Shown here: positions 1 to 64,000 of the stretch, in pieces
How positions within the stretch are numbered: position 1 is the stretch's first letter
Layout of the letters: each line of letters starts with the position of its first letter
Source: Bdellovibrio reynosensis
GTDB lineage: Bacteria > Bdellovibrionota > Bdellovibrionia > Bdellovibrionales > Bdellovibrionaceae
DNA length: 64,000 bases
Assembly: GCF_022814725.1 (NCBI RefSeq)
Contig: NZ_CP093442.1
Coordinates: forward strand, 2,852,001 to 2,916,000
Direction: 5' to 3'
Made by a program: the position numbers and the translations under genes
Notes under the pieces: generated by a model
The model's database searches: none
Told to the model about the DNA's origin: nothing
What the model saw: the letters and a program-made list of their open reading frames with translations, nothing else

Positions 1-661
1 CCACTGGGGAAATATCCACCGCCGTTACAAAGTGCCCTGCCGCTGCAAATAAAGCGGCATCGTGACCTTCACCGCAACCCAAAACCAGGACGCGGGAACG
101 GGAGATTTTCAGACGCGGAATCATGTCTTTTAAGGCTTCAGCGGGTTCGCCTAAATTCCAGCCGGGATTTTTTTCTTCCTCATAAATCGAAGTCCAAAAT
201 TTTTCTTTTTCGACTTCTTTTTTAGGCTGCCAGTAGTTTGGAATTTCAATCTGCTTCCCTTGAAACTCGACGTAATCGTCGCCGTATTCATCTAGCAAAT
301 TAAAGAATTCGGCTTGGGCTTTGCGCGAGAAAACAAAAGGAATTTTATTCGAAGCATATCCGTGGAAACGATCCCATTCATCAAGTGATAGGGATTCAAG
401 TTCAAACGCATAATGAACACCGTAAGGAAGGCTGATTTCCCAAGAATTATTTTTAAGGTGAACATTGGTAGCGATATAAGGTTCGTCGAAAGCTTCAACG
501 ATGACTGGTGTTGCGCCGATAGTGGAAACTAAGGTGCCACCTTCGTGAAGTTTTAAATTTTGCAGAAGTTCTTGGCCCACTAGAGGGTCTTGGATGCGAA
601 CCTCGCGGCTCAGTCCAAATCCCTCTTCATCAATTTGTACAAATTGAGTGGGAATAGGCAT
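1..661 (-). CDS. Class I SAM-dependent methyltransferase, TPMT-like, C-terminus outside the window
   Basis: Partial gene; the ATG is at 661 and about 220 codons are visible before the window edge. The first ~150 residues match no family I recognise. They are followed by PGWNLGEPAEAL and the SAM-binding motif I VLVLGCGEGHDA near residue 195, then TAVDISP (motif II acidic Asp). PGWxxG upstream of motif I is typical of the thiopurine S-methyltransferase-like family, so a small-molecule or chalcogen methyl transfer is likely but the substrate is unknown. The start overlaps the stop of the upstream gene (TAATG, 659-663), so the two are probably translationally coupled. Confident of the fold, not of the substrate. 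Confidence 0.75.
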   Translation of the reverse strand, partial: MPIPTQFVQIDEEGFGLSREVRIQDPLVGQELLQNLKLHEGGTLVSTIGATPVIVEAFDEPYIATNVHLKNNSWEISLPYGVHYAFELESLSLDEWDRFHGYASNKIPFVFSRKAQAEFFNLLDEYGDDYVEFQGKQIEIPNYWQPKKEVEKEKFWTSIYEEEKNPGWNLGEPAEALKDMIPRLKISRSRVLVLGCGEGHDAALFAAAGHFVTAVDISPV

Positions 662-1179
662 TAGTGCTCTGTTTTAGGGGCTGCTGGTGTTACAGCAGGA
701 GTGGCTGTCGGAGCAGGAGTGGCCGCTGGTGTTTCGCCAGTAGTTGCTGTTTCTGCTTCTTCAGTTTCTTCGCCCGGAGTGATAGTCGAACCTTCAGTGA
801 AAACTACGATGTCGTTAGTTGTTTTAACTGATTGCAAAGTCCATTTATCAACGTCTGAATCTTCAGATGGTTCGCGGTAAAGAACAGCTTCACCTTCGAT
901 AACTTGTTCTAACTCTTCGCCGTCTTCAGTTGGCTCAACAAATTTGTAAGCAAACGTGGCGCGCACTTTGTTGTCGCTTAAAGTTTCAGTCCAAAGTCTC
1001 ATGATTGTAAGGTCTTTAGCGTTGGGCTTTTTAGTAACCAAAGTGTTGCCGATAAGCTCAGCCAATTTCACCTGAATGCCGGAGTGCGTCTCAAATCCAA
1101 CGGCTTCTGAAGTGTGAATTACGTTCCAAGTCCATACGAGGGCGGCAACGAAAACGATGAGACTAACAATTTTCTTCAT
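661..1179 (-). CDS. Small exported or membrane-anchored hypothetical protein with Pro/Ala/Thr-rich tail
   Basis: 172 residues from the ATG at 1179, chosen because MKKIVSLIVFVAALVWTWNV is a classic signal or anchor segment and a purine-rich AGAGAGG lies upstream. An in-frame ATG at 1311 would add 44 non-signal-like residues and overlap the divergent gene at 1300. The middle is an acidic alpha/beta region without a known motif. The last ~45 residues are Glu/Thr then Pro-Ala-Thr rich (PAATPAPTATPAVTPAA), like a flexible periplasmic linker. Two-gene operon with the downstream methyltransferase (TAATG overlap). Function unknown. Confidence 0.7.
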   Translation of the reverse strand: MKKIVSLIVFVAALVWTWNVIHTSEAVGFETHSGIQVKLAELIGNTLVTKKPNAKDLTIMRLWTETLSDNKVRATFAYKFVEPTEDGEELEQVIEGEAVLYREPSEDSDVDKWTLQSVKTTNDIVVFTEGSTITPGEETEEAETATTGETPAATPAPTATPAVTPAAPKTEH

Positions 1180-1299
1180 TTCTAGAGTCCTCTCTCTATT
1201 ACTCAGTGTTCTAAAACTGACAACCTTATCCGAGCATGATATTTCGTTTTTTTCAACTATCGTGTCCGGTACTCCGATGTAGACCAGAGAGGATATCTC

Positions 1300-1932
1300 A
1301 TGAATCAGCAATGGCTGACAATCTTAATGTCAAAGGGGATTGAGCTTGAGCAAAACTTGCGACAACAGTTGCAAAGTGCAAAAGACGGTTTGAAAAGCCA
1401 GCTCGAAGAACGCGGAATTCGCTTAGGGGCCGCTGATCTGGCGGCGTTGTTAGAAGAGATTTCTCCGAAGGCCTCTCATGCTGCGCTTAGTTATGCGCTT
1501 GATATCGTAAGACCTTTTTCTGCAGGGATGGGTTTAAGAATTTCTCGTCTGTCAGACACGCAAGTTGAGATGGTCATTCCAGCTCGCACTCGCAACATGA
1601 GCGAAGAAAATGCATTGCATGAAGGTGCGCTGATCACTGCAGCGGTTGAGGCGTCTAAACTTTTGTGGATGCGACATGCGCCGATTGGTGGTTTTCAAAT
1701 CACTGTTACGCACACAGAAGCAAATTTCTTTAAAACTTGCAGTGAAGAATGCCGTCTGCGCTTGGAACTTTCCGAACAAAGCCGCGAAATTATTTTAACT
1801 CAAGTTCGGGATAACCGCGAAGCCAAGGCTGAAGCTGAAGTGAAGGTTTTTGACGAACACGAACAAGCCATCGCTGAGATCCGCTTGAATTTGAATTTTA
1901 AACACATGCCTGCGTTGAGCGGCCAAGGTTAG
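1300..1932 (+). CDS. Hotdog-fold (PaaI/DUF4442-like) thioesterase-family protein
   Basis: 210 residues. An N-terminal helical stretch of ~55 residues precedes a region resembling a single hotdog domain: strand-rich with NALHEGALITAAVEASKLLW, where PaaI-type proteins have the central hotdog helix. A GAGAGG Shine-Dalgarno precedes the ATG. It lies 5 nt upstream of the carboxyltransferase gene and is the first gene of the leucine-degradation operon, so an acyl-CoA thioesterase or acyl-CoA-binding role is plausible. The catalytic residues of a thioesterase are not obvious, so the activity is inference. Confidence 0.6.
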   Translation: MNQQWLTILMSKGIELEQNLRQQLQSAKDGLKSQLEERGIRLGAADLAALLEEISPKASHAALSYALDIVRPFSAGMGLRISRLSDTQVEMVIPARTRNMSEENALHEGALITAAVEASKLLWMRHAPIGGFQITVTHTEANFFKTCSEECRLRLELSEQSREIILTQVRDNREAKAEAEVKVFDEHEQAIAEIRLNLNFKHMPALSGQG

Positions 1933-1937
1933 AGTAA

Positions 1938-3545
1938 ATGGAAATTTTAGAAAGTCATATTGATACAGGCTCTGCTGATTTCAAAGCCAATCGCGAAGCG
2001 ATGATGAATGTTGTGAACGAATGGCGTGAGCGCGTGAACTTGGTAAAACAGGGTGGCGGAGAAGACGCGACCAAAAAACATAAAGCACGCGGTAAATTAA
2101 CCGCTCGCGAACGTATTGAAGCTTTGCTAGATAAAGGCACGGCATTTTTAGAATTCTCATCATTAGCAGCGTGGGATATGTATGAAGGCCAAGCGCCAGG
2201 AGCTGGTGTTATCACTGGTATCGGTGTTGTTCATGGCACTGAGGTTATGATTGTAGCCAACGATGCGACTGTTAAAGGGGGAACTTATTTCCCAATGACC
2301 GTGAAAAAGCATTTGCGCGCCCAAGAAGTTGCTTTTGAAAACGGTCTGCCATGTATCTATCTTGTGGATTCTGGTGGTGCTTTCTTGCCAATGCAAGCGG
2401 ATGTATTCCCTGATAGAGACCACTTTGGTCGTATTTTCTATAATCAAGCTCGCATGTCGGCGGCAAACATTCCGCAAATCGCTGTGGTCATGGGTTCATG
2501 TACCGCGGGTGGAGCCTATGTGCCAGCGATGAGTGATGAAACTGTGATCGTAAAAGAAAACGGAACTATTTTCCTAGGTGGTCCGCCATTAGTTAAAGCG
2601 GCGACCGGTGAAGTGGTTGATGCGCAAGAACTTGGTGGCGCGCAAGTGCACTGTGAAAACAGTGGTGTGACGGATCACTTTGCTGAAGACGATCAACACG
2701 CTATTGAAATCACTCGTTCCATCGTAGCGCACTTAAATCACAAGCGTGCAGTTGAATTAAAAATGATGCCGGTGGAAGAGCCGCAATTTGACAGCAAAGA
2801 AATTTACGGTGTTATCCCTAAAGACAGCCGCGTTCCATTTGATGTGCGTGAAATCATCGCGCGCGTTGTGGATGGTTCTCGCTTCCATGAATTTAAACCA
2901 TTGTTCGGAAAAACATTGGTGACAGGTTTTGCTCACATCTGGGGTATGCCTGTGGGTATCATCGCGAATAACGGAGTGTTGTTCAGCGAAAGCGCACAGA
3001 AAGCAGCGCACTTCATCGAGCTTTGTGAACAACGCGAAGTTCCTTTGATCTTCTTGCAAAACATCACTGGCTTCATGGTCGGTAAAAAATATGAAAACGA
3101 AGGTATCGCTAAGCACGGGGCAAAAATGGTTATGGCCGTTTCTAATGCCCACGTTCCAAAATTCACAGTGGTGATTGGGGGATCGTACGGTGCCGGTAAC
3201 TACGGTATGTGCGGCAGAGCCTTCCAACCTCGCCAAATGTGGATGTGGCCTAATGCTAAGATCAGCGTGATGGGCGGTGAACAAGCGGCGAACGTTTTAT
3301 TGACTGTAAAAATGGATCAGATGGCAGCGAAAAAACAAACGATGTCACCTGACGAACAAGCTGAATTCAAACGTCCGACGTTAGAGAAATACGAAAAAGA
3401 AAGCTCTTGTTATTATTCATCAGCTCGTCTGTGGGATGATGGCATTATTGATCCGGCGGACACGCGTCGTGTTCTAGCATTGGGTATTGCTGCGAGCTTA
3501 AACAAATCTTGGGGCGAAAAATCCCAAGGTGTCTTTAGGATGTAA
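1938..3545 (+). CDS. mccB: 3-Methylcrotonyl-CoA carboxylase, carboxyltransferase (beta) subunit
   Basis: 535 residues, the usual length for MCC/propionyl-CoA carboxylase beta subunits. It carries the two crotonase-like halves of the carboxyltransferase: an N-terminal half with [19 protein letters not shown] and [13 protein letters not shown], and a C-terminal half with [11 protein letters not shown] and the glycine-rich [24 protein letters not shown] and the QNITGFMVG run are typical of MCC rather than propionyl-CoA carboxylase. It transfers carboxyl from biotin to 3-methylcrotonyl-CoA in leucine breakdown. Followed after 2 nt by the methylglutaconyl-CoA hydratase, the next enzyme of the pathway, which supports the substrate assignment. 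Confidence 0.9.
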
Positions 3546-3547
3546 TT

Positions 3548-4327
3548 ATGTCTTTTGTTGTTGTTACAGAACTTAATCACGTCGCTTACGTTAAATTGCA
3601 CCGCCCTGAAGTGCGTAATGCTTTTAACCCCGAGATGATCGCTGAAATCACAAAAATTTTCCACGACCTGAACGCGCGCACTGATTTACGTGCAGTGGTA
3701 TTACAAGGGGAAGGAAAAGTCTTCTGTGCTGGGGCTGACTTGAACTGGATGAAAGAAATGGTGAACTTTTCTTTCGTCCAAAATCAGGATGACTCTTTAA
3801 AACTATTTCACATGTTTGAATCTATCGCGCACTGCACTTTGCCTGTTATCGGTTTAGTCCACGGCGCTGCTTTTGGTGGTGCTTTGGGTTTAGTGGCTGT
3901 TTGTGACGAAGTCATTGCTGAAGAGGGAACTCAGTTTTGCTTTAGTGAAGTGAAACTTGGCATTGCTCCGGCAGTGATCAGTTCATTTGTTTCTAAAAAA
4001 GCAGTTCCAGGTAAAGTCCGCCCGTTGATGCTTTCAGGCGTGGTGTTTAACCCGCATGTGGCCCATCAAGCAGGATTAGTAACCGAAGTAGTGCCGGCAG
4101 GTGAAGGTCACACGGCCGTGCAAAAAGTTTTGCATGCTTATTTGCAATGTGGACCTGAAGCTGTTCGAGCTACTAAAAAACTTTTGAACAATATCGATCA
4201 TATGACGTGGGATCAGCAGCGCAATTCCACAACGAATTTGATTGCTGAACGTCGCGCCAGCGCCGAAGGCCAAGAAGGTTTAAAGTCCTTTCTTGAAAAA
4301 CGTGAACCTTCATGGAGATCTCAATAA
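3548..4327 (+). CDS. liuC: Methylglutaconyl-CoA hydratase (enoyl-CoA hydratase family)
   Basis: 259 residues of crotonase fold. Visible are the oxyanion-hole strand FCAGADLNWM and the second motif HGAAFGGALGLVAVCD, the standard crotonase signature, followed by FSEVKLGIAPAVIS with the catalytic-region Glu. Sandwiched between the MCC subunits with a TAATG overlap into the biotin carboxylase gene, it is best read as 3-methylglutaconyl-CoA hydratase of leucine catabolism. A general enoyl-CoA hydratase is the alternative, since sequence alone separates the family poorly. Confidence 0.85.
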   Translation: MSFVVVTELNHVAYVKLHRPEVRNAFNPEMIAEITKIFHDLNARTDLRAVVLQGEGKVFCAGADLNWMKEMVNFSFVQNQDDSLKLFHMFESIAHCTLPVIGLVHGAAFGGALGLVAVCDEVIAEEGTQFCFSEVKLGIAPAVISSFVSKKAVPGKVRPLMLSGVVFNPHVAHQAGLVTEVVPAGEGHTAVQKVLHAYLQCGPEAVRATKKLLNNIDHMTWDQQRNSTTNLIAERRASAEGQEGLKSFLEKREPSWRSQ

Positions 4328-5805
4328 TGGCTAAGTTTACCCGTATCGCCGTCGCAAATCGCGGTGAAGTCGCAGTTCGTATTATTAAAGCCTGCGAAGA
4401 ATTAGGAATAGAAACAGTTCTTTTACATTCAGAAGCAGATATCAATTCGCGTGCTTACCGTATGGCGACTAAAACTATGTGCATCGGTCCAGCAGCAACG
4501 GCTGAAAGTTACTTGAACATCAAAGCTAACATTGATGGCGCCTTAGCTGGTGGAGCACAAGCTGTGCATCCTGGATTTGGTTTCCTTTCTGAAAATGCTG
4601 ACTTTGCTGAAGCAGTAACTAAAGCAGGATTGGTCTTTATTGGTCCTTCTGCGGATTCAATTCGCTCTTTAGGTGATAAAGTTCACTGTAAAGAATTAGC
4701 GAAAAAAGCCGGACTTCCTTTGGTGCCAGGTTATCAAGGTGAAAACCAAGATGTCGTTCACCTTATCACTCAAGCTGAAAAAATCGGTTTCCCGGTAATC
4801 GTAAAAGCCGCTGCTGGTGGTGGCGGTCGTGGTATGAAGTTAATCAAATCATCTGCGGAAGCGGGTGAACTGATTGAATCAGCGCAACGTGAAGCTGCAA
4901 GTGCGTTTGGTTCGCCGAAAGTTTTTCTGGAAAAATATTTGGATCGCGCTAAACACATTGAGTTCCAAGTTTTCGGTGATAGCACTGGCAACGTTCAACA
5001 TTTCTTTGACCGTGAGTGTTCTGTTCAACGTCGCCATCAAAAAATCATCGAAGAAGCAACTTCGCCTTCATTAACTGAAGATCTTCGCCGTCGTATGGGC
5101 GAAGCAGCTTGCGCCATTGCGACTTTAGGTAATTATAAAGGTGCAGGAACAGTTGAGTTCCTATTGCAAGACGGTGAATTCTATTTGCTAGAAGTAAATA
5201 CGCGTTTGCAAGTTGAACATCCAGTGACTGAAGAAGTTTTGGGTGTGGATTTAGTAAAAATGCAAATCCTAACGGCGCAGGGTGAATTCGTGCATGATCC
5301 TAAAACGATTCGCATTCCTCGCGGACATTCTATCGAATGCCGTATCTATGCTGAAAATCCTTATCTTGGTGGTGTTCCATCAACTGGGTTACTAGGAAAA
5401 GTACAATGGCCTGAGGGTCCGCGTCGCCGTTACGAATATGGTTTTGATGAAGGCGACACTATCACTCCTTACTATGATCCAATGATCGCAAAAGTGATCG
5501 TATGGGATGAAAACCGTCCACGTGCGATTCAGAAAATGATCAAGGTGTTGCAAGACTCTGTGGTTTTCGGTGTTCACACGAACATTCCATATTTGATCGA
5601 AATTCTGTCCCATAAAGAATTTGTTATGGGCACAATGACGACGCGATTTATTGAAACATATTTTAGCGAGCCGATTAAAGAGCCTGCTTTGTCAGAGCTT
5701 GATAAGAAAATCGCGGACGGCGCTTTAGCACACTTAAGAGGTGCGGGAAGTGATCAAGGAACAGTTTCCCAATCACCATGGACTTCTTACTGGAGAGGTA
5801 TCTAA
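4327..5805 (+). CDS. mccA: Biotin carboxylase subunit of acyl-CoA (3-methylcrotonyl-CoA) carboxylase
   Basis: 492 residues from the ATG at 4327, which overlaps the previous stop as TAATG; the earlier in-frame ATG at 4312 lies inside the hydratase gene. It is a complete biotin carboxylase: N-terminal RIAVANRGEVAVRIIKACEE, ATP-grasp glycine loop KAAAGGGGRGMKLI near residue 159, and EVNTRLQVEHPVTE near residue 289. It ends after the BC C-terminal domain. The BT linker and biotinyl domain of usual MCC alpha (about 650 or more residues) are missing; a biotin carrier is encoded by the next gene instead. ATP-dependent carboxylation of carrier-bound biotin. Confidence 0.9.
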   Translation: MAKFTRIAVANRGEVAVRIIKACEELGIETVLLHSEADINSRAYRMATKTMCIGPAATAESYLNIKANIDGALAGGAQAVHPGFGFLSENADFAEAVTKAGLVFIGPSADSIRSLGDKVHCKELAKKAGLPLVPGYQGENQDVVHLITQAEKIGFPVIVKAAAGGGGRGMKLIKSSAEAGELIESAQREAASAFGSPKVFLEKYLDRAKHIEFQVFGDSTGNVQHFFDRECSVQRRHQKIIEEATSPSLTEDLRRRMGEAACAIATLGNYKGAGTVEFLLQDGEFYLLEVNTRLQVEHPVTEEVLGVDLVKMQILTAQGEFVHDPKTIRIPRGHSIECRIYAENPYLGGVPSTGLLGKVQWPEGPRRRYEYGFDEGDTITPYYDPMIAKVIVWDENRPRAIQKMIKVLQDSVVFGVHTNIPYLIEILSHKEFVMGTMTTRFIETYFSEPIKEPALSELDKKIADGALAHLRGAGSDQGTVSQSPWTSYWRGI

Positions 5806-6182
5806 TGGAAATGAAAATTCGCGTAGATGGTGTAGATCACAAAGTTCAAGCTCAGCTTCTTAAAGGAACTATGTGGGTTCATTTAAACGGTAGAACTTTC
5901 ACAATTGATACGGCAGCCGGGAAAAAAGGTCGCAAAAAGGGTGGCGCTTCAGGTTCCTCTGATCAGATCGTTTCACCAATGCCAGGCAAAGTGACTAAAA
6001 TTTTAGTTAGCCCAGGGGCTAGTATTCAAGCAGGCCAATCTGTCTTAGTCATGGAAGCGATGAAGATGGAGTATACTCTAAAGGCTGATATTGCTGGTGT
6101 TATTGATTCAATTCAATGCACAGTGGGCGAACAAGTAGCCCTAGGTAAATTGTTAGTTAAGATTCAACCAGAGAAGGCATAG
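5805..6182 (+). CDS. Biotin carboxyl carrier subunit
   Basis: 125 residues from the ATG at 5805, which overlaps the biotin carboxylase stop (TAATG) and has GGAGAGG just upstream. The N-terminal ~45 residues form a small beta-rich segment; a basic Lys/Gly linker (KKGRKKGGASGSS) leads to the biotinyl domain. The biotinylation motif VMEAMKME places the modified lysine at about residue 87. The C-terminal half is a complete lipoyl/biotinyl barrel. With the separate carboxylase and carboxyltransferase genes it makes a three-polypeptide MCC. Confidence 0.9.
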   Translation: MEMKIRVDGVDHKVQAQLLKGTMWVHLNGRTFTIDTAAGKKGRKKGGASGSSDQIVSPMPGKVTKILVSPGASIQAGQSVLVMEAMKMEYTLKADIAGVIDSIQCTVGEQVALGKLLVKIQPEKA

Positions 6183-6198
6183 TTAAAAGAAAGCCTGT

Positions 6199-7140
6199 AT
6201 GAAAAACGCAGTCACGATTGTTGAAATGGGATTAAGAGATGGCTTACAAAACGAGAAAACCGTTTTGGATGCTGAAACGCGGGTGGAAATTGCCCGTCGT
6301 CTGACTAATGCAGGCGTTAAACGCCTAGAGGTCGGAGCTTTCGTTTCACCAAAGTGGGTTCCGCAAATGGCGGGAACTGCTGAAATCGTGGCACAGTCTT
6401 TTGCTTTGGTAAAGCAGGGTGTGATTCCTAAGAAAACTGAATTTTCAGTTTTAGTTCCTAATGAAAAAGGCATGCTTGATGCCATCGCCAGTGGTGTAAA
6501 AGAAGTTGCGATCTTTGCGGCTTGCTCTGAATCTTTTTCTTTAAAGAACATCAATTGTTCCATCGACGAAAGCTTTAAGCGCTTTGAGCCTGTGATGGCT
6601 TTAGCAAAGAAGCACAAAATTAAAGTTCGTGGCTATTTGTCGACATGTTTTGGCTGTCCGTTTGAAGGAAAAGTTTCTGAAGCAAAAGTGATCAAGCTTG
6701 CACAAAGAATGTATAAGCTTGGCGTGTACGAAATTTCCATTGGCGATACCATCGGTGTAGCGAACGCGGGCCAAGTTGAATTGATGTTTAAAAAACTCAA
6801 AAAAGTTGTTCCAGTTAAAAAATTAGCAGGGCATTTTCACGATACTCGTGGACAAGCCTTAGCCAACATCCTTGCTGCCTATAAGGTTGGAGTGAAAATT
6901 TTCGACACAAGTCTAGGTGGACTGGGTGGTTGCCCTTACGCTCCTGGTGCGACTGGAAACGTCGCCACAGAAGACGTGGTTTACATGTTCCACGGTATGG
7001 GAATTAAAACGGGCTTAGATCTTTCTAAGTTAGTTGATTTAAATCCGATGGTAGCTGAGAAAATTCAACATCCACTTCCCTCTAAAGTAGGCAAAGTGGG
7101 TGTTTTAAAGCCTCTGGGAAAAGTCAGCGCCCAGAATTAA
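6199..7140 (+). CDS. mvaB: Hydroxymethylglutaryl-CoA lyase
   Basis: 313 residues, the normal length. DRE-TIM barrel start VEMGLRDGLQNE, the metal- and substrate-binding GYLSTCFGCPFEG, ISIGDTIGVANAGQV, the metal-ligand HFHDTRGQ, and the C-terminal loop GGLGGCPYAPGATGN that bears the catalytic cysteine. It cleaves HMG-CoA to acetyl-CoA and acetoacetate, the last step of leucine degradation. It starts 16 nt after the biotin carrier gene and closes the operon; no isovaleryl-CoA dehydrogenase or CoA-transferase gene lies in the window. Confidence 0.93.
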   Translation: MKNAVTIVEMGLRDGLQNEKTVLDAETRVEIARRLTNAGVKRLEVGAFVSPKWVPQMAGTAEIVAQSFALVKQGVIPKKTEFSVLVPNEKGMLDAIASGVKEVAIFAACSESFSLKNINCSIDESFKRFEPVMALAKKHKIKVRGYLSTCFGCPFEGKVSEAKVIKLAQRMYKLGVYEISIGDTIGVANAGQVELMFKKLKKVVPVKKLAGHFHDTRGQALANILAAYKVGVKIFDTSLGGLGGCPYAPGATGNVATEDVVYMFHGMGIKTGLDLSKLVDLNPMVAEKIQHPLPSKVGKVGVLKPLGKVSAQN

Positions 7141-7244
7141 CCTTGGAAATTGTCTTACAGCAAAAAATGCGGCCACTGAGTCCCATTCAATACCTTTAGG
7201 GCAATTGATTTGAAAGCACCTATTCGCAGGCGTAGACTGAGTCT

Positions 7245-9779
7245 ATGGCAGAATCTTCGAATAATGGCATTGCACAAAATTATCGGACGATTTTTGAATC
7301 CAACGTTGTTGGTATCGTTCTTGGGGATCTGTCGGGTAAAATCACTGAAGCCAATTCTTACTTTTTAAATCTTATAGGCTACACCCGTGAAGAAGTTGGA
7401 AGAGGTGAGCTTTATTGGTCCAAGATCACCGTACCTGAAGATTTAGAAAAATCCGTGCAAAGAGCGCAAGAAGTTTCGGACATAAAGACATCGACCGAAC
7501 CCATTGAAAAAAGATATGTCCATAAAAACGGAACTATTATTCCTGTGTTAGTCGGTCTTAGTTATATCGATGATAACAAAATCATCGGCGTGATTTTGGA
7601 TTTAACTGCGCGCAAAAAAGCGGAAGAAGAATTAGAAAAGTCCAAACATAAGCTTGAAGAACGGGTTCAGGAACGGACTGCACAACTAAGAAGGTCAGAA
7701 GCCTTCTTCGAAGCAATTTTCGAAAACATTCCTAACATGGTTTTTGTAAAGGATGCTAAAGACCTGCGGTTCGTGCGTTTTAATAAAGCAGGCGAAGAAC
7801 TTATTGGTGTTCCGCGCACCATGATGATGGGGAAGAACGACTACGATTTCTTTCCAAAGGATCAAGCCGATTTTTTTACCTCTAAAGATAAAGATGTTTT
7901 GAAGAAAGCCCGTGTGGTTGATATCGCCGAAGAGCCGATCGAAACTAACAAAGGTACGCGCGTTCTGCACACTAAGAAGATTCCTTTGCTAAATAAAGAT
8001 GGCAGGGCGGAATACCTTTTAGGTATCTCTGAAGACATCACAGAAAAAAAAGAAACTGAATTGCAAAAAATTTCTTTAATCCAAGAACAAGCTGCGCGGC
8101 AAGCTGCCGAAGAGCGCGCCCTACAGATGAGTTTCCTATCAAGCGTCAGTGCTGCGATCTCGAAAAACTTTGATATTGATTCTGCCATTCAAGAATTCAT
8201 CAGAAAAAGTGTTGAGTTCATGTGCGATGTCTGCGTCGTTCAGGTTCTAAACGAAGAAAGAAATGATGTCGAAGTGACTTATGTTGGCGGTAAAGAACCT
8301 GCAGACGAAGAATTTATTGCTAAATGGGTAAAAGACCATCCCATGCGTTGGGATGCGCAAGTCGGTCCCGCAAATGTATTGCGTACGGGGGAATCAACGA
8401 TTGATTTCGGAACTCCGGCTAAATCCTATATAAAGGAAACCTTCAGTACTGAGGCTGCTAAGACCGAGAATGCATTTCAAGTCGCTTCAATTCTGCGCAA
8501 TGCAATCAAGATCCCTGGGCAAAGTCCTATAGGCCTTGTGTCTTATATTTCTAAAACTAAAAACTATAATCACATGGACTTGGTATTCGGCGAGGATTTA
8601 AGCAGTCGCTTAGCGTCTGCCATTGTAAATTCTAGGCTTTATCTGAAAGCTCAAGAAGCCAGTAGATCTAAAACCCTATTCCTAGCAAACATGAGCCATG
8701 AGATTCGCACACCATTAGGAGCTATGCTAGGGTACGCTGAACTTCTTAAAGAAGATAATTTCCTCGATGATCCGCAAAAAGAGTTAATTACGACGGTCCT
8801 AAGAAACGGACAGCAGCTTATGGAAATCGTCGATGAAATTTTAGATATTTCAAAAGTTGAATCAGAAAGAATTCAGATCGAAAAAATTAATTTCGATCTG
8901 CCTGATTTATTGAAGGATATTATTCAGCTTTTAAATGTTCGTGCCTTAGAAAAAGGAATAGAGCTAAAAACTCATTACCATGATCTGCCTCATTATATAA
9001 AAACGGATCCCACGCGACTTCGTCAGATTCTGATTAATCTGCTTGGTAACGCTATTAAGTTTACTGAAAAAGGTTATGTCGAACTGGAAGTTAAACCCGG
9101 AAAACACCTTATAGAATTTGTCATTAAGGATTCAGGCATCGGTATTCCTCCAAATAAGCGAACTGAATTATTTCAAGCGTTCTCTCAGGCGGAAACCTCT
9201 ACAACCCGTCGCTTTGGTGGCACGGGCCTAGGACTATATCTGTCTCGTAAATTAGCCCGCCTACTTGGTGGCGATGTCATTTTAGATAATAGCACCCTTG
9301 GCGAGGGAACTACTTTTATTGCTTCTGTTGGGTACACTGAAGTGGAAGAAGTTCATCCACCGAAAAAAGCGCCACCTAAAGGACCTATTGCAGGCCTAGA
9401 AAATATTGAAAGAATCTTGATCGTCGACGATGCCCCAGACAACCGAAATCTTTTCGTCCGCTACTTACAAAAAATGGGAATCACCTCTGATAAAATAGAA
9501 GTGGCTCAAAACGGAAAGGAAGCAGTGGAAAAATGCGGTAGTAATGAATACTCCCTTGTGCTTATGGACATTCAAATGCCTGTGATGGATGGCTTTGAGG
9601 CCGTGAAACAGCTACGTTCCCAGGGTTATGAAGGACCGGTTGTTGCTTTGACCGCCCATGCAATGAAGGGTGACGAAGAAAAGTGCTTAGCTGAAGGGTT
9701 TGATGGATATTTACAAAAACCTCTATCCCGCGATGCCTTGGCGGATCTTCTAGTAAAAACCAACAATCACTCCCATTAA
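7245..9779 (+). CDS. Hybrid sensor histidine kinase (PAS-PAS-GAF-HisKA-HATPase-REC)
   Basis: 844 residues, no membrane segment visible, so probably a soluble sensor. Order: PAS with PAC tail (about 10-130, NYRTIFESNVVGIV), short coiled coil, second PAS (about 150-270, FFEAIFENIPNMVFV), GAF-like region (about 295-470), HisKA with NMSHEIRTPLGAM (phospho-acceptor His485), HATPase with N box LINLLGNAIKFTEKG, G1 DSGIGIP and G2 GGTGLGLYLSRKL, then a receiver domain with LILVDD-like acidic pocket and phospho-acceptor Asp775 in LVLMDIQMPVMDG. No partner regulator is adjacent. Signal unknown. Confidence 0.92.
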   Translation: MAESSNNGIAQNYRTIFESNVVGIVLGDLSGKITEANSYFLNLIGYTREEVGRGELYWSKITVPEDLEKSVQRAQEVSDIKTSTEPIEKRYVHKNGTIIPVLVGLSYIDDNKIIGVILDLTARKKAEEELEKSKHKLEERVQERTAQLRRSEAFFEAIFENIPNMVFVKDAKDLRFVRFNKAGEELIGVPRTMMMGKNDYDFFPKDQADFFTSKDKDVLKKARVVDIAEEPIETNKGTRVLHTKKIPLLNKDGRAEYLLGISEDITEKKETELQKISLIQEQAARQAAEERALQMSFLSSVSAAISKNFDIDSAIQEFIRKSVEFMCDVCVVQVLNEERNDVEVTYVGGKEPADEEFIAKWVKDHPMRWDAQVGPANVLRTGESTIDFGTPAKSYIKETFSTEAAKTENAFQVASILRNAIKIPGQSPIGLVSYISKTKNYNHMDLVFGEDLSSRLASAIVNSRLYLKAQEASRSKTLFLANMSHEIRTPLGAMLGYAELLKEDNFLDDPQKELITTVLRNGQQLMEIVDEILDISKVESERIQIEKINFDLPDLLKDIIQLLNVRALEKGIELKTHYHDLPHYIKTDPTRLRQILINLLGNAIKFTEKGYVELEVKPGKHLIEFVIKDSGIGIPPNKRTELFQAFSQAETSTTRRFGGTGLGLYLSRKLARLLGGDVILDNSTLGEGTTFIASVGYTEVEEVHPPKKAPPKGPIAGLENIERILIVDDAPDNRNLFVRYLQKMGITSDKIEVAQNGKEAVEKCGSNEYSLVLMDIQMPVMDGFEAVKQLRSQGYEGPVVALTAHAMKGDEEKCLAEGFDGYLQKPLSRDALADLLVKTNNHSH

Positions 9780-9809
9780 AACAGGTCTGTCTTTTGCAAA
9801 TCACAATCA

Positions 9810-11354
9810 GTGATGCTTGCTCGTTGGCTGACCTTTTTTAGTTTTATGTGTTTTGGGCTACTTAGCCTCACTATTCTTCACATGACGAAGAGGCCGCTTT
9901 GTATTGAATCCAAGGTTGTCGAAAGAATAGACAGGCTAGGTATAGATAGCGCCGAAACGATCTATCGCTGTGCCATAAATAAGGAAACTGCTTACAGCAC
10001 TTATTTCGGTGAAAAAACGGCTGACATTGCTTATCGCATTCAACAAACCGAACGTCTTTTAGAAAGTATTGCGCCCTTTAAACGCAAAGTTCAGTTAACT
10101 ATCATTGGCGATAGACCCTATTTATTCCGTGTTCAGGGAAATCATATCTATATGGGTGAAAGCCTATTAGAAGCTCCGGGGCATTTAGAAAAAGCACTTA
10201 CAAAAATCTGGTACCGTGAAAATAATGAATCACTTTTTGCCCAACAGGATTTGATGGAAGAAGTGATCACCGACTTTATTATTTTTTTAAATGAGGGCGA
10301 TCTTAATATTGGTGATCCTAAGACCAAAATTAAAACGGCTTTAAGAAAAGTAAAATGGCCCTACGTCATTAAGTCGACCCCTGCTTATTGTGAGTCCCCA
10401 TGGAAGCAGTCAGAGCACCATGCAGCTTGCGATAGTGGGAACCTAGAATCCATCGAACCACAGGTCGTTGAAATGAGCCTAAGACCTTTGCTGGTAACCT
10501 CTTGGATTGAATCCTATAAGTCCCTTTCATCAAAAGAACGGTATAATTTCGTTCGCGATCTGCCGAGCTTATTAAATGCGGACCAATCACCTCAGTTACC
10601 ATTAATCAATCATAGTGCGGGCTCGGGCATTGCTTTATTAAAAGCTGCTGAGGCTATAAAAAACGTAAGTGCTTTTGTTTCAACAGGGGGCCTGATGAGG
10701 ACTTCTGAGGTCCATCGCCTGTTTGTTACAAGCTTTACGAATGAACTTCAGTCTAACGGATTTCAGCAAGCATTTGCGGAAGCCGTTTTTGACGTTCTTT
10801 ATGTCAGTTCCGTAGGTCTGACAGAAAAGTCACAGGTGTTTCAGCAGTTTTTAAAAATTGCGAAAGCCGAACCGCAATTACAAATAGCTTTGCGCGATCA
10901 GAACCAAATTTGGATGCTGCCTTCGCGGTATTCTATTCCGTTAAAATCTTTTGGGCAGATCAAAGCCAGCAGAACTGTTGTTGAAAAGTGCGGGGGATAT
11001 AATTTTTCATACGTCATGGATTACGCTGACATCACTGAAAAACTTTTGGTGGTGGATCACTGTGATCTTAAAAAAGAAATTTTCTATTCTAAGTTTCTGA
11101 AGCACGGAGCCGAGGGGTTTGGTGCCCAAAACAAAGGAACGGCCTTCGTGCAATTCCACTTGCCATCGCTATTAACTAAAAAAGCTGAGCTTGAGCAAGT
11201 GGTGAACGTATTTGAGTTCATTCAAAAAAGGGACTTAGAAAACCCTTCTTTCCGCAGCCTTGGCTGGAGAGAAATTCTGTGGAGCGAACCAGCTAAAGCC
11301 TACCAACCAAAAGCATTTGTTGATGCCATTGAGTGGTTCCGGGTTCCCAACTAG
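9810..11354 (+). CDS. Conserved-looking hypothetical protein with N-terminal membrane anchor
   Basis: 514 residues. The start is GTG at 9810 or, one codon later, ATG at 9813; neither has a clear Shine-Dalgarno. Residues 3-24 (LARWLTFFSFMCFGLLSLTI) form one hydrophobic anchor or uncleaved signal, so the rest is probably periplasmic. Cysteines are scattered (for example AYCESPWKQSEHHAACDSGN near residue 195), hinting at disulphides. No domain recognised. It follows the hybrid kinase by 30 nt and may be co-transcribed; it is convergent with the lipoprotein at 11363. Confidence 0.65.
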   Translation: MMLARWLTFFSFMCFGLLSLTILHMTKRPLCIESKVVERIDRLGIDSAETIYRCAINKETAYSTYFGEKTADIAYRIQQTERLLESIAPFKRKVQLTIIGDRPYLFRVQGNHIYMGESLLEAPGHLEKALTKIWYRENNESLFAQQDLMEEVITDFIIFLNEGDLNIGDPKTKIKTALRKVKWPYVIKSTPAYCESPWKQSEHHAACDSGNLESIEPQVVEMSLRPLLVTSWIESYKSLSSKERYNFVRDLPSLLNADQSPQLPLINHSAGSGIALLKAAEAIKNVSAFVSTGGLMRTSEVHRLFVTSFTNELQSNGFQQAFAEAVFDVLYVSSVGLTEKSQVFQQFLKIAKAEPQLQIALRDQNQIWMLPSRYSIPLKSFGQIKASRTVVEKCGGYNFSYVMDYADITEKLLVVDHCDLKKEIFYSKFLKHGAEGFGAQNKGTAFVQFHLPSLLTKKAELEQVVNVFEFIQKRDLENPSFRSLGWREILWSEPAKAYQPKAFVDAIEWFRVPN

Positions 11355-11362
11355 GTGATATC

Positions 11363-12166
11363 CTAATCTTCTAAACTTGGAATTTCAGTCTTAAGCGCTG
11401 TAATATCGTGCAGTTTTTCGTTTCTTTCTTTTTCCATATTAGAAACGTCGCTTTCAGTGCTTTGAACTTTAGATCTTAAAGTAGAAACATCTGAATCTAG
11501 ATTAGAAATTTGTTTTTCTAAAAGTTGGCGTTGCAATGACTTTTCGTCAGCCATCAAGGGGCGTGTCGACTCTAAGTAATTTTTCTGTCTTTCAAGCCCG
11601 TCTAATTTACCCTTTTCGTAATTTAAAGAGGATTTAATGTTGCTCATCTTGTTTTCAAGTTGAGTCACTTCACCTTCTTTAACGATAATAAGGGCTTTCA
11701 CATATTTCAAACGACCCCGGCGATATTCAGGTAAAAACGCGGGCTCAAGTTCCTTAGGGCAAATATTTAAATATTTTTTTCCTGATGTACCGGCTTGGAA
11801 TCCATTGGATTTCATGCAGTAGTCGCGAATACCTCGGTTGTGTTCTGCAACAAGAACATTGATCTGGGGGCCTTCGCAGATTTCTCGTGGAAAGAAGTCA
11901 CCGGCTCTTCCGGTAGAATAAGCGTTTGAGTTGCTGCAGTAAGCTGCGACGCCACTTTTGAAACCTTTATCTAACTGGGATTCCGACATTTCAGCATCGA
12001 CTTTGCGGCATTCATTTAAAGTGGAATCCGCATTTAAATATTTACCCGACATCGCTACTTTTTTACCGTGTTCAAACCAGTTGATGCTTTCGCACTCTTG
12101 GCGTTTAAAGTAGCTTGAACATGCGCTTAGGTTGAAGGCAATCAGGATAAGAAAAAGCAATTTCAT
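11363..12166 (-). CDS. DUF2799-like lipoprotein with C-terminal coiled coil
   Basis: 267 residues. Signal peptide with a canonical lipobox LSAC (Cys16), so the product is anchored as a lipoprotein. Residues ~20-145 contain CESINWFEHGKKVAMSG and AEHNRGIRDYCMKSNGFQAG, the W-x-x-x-G and G-x-x-x-Y-C repeats typical of DUF2799 envelope lipoproteins. Residues ~155-265 are heptad-like (Leu/Lys/Glu rich), a long coiled coil. The start directly abuts the ABC-F stop (TAAATG), so it is translated from the same message. Role unknown, probably envelope structure. Confidence 0.75.
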   Translation of the reverse strand: MKLLFLILIAFNLSACSSYFKRQECESINWFEHGKKVAMSGKYLNADSTLNECRKVDAEMSESQLDKGFKSGVAAYCSNSNAYSTGRAGDFFPREICEGPQINVLVAEHNRGIRDYCMKSNGFQAGTSGKKYLNICPKELEPAFLPEYRRGRLKYVKALIIVKEGEVTQLENKMSNIKSSLNYEKGKLDGLERQKNYLESTRPLMADEKSLQRQLLEKQISNLDSDVSTLRSKVQSTESDVSNMEKERNEKLHDITALKTEIPSLED

Positions 12167-14008
12167 TTAGGTCATCCCCGTCAGTTTCTTTAAGTCTTGT
12201 TCAGAGGCTTCTTGTTCTTCCATGGCTTGCAACATCGAAGCTTCTTGTTCTTCAATTTGACTTCCAAGTTGGTGAAGATCTTTGGCCAGCGATGCGGCTT
12301 TCTCTCCCGTTGCGGTCATCAAGGAATTGTTTAAAGAATCTCTTAATTGGCTCAATTCTGCAATCTTCTTGTCACTGTCTTCGATTCGCTTCTGAGCTTT
12401 CTTAACTAAGCCCTCAAGCCTTTTTCGTTCCTCTTTATAATTAAATTTTGAGCCAAGGAGTTCGTCCGATTTGGGGACAGCTCGGACTAAGGATTCGGAC
12501 TTTTCAAAATCACGATCTGCTAGGAAACCCTTTTGTAAACTCCAGACGTATTCATCATAGGTGCCTGGATACAAGGTCAGTAAGCCATTGTTCACTTCAA
12601 GAATTTTGTTCGCCACACGACCGATAAATCCACGATCATGGCTAACGGTGATAATCGTGCCTTCGTATTTTTCTAAAGCCGTGGTCAATGCTTCCACAGT
12701 ATCAAAATCCAGATGATTCGTAGGCTCATCCAGCAGCAACAGCGGGGATTTTTGTAAAAGAATTTGCCCTAAAGCCACGCGGGATTTTTCGCCCCCCGAA
12801 AGCACGTGCACTTTTTTATGAACATTATCGCCAGAAAATAATAGGCTGCCAGCGATGTTTAGAACTTCCTGTTGTGTAACTTCTTTGTGAGCGGCTGAAG
12901 CCATGGCCTCAAGAACGGTGTGCTGGGGATTCAAGGCTTCTGGAGTATGTTGAGCAAAATACGAAAAGCTGACTTGATGGCCCCATTTAATCGAACCAGT
13001 CACCAGCGGAATTTGTTCACCAAGGGATTTTAACAGGGTCGATTTACCTGCTCCATTTAAGCCGACAATGCCTAGGTGATTGCCGCGCTCTAGGCGTAAA
13101 GACACATTTTTTAAAATCACTTTATCGCCATAACCACAATTGACGTTTTCAACTTCAAGAATAGTTTTTCCCGTGGAACTGGGTGGTGGAATGTGGATGT
13201 GAGAATGCGTGGGTGCCGCTTTCATCTCGATCACTTCCATTTTTTCAAGGGCTTTAAGTCGACTTTGTGCTTGGCGGGCTTTTGTCGCTTTCGCACCAAA
13301 GCGTGTAACAAAATCCATTATGGATTTTCTTTTAGCCTGCTGACTTAGGATTTGCTTTTGCAGAATCTCTCCGAGCATTTGTTTTTGCTCGAAATAATCA
13401 TCTAAACTTCCGGGGAATTTAACAATGTCGCCAGATTCTACTTCTAAAATATGATCCGTCACGCGTCGTAGGAATTCACGGTCATGGGAAATTAAAAGAA
13501 AAGCGCCTTTGAATTCTTGCAAGAAACTTTCTAAGACTAACAAAGTTTCAAGGTCCAAAAAGTTTGTGGGCTCATCCAGTAAAAGTAAGTTCGGTTCCTG
13601 GCCGATAAGGTACAACAACTTCACTCTCATGCGGTACCCACCGCTAAGTTGTTTTAAGTGTGACTGAAAATGGTCTTCGCTTAAGCCTAATTTTAGGCCG
13701 AACTGTTTTAATTCCCAAAGCGGCTTTATGCAGTTCTTGGCAAGATAGTCTTCTACCTTCTCATCCACATTCCAGTCGGATTCTTGTTCAAGGTAACCCA
13801 ATCGCAGTTGTTGCGATTTAGTGACAATGCCCGAGTCCAAATGTTCTTTATCAACTAAGATTTTAAACAAGGTGGTTTTGCCTGCGCCGTTGGGACCGAT
13901 GACACCGACGTGTTCGCCTTCATTAATGGCAAAGGTGGCATCCTCAAAAAGAACTTTTGCGCCATAAGCTTTAAAACCGGATTGTAATTGCAGAAGTGTC
14001 AGTGCCAT
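12167..14008 (-). CDS. ABC-F family ATPase (Uup/YheS type)
   Basis: 613 residues with two ABC domains and no transmembrane segment. Domain 1: Walker A GPNGAGKTT, signature LSGGYRMRV, Walker B LLLLDEPTNFLD. Then the ABC-F linker and domain 2: GLNGAGKST, LSGGEKSRVALG, LLLLDEPTNHLD. A C-terminal Lys/Glu/Gln coiled coil (~520-605) resembles Uup or YheS. ABC-F proteins act on ribosomes rather than as transporters, which is known for the family; the exact paralogue cannot be told from sequence. First gene of a two-gene message with the lipoprotein. Confidence 0.92.
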   Translation of the reverse strand: MALTLLQLQSGFKAYGAKVLFEDATFAINEGEHVGVIGPNGAGKTTLFKILVDKEHLDSGIVTKSQQLRLGYLEQESDWNVDEKVEDYLAKNCIKPLWELKQFGLKLGLSEDHFQSHLKQLSGGYRMRVKLLYLIGQEPNLLLLDEPTNFLDLETLLVLESFLQEFKGAFLLISHDREFLRRVTDHILEVESGDIVKFPGSLDDYFEQKQMLGEILQKQILSQQAKRKSIMDFVTRFGAKATKARQAQSRLKALEKMEVIEMKAAPTHSHIHIPPPSSTGKTILEVENVNCGYGDKVILKNVSLRLERGNHLGIVGLNGAGKSTLLKSLGEQIPLVTGSIKWGHQVSFSYFAQHTPEALNPQHTVLEAMASAAHKEVTQQEVLNIAGSLLFSGDNVHKKVHVLSGGEKSRVALGQILLQKSPLLLLDEPTNHLDFDTVEALTTALEKYEGTIITVSHDRGFIGRVANKILEVNNGLLTLYPGTYDEYVWSLQKGFLADRDFEKSESLVRAVPKSDELLGSKFNYKEERKRLEGLVKKAQKRIEDSDKKIAELSQLRDSLNNSLMTATGEKAASLAKDLHQLGSQIEEQEASMLQAMEEQEASEQDLKKLTGMT

Positions 14009-14086
14009 GCCCGTGAAGTTCCATGAAAAGCATTGTCAGGTCAAGCGGTTAGGCTAGAATGGGTCTAACGACCTTGAGGAGCCTTT

Positions 14087-14515
14087 ATGAAAGAAGTCAT
14101 CGAACTTTCCATCATAGTTAAATGTACAACGGGTGAACTGTGGCACGCGCTGACCGATTCTGACGAATTAGAAAACTGGTGGGGCGAAGATATCAAACTT
14201 CAACCTAAAGTTGGCGGTTCGTTCCGTGAAGAATGGCAAGATGATGATGGCAACGATCAGGTCGCTTCAGGGAAAGTGCTATCTGTGAAAGATAAAAAAG
14301 AAATCACCTTTACGTGGAAAGAAAAGGACTGGCCAAGATCAGCTGTGACTGAGTGTAAATTTACTATAGGAACTAAAGAGAAAAAGTCTTTTTTAACCGT
14401 TAAGCACAGTGGCTGGGAAACATTGCCTGAAGACCGCAGAGCCAAGGTGATGAAAGACTTTAAAGTTGGATGGCAGTACCATTTAAAAGAACTTAAAGAG
14501 TATTTGGACTTTTAG
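14087..14515 (+). CDS. SRPBCC/AHSA1-like domain protein
   Basis: 142 residues; a strong GAGGAG sits 7 nt before the ATG. It has the START/Bet-v-1 pattern of AHSA1-like proteins: an opening strand, TTGELWHALTDSDELENWW (helix and DP/DS..L.WW motif), GGSFREEW, and a closing long helix KDFKVGWQYHLKELKEYL. Such proteins bind small hydrophobic ligands or act as Hsp90-cochaperone-like modules; the specific role is unknown. Monocistronic, followed by a good bidirectional terminator. Confidence 0.8.
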   Translation: MKEVIELSIIVKCTTGELWHALTDSDELENWWGEDIKLQPKVGGSFREEWQDDDGNDQVASGKVLSVKDKKEITFTWKEKDWPRSAVTECKFTIGTKEKKSFLTVKHSGWETLPEDRRAKVMKDFKVGWQYHLKELKEYLDF

Positions 14516-14527
14516 ATCCCTGAAACG

Positions 14528-14557
14528 AAAAAAGCGCCCTGGTAGGCGCTTTTTTTA
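14528..14557. terminator. Bidirectional intrinsic terminator
   Basis: A-tract, stem AGCGCC, six-base loop, GGCGCT, then a T-run. It lies between the convergent AHSA1-like gene and endonuclease I gene and can serve both, since the A-tract reads as a T-tract on the minus strand. Confidence 0.85.
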
Positions 14558-14576
14558 TTTGTTCTTAGAATTAGAA

Positions 14577-15446
14577 TTAGAAGTCGTTAATTCTGTCTTC
14601 AAGATTTGCGAAATCTACAAATGGGTTTCTGTTGCCTTGTAGTTCTTTGATCTCTTCATTGCGTCTGATTTCATCTTCATCAATTGGATCTTCTTTAGAC
14701 CACTTTCTTAAGAAAGCTTCTTCATTTGAATCAATTGGAAGGTCATAGCGTAAAGAGAAATAGAAAAGGGCGCGGGCCACGTTACCTTTGTGATTTTGAG
14801 GTGGTTCAAAGATTTCTCTGTTGCCGTTTGCAGAGCGACCGAAGCGCGAAGCACTACATTTAAGTGTGTGAGTGTCTTTAGTAACTTCGCCGAAGTTGTT
14901 GTTTCCGCGAATTGAATTAAGTTGAGAATCAGTAGGGTAAAGGTGGTGCATGTCGGCTTTTTGAGTGCCTTTAGCGTGGCGGCCCGAGAATCTGCTTTGT
15001 GGCCAAGTGTGTTCGATATTTACGATAGTGTTGTCTGGTACTTGTCCTGGACCTGGTTCATGACCGTGGGTGAATTCGCTCTCGTTTCTTTCTTTATCAC
15101 AGTACACATCAAAAACACCGTAAGAGTTTCCGTGTTGTATTAGGTAGTGTTTACCCATCAAGAACACGCGAGCCCCGTCGTATCCGACTGATACATGTGC
15201 ATAACAATTGTTGCCTGAACACTGATCCACTATCTGGTCGTATGTGCCTGGAACTGTAAGGTGGAAACTTCTAAGAACTGCTTTGATATTGAACTTTAAA
15301 GAATCGTTAGCAACACCGCTAGAAAGATCTCTGTAAAACTTTTCGCCATAGTAGGGGATTTCTTTGCTAGAATTTGCAGCCAGTGTTGGAACCGATGCAA
15401 GTAAAGTGGTGACAAACGCCAAGCCAAAAAGAAGCAACGTCTTCAT
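14577..15446 (-). CDS. Secreted endonuclease I (EndA/NucM family)
   Basis: 289 residues with an N-terminal signal peptide (LLLFGLAFVTTLLASVPTLA). The catalytic block is clear: NIEHTWPQSRF with the general-base His, KADMHHLYPTDSQLNSIRGN with the metal-binding residues, and NVARALFYFSLRY. This is a periplasmic or secreted non-specific nuclease; in a predator it could digest prey nucleic acid, which is inference. The end of the gene carries tandem in-frame stops. A cysteine pair near residues 69-74 (DQCSGNNC) may form a disulphide. Confidence 0.9.
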   Translation of the reverse strand: MKTLLLFGLAFVTTLLASVPTLAANSSKEIPYYGEKFYRDLSSGVANDSLKFNIKAVLRSFHLTVPGTYDQIVDQCSGNNCYAHVSVGYDGARVFLMGKHYLIQHGNSYGVFDVYCDKERNESEFTHGHEPGPGQVPDNTIVNIEHTWPQSRFSGRHAKGTQKADMHHLYPTDSQLNSIRGNNNFGEVTKDTHTLKCSASRFGRSANGNREIFEPPQNHKGNVARALFYFSLRYDLPIDSNEEAFLRKWSKEDPIDEDEIRRNEEIKELQGNRNPFVDFANLEDRINDF

Positions 15447-15651
15447 GAATTCCCCCCTCGAGAATGATGAAACTTTCGTAAACTTAGTCTTTTAGCTTTC
15501 ATCTTCCAAGAAAATTTGTGGATCTTGACGTGATCCCAACAAATCCCTGCGATGCGTTGCAGAGCCTATAATTCCTCGCACTTTCATTACTTTAGTCCTG
15601 TTATTCTGCGCAAAGCTCATGATGCGTACCTAAGAACCCGATAAAGTTCCT

Positions 15652-16923
15652 ATGTACATAAAACGCCTAGCAGTTTTGCTATTTTTTCTTCCGCTGAATT
15701 CTTTGGCGCAAACCGTCAATGCGGATGCGGCGTTCGCCCAAATGCAGGCGCAACAGCAATACATGCTGCAACAACAACAACTGCAAGCTCAACAATTGGC
15801 GGAACAACAAGCAGCACAAGCCGAAGCGGCTGCAAGTGCCCAGAAAAAACAAGGCATCTTTCAACTGATCTTTGGCTTTTGTTCGAACATGTTTAGAGGG
15901 TCGCCGAATACCGCGATGGGATCACAGGGAAAAAGACTTTCTGATGATGCTTATAGTATCGGTGATGCCGCTTATCGCGCCCGTGAAAGTCAAGGTTTCC
16001 AATATGAACAAGGCATAGACCGTGAGCTAGCAAGAAGAGTCGGAAGTTCAGCTGCAACGGGGAACTTTAGTGCAGGCTGCAATCAATTTATCAATAAGGA
16101 AGGGGAGTTAGGTCCGTGGGGATCTTACGCTCTTCAACAAATTAAAGATAAGCCGCAGTCTTTTGGCGAAAACTTCCCTGGCGATATCACGAACTGGTGT
16201 AAAGACTACGGCAAAATGTCCAAAGACCAGCGCGAGCTTTATTGGGTGTGGGTGTTGATGGCGATGTCGTCTTCAGAATCTTCCTGCAATCCGACGAATG
16301 ATAATCGCAATGCACCCAATGGTACTGCAGTGGGTTTGTTTCAAGTGTGGCAACCTGTTTGTCCAAAAGCCCGCGATCTTCATCGTCCCAATGAAAACAT
16401 TCAGTGCGCAGTGGATCTGTTAGCAAAAGAACTGCAAAACCGCGATACGTTAATGACTCCTACTTCGCGCGGAAGACAAGGAACCTATTGGGGGCCGTTA
16501 CGAAATGATGACTGGAATAAAGCCCGGGGTGGGGATATCAGCGGAGCTGAAAAAACCAGAGCCATCATGGGAAAATACCCTTTTTGCAATGGCGTCGCAA
16601 ATCCGGTGAAAGTTGAAGGCGTCGTCGAAACTGCACCAGCCGCCAATGATCCTAATTTTAATGTGCCGGCTGCAAACGATTCTAATTTTAATTCCACAGA
16701 GACTGGCGCATCTGGAAATTCAAACAATCAAAACAGTTCTGCGACAACAACAACGACAGAAACTTCTGAAGATGAAGATGGAGATGTCACTGTGACTAAG
16801 AAAACCGTGACTAAAATTACAGAGGTCACCGAAACAAAGACCACTAAAGGGGCCAAAGCTCGAACTCCGGCCGCGGGATCATCAGCTGACTCTAAAAAGA
16901 AATCTTCAAACAAGAAGAAATAA
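15652..16923 (+). CDS. Secreted SLT-like (lytic transglycosylase/lysozyme-fold) protein with Gln-rich N-terminus
   Basis: 423 residues. Signal peptide cleaved near SLA-Q. Residues ~25-65 are low complexity, Gln/Ala rich. The central region (~180-290) has MSSSESSCNPTND, AVGLFQVWQ and NIQCAVDLLAKELQ, the layout of an SLT/GEWL domain (catalytic Glu in SSSES, then GLFQ, then the N-x-x-x-A helix). After ~320 comes a tail with a near-repeat (AANDPNFN / AANDSNFN), acidic-Thr stretches and a basic Lys-rich end. Likely cleaves or binds peptidoglycan; activity is inferred. No strong ribosome site is visible at the ATG. Confidence 0.7.
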   Translation: MYIKRLAVLLFFLPLNSLAQTVNADAAFAQMQAQQQYMLQQQQLQAQQLAEQQAAQAEAAASAQKKQGIFQLIFGFCSNMFRGSPNTAMGSQGKRLSDDAYSIGDAAYRARESQGFQYEQGIDRELARRVGSSAATGNFSAGCNQFINKEGELGPWGSYALQQIKDKPQSFGENFPGDITNWCKDYGKMSKDQRELYWVWVLMAMSSSESSCNPTNDNRNAPNGTAVGLFQVWQPVCPKARDLHRPNENIQCAVDLLAKELQNRDTLMTPTSRGRQGTYWGPLRNDDWNKARGGDISGAEKTRAIMGKYPFCNGVANPVKVEGVVETAPAANDPNFNVPAANDSNFNSTETGASGNSNNQNSSATTTTTETSEDEDGDVTVTKKTVTKITEVTETKTTKGAKARTPAAGSSADSKKKSSNKKK

Positions 16924-16945
16924 GGAAGAGGTTAGGTCCTCTTCC
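16924..16945. terminator. Hairpin between convergent genes
   Basis: Perfect 8-bp stem GGAAGAGG/CCTCTTCC with a 6-nt loop directly after the stop of the SLT-like gene and before the panD stop. There is no clear T-tract, so termination ability is uncertain. Confidence 0.5.
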
Positions 16946-16960
16946 CCTGAAAAAATCTGA

Positions 16961-17335
16961 TTATTTATTATTCTTACGATCTTCAGAACGTTTTTCAGTT
17001 ACGCGATTTTGTTCATCAACGAAAACCACAGCTGGTTTGTGATCGCGGGCTTCTTCGATAGATAGTCCGCAATAAGCTACGATGATAACCAGGTCCCCTT
17101 TGTGAACGTGGCGGGCAGCTGCACCATTAAGACAGATCTCGCCTTTTTCACCTAAGATCACGTAAGTAGAAAAACGAGCGCCATTGTGGCAGTTGTAAAT
17201 ATCAACACGTTCATTGATCAATAAACCTGACGCTTTGATTAGATCAGGACAAATGCTAACAGAGCCTTCGTAGGCAAGATCAGCGCCTGTAACAGTGGCT
17301 CTGTGAATTTTTGCGCGCATCATTGAAACATTCAT
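16961..17335 (-). CDS. panD: Aspartate 1-decarboxylase proenzyme
   Basis: 124 residues. The self-cleavage site Y-E-G-S falls with Ser at position 25 if translation starts at the ATG at 17335, exactly the family position, which decides this start over the next Met codons. Other conserved parts: [45 protein letters not shown]. It makes beta-alanine for pantothenate and becomes pyruvoyl-dependent after cleavage. Last gene of the CoA operon, 11 nt after coaX. Confidence 0.96.
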
Positions 17336-17346
17336 TTTCTTATTCC

Positions 17347-18117
17347 TTACGTATTGTACTGCAAAGCGATCAACATACCTTTTAAAACTAAATCCGGTAC
17401 GATCTCGTCGAATATCTTTTCTTTTTCAAACAAATAAGCAAAACCGCCAGTGCCGATCACTAAAGGTTTTTCATCTTGAAAACATTCCTTGGTGATTCTT
17501 TCACTCAGTTCTTTAATCGTTCCTAGGTGGCCGTAAAAAAGACCTGACTGAATGCTTTCGATTGTCGATCTTCCCAAGGCTTCATGCATTGAGATGATTT
17601 CAACTGAAGGAAGCTTGGCGGTTTTGCTTTCTAAGGCTTCCATGTTCAGGCGTAAACCCGCAACAATAGAACCACCCAAGTAATCCTTTTCCTTAGTCAC
17701 AGCACAGAATGTTGTCGCTGTTCCTAAGTCTACTAATATCAAATTCTTACCAGGGTAAAGGTGGGTCGCTGCTATTGAATTCGCAATTCGGTCAGCACCT
17801 ACTTCCACTGGATTTCTGTATTTTACTTTCAATCCCGTTTTAACTCCGGCCTGAAGGATGAATGGATTGATATTAAAATACTTCATACAAGCGCCACGTA
17901 ATGAGTATATCACTTCTGGCACAACACTGCAGATCGCGATCTTGGTAATTTTTGACGGATCAAAACCATTCTCACGTATCGCACTTCTTAAAAAGATTCC
18001 TGTTTCATCCGACGAAGCTCCGCTTTTAGAGTTCTTTCTGAATGAAAGTAGCATTTTGTCTTTGTCAAAAAGTCCTGCGTATATTTGGGTGTTTCCGACA
18101 TCTAGACATAAGATCAT
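17347..18117 (-). CDS. coaX: Type III pantothenate kinase
   Basis: 256 residues, normal for CoaX. Acetate-kinase-like phosphate loop [16 protein letters not shown] at the N-terminus, [11 protein letters not shown], and [12 protein letters not shown]. It phosphorylates pantothenate without the feedback control of type I CoaA. ATGA overlap with coaBC; between coaBC and panD in an operon that covers the whole route to 4'-phosphopantetheine. Confidence 0.95.
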
Positions 18118-19376
18118 ATAGTATCCTTCGGTATAATAGCTTGGGCTAATTCACTAGCCAAACGGTCTAGGTTTTCGCATGGGACGGAGCTTTCGGGGCT
18201 GTATAAAGTAAATTTGTGTGCTCCGCTAGAAATATCAATGTCAGTCATATCATTATGAACGACTAAGTCTGCGTGGGAGTTTGTGAAGAGCTTTTTCACT
18301 GCTGTCAGCTTTTCTTCAAAACTTGCATGGCTGGTAAGTTTAAATGCAATCACCTGCAGGTCTTTGTTCTTAGAATATTCCTTTAAGTGATCCACGATTT
18401 TTGGATTGCGCTTTAAGTGAATGCTCATGCTGTCAGAGTCTGAACTGACCTTTTTAACTTCAAGTGGACGATGTTTTTCGCCTGCGACTTCAATGAAATC
18501 CACAGAATAATCACTGACTGCGGCTGCGTGAATCACGTGGGTGAAATTTTCGCCCTGCAGGTAATGCTTCATTTTTGCGTTTAAGCTATCAAAACTAACA
18601 AAGACATCACTTCGGGTGACATTGGAAGTTTTTTTGGAACCGTGGGCTTGCAACAAAGTTACATCAAAACCCATTTGGGTTAAGTATTCTGCTAACTTGA
18701 TTCCAGTTCTGCCAGAACTTAGGTTCGTGATCGTACGAACTGTATCAATGGGTTCTTGTGTGCCACCAGCAGTGACAAGCACTTTTACTTTTTGGGTAGC
18801 TGTCTTTGCAGCAGGTGAAGCGCTTGCTGTTTGAGGCTGCTTTAAAGCTTCTAGAGTCAGCTTCAAAATTTGATCGGGATCTAAAAGTTTTCCCCAGCCC
18901 TCTTCACCGCAAGCTAAAATCCCGGACGCTGTATCTAGAATTTGAATTCCCAACTCTTTTAAAGTTTTCAGTGATTTTTGCGTTACCGGATGAAGATACA
19001 TGCTTGTATTCATCGCCGGTGCTACTAAGAACGGTTTTTTGAAATCATGGGCTAAGAATAAAGTTTGAACTAAATCATCACCAACGCCTTGTGCGGCTTT
19101 ATTAATAAAACTTGCTGTTGCTGGTGCAACTAAAATTAAATCAGCCCAACGCATAAGGTGGATATGATCCATCACATTGCCAGAAGCATACATATCACTG
19201 ACTACGGGTTTACCCGTAAGGCCTTCAATGGTGGCATTACCAACAAATTGCAAAGCTGACGGTGTAGCCACAACTTGCACGTCGCAGTTGTTCTGCACAA
19301 GTCGTGAAATAACATGGCAAGCTTTGTAGCAGGCAATAGATCCCGTAAGCATAAATAGAACTTTAGATTTCGACAT
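18114..19376 (-). CDS. coaBC: Phosphopantothenoylcysteine synthetase/decarboxylase
   Basis: 420 residues, two-domain enzyme. N-terminal flavoprotein decarboxylase: [15 protein letters not shown], the His-bearing [30 protein letters not shown], and the substrate clamp [14 protein letters not shown]-terminal synthetase: [27 protein letters not shown] and AAVSDY. It joins cysteine to 4'-phosphopantothenate and decarboxylates the product. Overlaps panC by 14 nt and coaX by 4 nt. Confidence 0.96.
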
Positions 19377-20118
19377 TGTCTATCAACCTCACGTCGCCGA
19401 GTTTGGCCGCTGCGAATCTGCGTTTACCTATATCCGTCACATAATCCACGACGAATCCTAGATTTTCTAATTTCAAAGCCGCTTCACCAGCGGATTTACT
19501 TTCAGTTAGGCTTTTATAAATAGCTGGCGCTAACTCTCGTTGTTGTGCGGTCAAACGGGTGTTGCGAGAACTCATGGCCAAACCATCTTTTTCTCGCACC
19601 GTCGGAACGGGCACGATTTCAAGATCCATGAAAAAGCTTTCAACCATGCCTTTGATTAAAGTCATTTGCTGATAATCTTTTTCACCGAAGTATGCTTTAG
19701 TTGGCGCGACAACATTAAAAAGTTTCATCACCACCGATAGCACACCATCAAAGTGACCTGGGCGGTGCTGGCCATCTAGTAAGTTTGAATAGTCGTTTTC
19801 ACTAACTTTATAGCGATATTTATCCGGATACATCTCTTCGTACTGGGGATAGAAAATCGCTTCAACGCCATTACGTTCGGCCATAGCTAAATCTTGTTCC
19901 CAGGTCTTTGGATATTTTTGTAAATCATTTGGATCGTTGAACTGTGTTGGATTTACGAAAATAGAAAGAACGACAACATCGTTTTCCTTGCGGGCTTTCT
20001 TTAAAAGCTCTTCGTGACCAGCGTGTAAAGCCCCCATGGTGGGCACAAAGCCAACACTGCCTTTAATGTTTTTACGCCAGGATTTAAATTCTTGGGGGGA
20101 TTTTAATACCGTTGTCAT
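19363..20118 (-). CDS. panC: Pantoate-beta-alanine ligase (pantothenate synthetase)
   Basis: 251 residues. Nucleotidyl-transferase signature FVPTMGALHAGHEELL (HxGH), VNPTQFN, FGEKDYQQ and the KMSKS-like region DGLAMSSRN. It condenses pantoate with the beta-alanine made by PanD. Somewhat shorter than many PanC proteins (about 280) but with all catalytic motifs. The ATG overlaps the panB stop (ATGA). Confidence 0.96.
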   Translation of the reverse strand: MTTVLKSPQEFKSWRKNIKGSVGFVPTMGALHAGHEELLKKARKENDVVVLSIFVNPTQFNDPNDLQKYPKTWEQDLAMAERNGVEAIFYPQYEEMYPDKYRYKVSENDYSNLLDGQHRPGHFDGVLSVVMKLFNVVAPTKAYFGEKDYQQMTLIKGMVESFFMDLEIVPVPTVREKDGLAMSSRNTRLTAQQRELAPAIYKSLTESKSAGEAALKLENLGFVVDYVTDIGKRRFAAAKLGDVRLIDNVEI

Positions 20119-20906
20119 GAGTAACTCTCTTTCTCGGTCGGGAAGGCACCGGTAGTTACTTCTTGGTGGTAGTCGTTAAAAACATCTTTCAAAGTTTCAA
20201 AACCATTGAAATATGTTTTTAGGAACTTAGGTTTAAATCCTTCGTTCATCCCAAGCATGTCTTGCAATACCAACACCTGACCGTCGCAGTCAGGACCGGC
20301 ACCTATGCCGATCGTTGGAACTTCCAAGGAAGCCGTGATTTCTTTAGCAAGTTTTGAAGGAACACATTCAAGCACGATGGAAAAAGCTCCGGCATCTTGC
20401 AATTGCAAAGCTTGCTCTTTGATTTTCTTTTGCGCTTTTTCATCGCGGCCTTGAACTTTAAACCCGCCAAGTTGGTTCACTGATTGAGGTGTTAAACCAA
20501 GATGTCCCATCACTGGTACACCTGAATCCACTAAATGGCGAACTAGTTCAATATTTCCAGCGGCACCTTCAAGTTTCACAGCGTGGGCGCCGGCCTTCAT
20601 GATTTTTTCTACGTAATTCATGTTGGCAGTAAGGCCTTTGCGGTAACTCATGAATGGCAAATCACCTATTACAAATTTATCTCCAGCTCCGCGCACGACC
20701 GCCGCAGTATGTAGCGCCATCATATTCACGGAAGCATTCAATGTTGTTTTATGACCATGCATTGTCATCGCTAAGGAATCACCCACTAGTAGGCAATCAA
20801 TATTACTTTGCGAAAGAATCCGCGCAAAAGTGTAGTCGTAACAAGTGATCATTGAGATTTTTTGGTTTTTAATTTTCTTTTCATGAAAGTCTAAAATAGT
20901 TTTCAT
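20115..20906 (-). CDS. panB: 3-Methyl-2-oxobutanoate hydroxymethyltransferase
   Basis: 263 residues, the usual length. TIM-barrel motifs: MITCYDYTFARILSQ, LLVGDSLAMTMHGH (metal Asp), VKLEGA, GHLGLTPQ and the catalytic Glu in LECVP, then IGIGAGPDCDGQVLVLQD. It makes ketopantoate from 2-ketoisovalerate. Starts 7 nt after the DUF2520 reductase gene, which probably supplies the next (reduction) step. Confidence 0.96.
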   Translation of the reverse strand: MKTILDFHEKKIKNQKISMITCYDYTFARILSQSNIDCLLVGDSLAMTMHGHKTTLNASVNMMALHTAAVVRGAGDKFVIGDLPFMSYRKGLTANMNYVEKIMKAGAHAVKLEGAAGNIELVRHLVDSGVPVMGHLGLTPQSVNQLGGFKVQGRDEKAQKKIKEQALQLQDAGAFSIVLECVPSKLAKEITASLEVPTIGIGAGPDCDGQVLVLQDMLGMNEGFKPKFLKTYFNGFETLKDVFNDYHQEVTTGAFPTEKESYS

Positions 20907-20913
20907 AGCGGCC

Positions 20914-21636
20914 TCACTTTCGCGGATATTCGGGCCAAAGAGTTTTTAAAAATGCTTTGTACACTTCTTGATAGGGATCGTTTTTTAAAGCTGTTAAATT
21001 AGCTTCAACGGTTGCGGCGTCTTTTCTAACTAGGGGACCTGTTAAGGCTTTATCTGGTGCAGCTAACGTATTCGTTAGAACTTTCTGTAAATACACTTCG
21101 GCGGCTTCTGCAGGGATTTTCAACTCTGCAAAGCCGGAAAGCATTTTTGCGGCTAGCAGAGTCGTGAAGTTCCCACCTAAAACGCAGTAAGCATGATAAA
21201 GGGCTTTTTCAGAAGCTTCGATAACGCTAAATGGATTTTCAAAACCAGGTAGGGCTTTGTTTAAGTGATCCGCACCAGTCAAAGTAAAATGAATTTTTTT
21301 ATAAAAGCTAAGATCATAAAGTTCCGGCCCAAAAGTCATAAGTGGATGGGCAGAGATCATGCCTTCAAAGTGGTGGGCTCCGGAAAACTGGACAACCGTG
21401 ATGTCATGGCCTGCGAGGCGCTGACGGTAAAAACCCTCAATCGCGGAATCACTGATCGCCAATAAAACGTGGCTTGCGCCAGCAACTTTTCGTCCCAAAG
21501 CATGGGGGTCTTGCGAGCGGTCCCAGGATTGATAGTTTATATTAGATAAATGAAGGTAATGACCGAGATGTCGGGCGACGCGGCCAGAGCCAATAAGCAA
21601 ATAAGAAATAGAAGATACGTTTTCTGTCGCCTGCAT
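20914..21636 (-). CDS. Rossmann/DUF2520 protein, candidate ketopantoate reductase (PanG-like)
   Basis: 240 residues. N-terminal NAD(P)-binding fold with LLIGSGRVARHLGHYLHLS (GxGxxA-type loop) and ASHVLLAISDSAIEGF; the C-terminal half (~135-235) is helical as in DUF2520 and 6-phosphogluconate-dehydrogenase-like proteins. It is the first gene of the pantothenate operon, which otherwise lacks PanE. PanG-type proteins are known alternative ketopantoate reductases; placing this protein with them rests on context and general fold, so the activity is inference. Weak Shine-Dalgarno at the ATG. Confidence 0.7.
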   Translation of the reverse strand: MQATENVSSISYLLIGSGRVARHLGHYLHLSNINYQSWDRSQDPHALGRKVAGASHVLLAISDSAIEGFYRQRLAGHDITVVQFSGAHHFEGMISAHPLMTFGPELYDLSFYKKIHFTLTGADHLNKALPGFENPFSVIEASEKALYHAYCVLGGNFTTLLAAKMLSGFAELKIPAEAAEVYLQKVLTNTLAAPDKALTGPLVRKDAATVEANLTALKNDPYQEVYKAFLKTLWPEYPRK

Positions 21637-21781
21637 AATATGGGTACCTGTCTTTTAAGGGATCAAGTCCTCTGTAATGGTTCGCAACCTAGCATAATTC
21701 TAACAGATTACAAAGCTAAATGCCACGGCGTGGCGTGAGGGCTGACTGGACTTACTTCCTAACTAAGGTAAGTTCCGTGAC

Positions 21782-22516
21782 ATGAAATACTTTTATTGGC
21801 TGTGTGGTGCTGCATTCCTCGCAACTGGCGTTTATTTCGCTCTGAATTTCTCTTTGGAGCCGAAATCAATTCCAAAGATCAAATTCTCTCAAGTTGAAAC
21901 TCCTGAAGAGCTTGGCAAAGGCATCTATGAACGATTGCGCATGGAAATTCAAGCGGCTCCGATTGTGATGTTCGGGGTGACGCCAAACTTTGTCGAAGAT
22001 ATGGAAGTTGTGCGTGGCTTTGTTGAAGCCAACCAAACTCCGGGTTCTAAGTATGATGTGATCGTAGTTGAACCAATGCTTCCTTATGTTGAACTATTCG
22101 TTTCTTCCATGCGTATTGATATCAAAGAAGAAATGCAGCGTTTTGTTGAGGGAGTGAGAAAAGCCCGTGAACAAGGACTGAGGGTTCTAGTCATCGTTCC
22201 TAATATTTATTCTTCGCAACTATTAAAGAATAATCCTGCATATCGATTGAAAGAAGAGTACAAGCTCGATGTGATGAGTTTTTCTGTGACGAAATTCCCG
22301 GTGACTCGCGCTCAGGAAGCCACTTTTGAGCCTAAGTGCTTTTTGCAAGAGGGCACGGATTCTGCGGGCACAGCGGCTTTGGGGTGCATGATCCAAAACA
22401 TCGCAAGAAAAACGTATCGTAAGCAATTTGAAAGCAATAAATATTCCGGAATGATGGAACAAACAGGCGGAAAAGATTATTTGATCCTGTTTAATCGTAA
22501 CCAGGGACCAAGATAA
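21782..22516 (+). CDS. Hypothetical protein with single N-terminal membrane segment
   Basis: 244 residues. Residues 3-22 (YFYWLCGAAFLATGVYFAL) look like an anchor or signal. The rest reads as an alpha/beta domain: AAPIVMFGVTP, YDVIVVEPML, LRVLVIVPNIYSS are three buried beta-strands of a Rossmann-like sheet, with two cysteines near the end. No family recognised. An imperfect inverted repeat (GGACTTAC/GTAAGTTCC) lies just upstream of the start. A 9-nt gap leads to the next secreted protein, so the two may be co-expressed. Confidence 0.65.
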   Translation: MKYFYWLCGAAFLATGVYFALNFSLEPKSIPKIKFSQVETPEELGKGIYERLRMEIQAAPIVMFGVTPNFVEDMEVVRGFVEANQTPGSKYDVIVVEPMLPYVELFVSSMRIDIKEEMQRFVEGVRKAREQGLRVLVIVPNIYSSQLLKNNPAYRLKEEYKLDVMSFSVTKFPVTRAQEATFEPKCFLQEGTDSAGTAALGCMIQNIARKTYRKQFESNKYSGMMEQTGGKDYLILFNRNQGPR

Positions 22517-22525
22517 GGGGACAAT

Positions 22526-23083
22526 ATGAAATCTTTAGTTTTATCTTTGTTAACTTTTGTAAGCGTAAGTTCTTTTGCGGCAAGCAACCTTGAAGGGGAG
22601 TATTCAAATCTTGAGGGCACATATCAAGTTCGTTTGCACGAGTTTGATGGTCGCCTTACTTTAAATACGCGCAGTTATTATCCGAATGGGGCGCCTTCAG
22701 ATTATTTCTTTGAATTTAAGGTTCCAGTAAATCGCGATGTTCAAGTTGGCGAAATCCTAAATGGTCGTCTGCGCAGTCTTGATGGTTATTATGGTTGCGT
22801 TTTTGATGAGCCAGCAAAAGCGCAGTTAGAAGCAAATGGAAATTTAAAACTTCATTATCCTCTTTTGACTTTCCACCGTGAAACTCGCTCAGTACGTGAT
22901 TCCCGTGGCAGCGGTTACCGCCGTGTTGTCGATTGGAATGGCTGGGGCTGGGTTGAAACAGTTTACCGCTTTCCATTAGAACGTTGGCGCGTGATTTCTT
23001 CAGAGTGTGTCATCGTTCAAAAAAATTGGACAACGGGCGTATTAGTTCCTTTGGACCGTGAACGTCCGGTGCCACGCCCATAA
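22526..23083 (+). CDS. Secreted hypothetical protein
   Basis: 185 residues with a signal peptide ending SSFA-A. The mature part is strand- and aromatic-rich (NLEGTYQVRLHEFDGRLTL, YPNGAPSDYFF, WNGWGWVETVYRFPLERW), suggesting a small beta-barrel or lipocalin-like fold, but no family is recognised. A pair of cysteines (residues ~91 and ~170) may bridge. Good AGGGGA ribosome site; 9 nt downstream of the preceding gene. Confidence 0.65.
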   Translation: MKSLVLSLLTFVSVSSFAASNLEGEYSNLEGTYQVRLHEFDGRLTLNTRSYYPNGAPSDYFFEFKVPVNRDVQVGEILNGRLRSLDGYYGCVFDEPAKAQLEANGNLKLHYPLLTFHRETRSVRDSRGSGYRRVVDWNGWGWVETVYRFPLERWRVISSECVIVQKNWTTGVLVPLDRERPVPRP

Positions 23084-23084
23084 T

Positions 23085-23795
23085 ATGAAAAAAATCGCCA
23101 TCGTCACGGGAGCAAATCGGGGATTGGGCTTAGCAACAAGCGAAGCTTTGGCGCAAAGGGGATTTAAAGTCCTAATGACTATGCGCAACCCCGATAAAGA
23201 ACAAAAGACGTTAAATGCTTTAAAAATGAAAAACCTGGATGTCGTGCCGATGAAGCTTGATGTGTCCCAGGAAAAAAGCATTAACGATTTCGTTGAACAT
23301 GTTCGTAAAGAATATGGCTTTGTCGATGTGCTTATTAATAATGCCGGTATCTTGATTGATAAGGAAGATGGCGGCAACCAATCGATCTTTAAAACCAAAT
23401 CTTCGACCATTCAAAAAACTTTTGCGGTGAATACGTTGGGACCTTTTTTGTTAACTCAAAAAATTTTCCCATTGATGAAACAAGAGGGTTACGGTCGCAT
23501 TGTGAATGTTTCTAGTGGCATGGCTCAGCTAAGTCATAGCCAGTCGGCCTCAGCAGCTTACCGGCTGTCTAAGACGGCCCTAAATATGGTTACAAATCTT
23601 TTTGCTAGCGAAGTTGAAGGCAGCGACATCTGTGTGAATTCTGTTTCGCCGGGTTGGGTGCGGACTGATATGGGTGGGCCCAATGCGGATCGAACGGTTG
23701 AACAGGGAATTAAAGGAATTGTCTGGGCGGCAACACTGCCTAAAGGCGGCCCCAACGGGAAGTTCTTTAGGGATCAAGAAGCTATTGAATGGTGA
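23085..23795 (+). CDS. Short-chain dehydrogenase/reductase
   Basis: 236 residues from the ATG at 23085, just after the previous stop; the earlier in-frame ATG at 23058 lies within that gene. Classical SDR: cofactor loop TGANRGLGLATS, NNAG, Ser in VSSGMAQ, and YRLSK (Y-x-x-x-K) catalytic pair, followed by VSPGWVRTDMGG. The order and length fit carbonyl-reductase-like SDRs. Substrate unknown. Confidence 0.88.
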   Translation: MKKIAIVTGANRGLGLATSEALAQRGFKVLMTMRNPDKEQKTLNALKMKNLDVVPMKLDVSQEKSINDFVEHVRKEYGFVDVLINNAGILIDKEDGGNQSIFKTKSSTIQKTFAVNTLGPFLLTQKIFPLMKQEGYGRIVNVSSGMAQLSHSQSASAAYRLSKTALNMVTNLFASEVEGSDICVNSVSPGWVRTDMGGPNADRTVEQGIKGIVWAATLPKGGPNGKFFRDQEAIEW

Positions 23796-23826
23796 TCCGC
23801 CTTCGCTGAAGCAACGGCGTGACGAG
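23793..23826. repeat. Dispersed intergenic repeat, copy A
   Basis: Degenerate copy of a short palindromic repeat (core CCGCCTTCGCTGAAG followed by CAACGGCG). Cleaner copies at 39241-39271 and, inverted, at 25746-25777. It begins at the end of the SDR gene, between convergent genes. Confidence 0.6.
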
Positions 23827-23844
23827 CCCGCTGTTGAAGCGGGC
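23826..23844. terminator. Hairpin between convergent genes
   Basis: Perfect 7-bp stem GCCCGCT/AGCGGGC with a 5-nt loop, in the gap between the SDR gene and the nucleotidase gene. No T-tract follows, so it may be a Rho-assisted or structural element rather than an intrinsic terminator. Confidence 0.45.
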
Positions 23845-23853
23845 CCGTGAAGG

Positions 23854-25227
23854 CTAGTAGATTTCGTGGGCTAGAGGTCTTCTTGGTGCGCGGAAGTAGG
23901 TGCGCGGGGAAAGCTCTAGAAGATCTGCAAGCTTTTCCATGTACACGCAAGCATAGCGATCTAATTGGTAAGCAAAATAACTTTCTTCGTTACCCGCTCT
24001 CATCAACTGACCCCAGTTTGAATTATACATTAATTGCTGCTTTTTGATCAGCTGGCTGATTTGCGAATCGATTTCAGAAATTGATTTTTGCAAAGTTTCA
24101 ACTTGCTGTTCGCTGACTGTGCCGACTTTTTCAATCTTGCGAGTCATGTAGTCAGTCAATTCATCTTCAAGAGGCTCTTTTTTTCTCATCAGGATTTCGA
24201 TTTCCTGATTCAACGGTTCGGCCGCTTTATTGTTATCAACTTCAACGCTAAGCTCTTCGATGACCATAGCTGTTCTCCAGTTACAGTCTTTTTTCAAGCG
24301 TAGGATATCGCCGTAAATATGATCCCCGATATAAAGAATATCATCACCGGCAAGCTCTAGGTCCGCGGTGAATTTCTTAGCGTTACCGCCCTGGTAAATT
24401 CCCGGAGTCAGTTTGCCTTCCATATTCGTCATGGTGCCATCAGCGGGGTTCACGCGCAGATACTTTTGGCTTTCATAGAAGAATTTAGGTTTTGAAGCGA
24501 AAGTAATTACGATTTCAAACAAATCCTGCCAAGACTGGTGTTCTTTTAGGAAGGGTTGAACAGCGTAGTCCAAAAGAAGTTTTGTATAATGGAAATCTGA
24601 GTTCGTAAGAACGAAAATCTTTTTTCCATGACGACGGAACTTTTCTAAGCCCGCCACCAGTTCTGGATCTTTAATAATAAAATGTTCCAGGTTCTTTTTA
24701 ACTTCATCTTTTAAGGAACCATCACGGTGTGCTTCATCTAAAGCATCAAGAACGTCGTCAGCAATTTGCGAGTATTCAGGATACTTGTTACCAACGTCTG
24801 TATCTTTAAGTTCAACAATTTGGGCAATCAAGTTCGCTAACGAGATAGAAAATGAAGTATCTACTGCCAAGTAATCAGTATTACTAAGGTCAATGTAAGT
24901 CGATTTATAAAGCTTTTGATGGCTTTTGAAATCTAGCGGCTTTAAGCCATGGTAACTAGCGCGAATCGCCGTGTAGCGGTTCAGCTTTAAAAGATTTCCC
25001 ATTTTGCGATCAATAACCAGTCCGCGAATCGCGAAGTTATAATCGAAAGTCAATTTGCGCAAAGTTTCAGGGTAACCGCGTTTAACTAGTTTGTTAATCA
25101 TCGTCGTGTGCGAAAGTCTTTCGAAGTTTTCACTGTTATAACGAACCAACGTGTGGTCCATGTCGACGCCGATGTAACGAATCTTTTTAAGATTCAATGT
25201 TCTGTTTACAAAAACTTTTCCTGGCAT
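23854..25227 (-). CDS. HAD-superfamily 5'-nucleotidase (cN-II/HAD-IG type)
   Basis: 457 residues. HAD motif I is YIGVDMDHTLVRY (cN-II enzymes carry DMDYT), motif II is FVLTNSDFHYT, motif IV is DILYIGDHIYGDI. The long cap region with FAIRGLVIDRKMGNLLKLNR is characteristic of the purine 5'-nucleotidase/HAD-IG family. C-terminal residues ~335-400 include a coiled coil. It probably dephosphorylates IMP or GMP type nucleotides, which would suit a predator salvaging prey nucleic acid (inference). Monocistronic. Confidence 0.85.
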   Translation of the reverse strand: MPGKVFVNRTLNLKKIRYIGVDMDHTLVRYNSENFERLSHTTMINKLVKRGYPETLRKLTFDYNFAIRGLVIDRKMGNLLKLNRYTAIRASYHGLKPLDFKSHQKLYKSTYIDLSNTDYLAVDTSFSISLANLIAQIVELKDTDVGNKYPEYSQIADDVLDALDEAHRDGSLKDEVKKNLEHFIIKDPELVAGLEKFRRHGKKIFVLTNSDFHYTKLLLDYAVQPFLKEHQSWQDLFEIVITFASKPKFFYESQKYLRVNPADGTMTNMEGKLTPGIYQGGNAKKFTADLELAGDDILYIGDHIYGDILRLKKDCNWRTAMVIEELSVEVDNNKAAEPLNQEIEILMRKKEPLEDELTDYMTRKIEKVGTVSEQQVETLQKSISEIDSQISQLIKKQQLMYNSNWGQLMRAGNEESYFAYQLDRYACVYMEKLADLLELSPRTYFRAPRRPLAHEIY

Positions 25228-25254
25228 ATTTTTTCCTAATCCGTGGAAGCTAAA

Positions 25255-25638
25255 TTATTTTTCTGTAGGAAGTTGTAGGTTGTTCCAAAGAAGCATTCCG
25301 CCCTGCATGTTATAAACATGGGTGAAACCATTCATCTGTGCATAAGCTGTTGCCTTAGCTGAACGCTGGCCACTGCGGCAGATGAAAACAACAGACTGAT
25401 CCTTGGGAAGTTTTTCAAGATGATCTGGTAAAGTATCTAGAACCATAAGTTCAGATCCTGGTACGTGGCCAAGCTCACCTGTGTACTCGTCGGGTTGACG
25501 AACATCGATCATTTTCACGTTTTGCATGAATTGCTGAAGCTCAGCCGGTGCAATATCAAAAACGCCTTCAAAAAAGGGATTTGCAGATTTAGTTTGGAAT
25601 TTTACGATCTTTTCCGTCACTGAAGCCTCCAGCGTCAA
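25255..25638 (-). CDS. Single-domain rhodanese-like protein
   Basis: 127 residues. Rhodanese fold with DVRQPDEYTGELGHVPGSELM and the active-site loop VFICRSGQRSAKATAY (Cys nucleophile), ending in NMQGGMLLWN. The six-residue loop CRSGQR is typical of sulfurtransferases of the GlpE/PspE class. Lies 27 nt upstream of the nucleotidase gene on the same strand; may share its message. Sulphur acceptor unknown. Confidence 0.88.
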   Translation of the reverse strand: MTLEASVTEKIVKFQTKSANPFFEGVFDIAPAELQQFMQNVKMIDVRQPDEYTGELGHVPGSELMVLDTLPDHLEKLPKDQSVVFICRSGQRSAKATAYAQMNGFTHVYNMQGGMLLWNNLQLPTEK

Positions 25639-25745
25639 AGCAGGTAAAGAGATTTAAAATAACATCTGACCAAATTTACAGCAAGCCGCATTTAGAAATG
25701 AATCCTACTTGAATTTGGACGCCCGCCCACCGTCTTGCCCGCCGT

Positions 25746-25777
25746 CTTGTCCTCCGTAGCTTTAGCGAAGGGCGCGG
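25746..25777. repeat. Dispersed intergenic repeat, copy B (inverted), with partial tandem copies
   Basis: On the minus strand this reads as the repeat core CTTCGCTAAAGCTACGG with flanking GGAGGACAAG. Immediately to the left, 25729-25750, two further partial copies of its end (CCGTCTTGCC and CCGTCTTGTCC) occur in tandem. It lies upstream of the helicase gene. Confidence 0.6.
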
Positions 25778-25837
25778 GGGCTCCATAATTAACCCACACC
25801 TTGTGTCAAAGCCACTCTGCTGGCATGATCTGTCCCT

Positions 25838-27082
25838 ATGAGCCGTGCCCCCGTAGAACTTTCAGCCGAACAAGACAGTGCCCTGGATCTATTAAGATCT
25901 GGTGAAAACGTCTTTTTAACGGGCGGTGCAGGCAGCGGAAAAAGTTTTCTTATTCGCCACTACATGAAGGAACTAGATTCCAAGGAAATGCCGATTCTAG
26001 CTAGTACAGGAGCTGCGGCAGTTTTACTTGGAGGACGAACCTTTCATAGCTTTTTTGGCTTAGGAATTATGGAAGGCGGCCCCGACGCGACTTTCGAGAG
26101 AGCTTCAAAAGACAAACGTCTAATGACTCGTCTAAGAACCGTGGAAGGCGTCATCATCGATGAAATTTCAATGATCCCCGGCCAAGCGCTCATGATTGCA
26201 GAAGCCTTAAGCCAAAGGGCGCGTGAATCTAAACTTCCCTGGGGAGGGATGAGAATCATCGCTGTCGGTGATTTTGCGCAACTTCCGCCGGTCACGCAAA
26301 CCGGTCAACGTGACTGGTGTTTTTTAAATCAAGTTTGGGAAAACAGTGGCTTTCAAAATGTTCTTCTTTCGCACAACCAGCGAGTTTCAGAAAACTTGTT
26401 TTTGGATATCTTAAGCGATGTTCGTCATGGATCTGTTTCACCTCGAGTGCGTGAATTTTTAAATGATCACGTTAAAGAACACGATGAAGATCATCCGGGG
26501 ACAAGACTTTTCCCAAGAAAAATCAACGCTGAAAAATTCAATCAAAAGAAATTAGACGAGATCAATGACGAAGAAGTCACGATTGATTCCATTTATTTTG
26601 GTTCCGAAAAACATATCGAAATGCTGATGAAGGCGGCACCTGTTCCAGTAAAACTAGTGCTGAAACTTGGGTGCCGAGTGATGTTCTTACAAAACGATCC
26701 GCAAAAAAGATGGGTCAATGGGACTCGCGGCTACATCACAGATATTGCCACAGATAAAATAGTCGTTAAAAAAGATAATGGCCGGGAAGTGCAAGTGGAT
26801 AAAACTTCATTCGCGGTTCAGGATGCCGAAGGCAATATTATGGCTTCGGTGATTCAGTTTCCACTGACTCTTGCCTATGCTACGACGATTCATAAAAGCC
26901 AAGGAGCTACACTGGATGATTTATGGTGTGATCTAAGTTCTTTGTGGGAACCAGGGCATGCCTACGTGGCGTTAAGTCGTTTGCGTTCTTCCGAAGGATT
27001 GCACCTTATTGGCTGGAACCCACGATCCATTATTGTGGATAACAAGGTTTTACAATTTTATAAAAGCCTTAACGGCATTTAG
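25838..27082 (+). CDS. PIF1-like/RecD-like superfamily 1 DNA helicase
   Basis: 414 residues. Walker A NVFLTGGAGSGKSFLIRHY, motif Ia STGAAAVLLGGRTFHSFFG, Walker B VIIDEISMIPG, motif III VGDFAQLPPV and C-terminal TIHKSQGATLDDLWCDL plus YVALSRLRSSEGL, all as in PIF1 helicases. 5'-to-3' DNA unwinding is known for the family. Compact bacterial form without extra domains. No strong ribosome site at the ATG; monocistronic. Confidence 0.92.
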   Translation: MSRAPVELSAEQDSALDLLRSGENVFLTGGAGSGKSFLIRHYMKELDSKEMPILASTGAAAVLLGGRTFHSFFGLGIMEGGPDATFERASKDKRLMTRLRTVEGVIIDEISMIPGQALMIAEALSQRARESKLPWGGMRIIAVGDFAQLPPVTQTGQRDWCFLNQVWENSGFQNVLLSHNQRVSENLFLDILSDVRHGSVSPRVREFLNDHVKEHDEDHPGTRLFPRKINAEKFNQKKLDEINDEEVTIDSIYFGSEKHIEMLMKAAPVPVKLVLKLGCRVMFLQNDPQKRWVNGTRGYITDIATDKIVVKKDNGREVQVDKTSFAVQDAEGNIMASVIQFPLTLAYATTIHKSQGATLDDLWCDLSSLWEPGHAYVALSRLRSSEGLHLIGWNPRSIIVDNKVLQFYKSLNGI

Positions 27083-27209
27083 TTTTGAGACACATCGATA
27101 GTATTTTTATATCAACCTGAGACGGCTGATCACTTCATAGACTTTTTTAATATCTTTTCTATTAGACCTGCTAAGCTAATAATGAATCGCTAGTTCTGGG
27201 GGGAACGAA

Positions 27210-28124
27210 ATGAAAAAAGGGATATTGCTTGCCTATGCAAGTACGCTTGTACTTTTCTTTCAAAACTGTGCGCCTAATAATCCTTCTTTCGTTGAAGTTC
27301 CTGTCGAGGCTTCGGGGTCTGAAGACCTGGGTTCTACTGAAGCAACTGAAACGTCGCAAACTTTCAAAGTAACTTTTAATCACGAGACTGCTCCATTAGA
27401 TATGATTTGGGTTGTGGATAATTCAAGCTCAATGACTCAAGAGGCTGCGATTATTCGTGATAATTTAAAGTCATTTATTGCAGTTCTTAGAACCAGCACT
27501 GATTTTAAATTTATGCTAATTAGTAAAAAAGGTTCCACTGGCACAAGCGTGTCTTTAGATCCGACTTTGCCAGCATCTTCATTTTCCCAACTGGATATGT
27601 TTGTAAACTCTACGAATGGACCGGCGCTTCTGTCTGGTAATTTATCCGGGGCGGCTAAGGATTTTTTTAGAGAAAGCTCAAAGAAAGTCATCGTGTTTGT
27701 GACCGATGATGAATCTATGTGGGGATCTAAAATCATTTTGGATTCTTTAGCTGCTTCAAAGAACATCAAGTTGCAGGATCTAAGCATCAGTTCATTCATC
27801 ACGGTTACTAAGGCTTTAAGCCCCTGTGGCTTTAAAGCGGGTGCGATCTATGGTGAATTAGCGACTGCGACGGGCGGACATACTTATAATATTTGTGATG
27901 CGAATTGGACGGGTTCTTTCAATGATATTATTGATAGATCAGTTGCTAAGGCCGTTCGCCGTTTTGCTTTGAAAACTGCGGGCGTAACAGAAATTATTGA
28001 TGTTCGCGTTGATGGGGTCGTTTTGGCTAAAGCAGATTATTCCTTTGACGGCAAAGCGCTGACATTGGCTGACGGTGTAAGTCTTGTTCCGAATTCTATT
28101 GTTGAAGTGAACTATTCATTTTAG
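27210..28124 (+). CDS. VWA-domain lipoprotein
   Basis: 304 residues. The signal peptide ends LFFQNC (Cys20): a lipobox-like site with Asn before the Cys, unusual but shared with another gene in the window (52177-52401). Residues ~65-235 form a von Willebrand A domain: DMIWVVDNSSSM is the MIDAS DxSxS, followed by KVIVFVTDDESMW. The last ~55 residues are beta-rich, like a small C-terminal domain. Likely surface or periplasmic adhesion or binding. A strong GGGGGG ribosome site precedes the ATG. Confidence 0.82.
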   Translation: MKKGILLAYASTLVLFFQNCAPNNPSFVEVPVEASGSEDLGSTEATETSQTFKVTFNHETAPLDMIWVVDNSSSMTQEAAIIRDNLKSFIAVLRTSTDFKFMLISKKGSTGTSVSLDPTLPASSFSQLDMFVNSTNGPALLSGNLSGAAKDFFRESSKKVIVFVTDDESMWGSKIILDSLAASKNIKLQDLSISSFITVTKALSPCGFKAGAIYGELATATGGHTYNICDANWTGSFNDIIDRSVAKAVRRFALKTAGVTEIIDVRVDGVVLAKADYSFDGKALTLADGVSLVPNSIVEVNYSF

Positions 28125-28150
28125 TTTTCTTAAATTTCGAACTTGATCAA

Positions 28151-28184
28151 TAAACATGGCAGAAGCATTATTTTGCCATGTTTA
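28151..28184. promoter_or_regulatory. 11-bp perfect hairpin covering the start codon of the next gene
   Basis: Arms TAAACATGGCA (28151-28161) and TGCCATGTTTA (28174-28184), 12-nt loop. The ATG of the outer-membrane protein gene (28178) lies in the right arm and a T-rich stretch follows. It could end the VWA lipoprotein transcript, restrain translation of the next gene, or both. Confidence 0.55.
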
Positions 28185-29314
28185 AATTTTTATTCTTATT
28201 TTCAATTATTTCCTTAAAATCCTTCGCTCTTGAATTGCCATTGCCAGTGGGCCATCGCGAAGCCTTTATCGCTAATACGGGCGTAGCGATGCCAGAATCC
28301 CCAGGGAATACTTTGATCAACCCGGCAGGATTGGCTTTCCGTGCCTCTGATAAAACCTCTTTAACCGTCAGCGGTAACGCCATTGCTAGACAAGAGTTTA
28401 CAATTCCGGGAGTGGCCGTAGAACCTGAAGAGATCGCAGTCCGTCCTCTAATAGCGGCCGGTATTTATCCCGCAGATCGCGGCAGCAAAGCGATTTTCAT
28501 TAGCAGTCCATTAACCTATCAAGTTGTTGCAGCATCAAATTCAGAAGCGGCCGGGGTTCTTACCAAAAGCATCGTACGCACTGAAAAAACAGATTTAGTG
28601 GCGGGCGTTTCCTATGCGCGACCTTGGGAAGGCAATGAAAATGTGGCTTTGGGAATCTCTGCGGGTGTTTCCACCGTTTCAGAAAAAACCCATGGCTATA
28701 CGACAAGCTCCCAAGCAGGTGTTTCTGCAGGTACTCGCTTCATTCAAGCGGATGCAAAGACCAACTCTGTTTTCGTTGTCGCTGGTGTGATGGCGAAAGT
28801 GACGGATCGTTGGAATGTTGGGGGATCGTTAGGTTTTTCTCCGTTTAAAATTTCTTCTAAGGGAACAGCGATGGCGAGCCTGTTAACATCCGATGACCCG
28901 ACAAATATTCAAGAAGAAACGATTGATTTTGATCCGCAAACCAAAGGGGAAATCTCTGCGCGCATGGGTCAAGAGTTGCGCCTAGGGGAAAATAATTTTT
29001 TGAATGTTGATGTTGCTTATCAATCAAAAACAGAGTCTGAAAACTATGCGGGCTCTTATGAAACAGCCGCCGCATGGACCTATGCTGTGGGTTTTCGTAT
29101 GGATGCTTCTGAAAACATCAAGCCTATGCTTGGTTTTGCAAAGAACACATCGGAACATTCAGATACTGATTTAATCACGTTGGGTGTTGCTTTGCCTGAA
29201 AGAAATAACGAATTCATTATCGGCGCATTTCAGTTAAATAATCGCCCCCATGATGAAGCGGAAGGTTCATTAGCAACCTACGGAATTATTTTTTCTTCCA
29301 ACGTAGAGTACTAA
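28178..29314 (+). CDS. Outer-membrane beta-barrel protein, FadL/OmpP1-like
   Basis: 378 residues. Signal peptide (FKFLFLFSIISLKSFA) then an N-terminus of the OmpP1/FadL style (GVAMPESPGNTLINPAGLAF, where the NPA motif is typical) and repeated amphipathic strands to the end, which closes with GIIFSSNVEY, an aromatic terminal strand. Probably a hydrophobic-compound channel or porin. No Shine-Dalgarno is visible and the start codon lies within a strong hairpin. No alternative ATG fits the signal peptide. Confidence 0.7.
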   Translation: MFKFLFLFSIISLKSFALELPLPVGHREAFIANTGVAMPESPGNTLINPAGLAFRASDKTSLTVSGNAIARQEFTIPGVAVEPEEIAVRPLIAAGIYPADRGSKAIFISSPLTYQVVAASNSEAAGVLTKSIVRTEKTDLVAGVSYARPWEGNENVALGISAGVSTVSEKTHGYTTSSQAGVSAGTRFIQADAKTNSVFVVAGVMAKVTDRWNVGGSLGFSPFKISSKGTAMASLLTSDDPTNIQEETIDFDPQTKGEISARMGQELRLGENNFLNVDVAYQSKTESENYAGSYETAAAWTYAVGFRMDASENIKPMLGFAKNTSEHSDTDLITLGVALPERNNEFIIGAFQLNNRPHDEAEGSLATYGIIFSSNVEY

Positions 29315-29442
29315 AGCAAAATCCAGATGATATCTTTAAGCATCCCAATGACGACGATCGAAGCTATTCCGATCATATAGTAGTACCAAGGTGGTTGTTT
29401 GTATTTGGGAGGCCTGCTCATATTTACTTTTTCGGATCGCAT
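29311..29442 (-). CDS. Possible small membrane protein, 43 (or 36) residues
   Basis: Open frame too short for ordinary calling. From the ATG at 29442 it gives 43 residues, from the ATG at 29421 36 residues. After a Pro/Tyr-rich start (SRPPKYKQPPWYYY) comes one hydrophobic helix (MIGIASIVVIGMLKDIIWILL) that ends the protein. Its stop overlaps the stop of the convergent outer-membrane gene. The ribosome site is weak at both starts. The pattern is that of a real one-helix protein, but conservation was not tested. Confidence 0.45.
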   Translation of the reverse strand: MRSEKVNMSRPPKYKQPPWYYYMIGIASIVVIGMLKDIIWILL

Positions 29443-29611
29443 AAACAAATCTTTAATTGTTTGTTGGTAATTTTGAGCTTAAATGTGTTAACTGATTTGG
29501 GTCCCAACTATCTGATATTACTGAAATTCTTCAAGCTTGAATAATGTCTGAAATGCGGCTACTGTCTGTGGGTTTAAATAATCTAATGATTACTCTGACT
29601 TAGGAGGAAGT

Positions 29612-30667
29612 ATGGCTCAATATTCTGAGCAAAATCCAGTGGGCCTTGATGGCGTCGACTTTATTGAATACTCAGGACCCGACGCCCATTTCTTTGAGCA
29701 AGTTTTCAAACGTTACGCCTTCAAAGAAGTTGGTCAAGTTCACGGCAAAAACATCAAACTTTTTCGCCAAGGTGACATTAACTATATTTTAAACTGTGAA
29801 CCGCAGACGTTCGCGACTGATTTCGCGAAGGCTCACGGACCCTCTGTATGTGCTACTGGTTTCCGCGTAAAAGACGCGCAACAAGCTTTCGAAACGGCGG
29901 TAGCACGTGGTGGCCGTCCTTACGAAGGTGACGATCATCACCGTGGTGCGACCCCATTCCCGGCTATCTATGGCATTGGTGATTCTTTGATCTATTTCAT
30001 GGATCAAAAAAACCAAGACAAACTTTATAACGAAATCTTTCAAGTAAAAGAAGAAGACAAAGCTCCTAAGGGCGTCGGCTTCTTAGTTATCGACCATTTC
30101 ACCAACAACGTACCAAAAGGTGAAATGGATAAGTGGTGTGACTTCTATACGAAAGTTCTTAACTTCCGTGAAGCTCGTTACTTTGATATCCGCGGAGCTA
30201 AAACCGGTCTTCTTTCAAAGGTGATGAGATCACCTTGCGGTAAGTTTTCTGTACCAATCAATGAACCGACTGAATCAAAATCTCAAATTCAAGAGTACTT
30301 GGATGAATATAAAGGTTCAGGCATTCAGCACATCGCTTTATTGACGAACGATATCGTTGATAGCTTGGAAAGCTTAAAAAGCAGCGAGATTCAATTTTTG
30401 ACTCCACCTCCGCATAGCTATTACGAAATGTTGAATGATCGCGTACCGAACGTGTCTGAAGATCTAAATCGCTTAGAGAAAAACGCGATCTTGGTTGATG
30501 GTGATGCTCACGGTTACCTTCTGCAAATTTTCACTAAGAATACTTTTGGTCCGATCTTTTACGAATTGATTCAACGTAAAGGTCACGATGGTTTTGGCGA
30601 TGGAAATTTCCAAGCGTTGTTTGATGCTATCGAGCGCGATCAAAAAGAACGCGGTTATTTAACTTAA
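29612..30667 (+). CDS. hppD: 4-Hydroxyphenylpyruvate dioxygenase
   Basis: 351 residues, normal length. Two vicinal-oxygen-chelate halves; the iron ligands are visible as His in VIDHFTNNV, His in GIQHIALLTND and Glu in IFYELIQRKGHDGFGDGNF. It converts 4-hydroxyphenylpyruvate to homogentisate. An excellent GGAGGAAG ribosome site precedes the ATG. Phenylalanine hydroxylase is encoded 3 kb away on the other strand, so Phe and Tyr degradation are both represented; homogentisate dioxygenase is not in the window. Confidence 0.95.
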   Translation: MAQYSEQNPVGLDGVDFIEYSGPDAHFFEQVFKRYAFKEVGQVHGKNIKLFRQGDINYILNCEPQTFATDFAKAHGPSVCATGFRVKDAQQAFETAVARGGRPYEGDDHHRGATPFPAIYGIGDSLIYFMDQKNQDKLYNEIFQVKEEDKAPKGVGFLVIDHFTNNVPKGEMDKWCDFYTKVLNFREARYFDIRGAKTGLLSKVMRSPCGKFSVPINEPTESKSQIQEYLDEYKGSGIQHIALLTNDIVDSLESLKSSEIQFLTPPPHSYYEMLNDRVPNVSEDLNRLEKNAILVDGDAHGYLLQIFTKNTFGPIFYELIQRKGHDGFGDGNFQALFDAIERDQKERGYLT

Positions 30668-30671
30668 CAAT

Positions 30672-31856
30672 ATGGAACATATCCATCACATCAAACCACC
30701 GGCAAGAGGAACAAAGCTTTCACCTGAATCGGCAATGCGCTTAGCGATCAGTGAAGCTTACAAAGGGGCGACGAGAGTGAGCCCCAATCCTTTGGTGGGT
30801 TCTGTCGTGTTGGATGCAAACGGCGGATTTTTATCTTCTGGCTATCATGAATTCTATGGTGGCCCCCATGCTGAAGTGAACGCGCTTAAAAATCTTTCCA
30901 ATGAAGAACTGCGCGATGCTCATGTGTTTGTGACCTTAGAGCCCTGTGCCCATGAAGGAAAAACACCGTCATGTGCAAAGATGATGGCTAAACTTCCTTT
31001 AAAAAAAGTGACCTTCGGATTGATCGATCCAAATCCTCTAGTTGCAGGGCAGGGCGCGGATATCTTGCGCGCTGCTGGAATTGAAACCGAAGTTTTTTCT
31101 TCAAGCGACGGCAAAGAAGATCACGAAATTAAAATTAAACTGGAAGAAGTCTGCGAAACCTTTCTTTGGAATTTCAGAGAGAAAAAAGTTTTCGTCGCTT
31201 TAAAAATGGCTTCAAGCCTTGATGGACAAGTTGCTTTAAAGTCAGGTGAAAGCCAGTGGATCACCGGTCCTGAATCCCGTGAATATGTGCACTACATCCG
31301 TGCTTGTTATGATGCGGTTCTAGTGGGTAAAGGCACTGTGCAGTTTGATAATCCTTCGCTTAACATCCGTCATCCTGAGCTTGATAAGCGCAATAAGGTG
31401 GTAGTTTTAGATGCTGAAGCAGATCTTCTTTATAAATATTCAGAGCTAAAACTTTCGCAAGTTCACGCTAGTGGTGATGTGTTCTGGTGTGTGGCGGAAG
31501 ATTTAAAAGAAGACGTGACCAAGAAACTTTCTAGCTTGGCGTTGGCGCCAAAAGTTTTATTCATCAAAACTTTGGTGGGCGGTGAGCTCGATTTAGAAAA
31601 TCTTTTGGCACAACTTTACGTTCAAGGTTTGCGTTCAGTGATGGTGGAAGGTGGTGCGTTCACCGCCAGTTCCTTTGTCAATTACCAGCTTGTAAATCGA
31701 CTTTATCTTTTCCAGGCTCCTATGATTATGGGCTCTGGGGGATCACGTTCTTGGACTGAAACCCTTCGAATTCCGACCATGAAAGAAAAGATTCACATGA
31801 AAAATCCTCGGTATTTAACCTTCGGAACTGACTTCATGGTGACAGGAACCTTTTAA
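30672..31856 (+). CDS. ribD: Bifunctional riboflavin biosynthesis deaminase/reductase
   Basis: 394 residues. N-terminal deaminase with the zinc motifs HAEVNAL and PCAHEGKTPSCAKMM; C-terminal reductase with MASSLDGQVALKSGESQWITG and VEGGAFTASSFV. It performs steps two and three of riboflavin synthesis. It follows hppD by 4 nt, so the two are probably co-transcribed, although their pathways are unrelated; no other rib genes are nearby and no FMN riboswitch was seen upstream of hppD. Confidence 0.94.
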   Translation: MEHIHHIKPPARGTKLSPESAMRLAISEAYKGATRVSPNPLVGSVVLDANGGFLSSGYHEFYGGPHAEVNALKNLSNEELRDAHVFVTLEPCAHEGKTPSCAKMMAKLPLKKVTFGLIDPNPLVAGQGADILRAAGIETEVFSSSDGKEDHEIKIKLEEVCETFLWNFREKKVFVALKMASSLDGQVALKSGESQWITGPESREYVHYIRACYDAVLVGKGTVQFDNPSLNIRHPELDKRNKVVVLDAEADLLYKYSELKLSQVHASGDVFWCVAEDLKEDVTKKLSSLALAPKVLFIKTLVGGELDLENLLAQLYVQGLRSVMVEGGAFTASSFVNYQLVNRLYLFQAPMIMGSGGSRSWTETLRIPTMKEKIHMKNPRYLTFGTDFMVTGTF

Positions 31857-31907
31857 GCTTTCTGGACAAATAAGAATTCGTACACAAACTTAAGTTAGTA
31901 CGGAGAT

Positions 31908-32342
31908 ATGATGAATCAGGAAGCCTTTTCAGCAAGCAAATCATTCACAGCCAATTACCGTTGGACTCGGGCACCCGATGGGGCCTTAGCGGGAGTTTGT
32001 AAGGGCCTAGGTACAGCCTTAGGTATTGAAACTTGGATATTGCGCGTCATCTGGATTGTAGCAATTTTATGGTTCGGCTCTGGCGTGTTGTTTTATTTGA
32101 TCCTAGCAGTGTGTTTACCTCGGGCAGATAAGCTAGACCAAGCTCTAGATGGCAAGGTTCTTGGGGTGTGTGCTAGAATTGCTAAGAGATACAGCATCGA
32201 AGTGGGGCTGGTAAGAACCGGCTTTGTGTTTTTGGCACTGATCACTTTCGGGGCTGCGATCCTGGGTTACGGCCTTTGCTATTTCTTTGTTCCTAAGGCT
32301 GATGAACCTGCAAGTCGCTCAAAGAGCGCAGGAGTCTTTTAA
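31908..32342 (+). CDS. Tandem PspC-domain membrane protein
   Basis: 144 residues. Two PspC-like units in a row: YRWTRAPDGALAGVCKGLGTALGIETWILR with membrane helix IWIVAILWFGSGVLFYLILAVCLP, then ALDGKVLGVCARIAKRYSIEVGLVR with helix VFLALITFGAAILGYGLCYFFVP. PspC normally has one such unit, so this is a duplication within the gene. Likely an inner-membrane stress or envelope protein. Cotranscription with the next small genes is likely. Confidence 0.82.
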   Translation: MMNQEAFSASKSFTANYRWTRAPDGALAGVCKGLGTALGIETWILRVIWIVAILWFGSGVLFYLILAVCLPRADKLDQALDGKVLGVCARIAKRYSIEVGLVRTGFVFLALITFGAAILGYGLCYFFVPKADEPASRSKSAGVF

Positions 32343-32347
32343 TTGTT

Positions 32348-32764
32348 ATGGGTGATGGTAGTAGTAGCGGTAAGTCGCTGGTTCAGTCCCTAAAAAACGA
32401 ATGGTCTTTATTCTGGGAAGCCTTCCAAGGCGACGCAGAAACTAAAACGCAAAACGCCTTCGAAACTGGAAAGCTTGAAATTTTATCGCTGGATGAAATC
32501 CGCGATATCACAAAAGCCCTTCTTCAAGATCGCAAAAAAATAAATCAAAAGATGGAATCTCTTTATAAAGAGATCGATTTGAATTCGGCAAAACTTGAAA
32601 GTCTAAGACTAGTCGGTGGCGAAGAAGAGCCGGTTTTGAATCGGATCAATGAACTAAGTGACTTGGGTCAAAGCATGTCCAATGCCCTTAGCAAGCTTGA
32701 TCAAAAGCTTAAAGAGTTCCGCGATAAAGAAATTCAAATTCAAGAAGATCTAATCACTACCTAA
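32348..32764 (+). CDS. Hypothetical coiled-coil protein
   Basis: 138 residues, no signal peptide. Residues ~45-130 are almost entirely helical with heptad-like Leu/Ile spacing and many Lys, Glu and Gln, so a coiled coil is likely. It starts 5 nt after the tandem PspC gene and may act with it: phage-shock systems pair membrane PspC with a coiled-coil partner, but no PspA similarity is visible. Function unknown. Confidence 0.65.
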   Translation: MGDGSSSGKSLVQSLKNEWSLFWEAFQGDAETKTQNAFETGKLEILSLDEIRDITKALLQDRKKINQKMESLYKEIDLNSAKLESLRLVGGEEEPVLNRINELSDLGQSMSNALSKLDQKLKEFRDKEIQIQEDLITT

Positions 32765-32765
32765 A

Positions 32766-33017
32766 ATGACGTGGCTGTTGCTGATTTCTATTCCCGCAGC
32801 AGCCCACCTTGTCTTTAGCGGCAAGGTTGAAAGCCTTCAGAAAAATCAGTTGCAGGGTAATTATCTAGTTAGCTTTGATACGTATTCAAAGCCGCTCATG
32901 GTCGACAGAGGTCCGCTATATAATTGCGTACGTGATGGTTTAAGTTCACAAAAAGATATCGAGTTTTCTTTTGATGTGAAGCTTGAAAAGATCGTGACCT
33001 GCAAGGCGTTACTGTAG
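32766..33017 (+). CDS. Small secreted hypothetical protein
   Basis: 83 residues; signal-like start TWLLLISIPAAAHLVFS, then a short beta-rich domain with two cysteines (NCVRDG and VTCKALL) that could bridge. One nucleotide after the coiled-coil gene. Its last 9 nt overlap the end of the convergent trmJ-like gene. No family recognised. Confidence 0.55.
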   Translation: MTWLLLISIPAAAHLVFSGKVESLQKNQLQGNYLVSFDTYSKPLMVDRGPLYNCVRDGLSSQKDIEFSFDVKLEKIVTCKALL

Positions 33018-33797
33018 GTCTTTTTTCTGAAAGCTCTTCCATTCGCGCAGCTTGCGAATACTTTGTTGTAAGACTGTTTCTAAAATCACCAGTTCTTTTT
33101 TAGTCGGAGTATTTTGTAAAAGCATGCGGCGAAGAACTGTGTAGACGTTGATCTTTCTTTGGCGGGTTAAATCAAAACCCATTTCTTCTAACCATGTTTT
33201 TAAAGTCACATCGGGATCAATGCCTTTAATGCCTTGAGGCGCGCGACGCAATTTTTCGCCATCTAAGCGAGTGCGATTGCCACCCCATAGTTTTCTTAAA
33301 GAAAACATTCCTAATAAAGTCGCCTGGGCTAGGTTCAAGCTCCAGTTTTCGCCGAAGGTTGGAAGGCAGGCGCAGAAATTCGCATGTTCAAGGTCATCCG
33401 CTGATAACCCCCAGTCTTCGGGCCCAAATACTAAGTGAACAACGAAAGGCGTTTCGCTTTCAATTTGGAATTGCGGGGCATGGTCAGAAATGTCGTTAAG
33501 AACTTCATCAATGTCACGCACCTGACGACCTTTACCGTCGCGGGCCGTGAAGCAGATCTTTATGCTTTCCGGTTCTTTTTCTAAAAATTCATCCCACGAA
33601 GCATAAGTGGTACGATTTTGTAAACCCGTTTGGCCAGTGGCCGCCGCTTGTTGAGCTTCGTACGTAATTTCGCACGCAGGATTTACTAAGATCAGATTAT
33701 CACAGCCCATGTTGCTCATAGCGCGAGACGTGGCACCGATATTTCTTTCATAAATCGTGCGAACTAAAACAATTCGCACCTCAAAAGGACGCTTCAT
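33009..33797 (-). CDS. TrmJ-like tRNA/rRNA 2'-O-methyltransferase (SPOUT, TrmH family)
   Basis: 262 residues from the ATG at 33797, which has GGAG 8 nt upstream; an upstream ATG at 33812 lies inside the preceding gene. SPOUT motifs: VRIVLVRTIYERNIGATSRAMSNMG (N-G-x-x-R region), LILVNP, VHLVFGPEDWGLSADDLEHANF (knot motif), LNLAQATLLGMFSLRKL. The length and the C-terminal helical extension resemble TrmJ, which modifies tRNA position 32. Directly follows the phenylalanine hydroxylase stop. Confidence 0.85.
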   Translation of the reverse strand: MKRPFEVRIVLVRTIYERNIGATSRAMSNMGCDNLILVNPACEITYEAQQAAATGQTGLQNRTTYASWDEFLEKEPESIKICFTARDGKGRQVRDIDEVLNDISDHAPQFQIESETPFVVHLVFGPEDWGLSADDLEHANFCACLPTFGENWSLNLAQATLLGMFSLRKLWGGNRTRLDGEKLRRAPQGIKGIDPDVTLKTWLEEMGFDLTRQRKINVYTVLRRMLLQNTPTKKELVILETVLQQSIRKLREWKSFQKKDLQ

Positions 33798-33798
33798 T

Positions 33799-35538
33799 CT
33801 AAGGAACTCCAACTAGGGCCAGGCCTTCATCAATAAGGCCTTTGGTTTTTTCATCACGCTGTGAAAGGCGTGAAAGCTCGTTTTCAAGCTTGGCTTTTAA
33901 TGCAGAGTCTTTAGCACGTGCATGGATTAATTCCAAGGCTTCCAGATTTAACAGCCATTCTTCATGGAAAAATTCCTGGTGGTCGGCCATAACTTGCTCA
34001 ATGGCTTGGCTTAAGGCTGCGCCTTGTACGCCGCTTTCACGCACTTTGCGAAGATTCCCGAAGCTTTGGTGGCGTGAAAGTTCTTTGGCAGAGTATTGAG
34101 GGACTGGAACGCGTTTAGCGACGAAATCCGAGGTTTCTCCGTAAGCTTCACGGTCTGCAGCACCTCCGAATACGGAAGTCACTTTAGAGCCGATGGCCAT
34201 ATCGTAGATTCCCCATTCAGGCGCGAATAGAACACGATCGCCTAATTTTGCTGTGGCATTTTCTAAAGCAAGAAGGATCGTTTTACCATCAGTGACTCCA
34301 CGGCCTTTAACTTTTCCTTCAACCACGACACCTGAAACGAATTCAAGGCGGACGGTGTTACCTACTTGGACTTTTAGGTCTTGCCATTCTTGATCGCTGA
34401 ACGTAGATGGGCATTTGGACGGATTTGATTTTAAAAATCCAACTGGGGTTCCAAATCCATGGGCGTGATACGATTTATCGTGGCCCGATAGTTCCTTGTC
34501 TTTGTAATTAAGTTGGCTGGGGCCTTCAAAACGTAAGTAAGCAACTTCACCATTGGCAGTGATCGCTTCGGTGATAACTCCTGAAATTTGAATTCCGGAA
34601 TTCAGTTCAGCCGTGTTCACCGACTTAGCTTCGATGGCTTTATTTAAACCCTTTAAGCCGCCCACTTTGAACGCCATTTGTTCAGACATTTCATCTAAAA
34701 CTTTCGATAAAGTTTCAAAGTCAGGTGTCACAAATAACTGAGGTTGCGGTTCAGTGATATCGTAAGTGGTCTTAATGCAATCGACTGTCAAAGGAAGCTT
34801 TTTTACTTTTTGAGTTAAACACCACTTAGCTTCACCCACACTTGAAAGAAGACCCGCGCCGAAAATTTTTGGATTATCAAGTGTTCCGATCAATCCATAT
34901 TCAGCAGTCCACCAATTCATGCGCGAAAGTTCTGAAGCTTCTGAAACATGGGTGATACTTTTGCTTACTTCATCCAAAGTCTGTTCAGCAGCCCTAATCT
35001 GTTCTTGCGTAGAGGTTGGATTTTCTTTGATATCAGAAAGTTCACGAATTGCTTCGTAAAGATCCAAATCTTCCTTGCTGATGATGGCTTTCTTCGCCAC
35101 TTGCGCATAACGAGTTAAGTAAGCAGAAAATTCTGGATGAACTAAGATGGGCGCATGGCCTGCGGCTTCGTGAACGATGTCAGGCGCAGGAGTATAGAGC
35201 AAATGATCCAAAGTGCGCATATCAGATGCGATCGGTAGAACACCCAAAGCTTGAAGTTCCATAAACGCTGCTGGCGGAATGAATCCGCTGACAGGTAAAG
35301 CGCGCCAGCCGAATTTTTGCAGCTTTGCGCTGATGTCTTCAATGCGTGGAATGCGCTCAACGTTGATGCCGGTTTTTTCTAAACCTTCTGCATAACATTC
35401 ATGGGCGTGTTTTGATAAGAAGGCGCGAAGTTGTCTAAGGATGTAACGCCACACTGCTTGATCTACAGGAGTGTATTTTTCGTAGTGCTGTTCTACGACG
35501 TATTTTCTTAAGTGAGGCGGTAAAAAATCAGTCTCCAT
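33799..35538 (-). CDS. Aromatic amino acid (phenylalanine) hydroxylase, long form
   Basis: 579 residues, about twice the classical bacterial PAH. The N-terminal ~280 residues are the catalytic domain: VHEAAGHAPILVHPEF gives the two iron-binding His and WWTAEYGLIG the Glu. After that comes an extension of nearly 300 residues with beta-rich segments (NSGIQISGVITEAI, VRLEFVSGVVVEGKVKGRG) and a helical end; its function is unknown. Such long forms are, to my knowledge, found in some other bacteria. It makes tyrosine from phenylalanine using a pterin. Confidence 0.88.
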   Translation of the reverse strand: METDFLPPHLRKYVVEQHYEKYTPVDQAVWRYILRQLRAFLSKHAHECYAEGLEKTGINVERIPRIEDISAKLQKFGWRALPVSGFIPPAAFMELQALGVLPIASDMRTLDHLLYTPAPDIVHEAAGHAPILVHPEFSAYLTRYAQVAKKAIISKEDLDLYEAIRELSDIKENPTSTQEQIRAAEQTLDEVSKSITHVSEASELSRMNWWTAEYGLIGTLDNPKIFGAGLLSSVGEAKWCLTQKVKKLPLTVDCIKTTYDITEPQPQLFVTPDFETLSKVLDEMSEQMAFKVGGLKGLNKAIEAKSVNTAELNSGIQISGVITEAITANGEVAYLRFEGPSQLNYKDKELSGHDKSYHAHGFGTPVGFLKSNPSKCPSTFSDQEWQDLKVQVGNTVRLEFVSGVVVEGKVKGRGVTDGKTILLALENATAKLGDRVLFAPEWGIYDMAIGSKVTSVFGGAADREAYGETSDFVAKRVPVPQYSAKELSRHQSFGNLRKVRESGVQGAALSQAIEQVMADHQEFFHEEWLLNLEALELIHARAKDSALKAKLENELSRLSQRDEKTKGLIDEGLALVGVP

Positions 35539-35551
35539 AAATCATTCTTCC

Positions 35552-36520
35552 TTAAAGCGATGGATCGTCTTTAGAAAGATAGTTTTGCACATAATCGGCA
35601 ACTGCTTTTTCTAAAGGCCATTTTGCAGGACTCATTCCTGCTTTTAACCACTTGTCTGTTTTTGCTTCCGTGAAATACTGATATTGTCCGCGAATATTTT
35701 CAGGCATTTCCAGCCAATTGATGTTCATGTCTTTTTTCATCGCAGAAAAAACAGAGCCTGCTAGATCAAGCCATGTGCGCGGTTTACCGAAACCCATGTT
35801 GTAAACACCGTTAGCTGGTTTTTTGTCCATCAGTTCAGCCATCCAACCTGTGACGTCTTTAACGTAAACAAAGTCGCGCATGAATTCGCCATCTTTGTAT
35901 TTCGGATCAGCGGATTTAAATAGGCTTAAAACGCCCGTGCTGTTGATTTGGTTGTACGCTTTAAAAGCAACGCTGGACATGGCTTCTTTATGGTATTCGT
36001 TTGGACCGAACACATTAAAGAACTTAAGCCCATACCAGTGCGGAGGAGTTTTCGTTTGTTTTAATGCCCAACGGTCAAAAAGAACTTTGGATTCACCGTA
36101 AAGATTCAGGGGACGAAGTTTTTCTGGATCCGTCGTATCATCAAAACCAAGTTCACCAGCTCCGTAAGTTGCGGCACTAGAGGCATAGATCATGGATTTT
36201 GAATGCTGCGTGCACCATTCAAAAATTCTTTGCGTGTAGTAAGTGTTGTTTTCCCAAAGGAACTCTTTGTTGGTTTCTGTCGTTGAAGAGCAAGCACCCA
36301 TGTGAATAATCCAAGTCACATTTTTCTTTGCTTCATCACTGTCTAGGAAAGCCCAAAGCTCATCTTTTAGCAGAAATTTTTTGATGGATCTTTTGGCCAG
36401 AAGATTTCTTTCAGAAAGAGAAACTGAATCCACGGCAACGATATCGGTGACTCCTTTTTGGTTGAGTTCCCATACCATCACACTGCCAATAAATCCGTTT
36501 GCACCAGTAACTATAACCAT
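35552..36520 (-). CDS. hldD: ADP-L-glycero-D-manno-heptose 6-epimerase
   Basis: 322 residues. Extended SDR: IVTGANGFIGSVMVWELNQKG cofactor loop, ASSAATYG, LYGESK (Y-x-x-x-K), FNVFGPNEYHKEAMSSVAFK typical of HldD, and GVYNMGFGKPRTW near the C-terminus. It epimerises the heptose used in the LPS inner core. Start 13 nt upstream of the hydroxylase start; may be co-transcribed with it. Confidence 0.92.
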   Translation of the reverse strand: MVIVTGANGFIGSVMVWELNQKGVTDIVAVDSVSLSERNLLAKRSIKKFLLKDELWAFLDSDEAKKNVTWIIHMGACSSTTETNKEFLWENNTYYTQRIFEWCTQHSKSMIYASSAATYGAGELGFDDTTDPEKLRPLNLYGESKVLFDRWALKQTKTPPHWYGLKFFNVFGPNEYHKEAMSSVAFKAYNQINSTGVLSLFKSADPKYKDGEFMRDFVYVKDVTGWMAELMDKKPANGVYNMGFGKPRTWLDLAGSVFSAMKKDMNINWLEMPENIRGQYQYFTEAKTDKWLKAGMSPAKWPLEKAVADYVQNYLSKDDPSL

Positions 36521-36721
36521 AACTTTTCACTCACTTTTTCTGATATTTTCAACCTATTACAAGGGGGGCTTTTTCTCAAGGGAAGGGGGGCCGTGTTAGA
36601 CCCCTAATCAGTCCAGAAAAAAATTCCAAAAACCCTGGAAAATCACTGTCTAGTTGGAACTAATTCGATCTGGGGCGGCATGGGCGTTGCTCAGGAATGT
36701 CACCAGTCGGAGGACGTTCAC

Positions 36722-38281
36722 GTGTTTTATTCCCCTCGATTTTTCTTAGTTTCATTGTTGGTATTGGCCGTAGGGGTCAGTCTTTCATTGTCACGTGATT
36801 GGGGTTCTGCAAAACCGGCGAAGGTAAAATCCTCTGAGGCTTATTGGGCGGAAACGAACCTAGGCCCTGAAGCCCTTGAAGATCTGCTGCAAGATCAAAC
36901 TTGCTCTAGTTCAGAGCGCTATTTTCTTGCTTGTGCGAACTCTGTTTTGACTGTTGCCAATCGTTATAACCTGAGTGTGAATGCTGACGGTAAGCTCGTC
37001 GACTTATCTCAAGCTCTGTCCACCGACATGAGTTCTGAAAAAAACCAACTGACTCCGTGGAAAGAGCTTTTTACGGCTGAAAATCGTAAAGCTTCAAAGA
37101 TTTCATTTTTAAATTTGTGGAATGAACTTGAAGAAAAGCACATCGAAGTAAATCAAAAATCTATGATGGTGGGGTTGGGACTTAACGGCTTTATTTCTGT
37201 TTTCAGGGATCCTCACACGTATTTGATGCCAGTATCCCAGTTCCGCGAAGTGGTTTCTAAGGCTGACAATCGCTCTACTTCGCTAGGTATTACCTTGGGT
37301 CCTTGGCTTGGCAATTTCGTCGTTCGTAAAGTGACTGAAGGTAGTGCCGCAAAAAAAGCCGGAATTAAAAAGGGCGATATCCTGCTTGCTATCAACGGTA
37401 AAAAAACCAAAGGTCTTTTGCATGCTCGCATCAGTGAACTTTTAAAGGGCGAAGTCGGCGACTGGACAACTCTTGTTTACATGCGGGACGGTGAAGTTAA
37501 GAAATCCAAACTTTTAAGAAAAGAAATCACTGTTGCCACAGTTTCTACGCAAATCATTGAAGGCATCAAACCTATTGGCGTTATCAGCATTAATAAATTT
37601 GCGAAAGGTGCCTGCGAAAAAGTAAAAGAATCTTTGACCCTGGTTAAAAAATCCCACGTTCGCGGTTTGTTGTTGGATTTGCGTGACAATCCAGGTGGCC
37701 AAATGGAAGAAGCTGCATGTATTTCTGGATTGTTCGTTGGTGCAGAAAAGAAAATTTTTGAAGTTCGCTACATGGAGCCAGAAAAAACTCCTGAAGAATA
37801 TTATGGCGGCGAAGAGCAAATGTTTGATTTGCCTATGGCTGTTCTTATCAACGCAGGTTCTGCAAGTGCGGCGGAAATCGTTGCTGGTGCTTTGCGTGAT
37901 TTGAATCGCGCGGTTTTAGTCGGCGAAAGAACTTTCGGTAAGGGTTCTTTCCAAGAGGGTGAATTCTGGTCGCAAAATAAAAAGATCGCGTTGTTTGAGA
38001 CTAAAGGTTTCTACTATCTTCCTTCAGGACGCTCGCCACAAATGCGTGGGTTAGAACCGGATGTGACTGTGCAATTTGATAATATCGCAACAGCACGTGA
38101 ATCTGATCAGTTTATGAATCCATTAAGAGCACCAGAAAGAAAAGTTCGTTCGTTGGATACTTTGCTTTCAAGTGAAGACTGTTTGGATTTAGAAGACGGG
38201 GAGTCTTCTGAAGACGTGCAACTAGTGAAAGCACGCCAGGTTTTATTTTGTACAGGATCTGTTGCGGGGGCAGGACTATGA
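36722..38281 (+). CDS. S41-family C-terminal processing protease with PDZ domain
   Basis: 519 residues from the GTG at 36722, chosen because a perfect GGAGG ends 8 nt upstream and the signal or anchor (SPRFFLVSLLVLAVGVSLSL) follows at once; an ATG at 36680 would add 14 unlikely residues. PDZ domain around residues 185-260 (TEGSAAKKAGIKKGDILLAING). S41 core: GLLLDLRDNPGGQMEEAACISG, INAGSASAAEIVAGAL with the catalytic Ser, and ERTFGKGSFQ with the Lys. Probably a periplasmic Tsp-like protease. Confidence 0.9.
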   Translation: MFYSPRFFLVSLLVLAVGVSLSLSRDWGSAKPAKVKSSEAYWAETNLGPEALEDLLQDQTCSSSERYFLACANSVLTVANRYNLSVNADGKLVDLSQALSTDMSSEKNQLTPWKELFTAENRKASKISFLNLWNELEEKHIEVNQKSMMVGLGLNGFISVFRDPHTYLMPVSQFREVVSKADNRSTSLGITLGPWLGNFVVRKVTEGSAAKKAGIKKGDILLAINGKKTKGLLHARISELLKGEVGDWTTLVYMRDGEVKKSKLLRKEITVATVSTQIIEGIKPIGVISINKFAKGACEKVKESLTLVKKSHVRGLLLDLRDNPGGQMEEAACISGLFVGAEKKIFEVRYMEPEKTPEEYYGGEEQMFDLPMAVLINAGSASAAEIVAGALRDLNRAVLVGERTFGKGSFQEGEFWSQNKKIALFETKGFYYLPSGRSPQMRGLEPDVTVQFDNIATARESDQFMNPLRAPERKVRSLDTLLSSEDCLDLEDGESSEDVQLVKARQVLFCTGSVAGAGL

Positions 38282-38919
38282 TTTCAACTCCATTATTTAG
38301 GCATAAATTTATTCCGGCAAAAAAGAAATCCGATTATTTAATGATCGTTCTGCACGGGCGTGGCGATAGCATTAAGCCTTTTTATTCATTCAACGATGAG
38401 CTGAACATCCCCGAGATGAATTATCTTTTGCTGAATGCTCCAAGAAAATTTATGGACGGATATACTTGGTATGGAGAGCCGCCATTTCAAAGTAACGGTG
38501 TCCTTAAAATCCGCGAAAAACTTTTTGATTTGCTGAATGATTTAGAAAATCAGGGCTGGAGCAGTGAGAAGATTTTCTTATTTGGATTTTCCCAAGGCTG
38601 CTTAATCAGCGCCGATGTGGGTTTGAACTATCCTAAGAAATTAGGTGGCGTTGTTGGTATCAGCGGATATTTTAATTTCTATCCCCGCTGGCGTAATAAC
38701 TTGTCATTCGAAGCAAAGCGCACCCCATGGCTTTTCACCCATGGGCACCAAGACGATATTCTTCCGTTGGAAGAAACTAAATATGGCGTTGAGAAATTAA
38801 AAGACGCAGGTCTTGCAGTTAATTGGGTTGAAATGAACAAAGACCATTCCTTACAAGAGGAAGAGTACCCTTTGATCAGACGCTGGGTGCGTGACCAATT
38901 AGCTACTTTTGAGCCTTAA
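38278..38919 (+). CDS. Alpha/beta-hydrolase, phospholipase/carboxylesterase-like
   Basis: 213 residues from the ATG at 38278, which overlaps the protease stop (ATGA). Motifs: LMIVLHGRGDS (oxyanion strand), nucleophile elbow FGFSQGCLIS (GxSxG), Asp in THGHQDDILPL and catalytic His in MNKDHSLQEEE. Fits the YpfH/phospholipase-carboxylesterase family of small cytosolic esterases. No signal peptide. Substrate unknown. Confidence 0.88.
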   Translation: MISTPLFRHKFIPAKKKSDYLMIVLHGRGDSIKPFYSFNDELNIPEMNYLLLNAPRKFMDGYTWYGEPPFQSNGVLKIREKLFDLLNDLENQGWSSEKIFLFGFSQGCLISADVGLNYPKKLGGVVGISGYFNFYPRWRNNLSFEAKRTPWLFTHGHQDDILPLEETKYGVEKLKDAGLAVNWVEMNKDHSLQEEEYPLIRRWVRDQLATFEP

Positions 38920-39097
38920 CGCCTTCTAAAGAGGGTGCATCGGTCCTACCGGCCTTTGGCACCTCTACATAGACTTTTTCAACAATGACTTTGCTGGCTT
39001 GGGCTGCTTTAGGTCCTAAACCTCCCATGGCCCAATAGACAAATCCCAATGTAATTATGGCTGCTATGGCTGATGAAGTATAAATCAATATCTTCAT
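38903..39097 (-). CDS. Small single-pass membrane protein
   Basis: 64 residues. One N-terminal transmembrane helix (ILIYTSSAIAAIITLGFVYWAM) and a short hydrophilic tail with KVIVEKVYVEVPKAGRTDAP. AGGGG ribosome site upstream of the ATG supports expression. The last 17 nt overlap the end of the convergent esterase gene. No family recognised. Confidence 0.55.
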   Translation of the reverse strand: MKILIYTSSAIAAIITLGFVYWAMGGLGPKAAQASKVIVEKVYVEVPKAGRTDAPSLEGVKAQK

Positions 39098-39240
39098 CGG
39101 CTGCCCCTGTACAGACGTACAACAATAGATCCCATGAAATTCCCCCTGAAGAGGTTCTTATGCAAGTCCATGCCATATATGAGCTGCAAATAGGAATCAG
39201 ACGGACGTTGATGGATTTGACAGCGTTTATTGTGTGAACA

Positions 39241-39271
39241 TCCGCCTTCGCTGGAAGCTACGGCGGACGAG
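39241..39271. repeat. Dispersed intergenic repeat, copy C (most complete)
   Basis: Palindromic unit with arms TCCGCC and GGCGGA around the core TTCGCTGGAAGCTAC, followed by CGAG. Same repeat as at 23793 and, inverted, 25746. It lies just downstream of the SelO-like gene. Confidence 0.7.
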
Positions 39272-39297
39272 TCCCAAACTGAAACATTTAAGAAATA

Positions 39298-41154
39298 TTA
39301 AATTGATTCGCTGTTTTCTTCTACCAAGCTTAGCAACTTCGCGAACAAATCCATTTTTACGGCTGGACGGCTTTGAAGCTCGCGATAGTAGCGACTTACT
39401 GGCACTTCTGGGTTGCCGTTTTGTTCAAAGACCAAGCGGTCGATGATTTTTTGGATTTGCTCCATGGATAAGCCCTTTTTCTTTTCAGAGATGATTTCTT
39501 CAACCATTTCAATCAGAGCGTTACCCGTGATGCGTTTGTCGGTATTTAATTTTTCAGAGCGTTCGCAAATGCCTTTAAGAATGCCTTCTGGTTTTTGTTT
39601 GCCCGCTGCAACGTTAACCAGTTCGCGATAGGTCTTTTGGAAGCTTTCAATGTGACGACGTTGTTTTTCGCCCATGCGTGCGTCTTTAGCTTTCGCAAAG
39701 CCAGAAAGGATTTTTTTAAAGAACGTATTTTCAAGCATCCAGCGTTTATCAAATGGCAGCGGACTTTCTGAAAGGAACTGTGGATATTCGCGCATGATCG
39801 TGCGCATGTTGTAAAGGGCTGCGTGGTTCACACCGTCAGCCACTCTTTCACTAGATCCACTGATTTTAGCGCGTTCAAAGTAAGAAAACTCTTTGTCGAA
39901 TTTTTCAAACAAACCTGGTTGCGCAAAGATATTATTTCTTTGAGTTTCGTTAAAGCCCATACGGTAAAGGATACGATTTGCTCTTTTCGCATCGAACAGT
40001 TCGTTAAACTTTTCTACTTGCGGATGGTTGGCAAACTCACGCAATGGCTTTTTCTTTTTAGTTTTTAGGTAATCCACCATTTGCACAAAAACCTGCACGA
40101 TCAATCGCGCCTTTTGTTTTTGTTCATTTAAGTTGGTAGAGAATCTTTCAATATCATCATAACGATATTTATCGTGGCGAATACCGAACTGACGTACACT
40201 GCCGTAGTCGATGATACCCGCATCTGCTAATACGTTGTCGCCGTCCCAATCAAGCCAAGCAAAGATATAATCAATATCAAGCTGGGCCGTAAACTCTGCA
40301 AAGGCTTTACATACGGCACTTAGCATCTCGTCGTATTTTGCCATGCCTCTGGCAGTGATGTTCCAAGCTTTGTTAGAGATCTGTCTTTCGATCAGATAAT
40401 CAGTCGCCGCTTTCAGGGTTTCGTATTTTTCTTGTTTTAAGTATAAGAACAAATGGGCAGGGCGGATTAGGTTTTGCGCAGCTCTAACACCGATGCCGTA
40501 GCCTTTTCCTAGGTCAATCACGCACAACATGCGTTCTGTTTTTAAACCTTGCAGATGCATGATCTCTGCTAAAATCGAAGCGCCAAATAGCTCATCGATT
40601 TCAGCAAGACCACAGCCATAACCGAATTCAGTGCCACCAGTCTTTAACGGCTTTTTTGCTTCAACTGCACCCGGAGCTAAACAGGTCACACCCGTTCCGC
40701 GACTGGAAACGTCCCATGTGATGCCACGGTGATAGACTGTTCCGTTCCAAATCCCGCGGCCGTCACCAGAAGTTTTACCTTGTTTGTTTGCGTGTTGAAG
40801 TTGCAAATAGCGAGTGGCCATGTAGCGGTGGGGGCGGACAGTTTCAGGATCAACTCTTCTTTGCACAAGTTCGTCGTATTCATTAATGATTTGCAAAGAG
40901 AAAGTTTCAATCAGTTTATTTTCTAGGTCTTCCGTCATCTGATTTGGATGATCCGGAGGAATCAGTCCCATTTCTTTCGCGAGAATGAAGTTGAAGTATG
41001 CGACTTTACCGGAACGCAATTCGCGCACTTTGTATGAAACATATCCGTCAGTGACTGCATCCATCCACGGATGAACTCCGTTGATTTGATCGAAAGATGA
41101 ATAAAAGTTTGTCGATTCTTTTAATTTGCGAGCGCCACTATGTTTCATCGTCAT
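39298..41154 (-). CDS. Divergent SelO-type pseudokinase (candidate AMPylase)
   Basis: 618 residues, longer than most bacterial SelO (about 500). The SelO pattern is recognisable: SRGTGVT (152-157) at the place of the lysine-bearing KGAGxTP loop, AEIMHLQGL with Glu197 matching the SelO SEAMHALGI helix, and GDNVLADAGIIDYGSV, in which Asp306-Asn307 and Asp316 keep the exact ten-residue spacing of SelO DN...DYGP. The ATP-contacting lysine appears to be Arg152, and ~22 residues are inserted before the helix. The C-terminal ~250 residues are helical and lineage-specific. If active it would transfer AMP to protein hydroxyls; that is inference. A near-consensus FliA promoter precedes it. Confidence 0.6.
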   Translation of the reverse strand: MTMKHSGARKLKESTNFYSSFDQINGVHPWMDAVTDGYVSYKVRELRSGKVAYFNFILAKEMGLIPPDHPNQMTEDLENKLIETFSLQIINEYDELVQRRVDPETVRPHRYMATRYLQLQHANKQGKTSGDGRGIWNGTVYHRGITWDVSSRGTGVTCLAPGAVEAKKPLKTGGTEFGYGCGLAEIDELFGASILAEIMHLQGLKTERMLCVIDLGKGYGIGVRAAQNLIRPAHLFLYLKQEKYETLKAATDYLIERQISNKAWNITARGMAKYDEMLSAVCKAFAEFTAQLDIDYIFAWLDWDGDNVLADAGIIDYGSVRQFGIRHDKYRYDDIERFSTNLNEQKQKARLIVQVFVQMVDYLKTKKKKPLREFANHPQVEKFNELFDAKRANRILYRMGFNETQRNNIFAQPGLFEKFDKEFSYFERAKISGSSERVADGVNHAALYNMRTIMREYPQFLSESPLPFDKRWMLENTFFKKILSGFAKAKDARMGEKQRRHIESFQKTYRELVNVAAGKQKPEGILKGICERSEKLNTDKRITGNALIEMVEEIISEKKKGLSMEQIQKIIDRLVFEQNGNPEVPVSRYYRELQSRPAVKMDLFAKLLSLVEENSESI

Positions 41155-41194
41155 GGTGTTTCCACACTCCTTGTAGAAAAATGAGACACTCTAA

Positions 41195-41221
41195 ATATCG
41201 GCAAACTTTAGCTGCACTTTA
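41195..41221 (-). promoter_or_regulatory. Predicted FliA (sigma-28) promoter of the SelO-like gene
   Basis: On the minus strand TAAA is followed by exactly 15 nt and then GCCGATAT; the enterobacterial FliA consensus is TAAA-N15-GCCGATAA (7 of 8 in the -10 box). It lies about 40 nt upstream of the start codon, with AAGGAG in between. Functionality is inference. Confidence 0.6.
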
Positions 41222-41279
41222 ATATTAAGCCCTAAAATATTTCTTCCGAATACTGGACTGGACATTGTAAGGGGTTTTC

Positions 41280-41906
41280 ATGAAAACATCTGGCGTTCTT
41301 CTTCTAGTGCTGCTGTCGACATCTTCCTTTGCTGTAAAGAATGAAACCGCAGGGAAATTGCTGCGCCCTGAATTTCTGCAAGCTCCACCTTGTGATCAAC
41401 GCCCGGAATTCCTTACAGATATGCGGGCAGAGTTTGTTAGCAACCTTGCAAGCCTTCCGGAAACAGTTCTGGTGGCCCGTAATGCCGAATTTTATGTTGA
41501 AGGTGAACAAGCAGGAGTTCCGCTTAAGCTTCACGGCTATCAATCCTTTTTAAGATCTAACTCTGAAGCTGAGGTGCTGTGTGGAAATTCTGCGGATACA
41601 GTCAGAAACCGGTTTGCGCTAATGGCTCCGACACTTATTGATACTCATGAGAAAATGAAGGTGGGCCAAAGTCTGTGGCAATTTCAGATGATGGCTGAAG
41701 GATCTAAATTTTCATTTTGGAATTTGAAAAGTAGAACGAACGGAAAGAAAGAAAGCTTAGAGGCTTGGTTAAAAAATTCGGGCGCGAATTATAAGATTTA
41801 TCAGCGATCCCATGACGAGTACGAATTGTTGATTGTTAGAAAAGACAAGACGGTGACTCAGTATTTGTCGATTCGTTACGATGCCGTTAGCAGAATCAAG
41901 GATTAG
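41280..41906 (+). CDS. Secreted hypothetical protein
   Basis: 208 residues with a signal peptide ending SSFA-V and a good AGGGG ribosome site. The mature part has one early Cys pair (PPCDQRPEF and LCGNSAD) and a mostly alpha/beta composition; no known domain. Divergent from the SelO-like gene, with which it shares a short intergenic region containing the FliA-like promoter (which faces away from it). Confidence 0.65.
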   Translation: MKTSGVLLLVLLSTSSFAVKNETAGKLLRPEFLQAPPCDQRPEFLTDMRAEFVSNLASLPETVLVARNAEFYVEGEQAGVPLKLHGYQSFLRSNSEAEVLCGNSADTVRNRFALMAPTLIDTHEKMKVGQSLWQFQMMAEGSKFSFWNLKSRTNGKKESLEAWLKNSGANYKIYQRSHDEYELLIVRKDKTVTQYLSIRYDAVSRIKD

Positions 41907-42061
41907 CCGTTGTTCTTTTCATCGCCCTGGCGAACGTCTGAGTAATATTTAGTAAAGCTTAGTATCTGTTCCATTAGATTCCACTGTAGAGTTTTTCTAA
42001 TGGACTACAAGGTAAAAAGCCAAAACTGGATGGTAATTGGCAAAGAAGTGATCTTTAAGTT

Positions 42062-43228
42062 TTAGCTAAAGATCACTGCGGCAAACCCGCCAAAAGGTGT
42101 GCGAAGGTTAGTAACCTGACCTTGATATAGTCTAGCAACAATTAGCTGCAAGCGCCCCTGATAAGCATAACAGCGCAGATCAAATTTAAAATCTTGAGGC
42201 CCGTTCGGCGTTTCAAAATTCTTTTCCGGCGCTGGAATGTATTCCTGTGCGATGATGTCTTGATCGATGAGTTCTTTAAATACTTTATTACTTACCGAAG
42301 CACCCTTATAAGACTGTTTTGAACCAAAGGCGTTCTTTGGTTTAAAGAACAATGTCTTACGTTGAGCCCAAAGTTCTTCAGCGTTTTCAGAGCGTAGATC
42401 AAATGATTTGGGTAAAGCCGTGCGGAGCAATTTTAGTTCGTTATTAGAAAATCCATGGGATTCTAAAAATCCCGGTTGAGCCCAATCGATAAGACGTTGC
42501 TTATCCGCCAAAAGAAAATATTCGTAAGGGTTGGGCGACAGACAGACTTTTTTCGATAGATAACTTTCTTTAAGCTCAGTGCTGCTAGCATCATTCAAAA
42601 AGAAATCTGTATAGCGGTTGTAGATGAAGTCAGGTTTAAAATCTTTAAAAGTGTCGCGGTAATCCAGAATGCGCGAATCCCAACCCCAGGATTTGAAAAG
42701 TTCATTATAGACCAAGAATTCAACAAACAATCTTTGTTCCGAAGGTTTTTCATCAATGATTGCTAAGGGCAAGTTCGCGGCGACATTTTTACCTTGAAGC
42801 TTCAGTTCTGTTTCGATGCATGAGCGAATTTCATCCATTGTGAAATCTGCAACCGGCTGAGGAAGCCCTTTCATCTTATACATCTCTGAACCCAGTGCCA
42901 GGAATGCGGCATTGGTATTGATTTCGATCAATTTGAGGTTTTCATTTTCGTCTAAATGAAAATCGTAACTCATCATGATTGATTTGTTGCCAGGATCGGT
43001 AAGACCTTTTTCTTGAAGCAGGTTTTTATAATGATCGCGGTAACTTTGTTTTTCACGCATTGAAAATAACAATGAAACAACGTCTTGGGCTTGCTTAAGA
43101 ACGGGTGAAGGAAGTTGAACCGAAAAAGGGGAAATCAGATTTTCAGCAACAATTGTTTCAAGGGGCTCGTTCTTAAGCCCCGGGAAAGATGTTCTTAGTT
43201 GCTGAATAAAATCTGATTTCAATTCCAT
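42062..43228 (-). CDS. ATP-grasp-like enzyme, glutathionylspermidine-synthase/RimK-type
   Basis: 388 residues. An N-terminal segment with MMSYDFHLDENENLKLIEIN contains EINTNAA, where ATP-grasp enzymes have the metal-binding E-x-N; later come TLFFKPKNAFGSKQSYKG (ATP-binding Lys and Gly-rich loop), AQEYIPAPEK and FDLRCYAYQGRLQLIVARLYQGQ. The order with E-x-N early suggests a permuted ATP-grasp. The gene follows the peroxiredoxin stop by 2 nt, which points to a thiol or redox-linked ligase, but the substrate is unknown. Confidence 0.6.
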   Translation of the reverse strand: MELKSDFIQQLRTSFPGLKNEPLETIVAENLISPFSVQLPSPVLKQAQDVVSLLFSMREKQSYRDHYKNLLQEKGLTDPGNKSIMMSYDFHLDENENLKLIEINTNAAFLALGSEMYKMKGLPQPVADFTMDEIRSCIETELKLQGKNVAANLPLAIIDEKPSEQRLFVEFLVYNELFKSWGWDSRILDYRDTFKDFKPDFIYNRYTDFFLNDASSTELKESYLSKKVCLSPNPYEYFLLADKQRLIDWAQPGFLESHGFSNNELKLLRTALPKSFDLRSENAEELWAQRKTLFFKPKNAFGSKQSYKGASVSNKVFKELIDQDIIAQEYIPAPEKNFETPNGPQDFKFDLRCYAYQGRLQLIVARLYQGQVTNLRTPFGGFAAVIFS

Positions 43229-43230
43229 GA

Positions 43231-43758
43231 TTACTTCAATGGAGTGATGTACATGTCACCTTTTTTCCAGCCAGCTTGGCAAAGCTCTCCGGATTGGCAA
43301 CCTTGAAGAACGCGCAAAATTTCTTTTGCATCACGGCCCACAGAAGTGTTGTGAATTCCCATGTACTGAACTTTTTGATCTGGATCGATGATGAAAGTGC
43401 CGCGAGTCGCGATACCGCGGTCTTCAAACAAAACACCGTAATCTTTAGCGATGCGTTTTGTAAGATCGGCAATAAGTGGGTAACCAAGGTTACCAAGATC
43501 ATCGCGCAACCAACGTTTGTGTGAATGTACGGAGTCAACGCTGCAGCCAAGAACCACTGCGCCAGATGCAGTAAATTCTGCTAAATGTTCACGGAACTGA
43601 GTTAATTCAGTGGGGCAAACAAAAGTAAAATCTAGAGGATAGAAAAATAAAATCACCCATTTCCCTTTGTAGTTGCTTAGGGAAATATCTTTTACTTCGC
43701 CTCCGTCAAAAACAGCTTGGGCATTAAAATGAGGCGCGGGTTGATTAATCATTGGCAT
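43231..43758 (-). CDS. Typical 2-Cys peroxiredoxin (AhpC/Prx1 class)
   Basis: 175 residues from the ATG at 43758, chosen over one six codons earlier because AGGAGA sits 7 nt upstream. Peroxidatic Cys in DFTFVCPTELTQF, Arg in the FIIDPDQKVQYMGIHNTSVGRD region, and a resolving Cys in ELCQAGWKKGD (usual form VCPAGW). It reduces peroxides and organic hydroperoxides; the electron donor is not obvious here, as no AhpF or thioredoxin gene is near. Forms an operon with the ATP-grasp gene. Confidence 0.92.
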   Translation of the reverse strand: MPMINQPAPHFNAQAVFDGGEVKDISLSNYKGKWVILFFYPLDFTFVCPTELTQFREHLAEFTASGAVVLGCSVDSVHSHKRWLRDDLGNLGYPLIADLTKRIAKDYGVLFEDRGIATRGTFIIDPDQKVQYMGIHNTSVGRDAKEILRVLQGCQSGELCQAGWKKGDMYITPLK

Positions 43759-43819
43759 AGCACTTTCTCCTTGCATCTGCTATTTATAGTGACGCTGAAC
43801 CGAAACACAAGGAGAAACT

Positions 43820-44590
43820 GTGAAAATCGTCTCTTGGAATGTGAATGGAATCCGAGCTTGTTACAAAAAAGGTCTAATGGATTTCGTGAACAGAGAAAAG
43901 CCAGATATTTTTTGTGTTCAAGAAACTAAAGCTCACATCGATCAAGTTGAGGACGAAGCACGTAAACTTGCTTGGGAATATTCTTATTGGTCTTCGGCGA
44001 TTAAAAAGGGTTATTCAGGTGTGGCAACGTTCACACACGTCGAGCCTAAAGCAGTTCAGTATCATTTTAATAGTATTCCTGATTATGAATCTGAAGGCCG
44101 CATTGTCATGTCTGATCATGGGCCCTTTGACCTGTACAATATCTATTTTCCTAATGGAGGTTCTGGTGAAGAACGCCATTTATTTAAACAGAAGTTTCTT
44201 AAAGATTTGTATGCTCATTTAAAAGAAAAATTACAGACGGGACGCGAAGTCGTTGTTGTCGGTGATTACAATGTGGCGCATGAGTCCATTGACGTTTATG
44301 ACCCTATCCGCATGTCCAAGGTGAGTGGTTTTTTCCCAGAAGAGCGTGCATGGTTTGATGATTTTGTCGATTTAGGCTTTATCGACACCTTCCGCCATCT
44401 TAAACCAACCGAAGCGAAGCGTTACTCATGGTGGGATTACCGCACTCTAGCAAGGGTTTCAAATCGCGGATGGCGAATCGACTACATTTGTATTTCAAAA
44501 GGACTTGAGAAATATCTATCTTCGGCAGATATTCTCGATCAAGTTGAGGGTTCAGATCACTGCCCTGTAGTAGCGACTTTGGACCTCTAA
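43820..44590 (+). CDS. xth: Exodeoxyribonuclease III (AP endonuclease)
   Basis: 256 residues, GTG start preceded by AAGGAGAAACT. EEP-fold: SWNVNGIRACYKKG, CVQETKAHIDQ (metal Glu), VVVGDYNVAHESID, WWDYRTLARVSNRGWRIDYI and the terminal GSDHCPV catalytic His. DNA base-excision repair at abasic sites. Divergent from the peroxiredoxin operon, so oxidative damage defence and repair share an intergenic region of about 60 nt. Confidence 0.94.
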   Translation: MKIVSWNVNGIRACYKKGLMDFVNREKPDIFCVQETKAHIDQVEDEARKLAWEYSYWSSAIKKGYSGVATFTHVEPKAVQYHFNSIPDYESEGRIVMSDHGPFDLYNIYFPNGGSGEERHLFKQKFLKDLYAHLKEKLQTGREVVVVGDYNVAHESIDVYDPIRMSKVSGFFPEERAWFDDFVDLGFIDTFRHLKPTEAKRYSWWDYRTLARVSNRGWRIDYICISKGLEKYLSSADILDQVEGSDHCPVVATLDL

Positions 44591-44599
44591 AGGAAAAAT

Positions 44600-45157
44600 A
44601 TGTTGGCCATTCCTTTCCCACTTTTTATCGCTGAAATTATTATTTTTATTTTCGCTTCAAAACAGTGGGGATTTTTAAATACTTTGGGTCTTTACCTTCT
44701 GCCGTGTTTGTTAGGTCTATTTATTGTAACGACCTTGGGGCGAATGGCGATTCTAAGCTTACAAACTTCAGTTTTGCGTGGGCAGTTGCCAGCATCAAAA
44801 ATCCTTCATTCCGGCGCGCTTTTTCTTTCTGGGTTGCTGTTTTTAATTCCATCATTTTTTGCCCGTGTCGTTGCCTTGGTTTTATTTTTACCGGGTCTAA
44901 GACATTTAGCGGTGTGGAGATTTAAACTCTATATGGCCAAACAAATTGCGAAGGGTGCCAGCAGCTTTAATTTCTCCGGCGGACCTTTTGGTTTCGGCGG
45001 GGGCACGGGTGGATTTAAATACTATTCAAGTCGCCAAGGCTTCGGTCAGCAAAACGGTTTCGGCGAACAGAATGAAGAACGTGAAGTTCGTGAGGCTGAA
45101 GTTTTAGATGTGACTCCGTTAGAGATCACGCACGAGAAAAAAGAAAAGGGGCCGTAA
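44600..45157 (+). CDS. fxsA: FxsA-family membrane protein
   Basis: 185 residues. Hydrophobic helices at about 4-20, 25-48 and 70-100 and the FxsA pattern: IPFPLFIAEIIIFIFASKQWG, TTLGRMAILSL, SGLLFLIPSFFARVVALVLFLPGLRHL. FxsA proteins are inner-membrane proteins known for affecting phage T7 exclusion. After the helices comes a Gly/Phe-rich tail (FSGGPFGFGGGTGGFKYYSS) and an acidic end, longer than in enteric FxsA. Starts 9 nt after xth. Confidence 0.85.
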   Translation: MLAIPFPLFIAEIIIFIFASKQWGFLNTLGLYLLPCLLGLFIVTTLGRMAILSLQTSVLRGQLPASKILHSGALFLSGLLFLIPSFFARVVALVLFLPGLRHLAVWRFKLYMAKQIAKGASSFNFSGGPFGFGGGTGGFKYYSSRQGFGQQNGFGEQNEEREVREAEVLDVTPLEITHEKKEKGP

Positions 45158-45171
45158 GCCCCTTTTCTTTA
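45142..45171. terminator. Bidirectional terminator of fxsA and the PBP gene
   Basis: 11-bp stem AGAAAAGGGGC/GCCCCTTTTCT with a 5-nt loop that contains the fxsA stop codon. The gene at 45169 ends within its T-rich shoulder. Confidence 0.8.
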
Positions 45172-46497
45172 TTTGGTAGAAGAGATCACTCTTCCTTTTG
45201 ATTGATTTGCTATCACAGGTCCAAAATATTTTCGGAACATGCTTTGTCCCAAGTGGGCTGACTTCACTGTCCAGAATTTCTTATTCACAGTGATGGCAGC
45301 GACTGCGATCTTGCGCTCATCATCAAGAGCATAACCTACGAACCAGTCAACACGGCCGCGTGGGTTGTCGCCAGTTAAGTGGCCGGTCTTTCCACCCATT
45401 TCGATTTCTCTGAATTTGCGGTCTTTAGTAATTGGTCTAAATGAACGGCGAGAGGTTCCTGCAACTACGGTGCGCTCCATAAGCTCACGCACTTTTGCAG
45501 CAGATTCCTTGCTCATGATTTCGCCGTTAGTTAGCGTGCTTCCGGTGTAAAGTGCTTCGCCTTCAAGGCCCTTCACTTCGTCAACTAAGTAAGGAACTAC
45601 GACTTTACCGTCGTTGGCTACAGACGCTGCGATCATCGCGCCTTGAACTGGGCTCATGCGGTTCGTTTTGTTGTAACCAGACGCAACCTCAGCCATTTCA
45701 AAGCCTTTTCCTGGAGGAACGTAGGCAACACCCATTTCAACCGGGAAGTCTGCTGGGATTTCCTGATTGAACATGAAACGGTTCGCGTAATCGTTCAGAT
45801 CAGCAGGATGAAGGTTTTCGATACTTAAACGACCAAAAGCCGTGTTGATGGATCTTGCGAAAGCGTCTTTAAGCGTGATTTCGTGGGTCCAACGAGTGAC
45901 TTTGTCAGAAAGAACGTTCTTTTTATATAAAGTGTACGCTCCGCCGTTGTAACGAATCTTGTGTTCAGGGGTTACACCAGCTTTATCAACCGCTGCTGTT
46001 GCCGTAACAACTTTAAATACAGAAGCGGCAGGGAAGGTCGCTTGCAAGTTCAGGTTCGGAGCCTGGGGATTGTCGCGTTGATAACTCGACATCGCCAGAA
46101 CCTCGCCCGTCATTGCATCAATCATAAAGATGGCGCCGTAATCTGGGCGGTATGACTTCAGTAAACGGTCGGCTTCTTTTTGCAGATTTTCATCAATAGT
46201 GTATTTCAGGCTGACGTCTTTTTTGTCGCCATCCCAATCTAACTGAATCTTTTCAGGCAATTTATTTGAACGAACGTTTTCACCCAACGCTTTTGCAATC
46301 AATGTACGTTGATCAAGTTGAGTTTGAATTTTTCGATTGGAAGGGACTTCCTGACTTTCTGAAGCAGTAAACCCTAAAAGAGAATACATACCAAATAAAC
46401 AAGCTCCAGAAAATACGAATAGTTTTAATAACTTACTTTTGTTTTTTGCGCGCATTATTTGATGGTAGCACCAAATTTTCAACGCTTTCAAGGCCAT
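45169..46497 (-). CDS. Penicillin-binding protein, transpeptidase domain only
   Basis: 442 residues (or 428 from the ATG at 46455, which removes 14 residues; neither start has a clear ribosome site). One membrane anchor near residues 24-44, a short linker, then the transpeptidase: active-site SVFK (Ser159), SIN in FARSINTAFGRL and KTG in GGKTGHL. No glycosyltransferase domain and only a short N-terminal region, unlike FtsI-type class B PBPs; resembles PbpA-like short transpeptidases. Likely cross-links peptidoglycan in the periplasm. Confidence 0.85.
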   Translation of the reverse strand: MALKALKIWCYHQIMRAKNKSKLLKLFVFSGACLFGMYSLLGFTASESQEVPSNRKIQTQLDQRTLIAKALGENVRSNKLPEKIQLDWDGDKKDVSLKYTIDENLQKEADRLLKSYRPDYGAIFMIDAMTGEVLAMSSYQRDNPQAPNLNLQATFPAASVFKVVTATAAVDKAGVTPEHKIRYNGGAYTLYKKNVLSDKVTRWTHEITLKDAFARSINTAFGRLSIENLHPADLNDYANRFMFNQEIPADFPVEMGVAYVPPGKGFEMAEVASGYNKTNRMSPVQGAMIAASVANDGKVVVPYLVDEVKGLEGEALYTGSTLTNGEIMSKESAAKVRELMERTVVAGTSRRSFRPITKDRKFREIEMGGKTGHLTGDNPRGRVDWFVGYALDDERKIAVAAITVNKKFWTVKSAHLGQSMFRKYFGPVIANQSKGRVISSTK

Positions 46498-46615
46498 TCT
46501 CGAAAGAAAACACTCTAAGAGCCGCTCCTTGCGCTGTTTTGACGGCCTCTTGACTGGGGAGTTCCTTCGTATTCTTTAGTGACTCTCGAATGAACATAGA
46601 CTAAAGACTAAGTGC

Positions 46616-47251
46616 ATGAAGACCAAAGAACGAATTCTGCTCACTTCCGTCGATCTCTTCAATCGCAGTGGTGTTGTGGCTATCACAACCAATCACATCG
46701 CGAAAGCCATGGATATCAGCCCTGGAAATTTATATTTTCACTATGACAACAAAGAAGAAATTCTAGTTGAGCTTTTTAAGCGCATGGCAAAAGAGACTTA
46801 CGATGTTTGGCGTCCGCGCCGTACACGCAAGGTGACTCCTTTGGAATTCATTAGCGAGAATTTTGAACTTTACTGGCGCTATCGCTTTTTCCACCGTGAG
46901 ATGTACGCCCTTCGCCGCAAAGACCAGCAGCTTGCTAAAATGTGGCGCGCCCATATTCAGAAAATGATGAAGTTGATGGTCATCTTGTACCGTCAATGGG
47001 TGAAGGACGGCAAAATGGCTAAGATCGACGAAGTTTCAGAGATGCAGTATATCGCTGAGTCGCTTTTAGCAATGGCAACGACCTTCTTGCAGTTCTTTGA
47101 ATCCGCTGAAAAGCAGCCCGGTAAACGCAGTATTGAACGTGGAAAGCACCACGTAGCGCGTTTGCTTTTGCCTTATACAGCTGGCGAAACAAAGAACGAG
47201 TTTGAAAAATTTATTAAGTCCAAGCCAAAAACGTCACCTGAGAATCAATAA
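46616..47251 (+). CDS. TetR-family transcriptional regulator
   Basis: 211 residues. N-terminal helix-turn-helix typical of TetR: KTKERILLTSVDLFNRSGVVAITTNHIAKAMDISPGNLYFHY, with the Y-x-H-Y-x-x-K-E helix-4 pattern. The C-terminal ligand-binding half has basic and aromatic residues but no recognised subclass. It is divergent from the PBP gene across about 120 nt, so it may regulate that gene; no clear operator palindrome was picked out by eye. Confidence 0.9.
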   Translation: MKTKERILLTSVDLFNRSGVVAITTNHIAKAMDISPGNLYFHYDNKEEILVELFKRMAKETYDVWRPRRTRKVTPLEFISENFELYWRYRFFHREMYALRRKDQQLAKMWRAHIQKMMKLMVILYRQWVKDGKMAKIDEVSEMQYIAESLLAMATTFLQFFESAEKQPGKRSIERGKHHVARLLLPYTAGETKNEFEKFIKSKPKTSPENQ

Positions 47252-47317
47252 AACCGGTTTATAGCAGGCAAACTCTTTGCTTTAGTGCCAGTCAACGTGA
47301 GTGAAAGGCTGGTGCTA

Positions 47318-47662
47318 ATGAAGTCTGTTGTCGCATTTATCTCGATCATCTTGTTTGCTTCCCAGTCTTTTGCTGCTTCTGAGTGCGCGCAATTAAAAGC
47401 CGAACTAAAGCAAATGCAAACTGCACAACAGCAGATCATGGCAAGTCTTGTGAACAATCACGAATCATTTGCTTCCTCTATGGAAGAGTACTCTTCAGTT
47501 GTTCAAACTTCTCAAGGTTCACAAATTAAAGGTGTTGCTGGCGAAATGAAAACATCAGCACAAGCTTTCCGTACTCGTGGAGTTCAAGGTAAGAAAATCG
47601 CGAAGAAGTTGAATGATGCTTCTACTGATTTACTTGCACGCGTGGCTTCTTGTTTAAAATAA
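47318..47662 (+). CDS. Small secreted helical protein
   Basis: 114 residues from the ATG at 47318; earlier in-frame ATG at 47285 would add 11 non-signal residues. Signal peptide ends QSFA-A. The mature part is Gln/Ser/Lys rich and helical with one Cys near each end (SECAQ and ASCLK), perhaps bridged. No family recognised. Followed by a strong terminator, so monocistronic. Confidence 0.65.
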   Translation: MKSVVAFISIILFASQSFAASECAQLKAELKQMQTAQQQIMASLVNNHESFASSMEEYSSVVQTSQGSQIKGVAGEMKTSAQAFRTRGVQGKKIAKKLNDASTDLLARVASCLK

Positions 47663-47711
47663 TTTTCTAAAATTTTATCGAACGCTCGGGGGAGAGTTCG
47701 TGTTTTCTTTG

Positions 47712-47744
47712 AAGGCGATCTTCTTTGTTGAAGATCGCCTTTTG
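47712..47744 (+). terminator. Strong intrinsic terminator
   Basis: 12-bp stem AAGGCGATCTTC/GAAGATCGCCTT with a 6-nt loop and T-run, about 50 nt after the small secreted protein gene. Confidence 0.85.
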
Positions 47745-48161
47745 CCATTTGTGTTTTTGAGGTTTGTCGTTCGACAGCCCGAGAGTCGCGCCAGTTGTGA
47801 GTTTCATGTCTCATAAAGAGATAAATGCGGCCAAATTCCAGTAGCTCTTTTGTTTTCAGAGTGACGGCGCTAGAATATCTTCCGGCGATCAGAGTGGTCG
47901 CTTTATTAGTTAACGCATTGCAAGTTTGAGTTTTGGTGGAAATCCAATTTAAGAATTCATGTAAGATTCTGACTCGAGGCTGATTTATTGTGGACGATGG
48001 CGTCGGCGCATCCATGACCGCATCTTGATATTCGTTAGGATTTCCAAAGATTTGTTTAATTTTAAGTTAATGTAAGATTTTTTTCTTGCAAAACTTACAC
48101 GGCTAGAACTTAATAAGTCAGTTCCAAATTGGCACTCAAGCTGGAAGGAACGGGGGGCACT
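47745..48161. other. Intergenic stretch without a convincing gene
   Basis: About 420 nt between the terminator and the DksA-like gene. A minus-strand open frame from 48015 runs through here but crosses the terminator and the end of the secreted-protein gene, lacks a ribosome site and resembles nothing known. The last ~60 nt (TTTTTTTCTTGCAAAACTTA region) are AT-rich and probably hold the promoter of the DksA-like gene. Confidence 0.4.
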
Positions 48162-48533
48162 ATGGCTATCTCTGAAAAGCTCATTGGTGAATGCAGACAG
48201 AAGCTTTTGCAATCGAAGCAAGACATTCTAAATAGAGTGAAAGAGGCTCGATCAAACCTGGATCAGAACGAAGAAAAGGGCGGTGATGAAGGGGATCAAA
48301 CTGCTCGCGTACTTGCTGAACAGGAATTCCTAAGCATGCACGAAAGACTTCGTTCGCAATTGATGGAAATCGAAAGCGCTTTGGCGCGCATCGAAGGCGG
48401 ATCATTCGGCTACTGTGAAGAAACAGAAGAAGAAATCGAACCGGAAAGACTTCGTGCGATTCCTTGGACTCGCTTAAGCATCGAAGGTGCTGAAATCCGC
48501 GAATCCATGAATAAACGCTACGCTCGCGGTTAA
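48162..48533 (+). CDS. DksA/TraR-family protein lacking the zinc-finger cysteines
   Basis: 123 residues from the ATG at 48162, with GGAAGGAACGGGGGG upstream. An N-terminal coiled-coil (KLLQSKQDILNRVKEARSNL) and a C-terminal segment with FGYCEETEEEIEPERLRAIP align with DksA FGYCxxCGExIxxxRLxAxP. Only the first of four zinc cysteines (Cys85) remains; the second is Thr88 and the second pair (usually TLCIDC) reads TRLSIEG. DksA binds RNA polymerase secondary channel and alters ppGpp response; here zinc-independence is inferred. Confidence 0.82.
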   Translation: MAISEKLIGECRQKLLQSKQDILNRVKEARSNLDQNEEKGGDEGDQTARVLAEQEFLSMHERLRSQLMEIESALARIEGGSFGYCEETEEEIEPERLRAIPWTRLSIEGAEIRESMNKRYARG

Positions 48534-48558
48534 TTGGCTTATATTTTCTCGAGGGGTT

Positions 48559-48593
48559 AAAGGGAATGTTGCTTCGTGCAGCGTTCCCTTTTT
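48559..48593 (+). terminator. Terminator of the DksA-like gene
   Basis: AAAGGGAA/TTCCCTTT outer stem continued by TGTTGC/GCAGCG with wobble pairs (14 bp), loop TTCGT, followed by T-run. Confidence 0.85.
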
Positions 48594-48631
48594 GCGTTTT
48601 GGAACTGGGATTTGGCTATCGAACGAGGGTC

Positions 48632-48785
48632 TTGGATTGTGGGAAGGGCTACTTCACTTCCCCTTCTGCGTGGTCACGCCATCTGGGCTCAATCGCCGCC
48701 GCAGCTTTGCTGCGGTTCGCGCCATCGTGGCGCCGGCTAAGGCCCACTCCGAATGAGAAGTGAAGTAGCCCTTCCCACAATCCAA
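48632..48785. repeat. 154-bp palindromic element with perfect 29-bp terminal inverted repeats
   Basis: Arms at 48632-48660 and 48757-48785 are exact reverse complements over 29 nt and continue imperfectly inward to about 48674/48743. Inside lie two perfect small hairpins: CCGCAGC/GCTGCGG (48699-48715) and GCGCCA/TGGCGC (48719-48733). Outside, the arms share TCGAAC after a small size difference. It fills most of the 387-nt gap between the DksA-like terminator and the msrC gene; the rest of the gap shows nothing else. Could be a structured RNA, a MITE-like remnant or a bidirectional terminator. Confidence 0.75.
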
Positions 48786-48920
48786 AACTGTTCGAAGTCA
48801 AAATCAGTCGAAATGCAACAGCGGCGCTTTGCTGGCCGGATTCACTTTAATACTAAAATATAAAAGAATTTAGCTTTGTTGGTTTTTTGCTGGATTCTTT
48901 CGGACTGAGAAGTGCCAGAA

Positions 48921-49439
48921 CTATGTGAAAGAGTCTGGCCATTCTGTTTTTTGGATCAGTGTTTTTACTATTTCTTCTAGGTGTTTTTGATCAACTTCGT
49001 CGAAGCGATTTAGCACTGGAGCATCAATATCTAAAACACCTAGTACTTTATCATTCATGATAATTGGAATAACTAATTCTGATTTCGAATTGCTGTCGCA
49101 CACGATGTGGCCTGGAAATTCGTCGACGTTCGGTACTAGCAATGATTTTTTTTGTTGGGCTGATGTTCCGCAGACGCCTTTGCCCATTTTGATTCTTGTG
49201 CAGGCTGGTAGGCCTTGGAAGGAACTTAGTAAGAGTTCTTCTTTGTGATTTAGATAGAAGCCTACCCAGTTAATTTGTGGGAGATGTTGATTCAATAGGG
49301 CTGATAGGTTCGCTAGGTTTACGAACCATTCTTTTTCTAGGATGCCTTCTGCTTCACTTTTTAGTTCTTTGTAGAACTTTTCTTTGTCTGCGTAATTTAT
49401 TTTTGCTGGTGTGTGCATGGGCATAGCCATAGCACACAT
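48921..49439 (-). CDS. msrC: Free methionine-(R)-sulfoxide reductase (GAF fold)
   Basis: 172 residues. Family signature: INWVGFYLNHKEELLLSSFQGLPACTRI, GKGVCGTSAQ and FPGHIVCDSNSKSELVIPI, which place the three redox-active cysteines of fRMsr, then VLGVLDIDAPVLNRFDEVD. Several Met codons open the frame (49439 and later). It starts 2 nt after the lexA stop and is surely co-transcribed with it, so its expression should follow the SOS response. Confidence 0.88.
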   Translation of the reverse strand: MCAMAMPMHTPAKINYADKEKFYKELKSEAEGILEKEWFVNLANLSALLNQHLPQINWVGFYLNHKEELLLSSFQGLPACTRIKMGKGVCGTSAQQKKSLLVPNVDEFPGHIVCDSNSKSELVIPIIMNDKVLGVLDIDAPVLNRFDEVDQKHLEEIVKTLIQKTEWPDSFT

Positions 49440-49441
49440 TT

Positions 49442-50158
49442 TTAAAACTTACGAATGAGTCCTACCACGATTCCGCGGATTTCTACTTCGTTTGGCTCGT
49501 ACCACATTGATTTCATGGTGCTGTTTGATGGTCTTAGTTCCACCATGTTGTGTTTGTCGCCTTCAGGGCGTGGGCGGATGTAGATTCGTTTTACCGTGGC
49601 TTCGTTTTCTACTGTGGCTACGACGATGTCGCCGTTGCTTGCGGATGTTTGTTTTTGAATAAGGATGATGTCTTCGTCAAAAATGCCATCTTCGATCATT
49701 GAGTCGCCTTGCACTTTTAATGCGAAAGACTTTGATGGGTTTCTTACCATTGATGGCGGTACATCTACGAATTCGTCGTGTTTTAATGCTTCAATAGGTT
49801 GGCCTGCGGCTACTTTCCCTAGAAGGGGAAGTGACAGGATCTCATCACGGGCCTGGAGGAGCTGTGAGCGAGGAGACCCTGTCGTCGTCGAGACTTTTTT
49901 ATGTAGTTGATCCTGCACAGCCGAAGCTGAGTGGAGCACCTGGATCGCTCGTTTCTGGCCTTGGGGATTTTCGATATATCCCTTGCTTGTTAATTGTTTC
50001 AGATAGTTCTGAACCGAATTGAACGAAGCCAGACCGAAATGATCCTTAATTTCTTGATATGACGGAGAAACTCCTGAACTTAAGATATGGCTCTCGATAA
50101 ACTCGAGGACCGATTTTTCTTTAGGCGTCAGTGGGGGGAGGGGCGTTTTTTTCGTCAT
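49442..50158 (-). CDS. lexA: SOS repressor LexA
   Basis: 238 residues, a little longer than usual because of a linker at ~75-105. N-terminal winged helix (LTPKEKSVLEFIESHILSSG, SPSYQEIKDHFGL). C-terminal self-cleavage domain: site Ala118-Gly119 in KVAAGQPIEA, catalytic Ser153 in QGDSMIEDG and Lys190 in ATVKRIY. An exact TTAC-N3-GTAA box lies 16-26 nt upstream of the start, so it is very probably autoregulated. Confidence 0.95.
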   Translation of the reverse strand: MTKKTPLPPLTPKEKSVLEFIESHILSSGVSPSYQEIKDHFGLASFNSVQNYLKQLTSKGYIENPQGQKRAIQVLHSASAVQDQLHKKVSTTTGSPRSQLLQARDEILSLPLLGKVAAGQPIEALKHDEFVDVPPSMVRNPSKSFALKVQGDSMIEDGIFDEDIILIQKQTSASNGDIVVATVENEATVKRIYIRPRPEGDKHNMVELRPSNSTMKSMWYEPNEVEIRGIVVGLIRKF

Positions 50159-50173
50159 AAGTTACATATGAAC

Positions 50174-50184
50174 TTACAGTGTAA
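50174..50184. promoter_or_regulatory. LexA operator (TTAC-N3-GTAA)
   Basis: TTACAGTGTAA, an exact match to the box reported for Bdellovibrio LexA. On the minus strand it overlaps a plausible -10 region; TTGACT at 50195-50200 (minus strand) could be the -35 with a 16-nt spacer. Confidence 0.8.
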
Positions 50185-50351
50185 ATAATGTGTAAGTCAA
50201 TACTGTATTTTAAAATTATTTTGGGGGTCCTGCGCTAAGCCACTAGGGCGACGTAAATTGTCCTCTGTCTACTCTACAGTCATCTATCACAATATGTTTG
50301 CCACCCTAAAGCGGTTAGGCACTGGAACGCCTTTTGTAAATAAACTCCCGT

Positions 50352-51653
50352 ATGAAAAAAGCCAATTTTATTTATAAGACTGCGTTGCCCCTATTTTTAT
50401 TCATTACCACAACAATGGCGGCGCATGCGCATGGACCACAAAAGGAAATCAAAAATCTAGATGTGATTCAAAAATATTCTGCCCTTATGAAGGGCATCGA
50501 GAATAGTAAAAATGCCGATGAGTTCGATGGCTATTATCACCAATTAAGTGACTTATTTGATAAACCTGGATCTAAATCTTCAGCTGCAAAACTTTGCAGT
50601 CATTTAAACTCTCTTTCTATTGGCGAGTTAAAATACCTTGAGGATGCGATCCAAAGTTCAAGTTCTTTCGCTGACGATTGCAAAGAACTTATTCTAGCGA
50701 AAGTTGCATTTAGTAATAGTTGGTCTACCGATGCGTTGGAATTAAGTATTCAAACTATTAAAAAAATCCCGTTTGAGGAAAGAGAAGTTCCTGAAATGAC
50801 GGTTAAGCCTGACGGAACAATCAGGCCACTATTTAGCGGGAATCTTAAAGACAAAGAAATCATGTTAACTTTTGATGACGGTCCATCTGCAGCAACTCCT
50901 TACATTTTGGATGCTCTAAAAGCTGCCGGCGTAAAAGCCGCATTCTTCCATGTAGGCAAGCGAGTAGTATCTGATAAAAGCGATGGCCCGTCTCAGAAAA
51001 AATTGAAAGAAGAAAGAAAAAGCATTCTTAAGAGAATTCTCGCTGAAGGCCATATTTTAGCGAACCATTCTTATTCACACACGAATGCGATGGGTTCGAA
51101 GAATTTAAAAGGCAATTTAACCAAAGACTATTTTATGTCCGAATTCGTCGGTGGCCATTTAAGTCTGTATCGTGGCGCTGGCTATGTGGATCCTTTTTTC
51201 CGCTTTCCAAATGGCGATCAGAACAATGTAATTGCGCGCGAAGTTCGCGATGCTGGTGTTAAAATCTTCCATTGGACACTTGATACTGAAGACTGGAGAT
51301 TTAATGCGAAGGAGCTGTCTATCGCACAGAGAAACAGGTCTGTGCTTGATACTCTAGTTAACGGATTTAAATCATATAAAAACGGCATCATGTTAATGCA
51401 TGATATTAATATGCACTCGGCTGAGGCGCTTCCGGGTATTCTGAATTATTTGGCTAATAACGGCTATAAGGTTGTTTTGATGAAGCCTAAGAATCGCAAT
51501 GTTTCTTCGCCAAGTTATTTACCGGTTATTTCTGAAGCGACAAACTATCTTTGGAAAAATCATTTGGATGATGCTGATGTTTATCCTCCAAGTCCTGACG
51601 ACGCCTACAAATATCGCTCACGCATCGATTTCGATCTGATGTTCGGACGATAA
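50352..51653 (+). CDS. Secreted polysaccharide (peptidoglycan) deacetylase, NodB domain
   Basis: 433 residues. Signal peptide (FIYKTALPLFLFITTTMAAHA). A ~130-residue N-terminal region of unknown fold precedes the NodB domain: metal and catalytic motif IMLTFDDGPSAATP near residue 173, ANHSYSH near 238, YRGAGYVDPFFRFPNG and IFHWTLDTEDW, then MLMHDINMHSAEALP. Such enzymes remove acetyl groups from glycans. In Bdellovibrio, two deacetylases are known to act on prey peptidoglycan; this gene may be one of that type (inference). No strong ribosome site at the ATG. Confidence 0.88.
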   Translation: MKKANFIYKTALPLFLFITTTMAAHAHGPQKEIKNLDVIQKYSALMKGIENSKNADEFDGYYHQLSDLFDKPGSKSSAAKLCSHLNSLSIGELKYLEDAIQSSSSFADDCKELILAKVAFSNSWSTDALELSIQTIKKIPFEEREVPEMTVKPDGTIRPLFSGNLKDKEIMLTFDDGPSAATPYILDALKAAGVKAAFFHVGKRVVSDKSDGPSQKKLKEERKSILKRILAEGHILANHSYSHTNAMGSKNLKGNLTKDYFMSEFVGGHLSLYRGAGYVDPFFRFPNGDQNNVIAREVRDAGVKIFHWTLDTEDWRFNAKELSIAQRNRSVLDTLVNGFKSYKNGIMLMHDINMHSAEALPGILNYLANNGYKVVLMKPKNRNVSSPSYLPVISEATNYLWKNHLDDADVYPPSPDDAYKYRSRIDFDLMFGR

Positions 51654-51671
51654 GATTTGACCCCGAAAAAC

Positions 51672-51703
51672 AAAAAGCCAGTAAGAAAACTTACTGGCTT
51701 TTT
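51672..51703. terminator. Bidirectional terminator
   Basis: 14-bp perfect stem AAAAAGCCAGTAAG/CTTACTGGCTTTTT with loop AAAA, between the deacetylase gene and the convergent small secreted protein. Confidence 0.88.
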
Positions 51704-51742
51704 TATTCACAGCAGCACCGAAGCGATGGTGATTTGGCGCGC

Positions 51743-52060
51743 CTACTGTAGGCAGCTTTCTACTTCTCTCTGCGCGTAGTTTGATAAGTTCAAACTTACT
51801 TTGCCGTTCGAATCCACTTCAGAATAATACAATTCAGAAGCATCACTGATTCGTTCAATCAAACACGCCTTATTCACGCGATTGGCTTCGTAGCGCACCA
51901 AGCACAAACGATTGCGCAATGAGCAGCGGATTTCTTCAAACGTCACAGCACTTTGTTTTTGATTCAAATTCTGTAAAAGAAGTTCTTCTTCAGCATTTGA
52001 TAGAAAAGCGAATGCAGAAGGAGCTGACAGCAGCAGAGAGATTGTAATTAGAAACTTCAT
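51743..52060 (-). CDS. Small secreted hypothetical protein
   Basis: 105 residues from the ATG at 52060, with AAGGAGG 6 nt upstream; ten earlier in-frame codons are not signal-like. Signal peptide ends SAFA-F. Four cysteines in the mature part (IRCSLRNRLCLV, KACLIER, VESCLQ) make two possible disulphides. No family recognised. Confidence 0.65.
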   Translation of the reverse strand: MKFLITISLLLSAPSAFAFLSNAEEELLLQNLNQKQSAVTFEEIRCSLRNRLCLVRYEANRVNKACLIERISDASELYYSEVDSNGKVSLNLSNYAQREVESCLQ

Positions 52061-52176
52061 AGAGCCCTCCTTGTTGGGAACTAGCTTCAAGCTATTGTTC
52101 TAACAAGGGGCCTATGATTAGTAAAAGACATAGAAAGAATTCAGATATTCATCTAACGAATAATACTGAAGTCGAT

Positions 52177-52401
52177 TTATTCAGCGCGAACGCATTCTTT
52201 TTTGGACTCTTCACAACCAGGCTTCGTGATTTCGGCCACGATGGGTTGTGCCTCAGAGGCAATTTGTCTCGAAATGACCACGTTCGGTGTGGTGTTTTTC
52301 GCATAGCTTATAGGCGCCATTGAGCAGTTTTGATAAAACAGTATTACTACTGGATTTATCACCAACATTGCTACGAAACTAAAACCGCCTCTTTGAACCA
52401 T
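52177..52401 (-). CDS. Small lipoprotein with atypical F-x-Q-N-C lipobox
   Basis: 74 residues from the ATG at 52401, chosen because GGAGG ends 5 nt upstream and the hydrophobic stretch FSFVAMLVINPVVILFYQNC follows. Cys26 follows LFYQN, the same unusual site as the VWA lipoprotein (LFFQNC). The rest is a short tail with a Cys pair near the end (KPGCEESKKEC). A 100-residue reading from an ATG at 52479 is possible but would not start with a signal. Function unknown. Confidence 0.5.
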   Translation of the reverse strand: MVQRGGFSFVAMLVINPVVILFYQNCSMAPISYAKNTTPNVVISRQIASEAQPIVAEITKPGCEESKKECVRAE

Positions 52402-52580
52402 CGGAGCCTCCAACTGAGTCCTTAATGTCACACCCTTTACATTACGGACGAAAGGCCTTAAGACTTTAGTCAGTTTCACAATAATTCTGTGGGAACATGA
52501 TGTATTCTCAAACTGGGGCGCATAAAAAGCTGCTTTCTCATCTTGAGAGAATCCACAGAGCTGGTGATAATAGGGATGTG

Positions 52581-53471
52581 ATGACGAGGTTTTTTCAAAC
52601 TACATTATTTATTCTGATGTTCATGTCAGCCGGATCAGCGTTAGCTGAATTTTCTAATTTGCAACAGGACTGCATGAATGAACTTAAAAAATTCCCCGGC
52701 GCTTGGGATGATAAGCTTCTTAAGCAAGCATGTGACAGGGTCGCGGTGAAATCACTTTGCGTAAGTGCAGAGGGTCGTCCTATTTTCCATTACGAAAAAA
52801 TGTCGACCGCGCCCGGTGCTAAGAAGGTGATCGTATTCAGTCTTATACACGGCGATGAAACGCCAGCAGGAACTGTTGGTCGCTACTGGATGGAAAGATT
52901 AGAAGGCATCGATCCACGCAATTCATGGAGAGTGATCCCAGTTCTAAATCCAGACGGTGTAAGATATAAGACCCGCACTAACGCGAACAAGATTGATATC
53001 AACCGTAACTTCCCAACAAAAGATTGGGCTGCGGGAGCTATCGAAAACTGGAAGCGTACAACAAAATCAAATCCAAGAAGATTCCCGGGCAACGAAGCCG
53101 CCTCAGAGCCGGAAACTAAATGTGCTATGAATCACTTAGAGGACTTCCAGCCAGACTTCGTCGTATCAGTTCACACACCGTTAAAAGTTTTAGACTACGA
53201 CGGACCAAAAATAAGCGCGCCACCTAAGTATGATTATCTTCCATGGAAATCATTAGGCAATTACCCAGGAAGTTTAGGTCGCTATATGTGGTTTGAAAGA
53301 AATACTCCAGTACTAACAATGGAGCTTAAAGAAAGTTTACCAACGAATCTTGCGCCCTTCGAAAAACTGCAAGACATTATTGGAACACTTGTGAATTTCG
53401 AAAAAGAACGCAAAGCCACCAAATCCACAGCAACACCTACAACAATGCTGCCGGTAGCCTTAGAACACTGA
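52581..53471 (+). CDS. Secreted M14-family zinc carboxypeptidase
   Basis: 296 residues from the ATG at 52581, just upstream of the signal peptide (RFFQTTLFILMFMSAGSALA) and after AGGGA; a longer frame opens at 52497. M14 signature: VFSLIHGDETPAGT (His and Glu zinc ligands), VIPVLNPDGVRYKTRTNANKI and DINRNF, then VVSVHTP (third ligand) and the catalytic Glu in LTMELKES. It resembles peptidoglycan-peptide carboxypeptidases such as MpaA. Divergent from the small lipoprotein gene. Confidence 0.85.
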   Translation: MTRFFQTTLFILMFMSAGSALAEFSNLQQDCMNELKKFPGAWDDKLLKQACDRVAVKSLCVSAEGRPIFHYEKMSTAPGAKKVIVFSLIHGDETPAGTVGRYWMERLEGIDPRNSWRVIPVLNPDGVRYKTRTNANKIDINRNFPTKDWAAGAIENWKRTTKSNPRRFPGNEAASEPETKCAMNHLEDFQPDFVVSVHTPLKVLDYDGPKISAPPKYDYLPWKSLGNYPGSLGRYMWFERNTPVLTMELKESLPTNLAPFEKLQDIIGTLVNFEKERKATKSTATPTTMLPVALEH

Positions 53472-53776
53472 TAAATAAAACGAAGGCGATAAAATAAAAA
53501 ATCCACCGAGAGGTGGGTTTTTAAAATGGAAACAGGATATGGATACATTCCACATCCTGTCTCGGACGACTCTCGAAATTTCTTTTACGAATCTGAGATT
53601 TCTCACTTCATCGTTTTTTAGATCATCGAGAGATCGTTTCTATTTACAAGTTCATAGTACACCCAAAAAAAATATTTGGAGCAGCCAGTGCTAACAAGCA
53701 TCAATTTTTAGACGATTTTGTCCAGAAAAGCCCACGTTAGATATGAAGACAAAAAACTAAACTAATGCCCTAAGAC
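53472..53776. other. Convergent intergenic stretch with two hairpins
   Basis: Holds a terminator at 53496-53522 and a second inverted repeat with ACAGGAT...ATCCTGT arms at 53532-53542 and 53550-53560 (11 nt, one mismatch). The remaining ~200 nt show no open frame or RNA gene I recognise. Confidence 0.5.
53496..53522 (+). terminator. Terminator of the M14 peptidase gene
   Basis: A-tract, stem TCCACC/GGTGGG (one G-U pair), loop GAGA, T-tract. Confidence 0.8.
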
Positions 53777-54736
53777 TTAGCTATAAGAAAAAAGCTTTTT
53801 GATCTTTTCATTCATCTCTGCCGATAAAGAAATTTTCAATGAACCCAGGTTCTCTTGAAGTTGTTCGATGCTGGTGGCTCCTAAGATCACGCTGGATACA
53901 CCAGGTTGCGCATTTGCCCATGCAAGAGCTAATTGAGTGCGCGAGCATCCCAATTCATCAGCTATTTTTTTGAAATCAATCACGCGACTGATATTTTCAT
54001 TCGTATAGAACTTTTCTTTTAGCCAATCGATTCGCGAAAGGCGGCCATCGGTGACCCCTTGATCGTATTTACCAGTAAGCATTCCTGAAGCAAGCGGGGA
54101 CCAAGTTGTTAAACCCATGCCGTGTTCCAGCGCTTTGGGCTGAACATCTGTTTCGAAAGCCTGACGAGCTAAAAGACTGAACTGCGGCTGTTCTACTTGA
54201 GGTCTGTAATAACCCCAGCGATCGCAAATATCCATGGCTTCTTGAATTTGCTCTCCGGTCCATTCGCTGGTTCCCCAGTAAAGAATTTTTCCGTGGTGAA
54301 TAAGGTCATCCATAATACGCACAGTTTCTTCGACCGGAGTTTCAGGATCATAACGATGACAATAATAAATATCTAGATAATCAGTGCCGATTCTTTGCAG
54401 ACTTTTATTCACGGATTCCAAAACATGTTTGCGGGAAAGGCCTTTGTCATTGATGTCGTCGCTCATCGGCCAGAAAACTTTTGAAGAGATCACAAGTTCA
54501 TGGCGGGGGAAATCTTTTAAGGCAGAACCCATGATGCGTTCGGATTCACCTTTGGCATAAATGTCGGCTATATCAAAAAAGTTAATTCCGTTTTCGTAGG
54601 CAAGCCGCAGGATGCTGCGAACTGAAGTGAAATCTTTAACGGTCCCACCAAACGTAGTCCATCCGCCAAGTGCATACGAACTTAGTTTAAGTCCGCATTT
54701 TCCAAGACTGCGATACGGCATGTTGGGATGAAACAT
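53777..54736 (-). CDS. Aldo/keto reductase
   Basis: 319 residues, TIM-barrel of the AKR superfamily: YRSLGKCGLKLSSYALGGW, FFDIADIYAKGESER (catalytic Asp and Tyr), VISSKVFWP (Lys), DIYYCHRYDP (His), WGTSEWTGEQI and QPQFSLLARQ. The Y-C-H-R pattern and YPEVEQPQ-like region fit the potassium-channel-beta-like (YhdN/Tas-type) subgroup, NADPH-dependent. Monocistronic or upstream of the HPF-like gene; substrate unknown. Confidence 0.92.
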   Translation of the reverse strand: MFHPNMPYRSLGKCGLKLSSYALGGWTTFGGTVKDFTSVRSILRLAYENGINFFDIADIYAKGESERIMGSALKDFPRHELVISSKVFWPMSDDINDKGLSRKHVLESVNKSLQRIGTDYLDIYYCHRYDPETPVEETVRIMDDLIHHGKILYWGTSEWTGEQIQEAMDICDRWGYYRPQVEQPQFSLLARQAFETDVQPKALEHGMGLTTWSPLASGMLTGKYDQGVTDGRLSRIDWLKEKFYTNENISRVIDFKKIADELGCSRTQLALAWANAQPGVSSVILGATSIEQLQENLGSLKISLSAEMNEKIKKLFSYS

Positions 54737-54768
54737 AAAGGGCCTCCTGTGTCAGAAGCCCCATTATC

Positions 54769-55170
54769 TTAATGAAGGTTATGGTGTTGCAAGTAATGAT
54801 TAATTTCTATGATTCGATCTTGCTGACTGACGACGGAGTCTTGAATTTCAACAAGCTTCAGCATGAGGTTGTCTTTAGCAAGCTTTATCGCCTGGTAAAT
54901 ATCCTCATGAACTCCTTCGGCCTCCACAGAGGCGTCAGCTTCATTTAGAACTATCGCAATTCTAAACAGCTTCTTTAATCCCTCTTTGGTAAATTCTTTT
55001 CCTTCAGTCTCGTATTGAATCGCAAGTTTCTTAGGATCCCGGGCAACAACCGAGATAACGGTCTGTTGAGTCACAAATCCTTCGAACTCCGCGATCATTT
55101 GATAGATGTAGGATTTAACCTCTGGATTATTCTCAATAAGTTCAATGGTGGGGTTTGGAAGGTTCGTCAT
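54769..55170 (-). CDS. Small protein resembling ribosome hibernation factor (HPF/RaiA) domain
   Basis: 133 residues from the ATG at 55170, with a perfect GGAGGACGCCC upstream. The end of the protein (VHEDIYQAIKLAKDNLMLKLVEIQD) resembles the last helix of HPF/RaiA (DMYAAIDLAxDKLExQL), and the length is right, but the basic ribosome-binding surface is not evident. A ribosome-associated role is therefore a moderate guess; it could be an unrelated helical protein. Confidence 0.45.
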   Translation of the reverse strand: MTNLPNPTIELIENNPEVKSYIYQMIAEFEGFVTQQTVISVVARDPKKLAIQYETEGKEFTKEGLKKLFRIAIVLNEADASVEAEGVHEDIYQAIKLAKDNLMLKLVEIQDSVVSQQDRIIEINHYLQHHNLH

Positions 55171-55302
55171 GGGCGTCCTCCTATTCCTCTGGTTATAGTT
55201 TAACAATGAGTCTTTAATTTGTCCGGTCAAGATATGGGACTTGTTAAAAATAATTTGAAAACTAATAGGATTGCTTTAGAATCCTGAACCTAGACCTTTG
55301 TC

Positions 55303-56010
55303 ATGTGTCAGAATGAGATGGCTTATATTAATATTGATTCCCACTTAGATAATTCCTGGAAAAAACGTCTGCACGGTGAGTTCGCAACCGAGAAAATGCA
55401 GAAGCTAAAAACTTTTTTAGCGACGGAATATAAAGCCGGAAAAATTATTTATCCGCAAAATGATGAGTATTTTGCAGCTTTGAATTTAACTCCTTTCGAC
55501 AGAGTGAAAGTGGTCGTCGTAGGACAAGATCCTTATCATGGCCCGGGACAAGCCCATGGACTTTCTTTTTCGGTGCGTGATGGAGTTCGTTTTCCCCCGT
55601 CCTTACAGAATATCTTTAAAGAACTTCGTAGTGACTTAGGAATCGAACTTCCACAAAGTGGTTCATTAGTAAAATGGGCTAAGCAAGGTGTGCTGCTGTT
55701 GAATGCGGTGCTTACTGTAGAGGATGGGAAAGCTGCGGCTCATCAAGGTAAGGGTTGGGAAGAGTTCACGGATAAAATCATTCACGCCTTAAATGAAGAG
55801 CGCGAACATGTTGTTTTCATTCTGTGGGGAGCCTACGCGCAAAAAAAGGGTTCTTTCATTGATCGGAACAGGCATTTGGTGATTGAAACTGTGCATCCTT
55901 CGCCTTTATCGGCGCACCGTGGATTTTTCGGAACAAAACCTTTTTCAAAAACCAATGATTACCTGCGCAGTCACGGGATTCAGGCCATCGACTGGGATTT
56001 AAATTCTTGA
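55303..56010 (+). CDS. ung: Uracil-DNA glycosylase
   Basis: 235 residues. Family-1 UDG motifs: VVVVGQDPYHGPGQAHGLSF (catalytic Asp and uracil pocket), LLLNAVLTVEDG, HVVFILWGAYAQKKGSFI and HPSPLSAHRGF (catalytic His, minor-groove loop). Base-excision repair of uracil in DNA. The next ATG (MAYINIDSH) is six codons in, at 55318, and could be the true start. Confidence 0.95.
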   Translation: MCQNEMAYINIDSHLDNSWKKRLHGEFATEKMQKLKTFLATEYKAGKIIYPQNDEYFAALNLTPFDRVKVVVVGQDPYHGPGQAHGLSFSVRDGVRFPPSLQNIFKELRSDLGIELPQSGSLVKWAKQGVLLLNAVLTVEDGKAAAHQGKGWEEFTDKIIHALNEEREHVVFILWGAYAQKKGSFIDRNRHLVIETVHPSPLSAHRGFFGTKPFSKTNDYLRSHGIQAIDWDLNS

Positions 56011-56036
56011 AGTGAAATCAAGCTCCGTTATAAGCT

Positions 56037-56057
56037 GGACTCCTTCTTAAGGAGTCC
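56037..56057 (+). promoter_or_regulatory. Hairpin that buries the ribosome site of the next gene
   Basis: Perfect 9-bp stem GGACTCCTT/AAGGAGTCC with a 3-nt loop, 26 nt after the ung stop. The AAGGAG of the right arm is the only Shine-Dalgarno for the ATG at 56062, at ideal spacing. Suggests translation is controlled by melting or by a trans-acting factor. Confidence 0.65.
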
Positions 56058-56061
56058 AAAA

Positions 56062-56475
56062 ATGAAAGCATTCATCCTTTTTATTTCACTTACTTTTTCT
56101 TTTTCAGCCTTAGCTACAACTAAAGAAGAGGTCTCTGAAAAAACCAAGGCTGCAGCCATTGCAGCTGCTGATTATTCTGTTGAACAAAAAGAACAATTTC
56201 AAAAAGACATGGAAGTGAAACTTCAAGATCTGAAATCTGAAATTGCCGACTTGAAAAAATCAGCAAGCGAAAAATCGGGCAAGGTAAAAGCAGGTATGAA
56301 AGAAAAAATCGCTGCTTTAGAATCAAAACAAGACGAGATGAAAAAAGATTTAGCTAAACTTAAAAAAAGTTCTGGCAAAGCATGGACTGAGATGAAGTCT
56401 GGAATGAATGCCGCTTGGGATTCTTTATCTAAATCCTACGCTAAAGCGAAATCTGAATTTAGCGAGTCGAAATAA
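56062..56475 (+). CDS. Secreted coiled-coil protein
   Basis: 137 residues. Signal peptide ends ALA-T. The mature protein is almost wholly helical, Lys/Glu/Ala/Ser rich with heptad-like spacing (QKDMEVKLQDLKSEIADLKK), so a rod-like coiled coil in the periplasm is likely. The stop overlaps the aroB start (TAATG), so the first gene of the aromatic operon is translated under the control of this gene's ribosome site, which lies in a hairpin. Confidence 0.7.
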   Translation: MKAFILFISLTFSFSALATTKEEVSEKTKAAAIAAADYSVEQKEQFQKDMEVKLQDLKSEIADLKKSASEKSGKVKAGMKEKIAALESKQDEMKKDLAKLKKSSGKAWTEMKSGMNAAWDSLSKSYAKAKSEFSESK

Positions 56476-57527
56476 TGAAAAGTTCGCTGGTATTTGCCCA
56501 CAATTTTCCTAAAGCGAAAGATATCGGCGACGAAGTCTTAGTTATCTATGATCAGATTTTAGCAAAACGTTCTAAAGACTTTCAAAAATGGATTCAGTCT
56601 TTTCCGCTTAGCTATCCAGTCAGTGCCGGTGAAGAATTAAAATCCGTAGCAGCTTTTCCGAAGCATATTTCTAGTATCGTCAAGATTTGCGAAAATGCTT
56701 CTTCAAGAAAATTGAAGGTGCTAGCTATCGGCGGCGGCAGCGTCGGCGATTTTGCCGGTTTTGTAGCAAGCATCCTTAAACGCGGTGTTGGCTTGGTCCA
56801 CATGCCCAGCACCTGGCTTGCTGCAATTGATTCAGCCCACGGGGGTAAGACCGCTTTGAATGTTGGGGGCGCTAAAAATCAGATTGGTACTTTTTATCCT
56901 GCTGAAAAAATCTTTTTAGTTAAAAAACTATTGTTAGCCCAACCGGCGGTGCGAAGTTTTGAAGGCTTTGGCGAGCTTTTAAAGATCTCAATTATTCAAG
57001 GTGGCGTTTTGTGGAAGCAGTTGTCACAGAACCGAGAGATCACTCACGACGTTCTTTGGAAGCACTTAAAGGCAGCGATTGAAGCGAAAAACAGAGTCGT
57101 ACAAAAAGACCCTGAAGAAAAATCAGGGCATCGTCACCTTTTGAACTTGGGTCATACAGTAGGACATGTTTTTGAGGCGGATGGCCAGATTCCCCATGGC
57201 GTGGCCATTAACTATGGACTTTCTTTCGCGCTTCAATGGAGCCTAGAAAAGAAAATAATGTCTCAGTCAGTTTACAACAAAATGATGTCAGCTGCTGTAA
57301 TGGGTTATTTGCTTTCCCCACATCGTGACCAGTTGATTTCAACCAGTCCTTCTAAAATTAAAAAATATCGAAGTCTATTGCTAAGCGATAAAAAGAAAAC
57401 CCAAACGGAAACGGTTCGTTTTATTTTTGTCAAAGCCCCGGGCCAATGTGTGATCCAAGAAGTGGGCGTTGATGATATCTTAAATGAAATGTGCCGCCAG
57501 GCTGAAGAAGAAGACATCGATGGCTGA
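56475..57527 (+). CDS. aroB: 3-Dehydroquinate synthase
   Basis: 350 residues. NAD-binding loop AIGGGSVGDFAGFVAS, the catalytic and metal region MPSTWLAAIDSAHGGKTALNVGGAKNQIGTFYP, metal-binding His in LLNLGHTVGHVFEA and HGVAINYGLSFAL. The usual STLLAQVDSSVGGKTGVN is read as STWLAAIDSAHGGKTALN, a divergent but complete form. First committed enzyme of the aromatic branch here; overlaps aroA by 8 nt. Confidence 0.92.
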   Translation: MKSSLVFAHNFPKAKDIGDEVLVIYDQILAKRSKDFQKWIQSFPLSYPVSAGEELKSVAAFPKHISSIVKICENASSRKLKVLAIGGGSVGDFAGFVASILKRGVGLVHMPSTWLAAIDSAHGGKTALNVGGAKNQIGTFYPAEKIFLVKKLLLAQPAVRSFEGFGELLKISIIQGGVLWKQLSQNREITHDVLWKHLKAAIEAKNRVVQKDPEEKSGHRHLLNLGHTVGHVFEADGQIPHGVAINYGLSFALQWSLEKKIMSQSVYNKMMSAAVMGYLLSPHRDQLISTSPSKIKKYRSLLLSDKKKTQTETVRFIFVKAPGQCVIQEVGVDDILNEMCRQAEEEDIDG

Positions 57528-58695
57528 TTTGCATTTTCAAGGCACCATTCCAGGTTCAAAATCGGTCTTTAATCGCGCGCTGATAGTGCAAAGTTATTTT
57601 CCAGATTTCGTTATTGAGGGTGAGTCTGAATGCGATGATGTTCGTTTCATGCGCGAAGGCCTTAAAATGATTTCCACAAAAAGCCACGTTGAATGCGGTG
57701 AAGGTGGAACAACTTTTCGGTTTATGAGCCTTCGCTTTGCCCGCGAAAAGGGGGAACACCATCTTCATGCAGAAACAAGGCTGCTACAAAGACCCCAGAA
57801 AGGTCTTTTAGATTTGATTAAGCAGTTGGGAGTTGAGGCTTATATTCAAGGCCAAGCGCTGGTAATAAACGGCGATGGTTGGCTGAAGCCAGCAAAGCCT
57901 TTGCAAGTAGATATTTCAGAATCAAGCCAATATGCCTCGGCATTAATTCTAAATGCCTGGAATCTTCCCTTTGATCTGCATTTTGATTTGGTGGGGGCTA
58001 AGGTTTCTGAATCCTATTTTCTTTTAACGATGGAAATGCTGAAAAGTTTTGGCATGCAATTCGTTAAAACTGAAAATGGATATTTAATTCCGGCAAATCA
58101 AAATTTAAAAATCAAAAACTTCCGCGTAGAATCTGATTTAAGTTCAGCCTTTACTATGGCAGCGGCAGGGGCCTTAAACGGCGAAGTTATTTTAGAAAAC
58201 TTTCCGCTTAAAAGTGCGCAACCGGATCTAGTGTTTCTAGAAATCTTTAAGCAAATGAACGTGCCGCTAAAAGTAGATGGTTCAAACCTTATTATCACCC
58301 ACGCTCAGGATTTAAAAAAAGCGGAAGTCAATTTAGCTGAGTCCCCAGATTTGTTCCCAGTTTTAGCAGTTCTTTGCAGCTGGGCTGATGGGGAATCCAA
58401 ATTATTTGGGGCACCTCACTTGGTAAAAAAAGAATCCAACCGTATTAGTAAAATTTCAGATCTTTTTAACCTTCTTGAAATTGCACACACGGTTTTACCT
58501 GATGGCATGATCATTCAGGGCAATCCCCGCCAACTTCTTAAAAAGCGTGTGACGTTTAATCCCGATAAAGATCACCGCATGGTCATGGCAGCTACACTTA
58601 TGCGTTTGAAGGGTCATGAAATTAAGATTGAAGAGCCTGAAGTTATCAACAAAAGTTTCCCAGAGTTTTGGCAGATGATAGGAATCAAACCATGA
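57520..58695 (+). CDS. aroA: 3-Phosphoshikimate 1-carboxyvinyltransferase (EPSP synthase)
   Basis: 391 residues from the ATG at 57520, inside the end of aroB; an earlier ATG at 57484 would add 12 residues from the aroB overlap. EPSP motifs: GTIPGSKSVFNRALI (substrate Lys and Arg), GEGGTTFRFMSL, SSQYASALIL, SDLSSAFTMAAAGALNG and DHRMVMAATLMRLKG. Somewhat shorter than usual (about 430), with an abbreviated N-terminal domain. A 4-nt ATGA overlap follows into the fused gene. Confidence 0.92.
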   Translation: MADLHFQGTIPGSKSVFNRALIVQSYFPDFVIEGESECDDVRFMREGLKMISTKSHVECGEGGTTFRFMSLRFAREKGEHHLHAETRLLQRPQKGLLDLIKQLGVEAYIQGQALVINGDGWLKPAKPLQVDISESSQYASALILNAWNLPFDLHFDLVGAKVSESYFLLTMEMLKSFGMQFVKTENGYLIPANQNLKIKNFRVESDLSSAFTMAAAGALNGEVILENFPLKSAQPDLVFLEIFKQMNVPLKVDGSNLIITHAQDLKKAEVNLAESPDLFPVLAVLCSWADGESKLFGAPHLVKKESNRISKISDLFNLLEIAHTVLPDGMIIQGNPRQLLKKRVTFNPDKDHRMVMAATLMRLKGHEIKIEEPEVINKSFPEFWQMIGIKP

Positions 58696-60497
58696 TTACA
58701 GCAGTTGTTGGTCACCGCGGTACCGGTAAGTCTGAGTTGATGAAGCGTCTGCAAATCTATCTGCGCGATCAAAACGTCGATTTTGTTGATTTAGATGAAG
58801 AGATTGAAAAAAAGATTGGTAAAAGCATTGGTGATCTTTTTTTTGATCATGGCGAAGATTATTTTCGTGAATTAGAAAGACAGCTTTTTTTAGAAACCCT
58901 GCAGAAGCCACAAAAGGATATGTATTTAGTATTGGGGGCAGGATTTGATCTTTCTGTTATTCCTGAATCCGTAAGAGTTTTATGGGTAAAAAGAATCACG
59001 GATCTTGATGGACGTATTTTTTTAAATAGGCCTCGCCTAAATCCTGAGGTTTCACCGATTGAAGAATATCAAAAACGCGGTGTCATCCGTGAAGAAAAAT
59101 ACAAAAACCGAGCCGATGAAGTCTACCTTATGCCTGAAGGTATTTTTGAAAATCATCACCATGCGATGACTGTTGAAAAGTCCGTTCTGACCCATACGTA
59201 TTTAAATGTGGGTGGAGCGATCACAGTTTTATCAGAACACATTCTTAATGAACATCGCTGGCAGTTGTTCAAAAACCGTTTTGCAAATAAAGGTATTAGT
59301 TACTTTGAACTGCGTGATGATTTATTAAGTCCTGAGCAGATCCAAAAAGCTCTAACAGAACTTCCTGGCGAAGAATTCATTTATTCTTTTCGTTTGCCGT
59401 TGGAAGGTTCCTTCCCAACTAGCACTGAAATTTTACAAAAAGCAAAATGGGTGGATTGGGCGTGGGAGCTGGGGAAACCTGACGAGCTTTTAAAACTTAT
59501 CCCGGCAGAAAAAGTAATCTTATCTTTGCATGATGGCCGTCAGTTTTACGAATGGTCAGGATACGAATCTAAGATAGGTCATCTTAAGTTTGCTCCGGAA
59601 GTGAATTCTTATTCCGAATTATTGTCAGGACACCAATGGCAAAAAGAAAACGATAAAAAGCGCAGTTACCTGCCACGATCCAAAGAAGGTCGGTGGGAAT
59701 GGTATCGCTTATTGCAAAAAGGCCACCAGGAAATAAATTTCTGGAGAGAAGGTGATGGCACCGCTTCAGACCAGCCTTCACTGTGGAAGTGGTTAGCTAA
59801 TCCTGAACTTAAAAACAAGTTTGCAGCAGTCCTGGGTGATCCTGTTCGCCATAGCTATACGCCGGTTGAACAATCCGATTTTTTTAATCGTAAAAATGTT
59901 CCTGTTTATGCTGTTTCGATTCGCAGGGATGAATGGGATGAGGCTTTTCCGATTTTAACAAAATTGGGATTAGGCTATGCTGCAGTGACAGCTCCACATA
60001 AAGAGCATGCAGCTGAGGTCGTCACTGAAAAAAATTTGCAAGCGATAAACACATTATTTTTCGATGAAACTTCGAAAACGTGGAAGGGCACTTCCACGGA
60101 TGAACAGGGGTTCTTTGAGTTGATCGAAGGTGTCGGCATGATTGCCCCGCTGCAAAAGCATATCTTTGTTTGGGGCGGTGGTGGAACTTTAGAGATGATC
60201 AAGAAAGCCATTCCACACGCGACTTATTTTTCTTCACGCAGTGGAAAGCCCCGGGATGAATCTTTTGAAGTTCCTGAAAGTCCAAAAGTACTTGTTTGGG
60301 CCGCGCCACGATCCATTGAAACTTTAATGCCTCCACTAGAATGGAAACCAGCAATGGTGTTTGATTTGAATTATAAAGAAGATTCCCCAGGCAGGGAATA
60401 CGCGCAACTGTGCGCTGCTAATTACCAATCCGGTTTAACCATGTTTACCGCTCAAGCACAGGGGCAAAGAACTTTCTGGAAGAAGTGTGAGGAATAG
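58692..60497 (+). CDS. Fused shikimate kinase / 3-dehydroquinate dehydratase / shikimate dehydrogenase
   Basis: 601 residues, three enzymes in one chain. Residues ~1-170: shikimate kinase with Walker A GHRGTGKSELMKRL, DLDEEIEKKIGKSIGDLFF, FRELE. Residues ~190-370: type I 3-dehydroquinase with YFELRDDLL, SFRLPLEG, catalytic-base His280 in LSLHDG and Schiff-base Lys299 in HLKFAPEV, with a shortened His-Lys spacing. Residues ~376-601: shikimate dehydrogenase with LGDPVRHSYTP, TAPHKEHA (catalytic Lys), GTSTDEQGF and VWGGGGTLEMIKKA. The ATG overlaps the aroA stop. The order matches the C-terminal half of fungal AROM. Confidence 0.9.
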   Translation: MITAVVGHRGTGKSELMKRLQIYLRDQNVDFVDLDEEIEKKIGKSIGDLFFDHGEDYFRELERQLFLETLQKPQKDMYLVLGAGFDLSVIPESVRVLWVKRITDLDGRIFLNRPRLNPEVSPIEEYQKRGVIREEKYKNRADEVYLMPEGIFENHHHAMTVEKSVLTHTYLNVGGAITVLSEHILNEHRWQLFKNRFANKGISYFELRDDLLSPEQIQKALTELPGEEFIYSFRLPLEGSFPTSTEILQKAKWVDWAWELGKPDELLKLIPAEKVILSLHDGRQFYEWSGYESKIGHLKFAPEVNSYSELLSGHQWQKENDKKRSYLPRSKEGRWEWYRLLQKGHQEINFWREGDGTASDQPSLWKWLANPELKNKFAAVLGDPVRHSYTPVEQSDFFNRKNVPVYAVSIRRDEWDEAFPILTKLGLGYAAVTAPHKEHAAEVVTEKNLQAINTLFFDETSKTWKGTSTDEQGFFELIEGVGMIAPLQKHIFVWGGGGTLEMIKKAIPHATYFSSRSGKPRDESFEVPESPKVLVWAAPRSIETLMPPLEWKPAMVFDLNYKEDSPGREYAQLCAANYQSGLTMFTAQAQGQRTFWKKCEE

Positions 60498-60500
60498 ATA

Positions 60501-61529
60501 ATGGGTGCAAATACTTTTGGATCTCGATTCACTTTAACTAGTTTTGGTGAAAGCCATGGCACCGCTTTAGGAGTAGTGATTGATGGATGCCCTGCCGGAG
60601 TCAGCTTTGATGAAATGATTCTGACAAAGGAACTTGAACGCCGTCGTCCAGGTCATCATGGTTCAGGTCAGATCGTTTCAGGTCGTCAAGAGGCTGATCA
60701 GGCAGAAATTCTTAGCGGCATTTTTGAAGGAAAAACTTTGGGCACGCCCATTGCGATGATTGTAAGAAATCAAGATGCACGTTCACAAGATTATACTCAA
60801 ATTAAACAACAATCCCGGGCAGGTCATGCTGATGATATGTGGAAGCAGAAATTTGGTCACAGTGATCATCGTGGGGGTGGTCGTTCTTCAGGTCGGGAAA
60901 CTGTCAGTCGTGTGATGGCAGGTGCTGTCGCACAAATGATGCTTAAGCAGGTTTGTGCGCCCATGAAAGTCATAGGTTATGCTTCCCAGATTGGGCCTCT
61001 GACGTTGACAGCTGAAGAAAAAGCCCAGGTTATAAATAAAGATATCGATTCATTTCAGGCGCGCTTCCCCTCTAAAAATGATCAAGCAGTCGCCGATCTT
61101 TTAAAGAAGGCCCAAGAAGAGGGTGATAGTCACGGGGGTGTGGCAGAAATTCTGATCACCAATCCCCCTGCATTTTTAGGGCAGCCTGTTTTTCACAAAC
61201 TTAAAAGTGATTTGGCGCAAGCTTTTCTTTCCGTGGGTGCGACGAATGGTTTTGAATTAGGCTTGGGTTTTGAGTCTTCAAGTATTAAAGGCACTGATTT
61301 TCATGGCACCCGGGAACAAAGCCAGTACGGTGGCATTCGCGGGGGAATTTCGACGGGTGAAAATATTCTTTTACGAGTTTCTTTTAAACCGACCAGCTCA
61401 ATTTTAGATGTAGCAAAAAAGGGGCGTCATGATCCTTGTATTGTGACTCGCGCTATTCCGGTGCTAGAGGCCATGACGTATCTGGTGTTGGCAGATCATT
61501 ACTTATGGTCTAGAACCGATAGAATCTGA
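60501..61529 (+). CDS. aroC: Chorismate synthase
   Basis: 342 residues. Signatures GESHGTALGVVIDGCPAG, RRPGHHGSGQ, RAGHADDMWKQKFGHSDHRGGGRSSGRET and GGIRGGISTGENI, all typical; FMN-dependent elimination giving chorismate. Starts 4 nt after the fused gene with GAGG upstream, so it completes the shikimate pathway within one operon. Confidence 0.95.
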   Translation: MGANTFGSRFTLTSFGESHGTALGVVIDGCPAGVSFDEMILTKELERRRPGHHGSGQIVSGRQEADQAEILSGIFEGKTLGTPIAMIVRNQDARSQDYTQIKQQSRAGHADDMWKQKFGHSDHRGGGRSSGRETVSRVMAGAVAQMMLKQVCAPMKVIGYASQIGPLTLTAEEKAQVINKDIDSFQARFPSKNDQAVADLLKKAQEEGDSHGGVAEILITNPPAFLGQPVFHKLKSDLAQAFLSVGATNGFELGLGFESSSIKGTDFHGTREQSQYGGIRGGISTGENILLRVSFKPTSSILDVAKKGRHDPCIVTRAIPVLEAMTYLVLADHYLWSRTDRI

Positions 61530-61534
61530 TTAGC

Positions 61535-61553
61535 ACTCCGACTTCATCGGAGT
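61535..61553 (+). promoter_or_regulatory. Small hairpin between aroC and menB
   Basis: Perfect 7-bp stem ACTCCGA/TCGGAGT, loop CTTCA, no T-tract. Possibly an mRNA-stabilising or translational element, as menB follows 23 nt later. Confidence 0.45.
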
Positions 61554-61575
61554 AAGGCGTTAAGGGAGTGGGCAC

Positions 61576-62475
61576 ATGGTTTCTGATATTTTTAATCCTG
61601 AGTGGTGGACAGAAGTTCCTGGTTTTAAGTTTCAAGATATTACTTATCACCGCGCCAAAGATCAGGGAACTGTGCGCATCGCCTTTAACCGTCCTGAAGT
61701 ACGTAATGCCTTTCGCCCACAAACAGTCGATGAACTTTACACGGCATTAGAACATGCTCGAATTTCTGCGGATGTGGGTGTCGTTTTAATTACGGGCAAT
61801 GGTCCTTCACCGAAAGACGGTGGCTGGGCTTTCTGTTCTGGCGGCGATCAACGTATTCGCGGTAAAGACGGTTACAAGTACGAAGAAAAAGAAGCTCAAG
61901 GTAAAATGGACCTAGCTCGTTTAGGTCGTTTGCATATTCTAGAAGTACAGCGCTTGATTCGCTTCATGCCTAAAATCGTTGTAGCAGTTGTGCCAGGATG
62001 GGCTGTCGGTGGTGGTCATTCACTGCACGTGGTTTGTGATCTTACTTTAGCAAGTCAGGAGCACGCGATCTTTAAACAAACAGATCCAGACGTAGCAAGT
62101 TTTGATAGTGGCTACGGTTCAGCTTATCTAGCTCGCATGGTTGGACAAAAAAGAGCGCGCGAAATCTTTTTCTTAGGCAGAAATTATTCGGCTCAAGAAG
62201 CTTTCGATATGGGCATGGTGAACGCCGTGATCCCGCACAAAGATTTAGAAAAAGTAGCGCTTGAGTGGGCTTATGAAATGAATTCGAAATCTCCGACAGC
62301 AATGCGCATGTTGAAATATGGCTTCAACCTTTGTGACGATGGATTGGTAGGACAGCAGCTTTTTGCGGGCGAAGCGACTCGTTTAGCTTACGGAACCGAA
62401 GAAGCTGTAGAAGGTCGAAATTCTTTTGTTGAAAAGCGCGACAAAGATTTTTCTAAGTTTCCTTGGCATTATTAA
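61576..62475 (+). CDS. menB: 1,4-Dihydroxy-2-naphthoyl-CoA synthase
   Basis: 299 residues. Crotonase fold with menB-specific blocks: RAKDQGTVRIAFNRPEVRNAFRPQTVDEL, GGWAFCSGGDQRIRG, VVPGWAVGGGHSLHVVCDLTLAS, VASFDSGYGSAYLARMVG and the C-terminal FPWHY. It closes the naphthoate ring in menaquinone synthesis from chorismate-derived precursors. It sits 46 nt after aroC; other men genes are not in the window. Good AGGGAG ribosome site. Confidence 0.93.
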   Translation: MVSDIFNPEWWTEVPGFKFQDITYHRAKDQGTVRIAFNRPEVRNAFRPQTVDELYTALEHARISADVGVVLITGNGPSPKDGGWAFCSGGDQRIRGKDGYKYEEKEAQGKMDLARLGRLHILEVQRLIRFMPKIVVAVVPGWAVGGGHSLHVVCDLTLASQEHAIFKQTDPDVASFDSGYGSAYLARMVGQKRAREIFFLGRNYSAQEAFDMGMVNAVIPHKDLEKVALEWAYEMNSKSPTAMRMLKYGFNLCDDGLVGQQLFAGEATRLAYGTEEAVEGRNSFVEKRDKDFSKFPWHY

Positions 62476-62765
62476 ACTAAAATAAATTGATGCAACTAAA
62501 GTCTTAATGCAGTTGTACGCATCGTGATTTCAATTATTTACGATACATTTGCGTACAACTTTGCTTTCCATAGATTTACCTAGGGTCCCTAAATGGTCTA
62601 GGAAACATGAATCCTTTTTCATTTCAAAAAACAATGTTGTTATTCTTCAGTCTCCAAACCAATAAAATTTCTTTAACAGTTCTTGCGTGATTTTCAGCGC
62701 GCTCTATCTGCCAGGGAAGTTTTTGCGAAAAACAAAAAAACTTTGTCTAACTACAAGGAGAAGTA
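62476..62765. other. Intergenic stretch with a large stem-loop and a possible leader peptide
   Basis: A nested inverted repeat occurs at 62511-62560: outer arms AGTTGTACGC/GCGTACAACT (10 bp) and inner ATCGT/ACGAT, with a bulge on one side. It may end the menB transcript. Further on, an open frame of 27 codons (62607-62690, ATG after AGGAAAC) could be a leader peptide but is weak evidence. The rest is AT-rich promoter-like sequence. Confidence 0.4.
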
Positions 62766-64000
62766 ATGACGACAAAAATGAAGCTGGTCCAAGCTATGAT
62801 GGCCCTGCTAGTGGGCACGACGCTTGTTGCCTGCTCTGGCGGCGGTGGCGATTCTGCGGCATCTACAACAGATGACGATTTAACAATCTCAGGATCTTTA
62901 AGTTCCTCATTTGCAATGCATAAGATGAGTGGCGAGCTGCGCACGCACGCTATCAATCTTTCTGACTTAGAAATCTATGCCATTGCATTCACAGTTCCAC
63001 CAACAATTGGACAAGCAAACGTTGGCGCTAATGGATCTTTCTCTGTTGAGTTAGAGGGCGCAAAAGGTTCGCAAATCATGGCAGTATTCCGTGACAAAAC
63101 TTCTTTGGTTTCTGTCGGTACTGTTACTTTCCAAGATACTTCTAAAAAAGATATGGATGGAAATCCGCAAGAGTCTTCATCTTTGACTCTTACTGACAGT
63201 GTGAACCTAGGTTCACTTTCTATTTCTGAAGAAGGTAAAGTTGTTGTAGACGTTCAAGACATCGCATCTGTTGCTGATACAACTCCACCTGCAGCTTCTG
63301 CAGCTATGGATTTAGGTGGTAACTGGACTATCGCTAAGTACACTGGAACATTGCCTACTGGCTACTACACGGCTTGTACTCAAGGTGATAATGACTGTCA
63401 CGGACCTGCTGACGGCGAAAATCTTTTCTTGATCAGACTTTCAGGTAATGAATTTACACCTGGTGTGAACTGTACTGATGGAAGCTGTACTGAATCAGAA
63501 GGTACTGTTTCATCAACTCCTGCTTACGGTCTTTCTTTCTGGTCAGACGCGGCTTCAATTGCTGCTTGCGGAAATAAAGTAGGGTTCACAGAAGACGACG
63601 CTCTTTTCCAAGGTCGTATCGCTTTGAATTTCCCTCAAGCTTATACTGATGGCACAACTTCTGGAAACTTAGGTTTCGGTGGTTTCGTATTCACGGCGCC
63701 AACTGGTTTTGGTGGCGACGACTGTGACAACAATCCTGGTCCTCAAGTTGGTAACGGTATCTGTAATGCTCATTGGATGGCGACTGGCGCAAAAGCACAG
63801 TTCTCTATGAGTGAGTGCAGCCGTATCACTATTGGTTCTAATAACGTCGGCGTTTGTACTATGGATCACGCTACATCTGCAGATGTATACTCAGCGCACG
63901 TAGAGGGTGGCGGTTGCTTCACTTCAACTGGTAAGCCTTTGATGGTTGATAACTGGGCTAATATCACTGGTAACTGCAATAGCCAAACTGCTTTAACTGG
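62766..64000 (+). CDS. Large Cys-rich lipoprotein, C-terminus outside the window
   Basis: Open to the window end, 411 codons visible, strong AAGGAGAAGTA before the ATG. Signal peptide with canonical lipobox LVAC followed by SGGGGD, a flexible start. Residues ~40-155 look beta-rich (Ig-like: AINLSDLEIYAIAFTVPPTI). From ~170 on there are many Cys (TQGDNDCHGPADGEN, NCTDGSCTESEG, DDCDNNPG, GNGICNAHWMATGAK), suggesting a disulphide-stabilised extracellular domain. No family recognised. Probably anchored to the cell envelope. Confidence 0.75.
   Translation, partial: MTTKMKLVQAMMALLVGTTLVACSGGGGDSAASTTDDDLTISGSLSSSFAMHKMSGELRTHAINLSDLEIYAIAFTVPPTIGQANVGANGSFSVELEGAKGSQIMAVFRDKTSLVSVGTVTFQDTSKKDMDGNPQESSSLTLTDSVNLGSLSISEEGKVVVDVQDIASVADTTPPAASAAMDLGGNWTIAKYTGTLPTGYYTACTQGDNDCHGPADGENLFLIRLSGNEFTPGVNCTDGSCTESEGTVSSTPAYGLSFWSDAASIAACGNKVGFTEDDALFQGRIALNFPQAYTDGTTSGNLGFGGFVFTAPTGFGGDDCDNNPGPQVGNGICNAHWMATGAKAQFSMSECSRITIGSNNVGVCTMDHATSADVYSAHVEGGGCFTSTGKPLMVDNWANITGNCNSQTALT

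Follow-up and report, generated by a model that had tools for sequence, protein, structure and literature searches.

A SelO-like protein family of Bdellovibrionota without the Lys-Glu ion pair of SelO, coupled to an S51 peptidase-like gene in one clade

Here we describe a SelO-like protein encoded in the window, which is the whole stretch of 64,000 nucleotides that was analysed. The protein belongs to a family distinct from the ordinary SelO of the same genome. Judged from alignments, the entire family is without the Lys-Glu ion pair of SelO while the rest of the active site is frozen, and in a sister clade, where the lysine position is not occupied by Arg as it is in the window protein, the gene is coupled to a gene for an S51 peptidase-like protein. 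SelO transfers AMP to Ser, Thr or Tyr residues of proteins, and the SelO-like protein is probably also an active nucleotidyltransferase, with a pocket for the distal phosphates that appears to have been rebuilt.

The SelO-like gene

The window derives from a Bdellovibrio-type genome (G000) that consists of a single contig of 3,582,323 bases. An earlier note, made from the sequence alone, had claimed an open reading frame at positions 39298-41154, and this was borne out, the frame lying on the minus strand and coding for 618 amino acids from an ATG start.

39298..41154, minus strand: SelO-like protein, 618 aa (ATG start, stop codon at 39298-39300; assigned by hhalign to canonical SelO, AlphaFold model and fold match)

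When we compared the gene with its orthologue in genome G006, pN was about 0.11 and pS was about 0.72, a pS value near saturation. Because of this difference, we regard the open reading frame as a genuine gene under strong purifying selection.

Profile and structural relationship to SelO

In searches with the single sequence, the window protein is not listed by the Pfam SelO profile (PF02696) at E<=1, and phmmer against the PDB gave chance matches only. The NCBIfam profile YdiU (NF000658) matches the protein at E=2.4e-7, scoring 30 bits where the cut-off is 431, and by these curated scores the protein falls outside the SelO family. A profile search against SelO/UPF0061 and a comparison of a predicted structure with SelO had been proposed in the earlier note; the former thus recovers SelO, weakly for this single sequence, and the latter returns the SelO fold, as described below. 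At the level of the family the signal is stronger. PF02696 is matched by 10 of the 36 SelO-like family members, the best at 2.3e-9, and several relatives exceed the PF02696 cut-off in the genome search. The family profile retrieved YdiU/SelO from the PDB at E=0.0026, and when it was compared by hhalign with a canonical SelO profile built from 17 proteins, the probability was 98.5% and the E-value 1.7e-15 over 411 aligned columns.

The AlphaFold model of the window protein has a pLDDT of 91.4 and a pTM of 0.90. When the model was searched with Foldseek, all nine matches at E<0.001 were SelO/YdiU entries. VIA-align superposed the model on SelO/YdiU with a Z of 26.8 and an rmsd of 3.3 for 438 aligned residues, extending from residue 19 to 615, whereas the top match outside SelO reached a Z of only 8.6. 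The model therefore has the protein kinase-like fold of SelO, and the sequence identity to SelO/YdiU is 14-16%. In view of the profile-profile match and the Foldseek and VIA-align fold matches, the SelO-like family is related to SelO along its whole length.

A family distinct from canonical SelO

The same genome encodes a canonical SelO at another locus (C1:1227888-1229204; PF02696, E=3.1e-106), and this SelO of the genome's own (L063) has 478 amino acids. Since the genome also has this ordinary SelO, the SelO-like protein represents a separate family. In the phylogenetic tree, a long and well supported branch divides the SelO-like family from canonical SelO; L062 and L066 were entered in the tree but are very long-branched, and their placement was not used. 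The divergent SelO-related clade that the earlier note had proposed is thus supported by the profile-profile comparison, the structure, the long-branch tree and the coexisting canonical SelO. The L062 protein, a SelO-like protein of 601 amino acids from genome G015 (L062:133-1938, minus strand) with a weak PF02696 match (E=4.3e-6) and a very long branch, is perhaps a third type.

The SelO-like family is present in 78 of 100 relatives, and a PF02696 match was found in 85 of the 100. In the phylum Bdellovibrionota the family profile was matched in 210 of 340 genomes at E<=0.001, among which a few weak matches may be canonical SelO. Two draws of 60 genomes each from the phyla to which G350 and G351 belong (Fibrobacteres, Pyrinomonadaceae), neither of which included any Bdellovibrionota genome, contained the family in 2 and 3 genomes, respectively. 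Most Bdellovibrionota therefore have the family, and it turns up sporadically in two further phyla. The gene is absent from every sampled member of genus g3, most of them nearly complete genomes (G025, G044, G049, G052, G054, G056, G058, G059, G060, G294 and G322), which is a lineage-wide loss. In our literature search, the papers naming both SelO and Bdellovibrio did not mention SelO in Bdellovibrio, and a comparative genomics paper on Bdellovibrionota did not mention SelO.

Active-site residues

In SelO, Lys113 coordinates the gamma-phosphate and Glu136 stabilises that contact, Arg176 and Arg183 also stabilise the gamma-phosphate, and Asn253 and Asp262 bind metal (PMC8097203); according to PMC3281104, the Lys is "almost invariant" in the family and the Glu "invariant". 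We mapped these residues onto the window protein with four MAFFT modes and hhalign, which gave an identical result. Numbered by the genome's own SelO, which runs one higher than that of P. syringae, the correspondences are R94 to R133, K114 to R152, D126 to C181, E137 to A192, E142 to E197, R177 to R224, R184 to R231, D253 to D306, N254 to N307 and D263 to D316. The ungapped HMMER alignment of the helix-C region with E. coli YdiU has the same register as MAFFT and hhalign. The codons concerned are the following, all on the minus strand, the codon of residue n lying at 41154 - 3 x (n - 1) and counting downward.

40756..40758, minus strand: R133, the Arg of the SelO GDGR motif, invariant (alignments)
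40699..40701, minus strand: R152, at the position of the ATP-contacting Lys of SelO (alignments, hhalign)
40579..40581, minus strand: A192, at the position of the invariant helix-C Glu of SelO (alignments, HMMER, hhalign)
40483..40485, minus strand: R224 (SelO Arg176), invariant (alignments)
40462..40464, minus strand: R231 (SelO Arg183), invariant (alignments)
40234..40239, minus strand: D306-N307 (SelO Asp252/Asn253), invariant (alignments)
40207..40209, minus strand: D316 (DFG Asp262 of SelO), invariant (alignments)

In 121 distinct SelO-like sequences, R133, R224, R231, D306, N307 and D316 are conserved without exception, so that both the Asp252-Asn253-x8-Asp262 arrangement and the phosphate-contacting Arg176 and Arg183 of SelO have their counterparts in 121 of 121; D131, D304, H234, S319, R321, D334, R337 and Q345 are likewise invariant. 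On the contrary, the ATP-contacting Lys is found in none of the 121, position 152 being Arg in 91, Cys in 26 and Gly, Ala, Ser or Val in one each. The helix-C Glu that pairs with this Lys is also missing across the family, and position 192 is Ala, Ser, Thr or Cys save for one Asp and one Gly. Since Lys and Glu are lacking at positions 152 and 192 while the other site residues are invariant, the ion pair appears to have been lost family-wide. One turn before A192, position 188 is Glu in 116 sequences and Asp in 5, and E188 might stand in for the lost helix-C Glu. The C-terminal Cys/Sec tail, which is common but not universal in SelO, is absent, the C-termini reading ESI, EDI or ETI. At position 181, 117 of the 121 members have Cys where canonical SelO has an invariant Asp, and a catalytic or redox role for C181 is possible.

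These alignments agree in part with the earlier note. The exact DN-(8)-D spacing it had claimed is confirmed, D306, N307 and D316 aligning with D253, N254 and D263 of the genome's own SelO, and the lysine loop, which reads SSRGTGVT, places R152 at the SelO Lys in all four MAFFT modes and in hhalign. Replacement of Lys by Arg, which the note had reported, holds for the window protein but is lineage-specific, since Cys, Ala, Ser, Val or Gly takes this place in a sister clade. Its statement that the helix Glu is kept proved incorrect for the SelO position: A192 occupies the place of the invariant SelO Glu (E137 in the own SelO, E136 in that of P. syringae), and E197 corresponds to another Glu of SelO (E142 of the own SelO). 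As for size, the insertion it had put at about 22 residues is present, with a net size of about 17 (the spacing from Lys to Glu is 23 in SelO compared with 40 in the window protein). The C-terminal extension of about 250 residues turned out to be mostly the C-lobe of SelO itself; the SelO match reaches residue 617, and 302 residues lie beyond the DFG Asp of the window protein compared with 215 beyond that of the own SelO, a net excess of about 87.

An S51 peptidase-like partner in the non-Arg sister clade

In the sister clade without Arg at position 152, a gene for an S51 peptidase-like protein of 221 amino acids lies immediately downstream on the same strand. Before thinning, it was found at 28 of the 35 non-Arg loci whose neighbour could be read and overlapped the SelO-like gene by 4 bases in 22 of these 28; after thinning at 90% identity (31 loci in all), it was found at 24 of 29 readable loci, and the second commonest neighbour at 7 of 31. 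None of 65 Arg-type loci has an S51 gene immediately downstream of the SelO-like gene. The S51-linked SelO-like proteins are 44-78% identical among themselves. Because the pair is retained at such divergence amid changing surroundings, these results indicate that the SelO-like protein and the S51 protein form a functional unit.

The partner is a member of Pfam Peptidase_S51 (113.8 bits against a cut-off of 23.9), and its Ser121 (in GLSAGA) and His164 are invariant. Its best relatives of solved structure are Lmo0363, alpha-aspartyl dipeptidase and PepE, but its scores are below the equivalog cut-offs of both PepE (46 against 156 bits) and cyanophycinase (30 against 127 bits). S51 enzymes cut Asp-X dipeptides and cyanophycin, and MccG cuts an aspartate-nucleotide amide (PMC9239234). 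PADLOC matched neither the SelO-like protein nor the S51 partner to defence systems.

When the states were placed on the tree, the non-Arg state could be explained by a single change and the S51 link by two, so the association between residue 152 and S51 is essentially one event and not repeated co-evolution. Two genomes, G061 (L226) and G074 (L227), have a non-Arg gene with S51 that is nested in the non-Arg clade, although their order code is that of the window, and G069, with the same family code, has an Arg-type gene. This pattern is compatible with joint horizontal transfer; it could alternatively be explained by deep taxonomic codes or MAG errors. Relocation of an S51 partner to another place in the window's own genome was considered and rejected, since the search there gave just a weak match (E=6.6e-4). 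As the window clade (Arg152) is without the S51 partner, the partner argument applies to the window protein by homology only.

Other neighbouring genes

Upstream of the SelO-like gene the window contains an ATP-grasp-like gene.

42062..43228, minus strand: ATP-grasp/TTL-like protein, 388 aa (Pfam TTL, E=2.8e-4)

This protein has no PDB or NCBIfam match. In 26 of 80 related loci its gene immediately precedes the SelO-like gene in the same orientation, with gaps of -35 to 252 bases, and in the window a gene on the opposite strand separates the two. The Arg-type loci share a syntenic block of xthA-like, peroxiredoxin-like, ATP-grasp-like, SelO-like and RfaD-like genes (the xthA-like, peroxiredoxin-like and RfaD-like names were assigned by reading the sequences). 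Because of this wider block and the broken adjacency in the window, the ATP-grasp-like gene was set aside as a partner. No HlyC-like gene surfaced among the annotated neighbours, the window neighbours being scanned singly and the clusters compared. At 33799-35538 (minus strand), the window also encodes a protein of 579 amino acids whose biopterin-dependent aromatic amino acid hydroxylase domain is split into two stretches.

Proposed mechanism and alternatives

We suggest that the SelO-like protein is probably an active metal-dependent nucleotidyltransferase with the layout of SelO and a rebuilt distal-phosphate pocket. A nucleotide, ATP or another, would be bound in the flipped orientation of SelO, Asp306, Asn307 and Asp316 together with Mg or Mn would activate both acceptor and alpha-phosphate, and NMP would be transferred to the acceptor. 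The leaving group would be held by the three invariant Arg alone, whose counterparts line the phosphate site in SelO, or might not be pyrophosphate at all (e.g. NMN from NAD+); such altered handling is suggested because Lys113 and Glu136 of SelO serve the gamma-phosphate and both are lost. With both of these residues gone, a changed donor or donor geometry also appears more likely than could be recognised in the earlier note, and a different nucleotide or target for this clade is plausible. The conserved metal residues could also be used for a kinase, ligase or hydrolase reaction.

In the non-Arg clade, the acceptor or product may be a peptide or amino acid that contains an aspartyl or isoaspartyl group, and the S51 enzyme would process or reverse the modification. 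This suggestion draws on one neighbour family, and it is made because S51 enzymes cut aspartyl and isoaspartyl amide bonds, including those of aspartyl-nucleotides. The fuller picture, in which a SelO superfamily enzyme without the Lys-Glu pair and with a changed donor or leaving group forms, in one clade, a two-gene writer/processor unit with an S51 aspartyl hydrolase, the unit modifying an aspartyl-containing peptide or protein by a new nucleotide- or acyl-based chemistry, is put forward as a tentative possibility.

Several other functions need to be considered. The retained positive charge of Arg, and a fold and remaining active-site residues that agree with SelO, would suit a protein AMPylase of the ordinary SelO type, with Arg as a conservative substitute for Lys and with the same donor and chemistry applied to other targets. 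We consider this unlikely, since position 152 drifts to Cys, Ala, Ser, Val or Gly in the sister clade, the partner Glu is lost throughout the family, a canonical SelO is retained in the same genome, the tree separation is deep, and the score lies far below the NCBIfam cut-off. It is likewise rather improbable that the protein is an acyl-activating enzyme that adenylates a carboxylate (an Asp/Glu side chain or a C-terminus) for transfer to an amine or hydroxyl, the S51 enzyme cutting the resulting amide. Acyl activation has been proposed for the pseudokinase glutamylase SidJ (PMC6858067) and likewise for MchC/MceJ, a microcin maturation protein related to SelO (PMC3281104). The specificity of the S51 family for aspartyl amide bonds (PMC9239234) speaks for such a role, as do the part that MchC, a distant SelO subfamily, plays in a covalent linkage to the C-terminus of a peptide (PMC3281104) and the frequent ATP-grasp-like gene near Arg-type genes, but that neighbour may reflect plain synteny and the likeness to MchC is by description.

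If the donor were NAD+ or another dinucleotide (NAD+ to NMN and AMP), there would be no gamma-phosphate to hold, and the loss of both Lys113 and Glu136, which serve it in SelO (PMC8097203), would be understandable. NADase activity has recently been reported for human SelO and YdiU (PMC13391479), and YdiU-NAD structures are among the top Foldseek matches. The reported NADase activity, however, requires the C-terminal Cys tail, whereas the SelO-like C-termini end in ESI or EDI, and R224 and R231, which are likewise gamma-phosphate contacts, are retained, making a dinucleotide donor quite unlikely. Finally, the absence of the Lys-Glu pair is usually a sign of a pseudokinase (PMC12599244), but the other metal and phosphate residues are fully conserved in 121 sequences from at least three phyla, which a scaffold would not need; we therefore regard a non-catalytic pseudoenzyme or scaffold as very unlikely and prefer an active nucleotidyltransferase.

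Comparison with known systems

A catalytic site that is frozen and yet without the Lys-Glu pair would show that SelO-type chemistry can be re-engineered. The coupled S51 hydrolase renders the target testable and provides a first handle on the job of the SelO-like protein, and a likely function class is assigned to a hypothetical protein from the core genome of predatory bacteria, one that goes unnoticed in standard annotation.

The closest known system is SelO/YdiU (PF02696, NF000658; PDB 6EAC, 6K20, 6LNA), with which the SelO-like protein has the whole-length fold in common. The DN-8-D triad, the Arg of GDGR, Arg176 and Arg183, the D[Y]G motif and the equivalents of Glu142 and Thr151 are kept. 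Unlike SelO/YdiU, the SelO-like protein is without the ATP Lys, the helix-C Glu and the C-terminal Cys; HGVMNTDN of SelO becomes FAWLDWDGDN, D126 becomes Cys181, the stretch between beta3 and helix C is longer by a net 17 residues, and about 87 extra residues are found at the C-terminus. The MchC/MceJ microcin maturation proteins (PMC3281104) are likewise a distant relative of SelO with a partner gene of their own; compared by description, their partner is an HlyC-like acyltransferase in microcin clusters, whereas that of the SelO-like protein is an S51 hydrolase in the core genome. Kinases and pseudokinases without the Lys (WNK; ActPs2 and DYD, PMC12599244) also have the beta3 Lys replaced by Arg or Cys, and nucleotide binding may persist in them, but their orientation is that of classical kinases and not the SelO type, so that the kinship is one of fold only.

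The sister-clade partner, in turn, has the Ser and His residues and the fold family of the S51 enzymes PepE, cyanophycinase and MccG, but differs from PepE and cyanophycinase in lying well below their equivalog cut-offs and in being coupled to a SelO-like gene. Among the papers listed in our literature search, none connects SelO with S51 peptidases, and the coupling of an S51 gene to the SelO-like gene in the non-Arg sister clade is what is new here.
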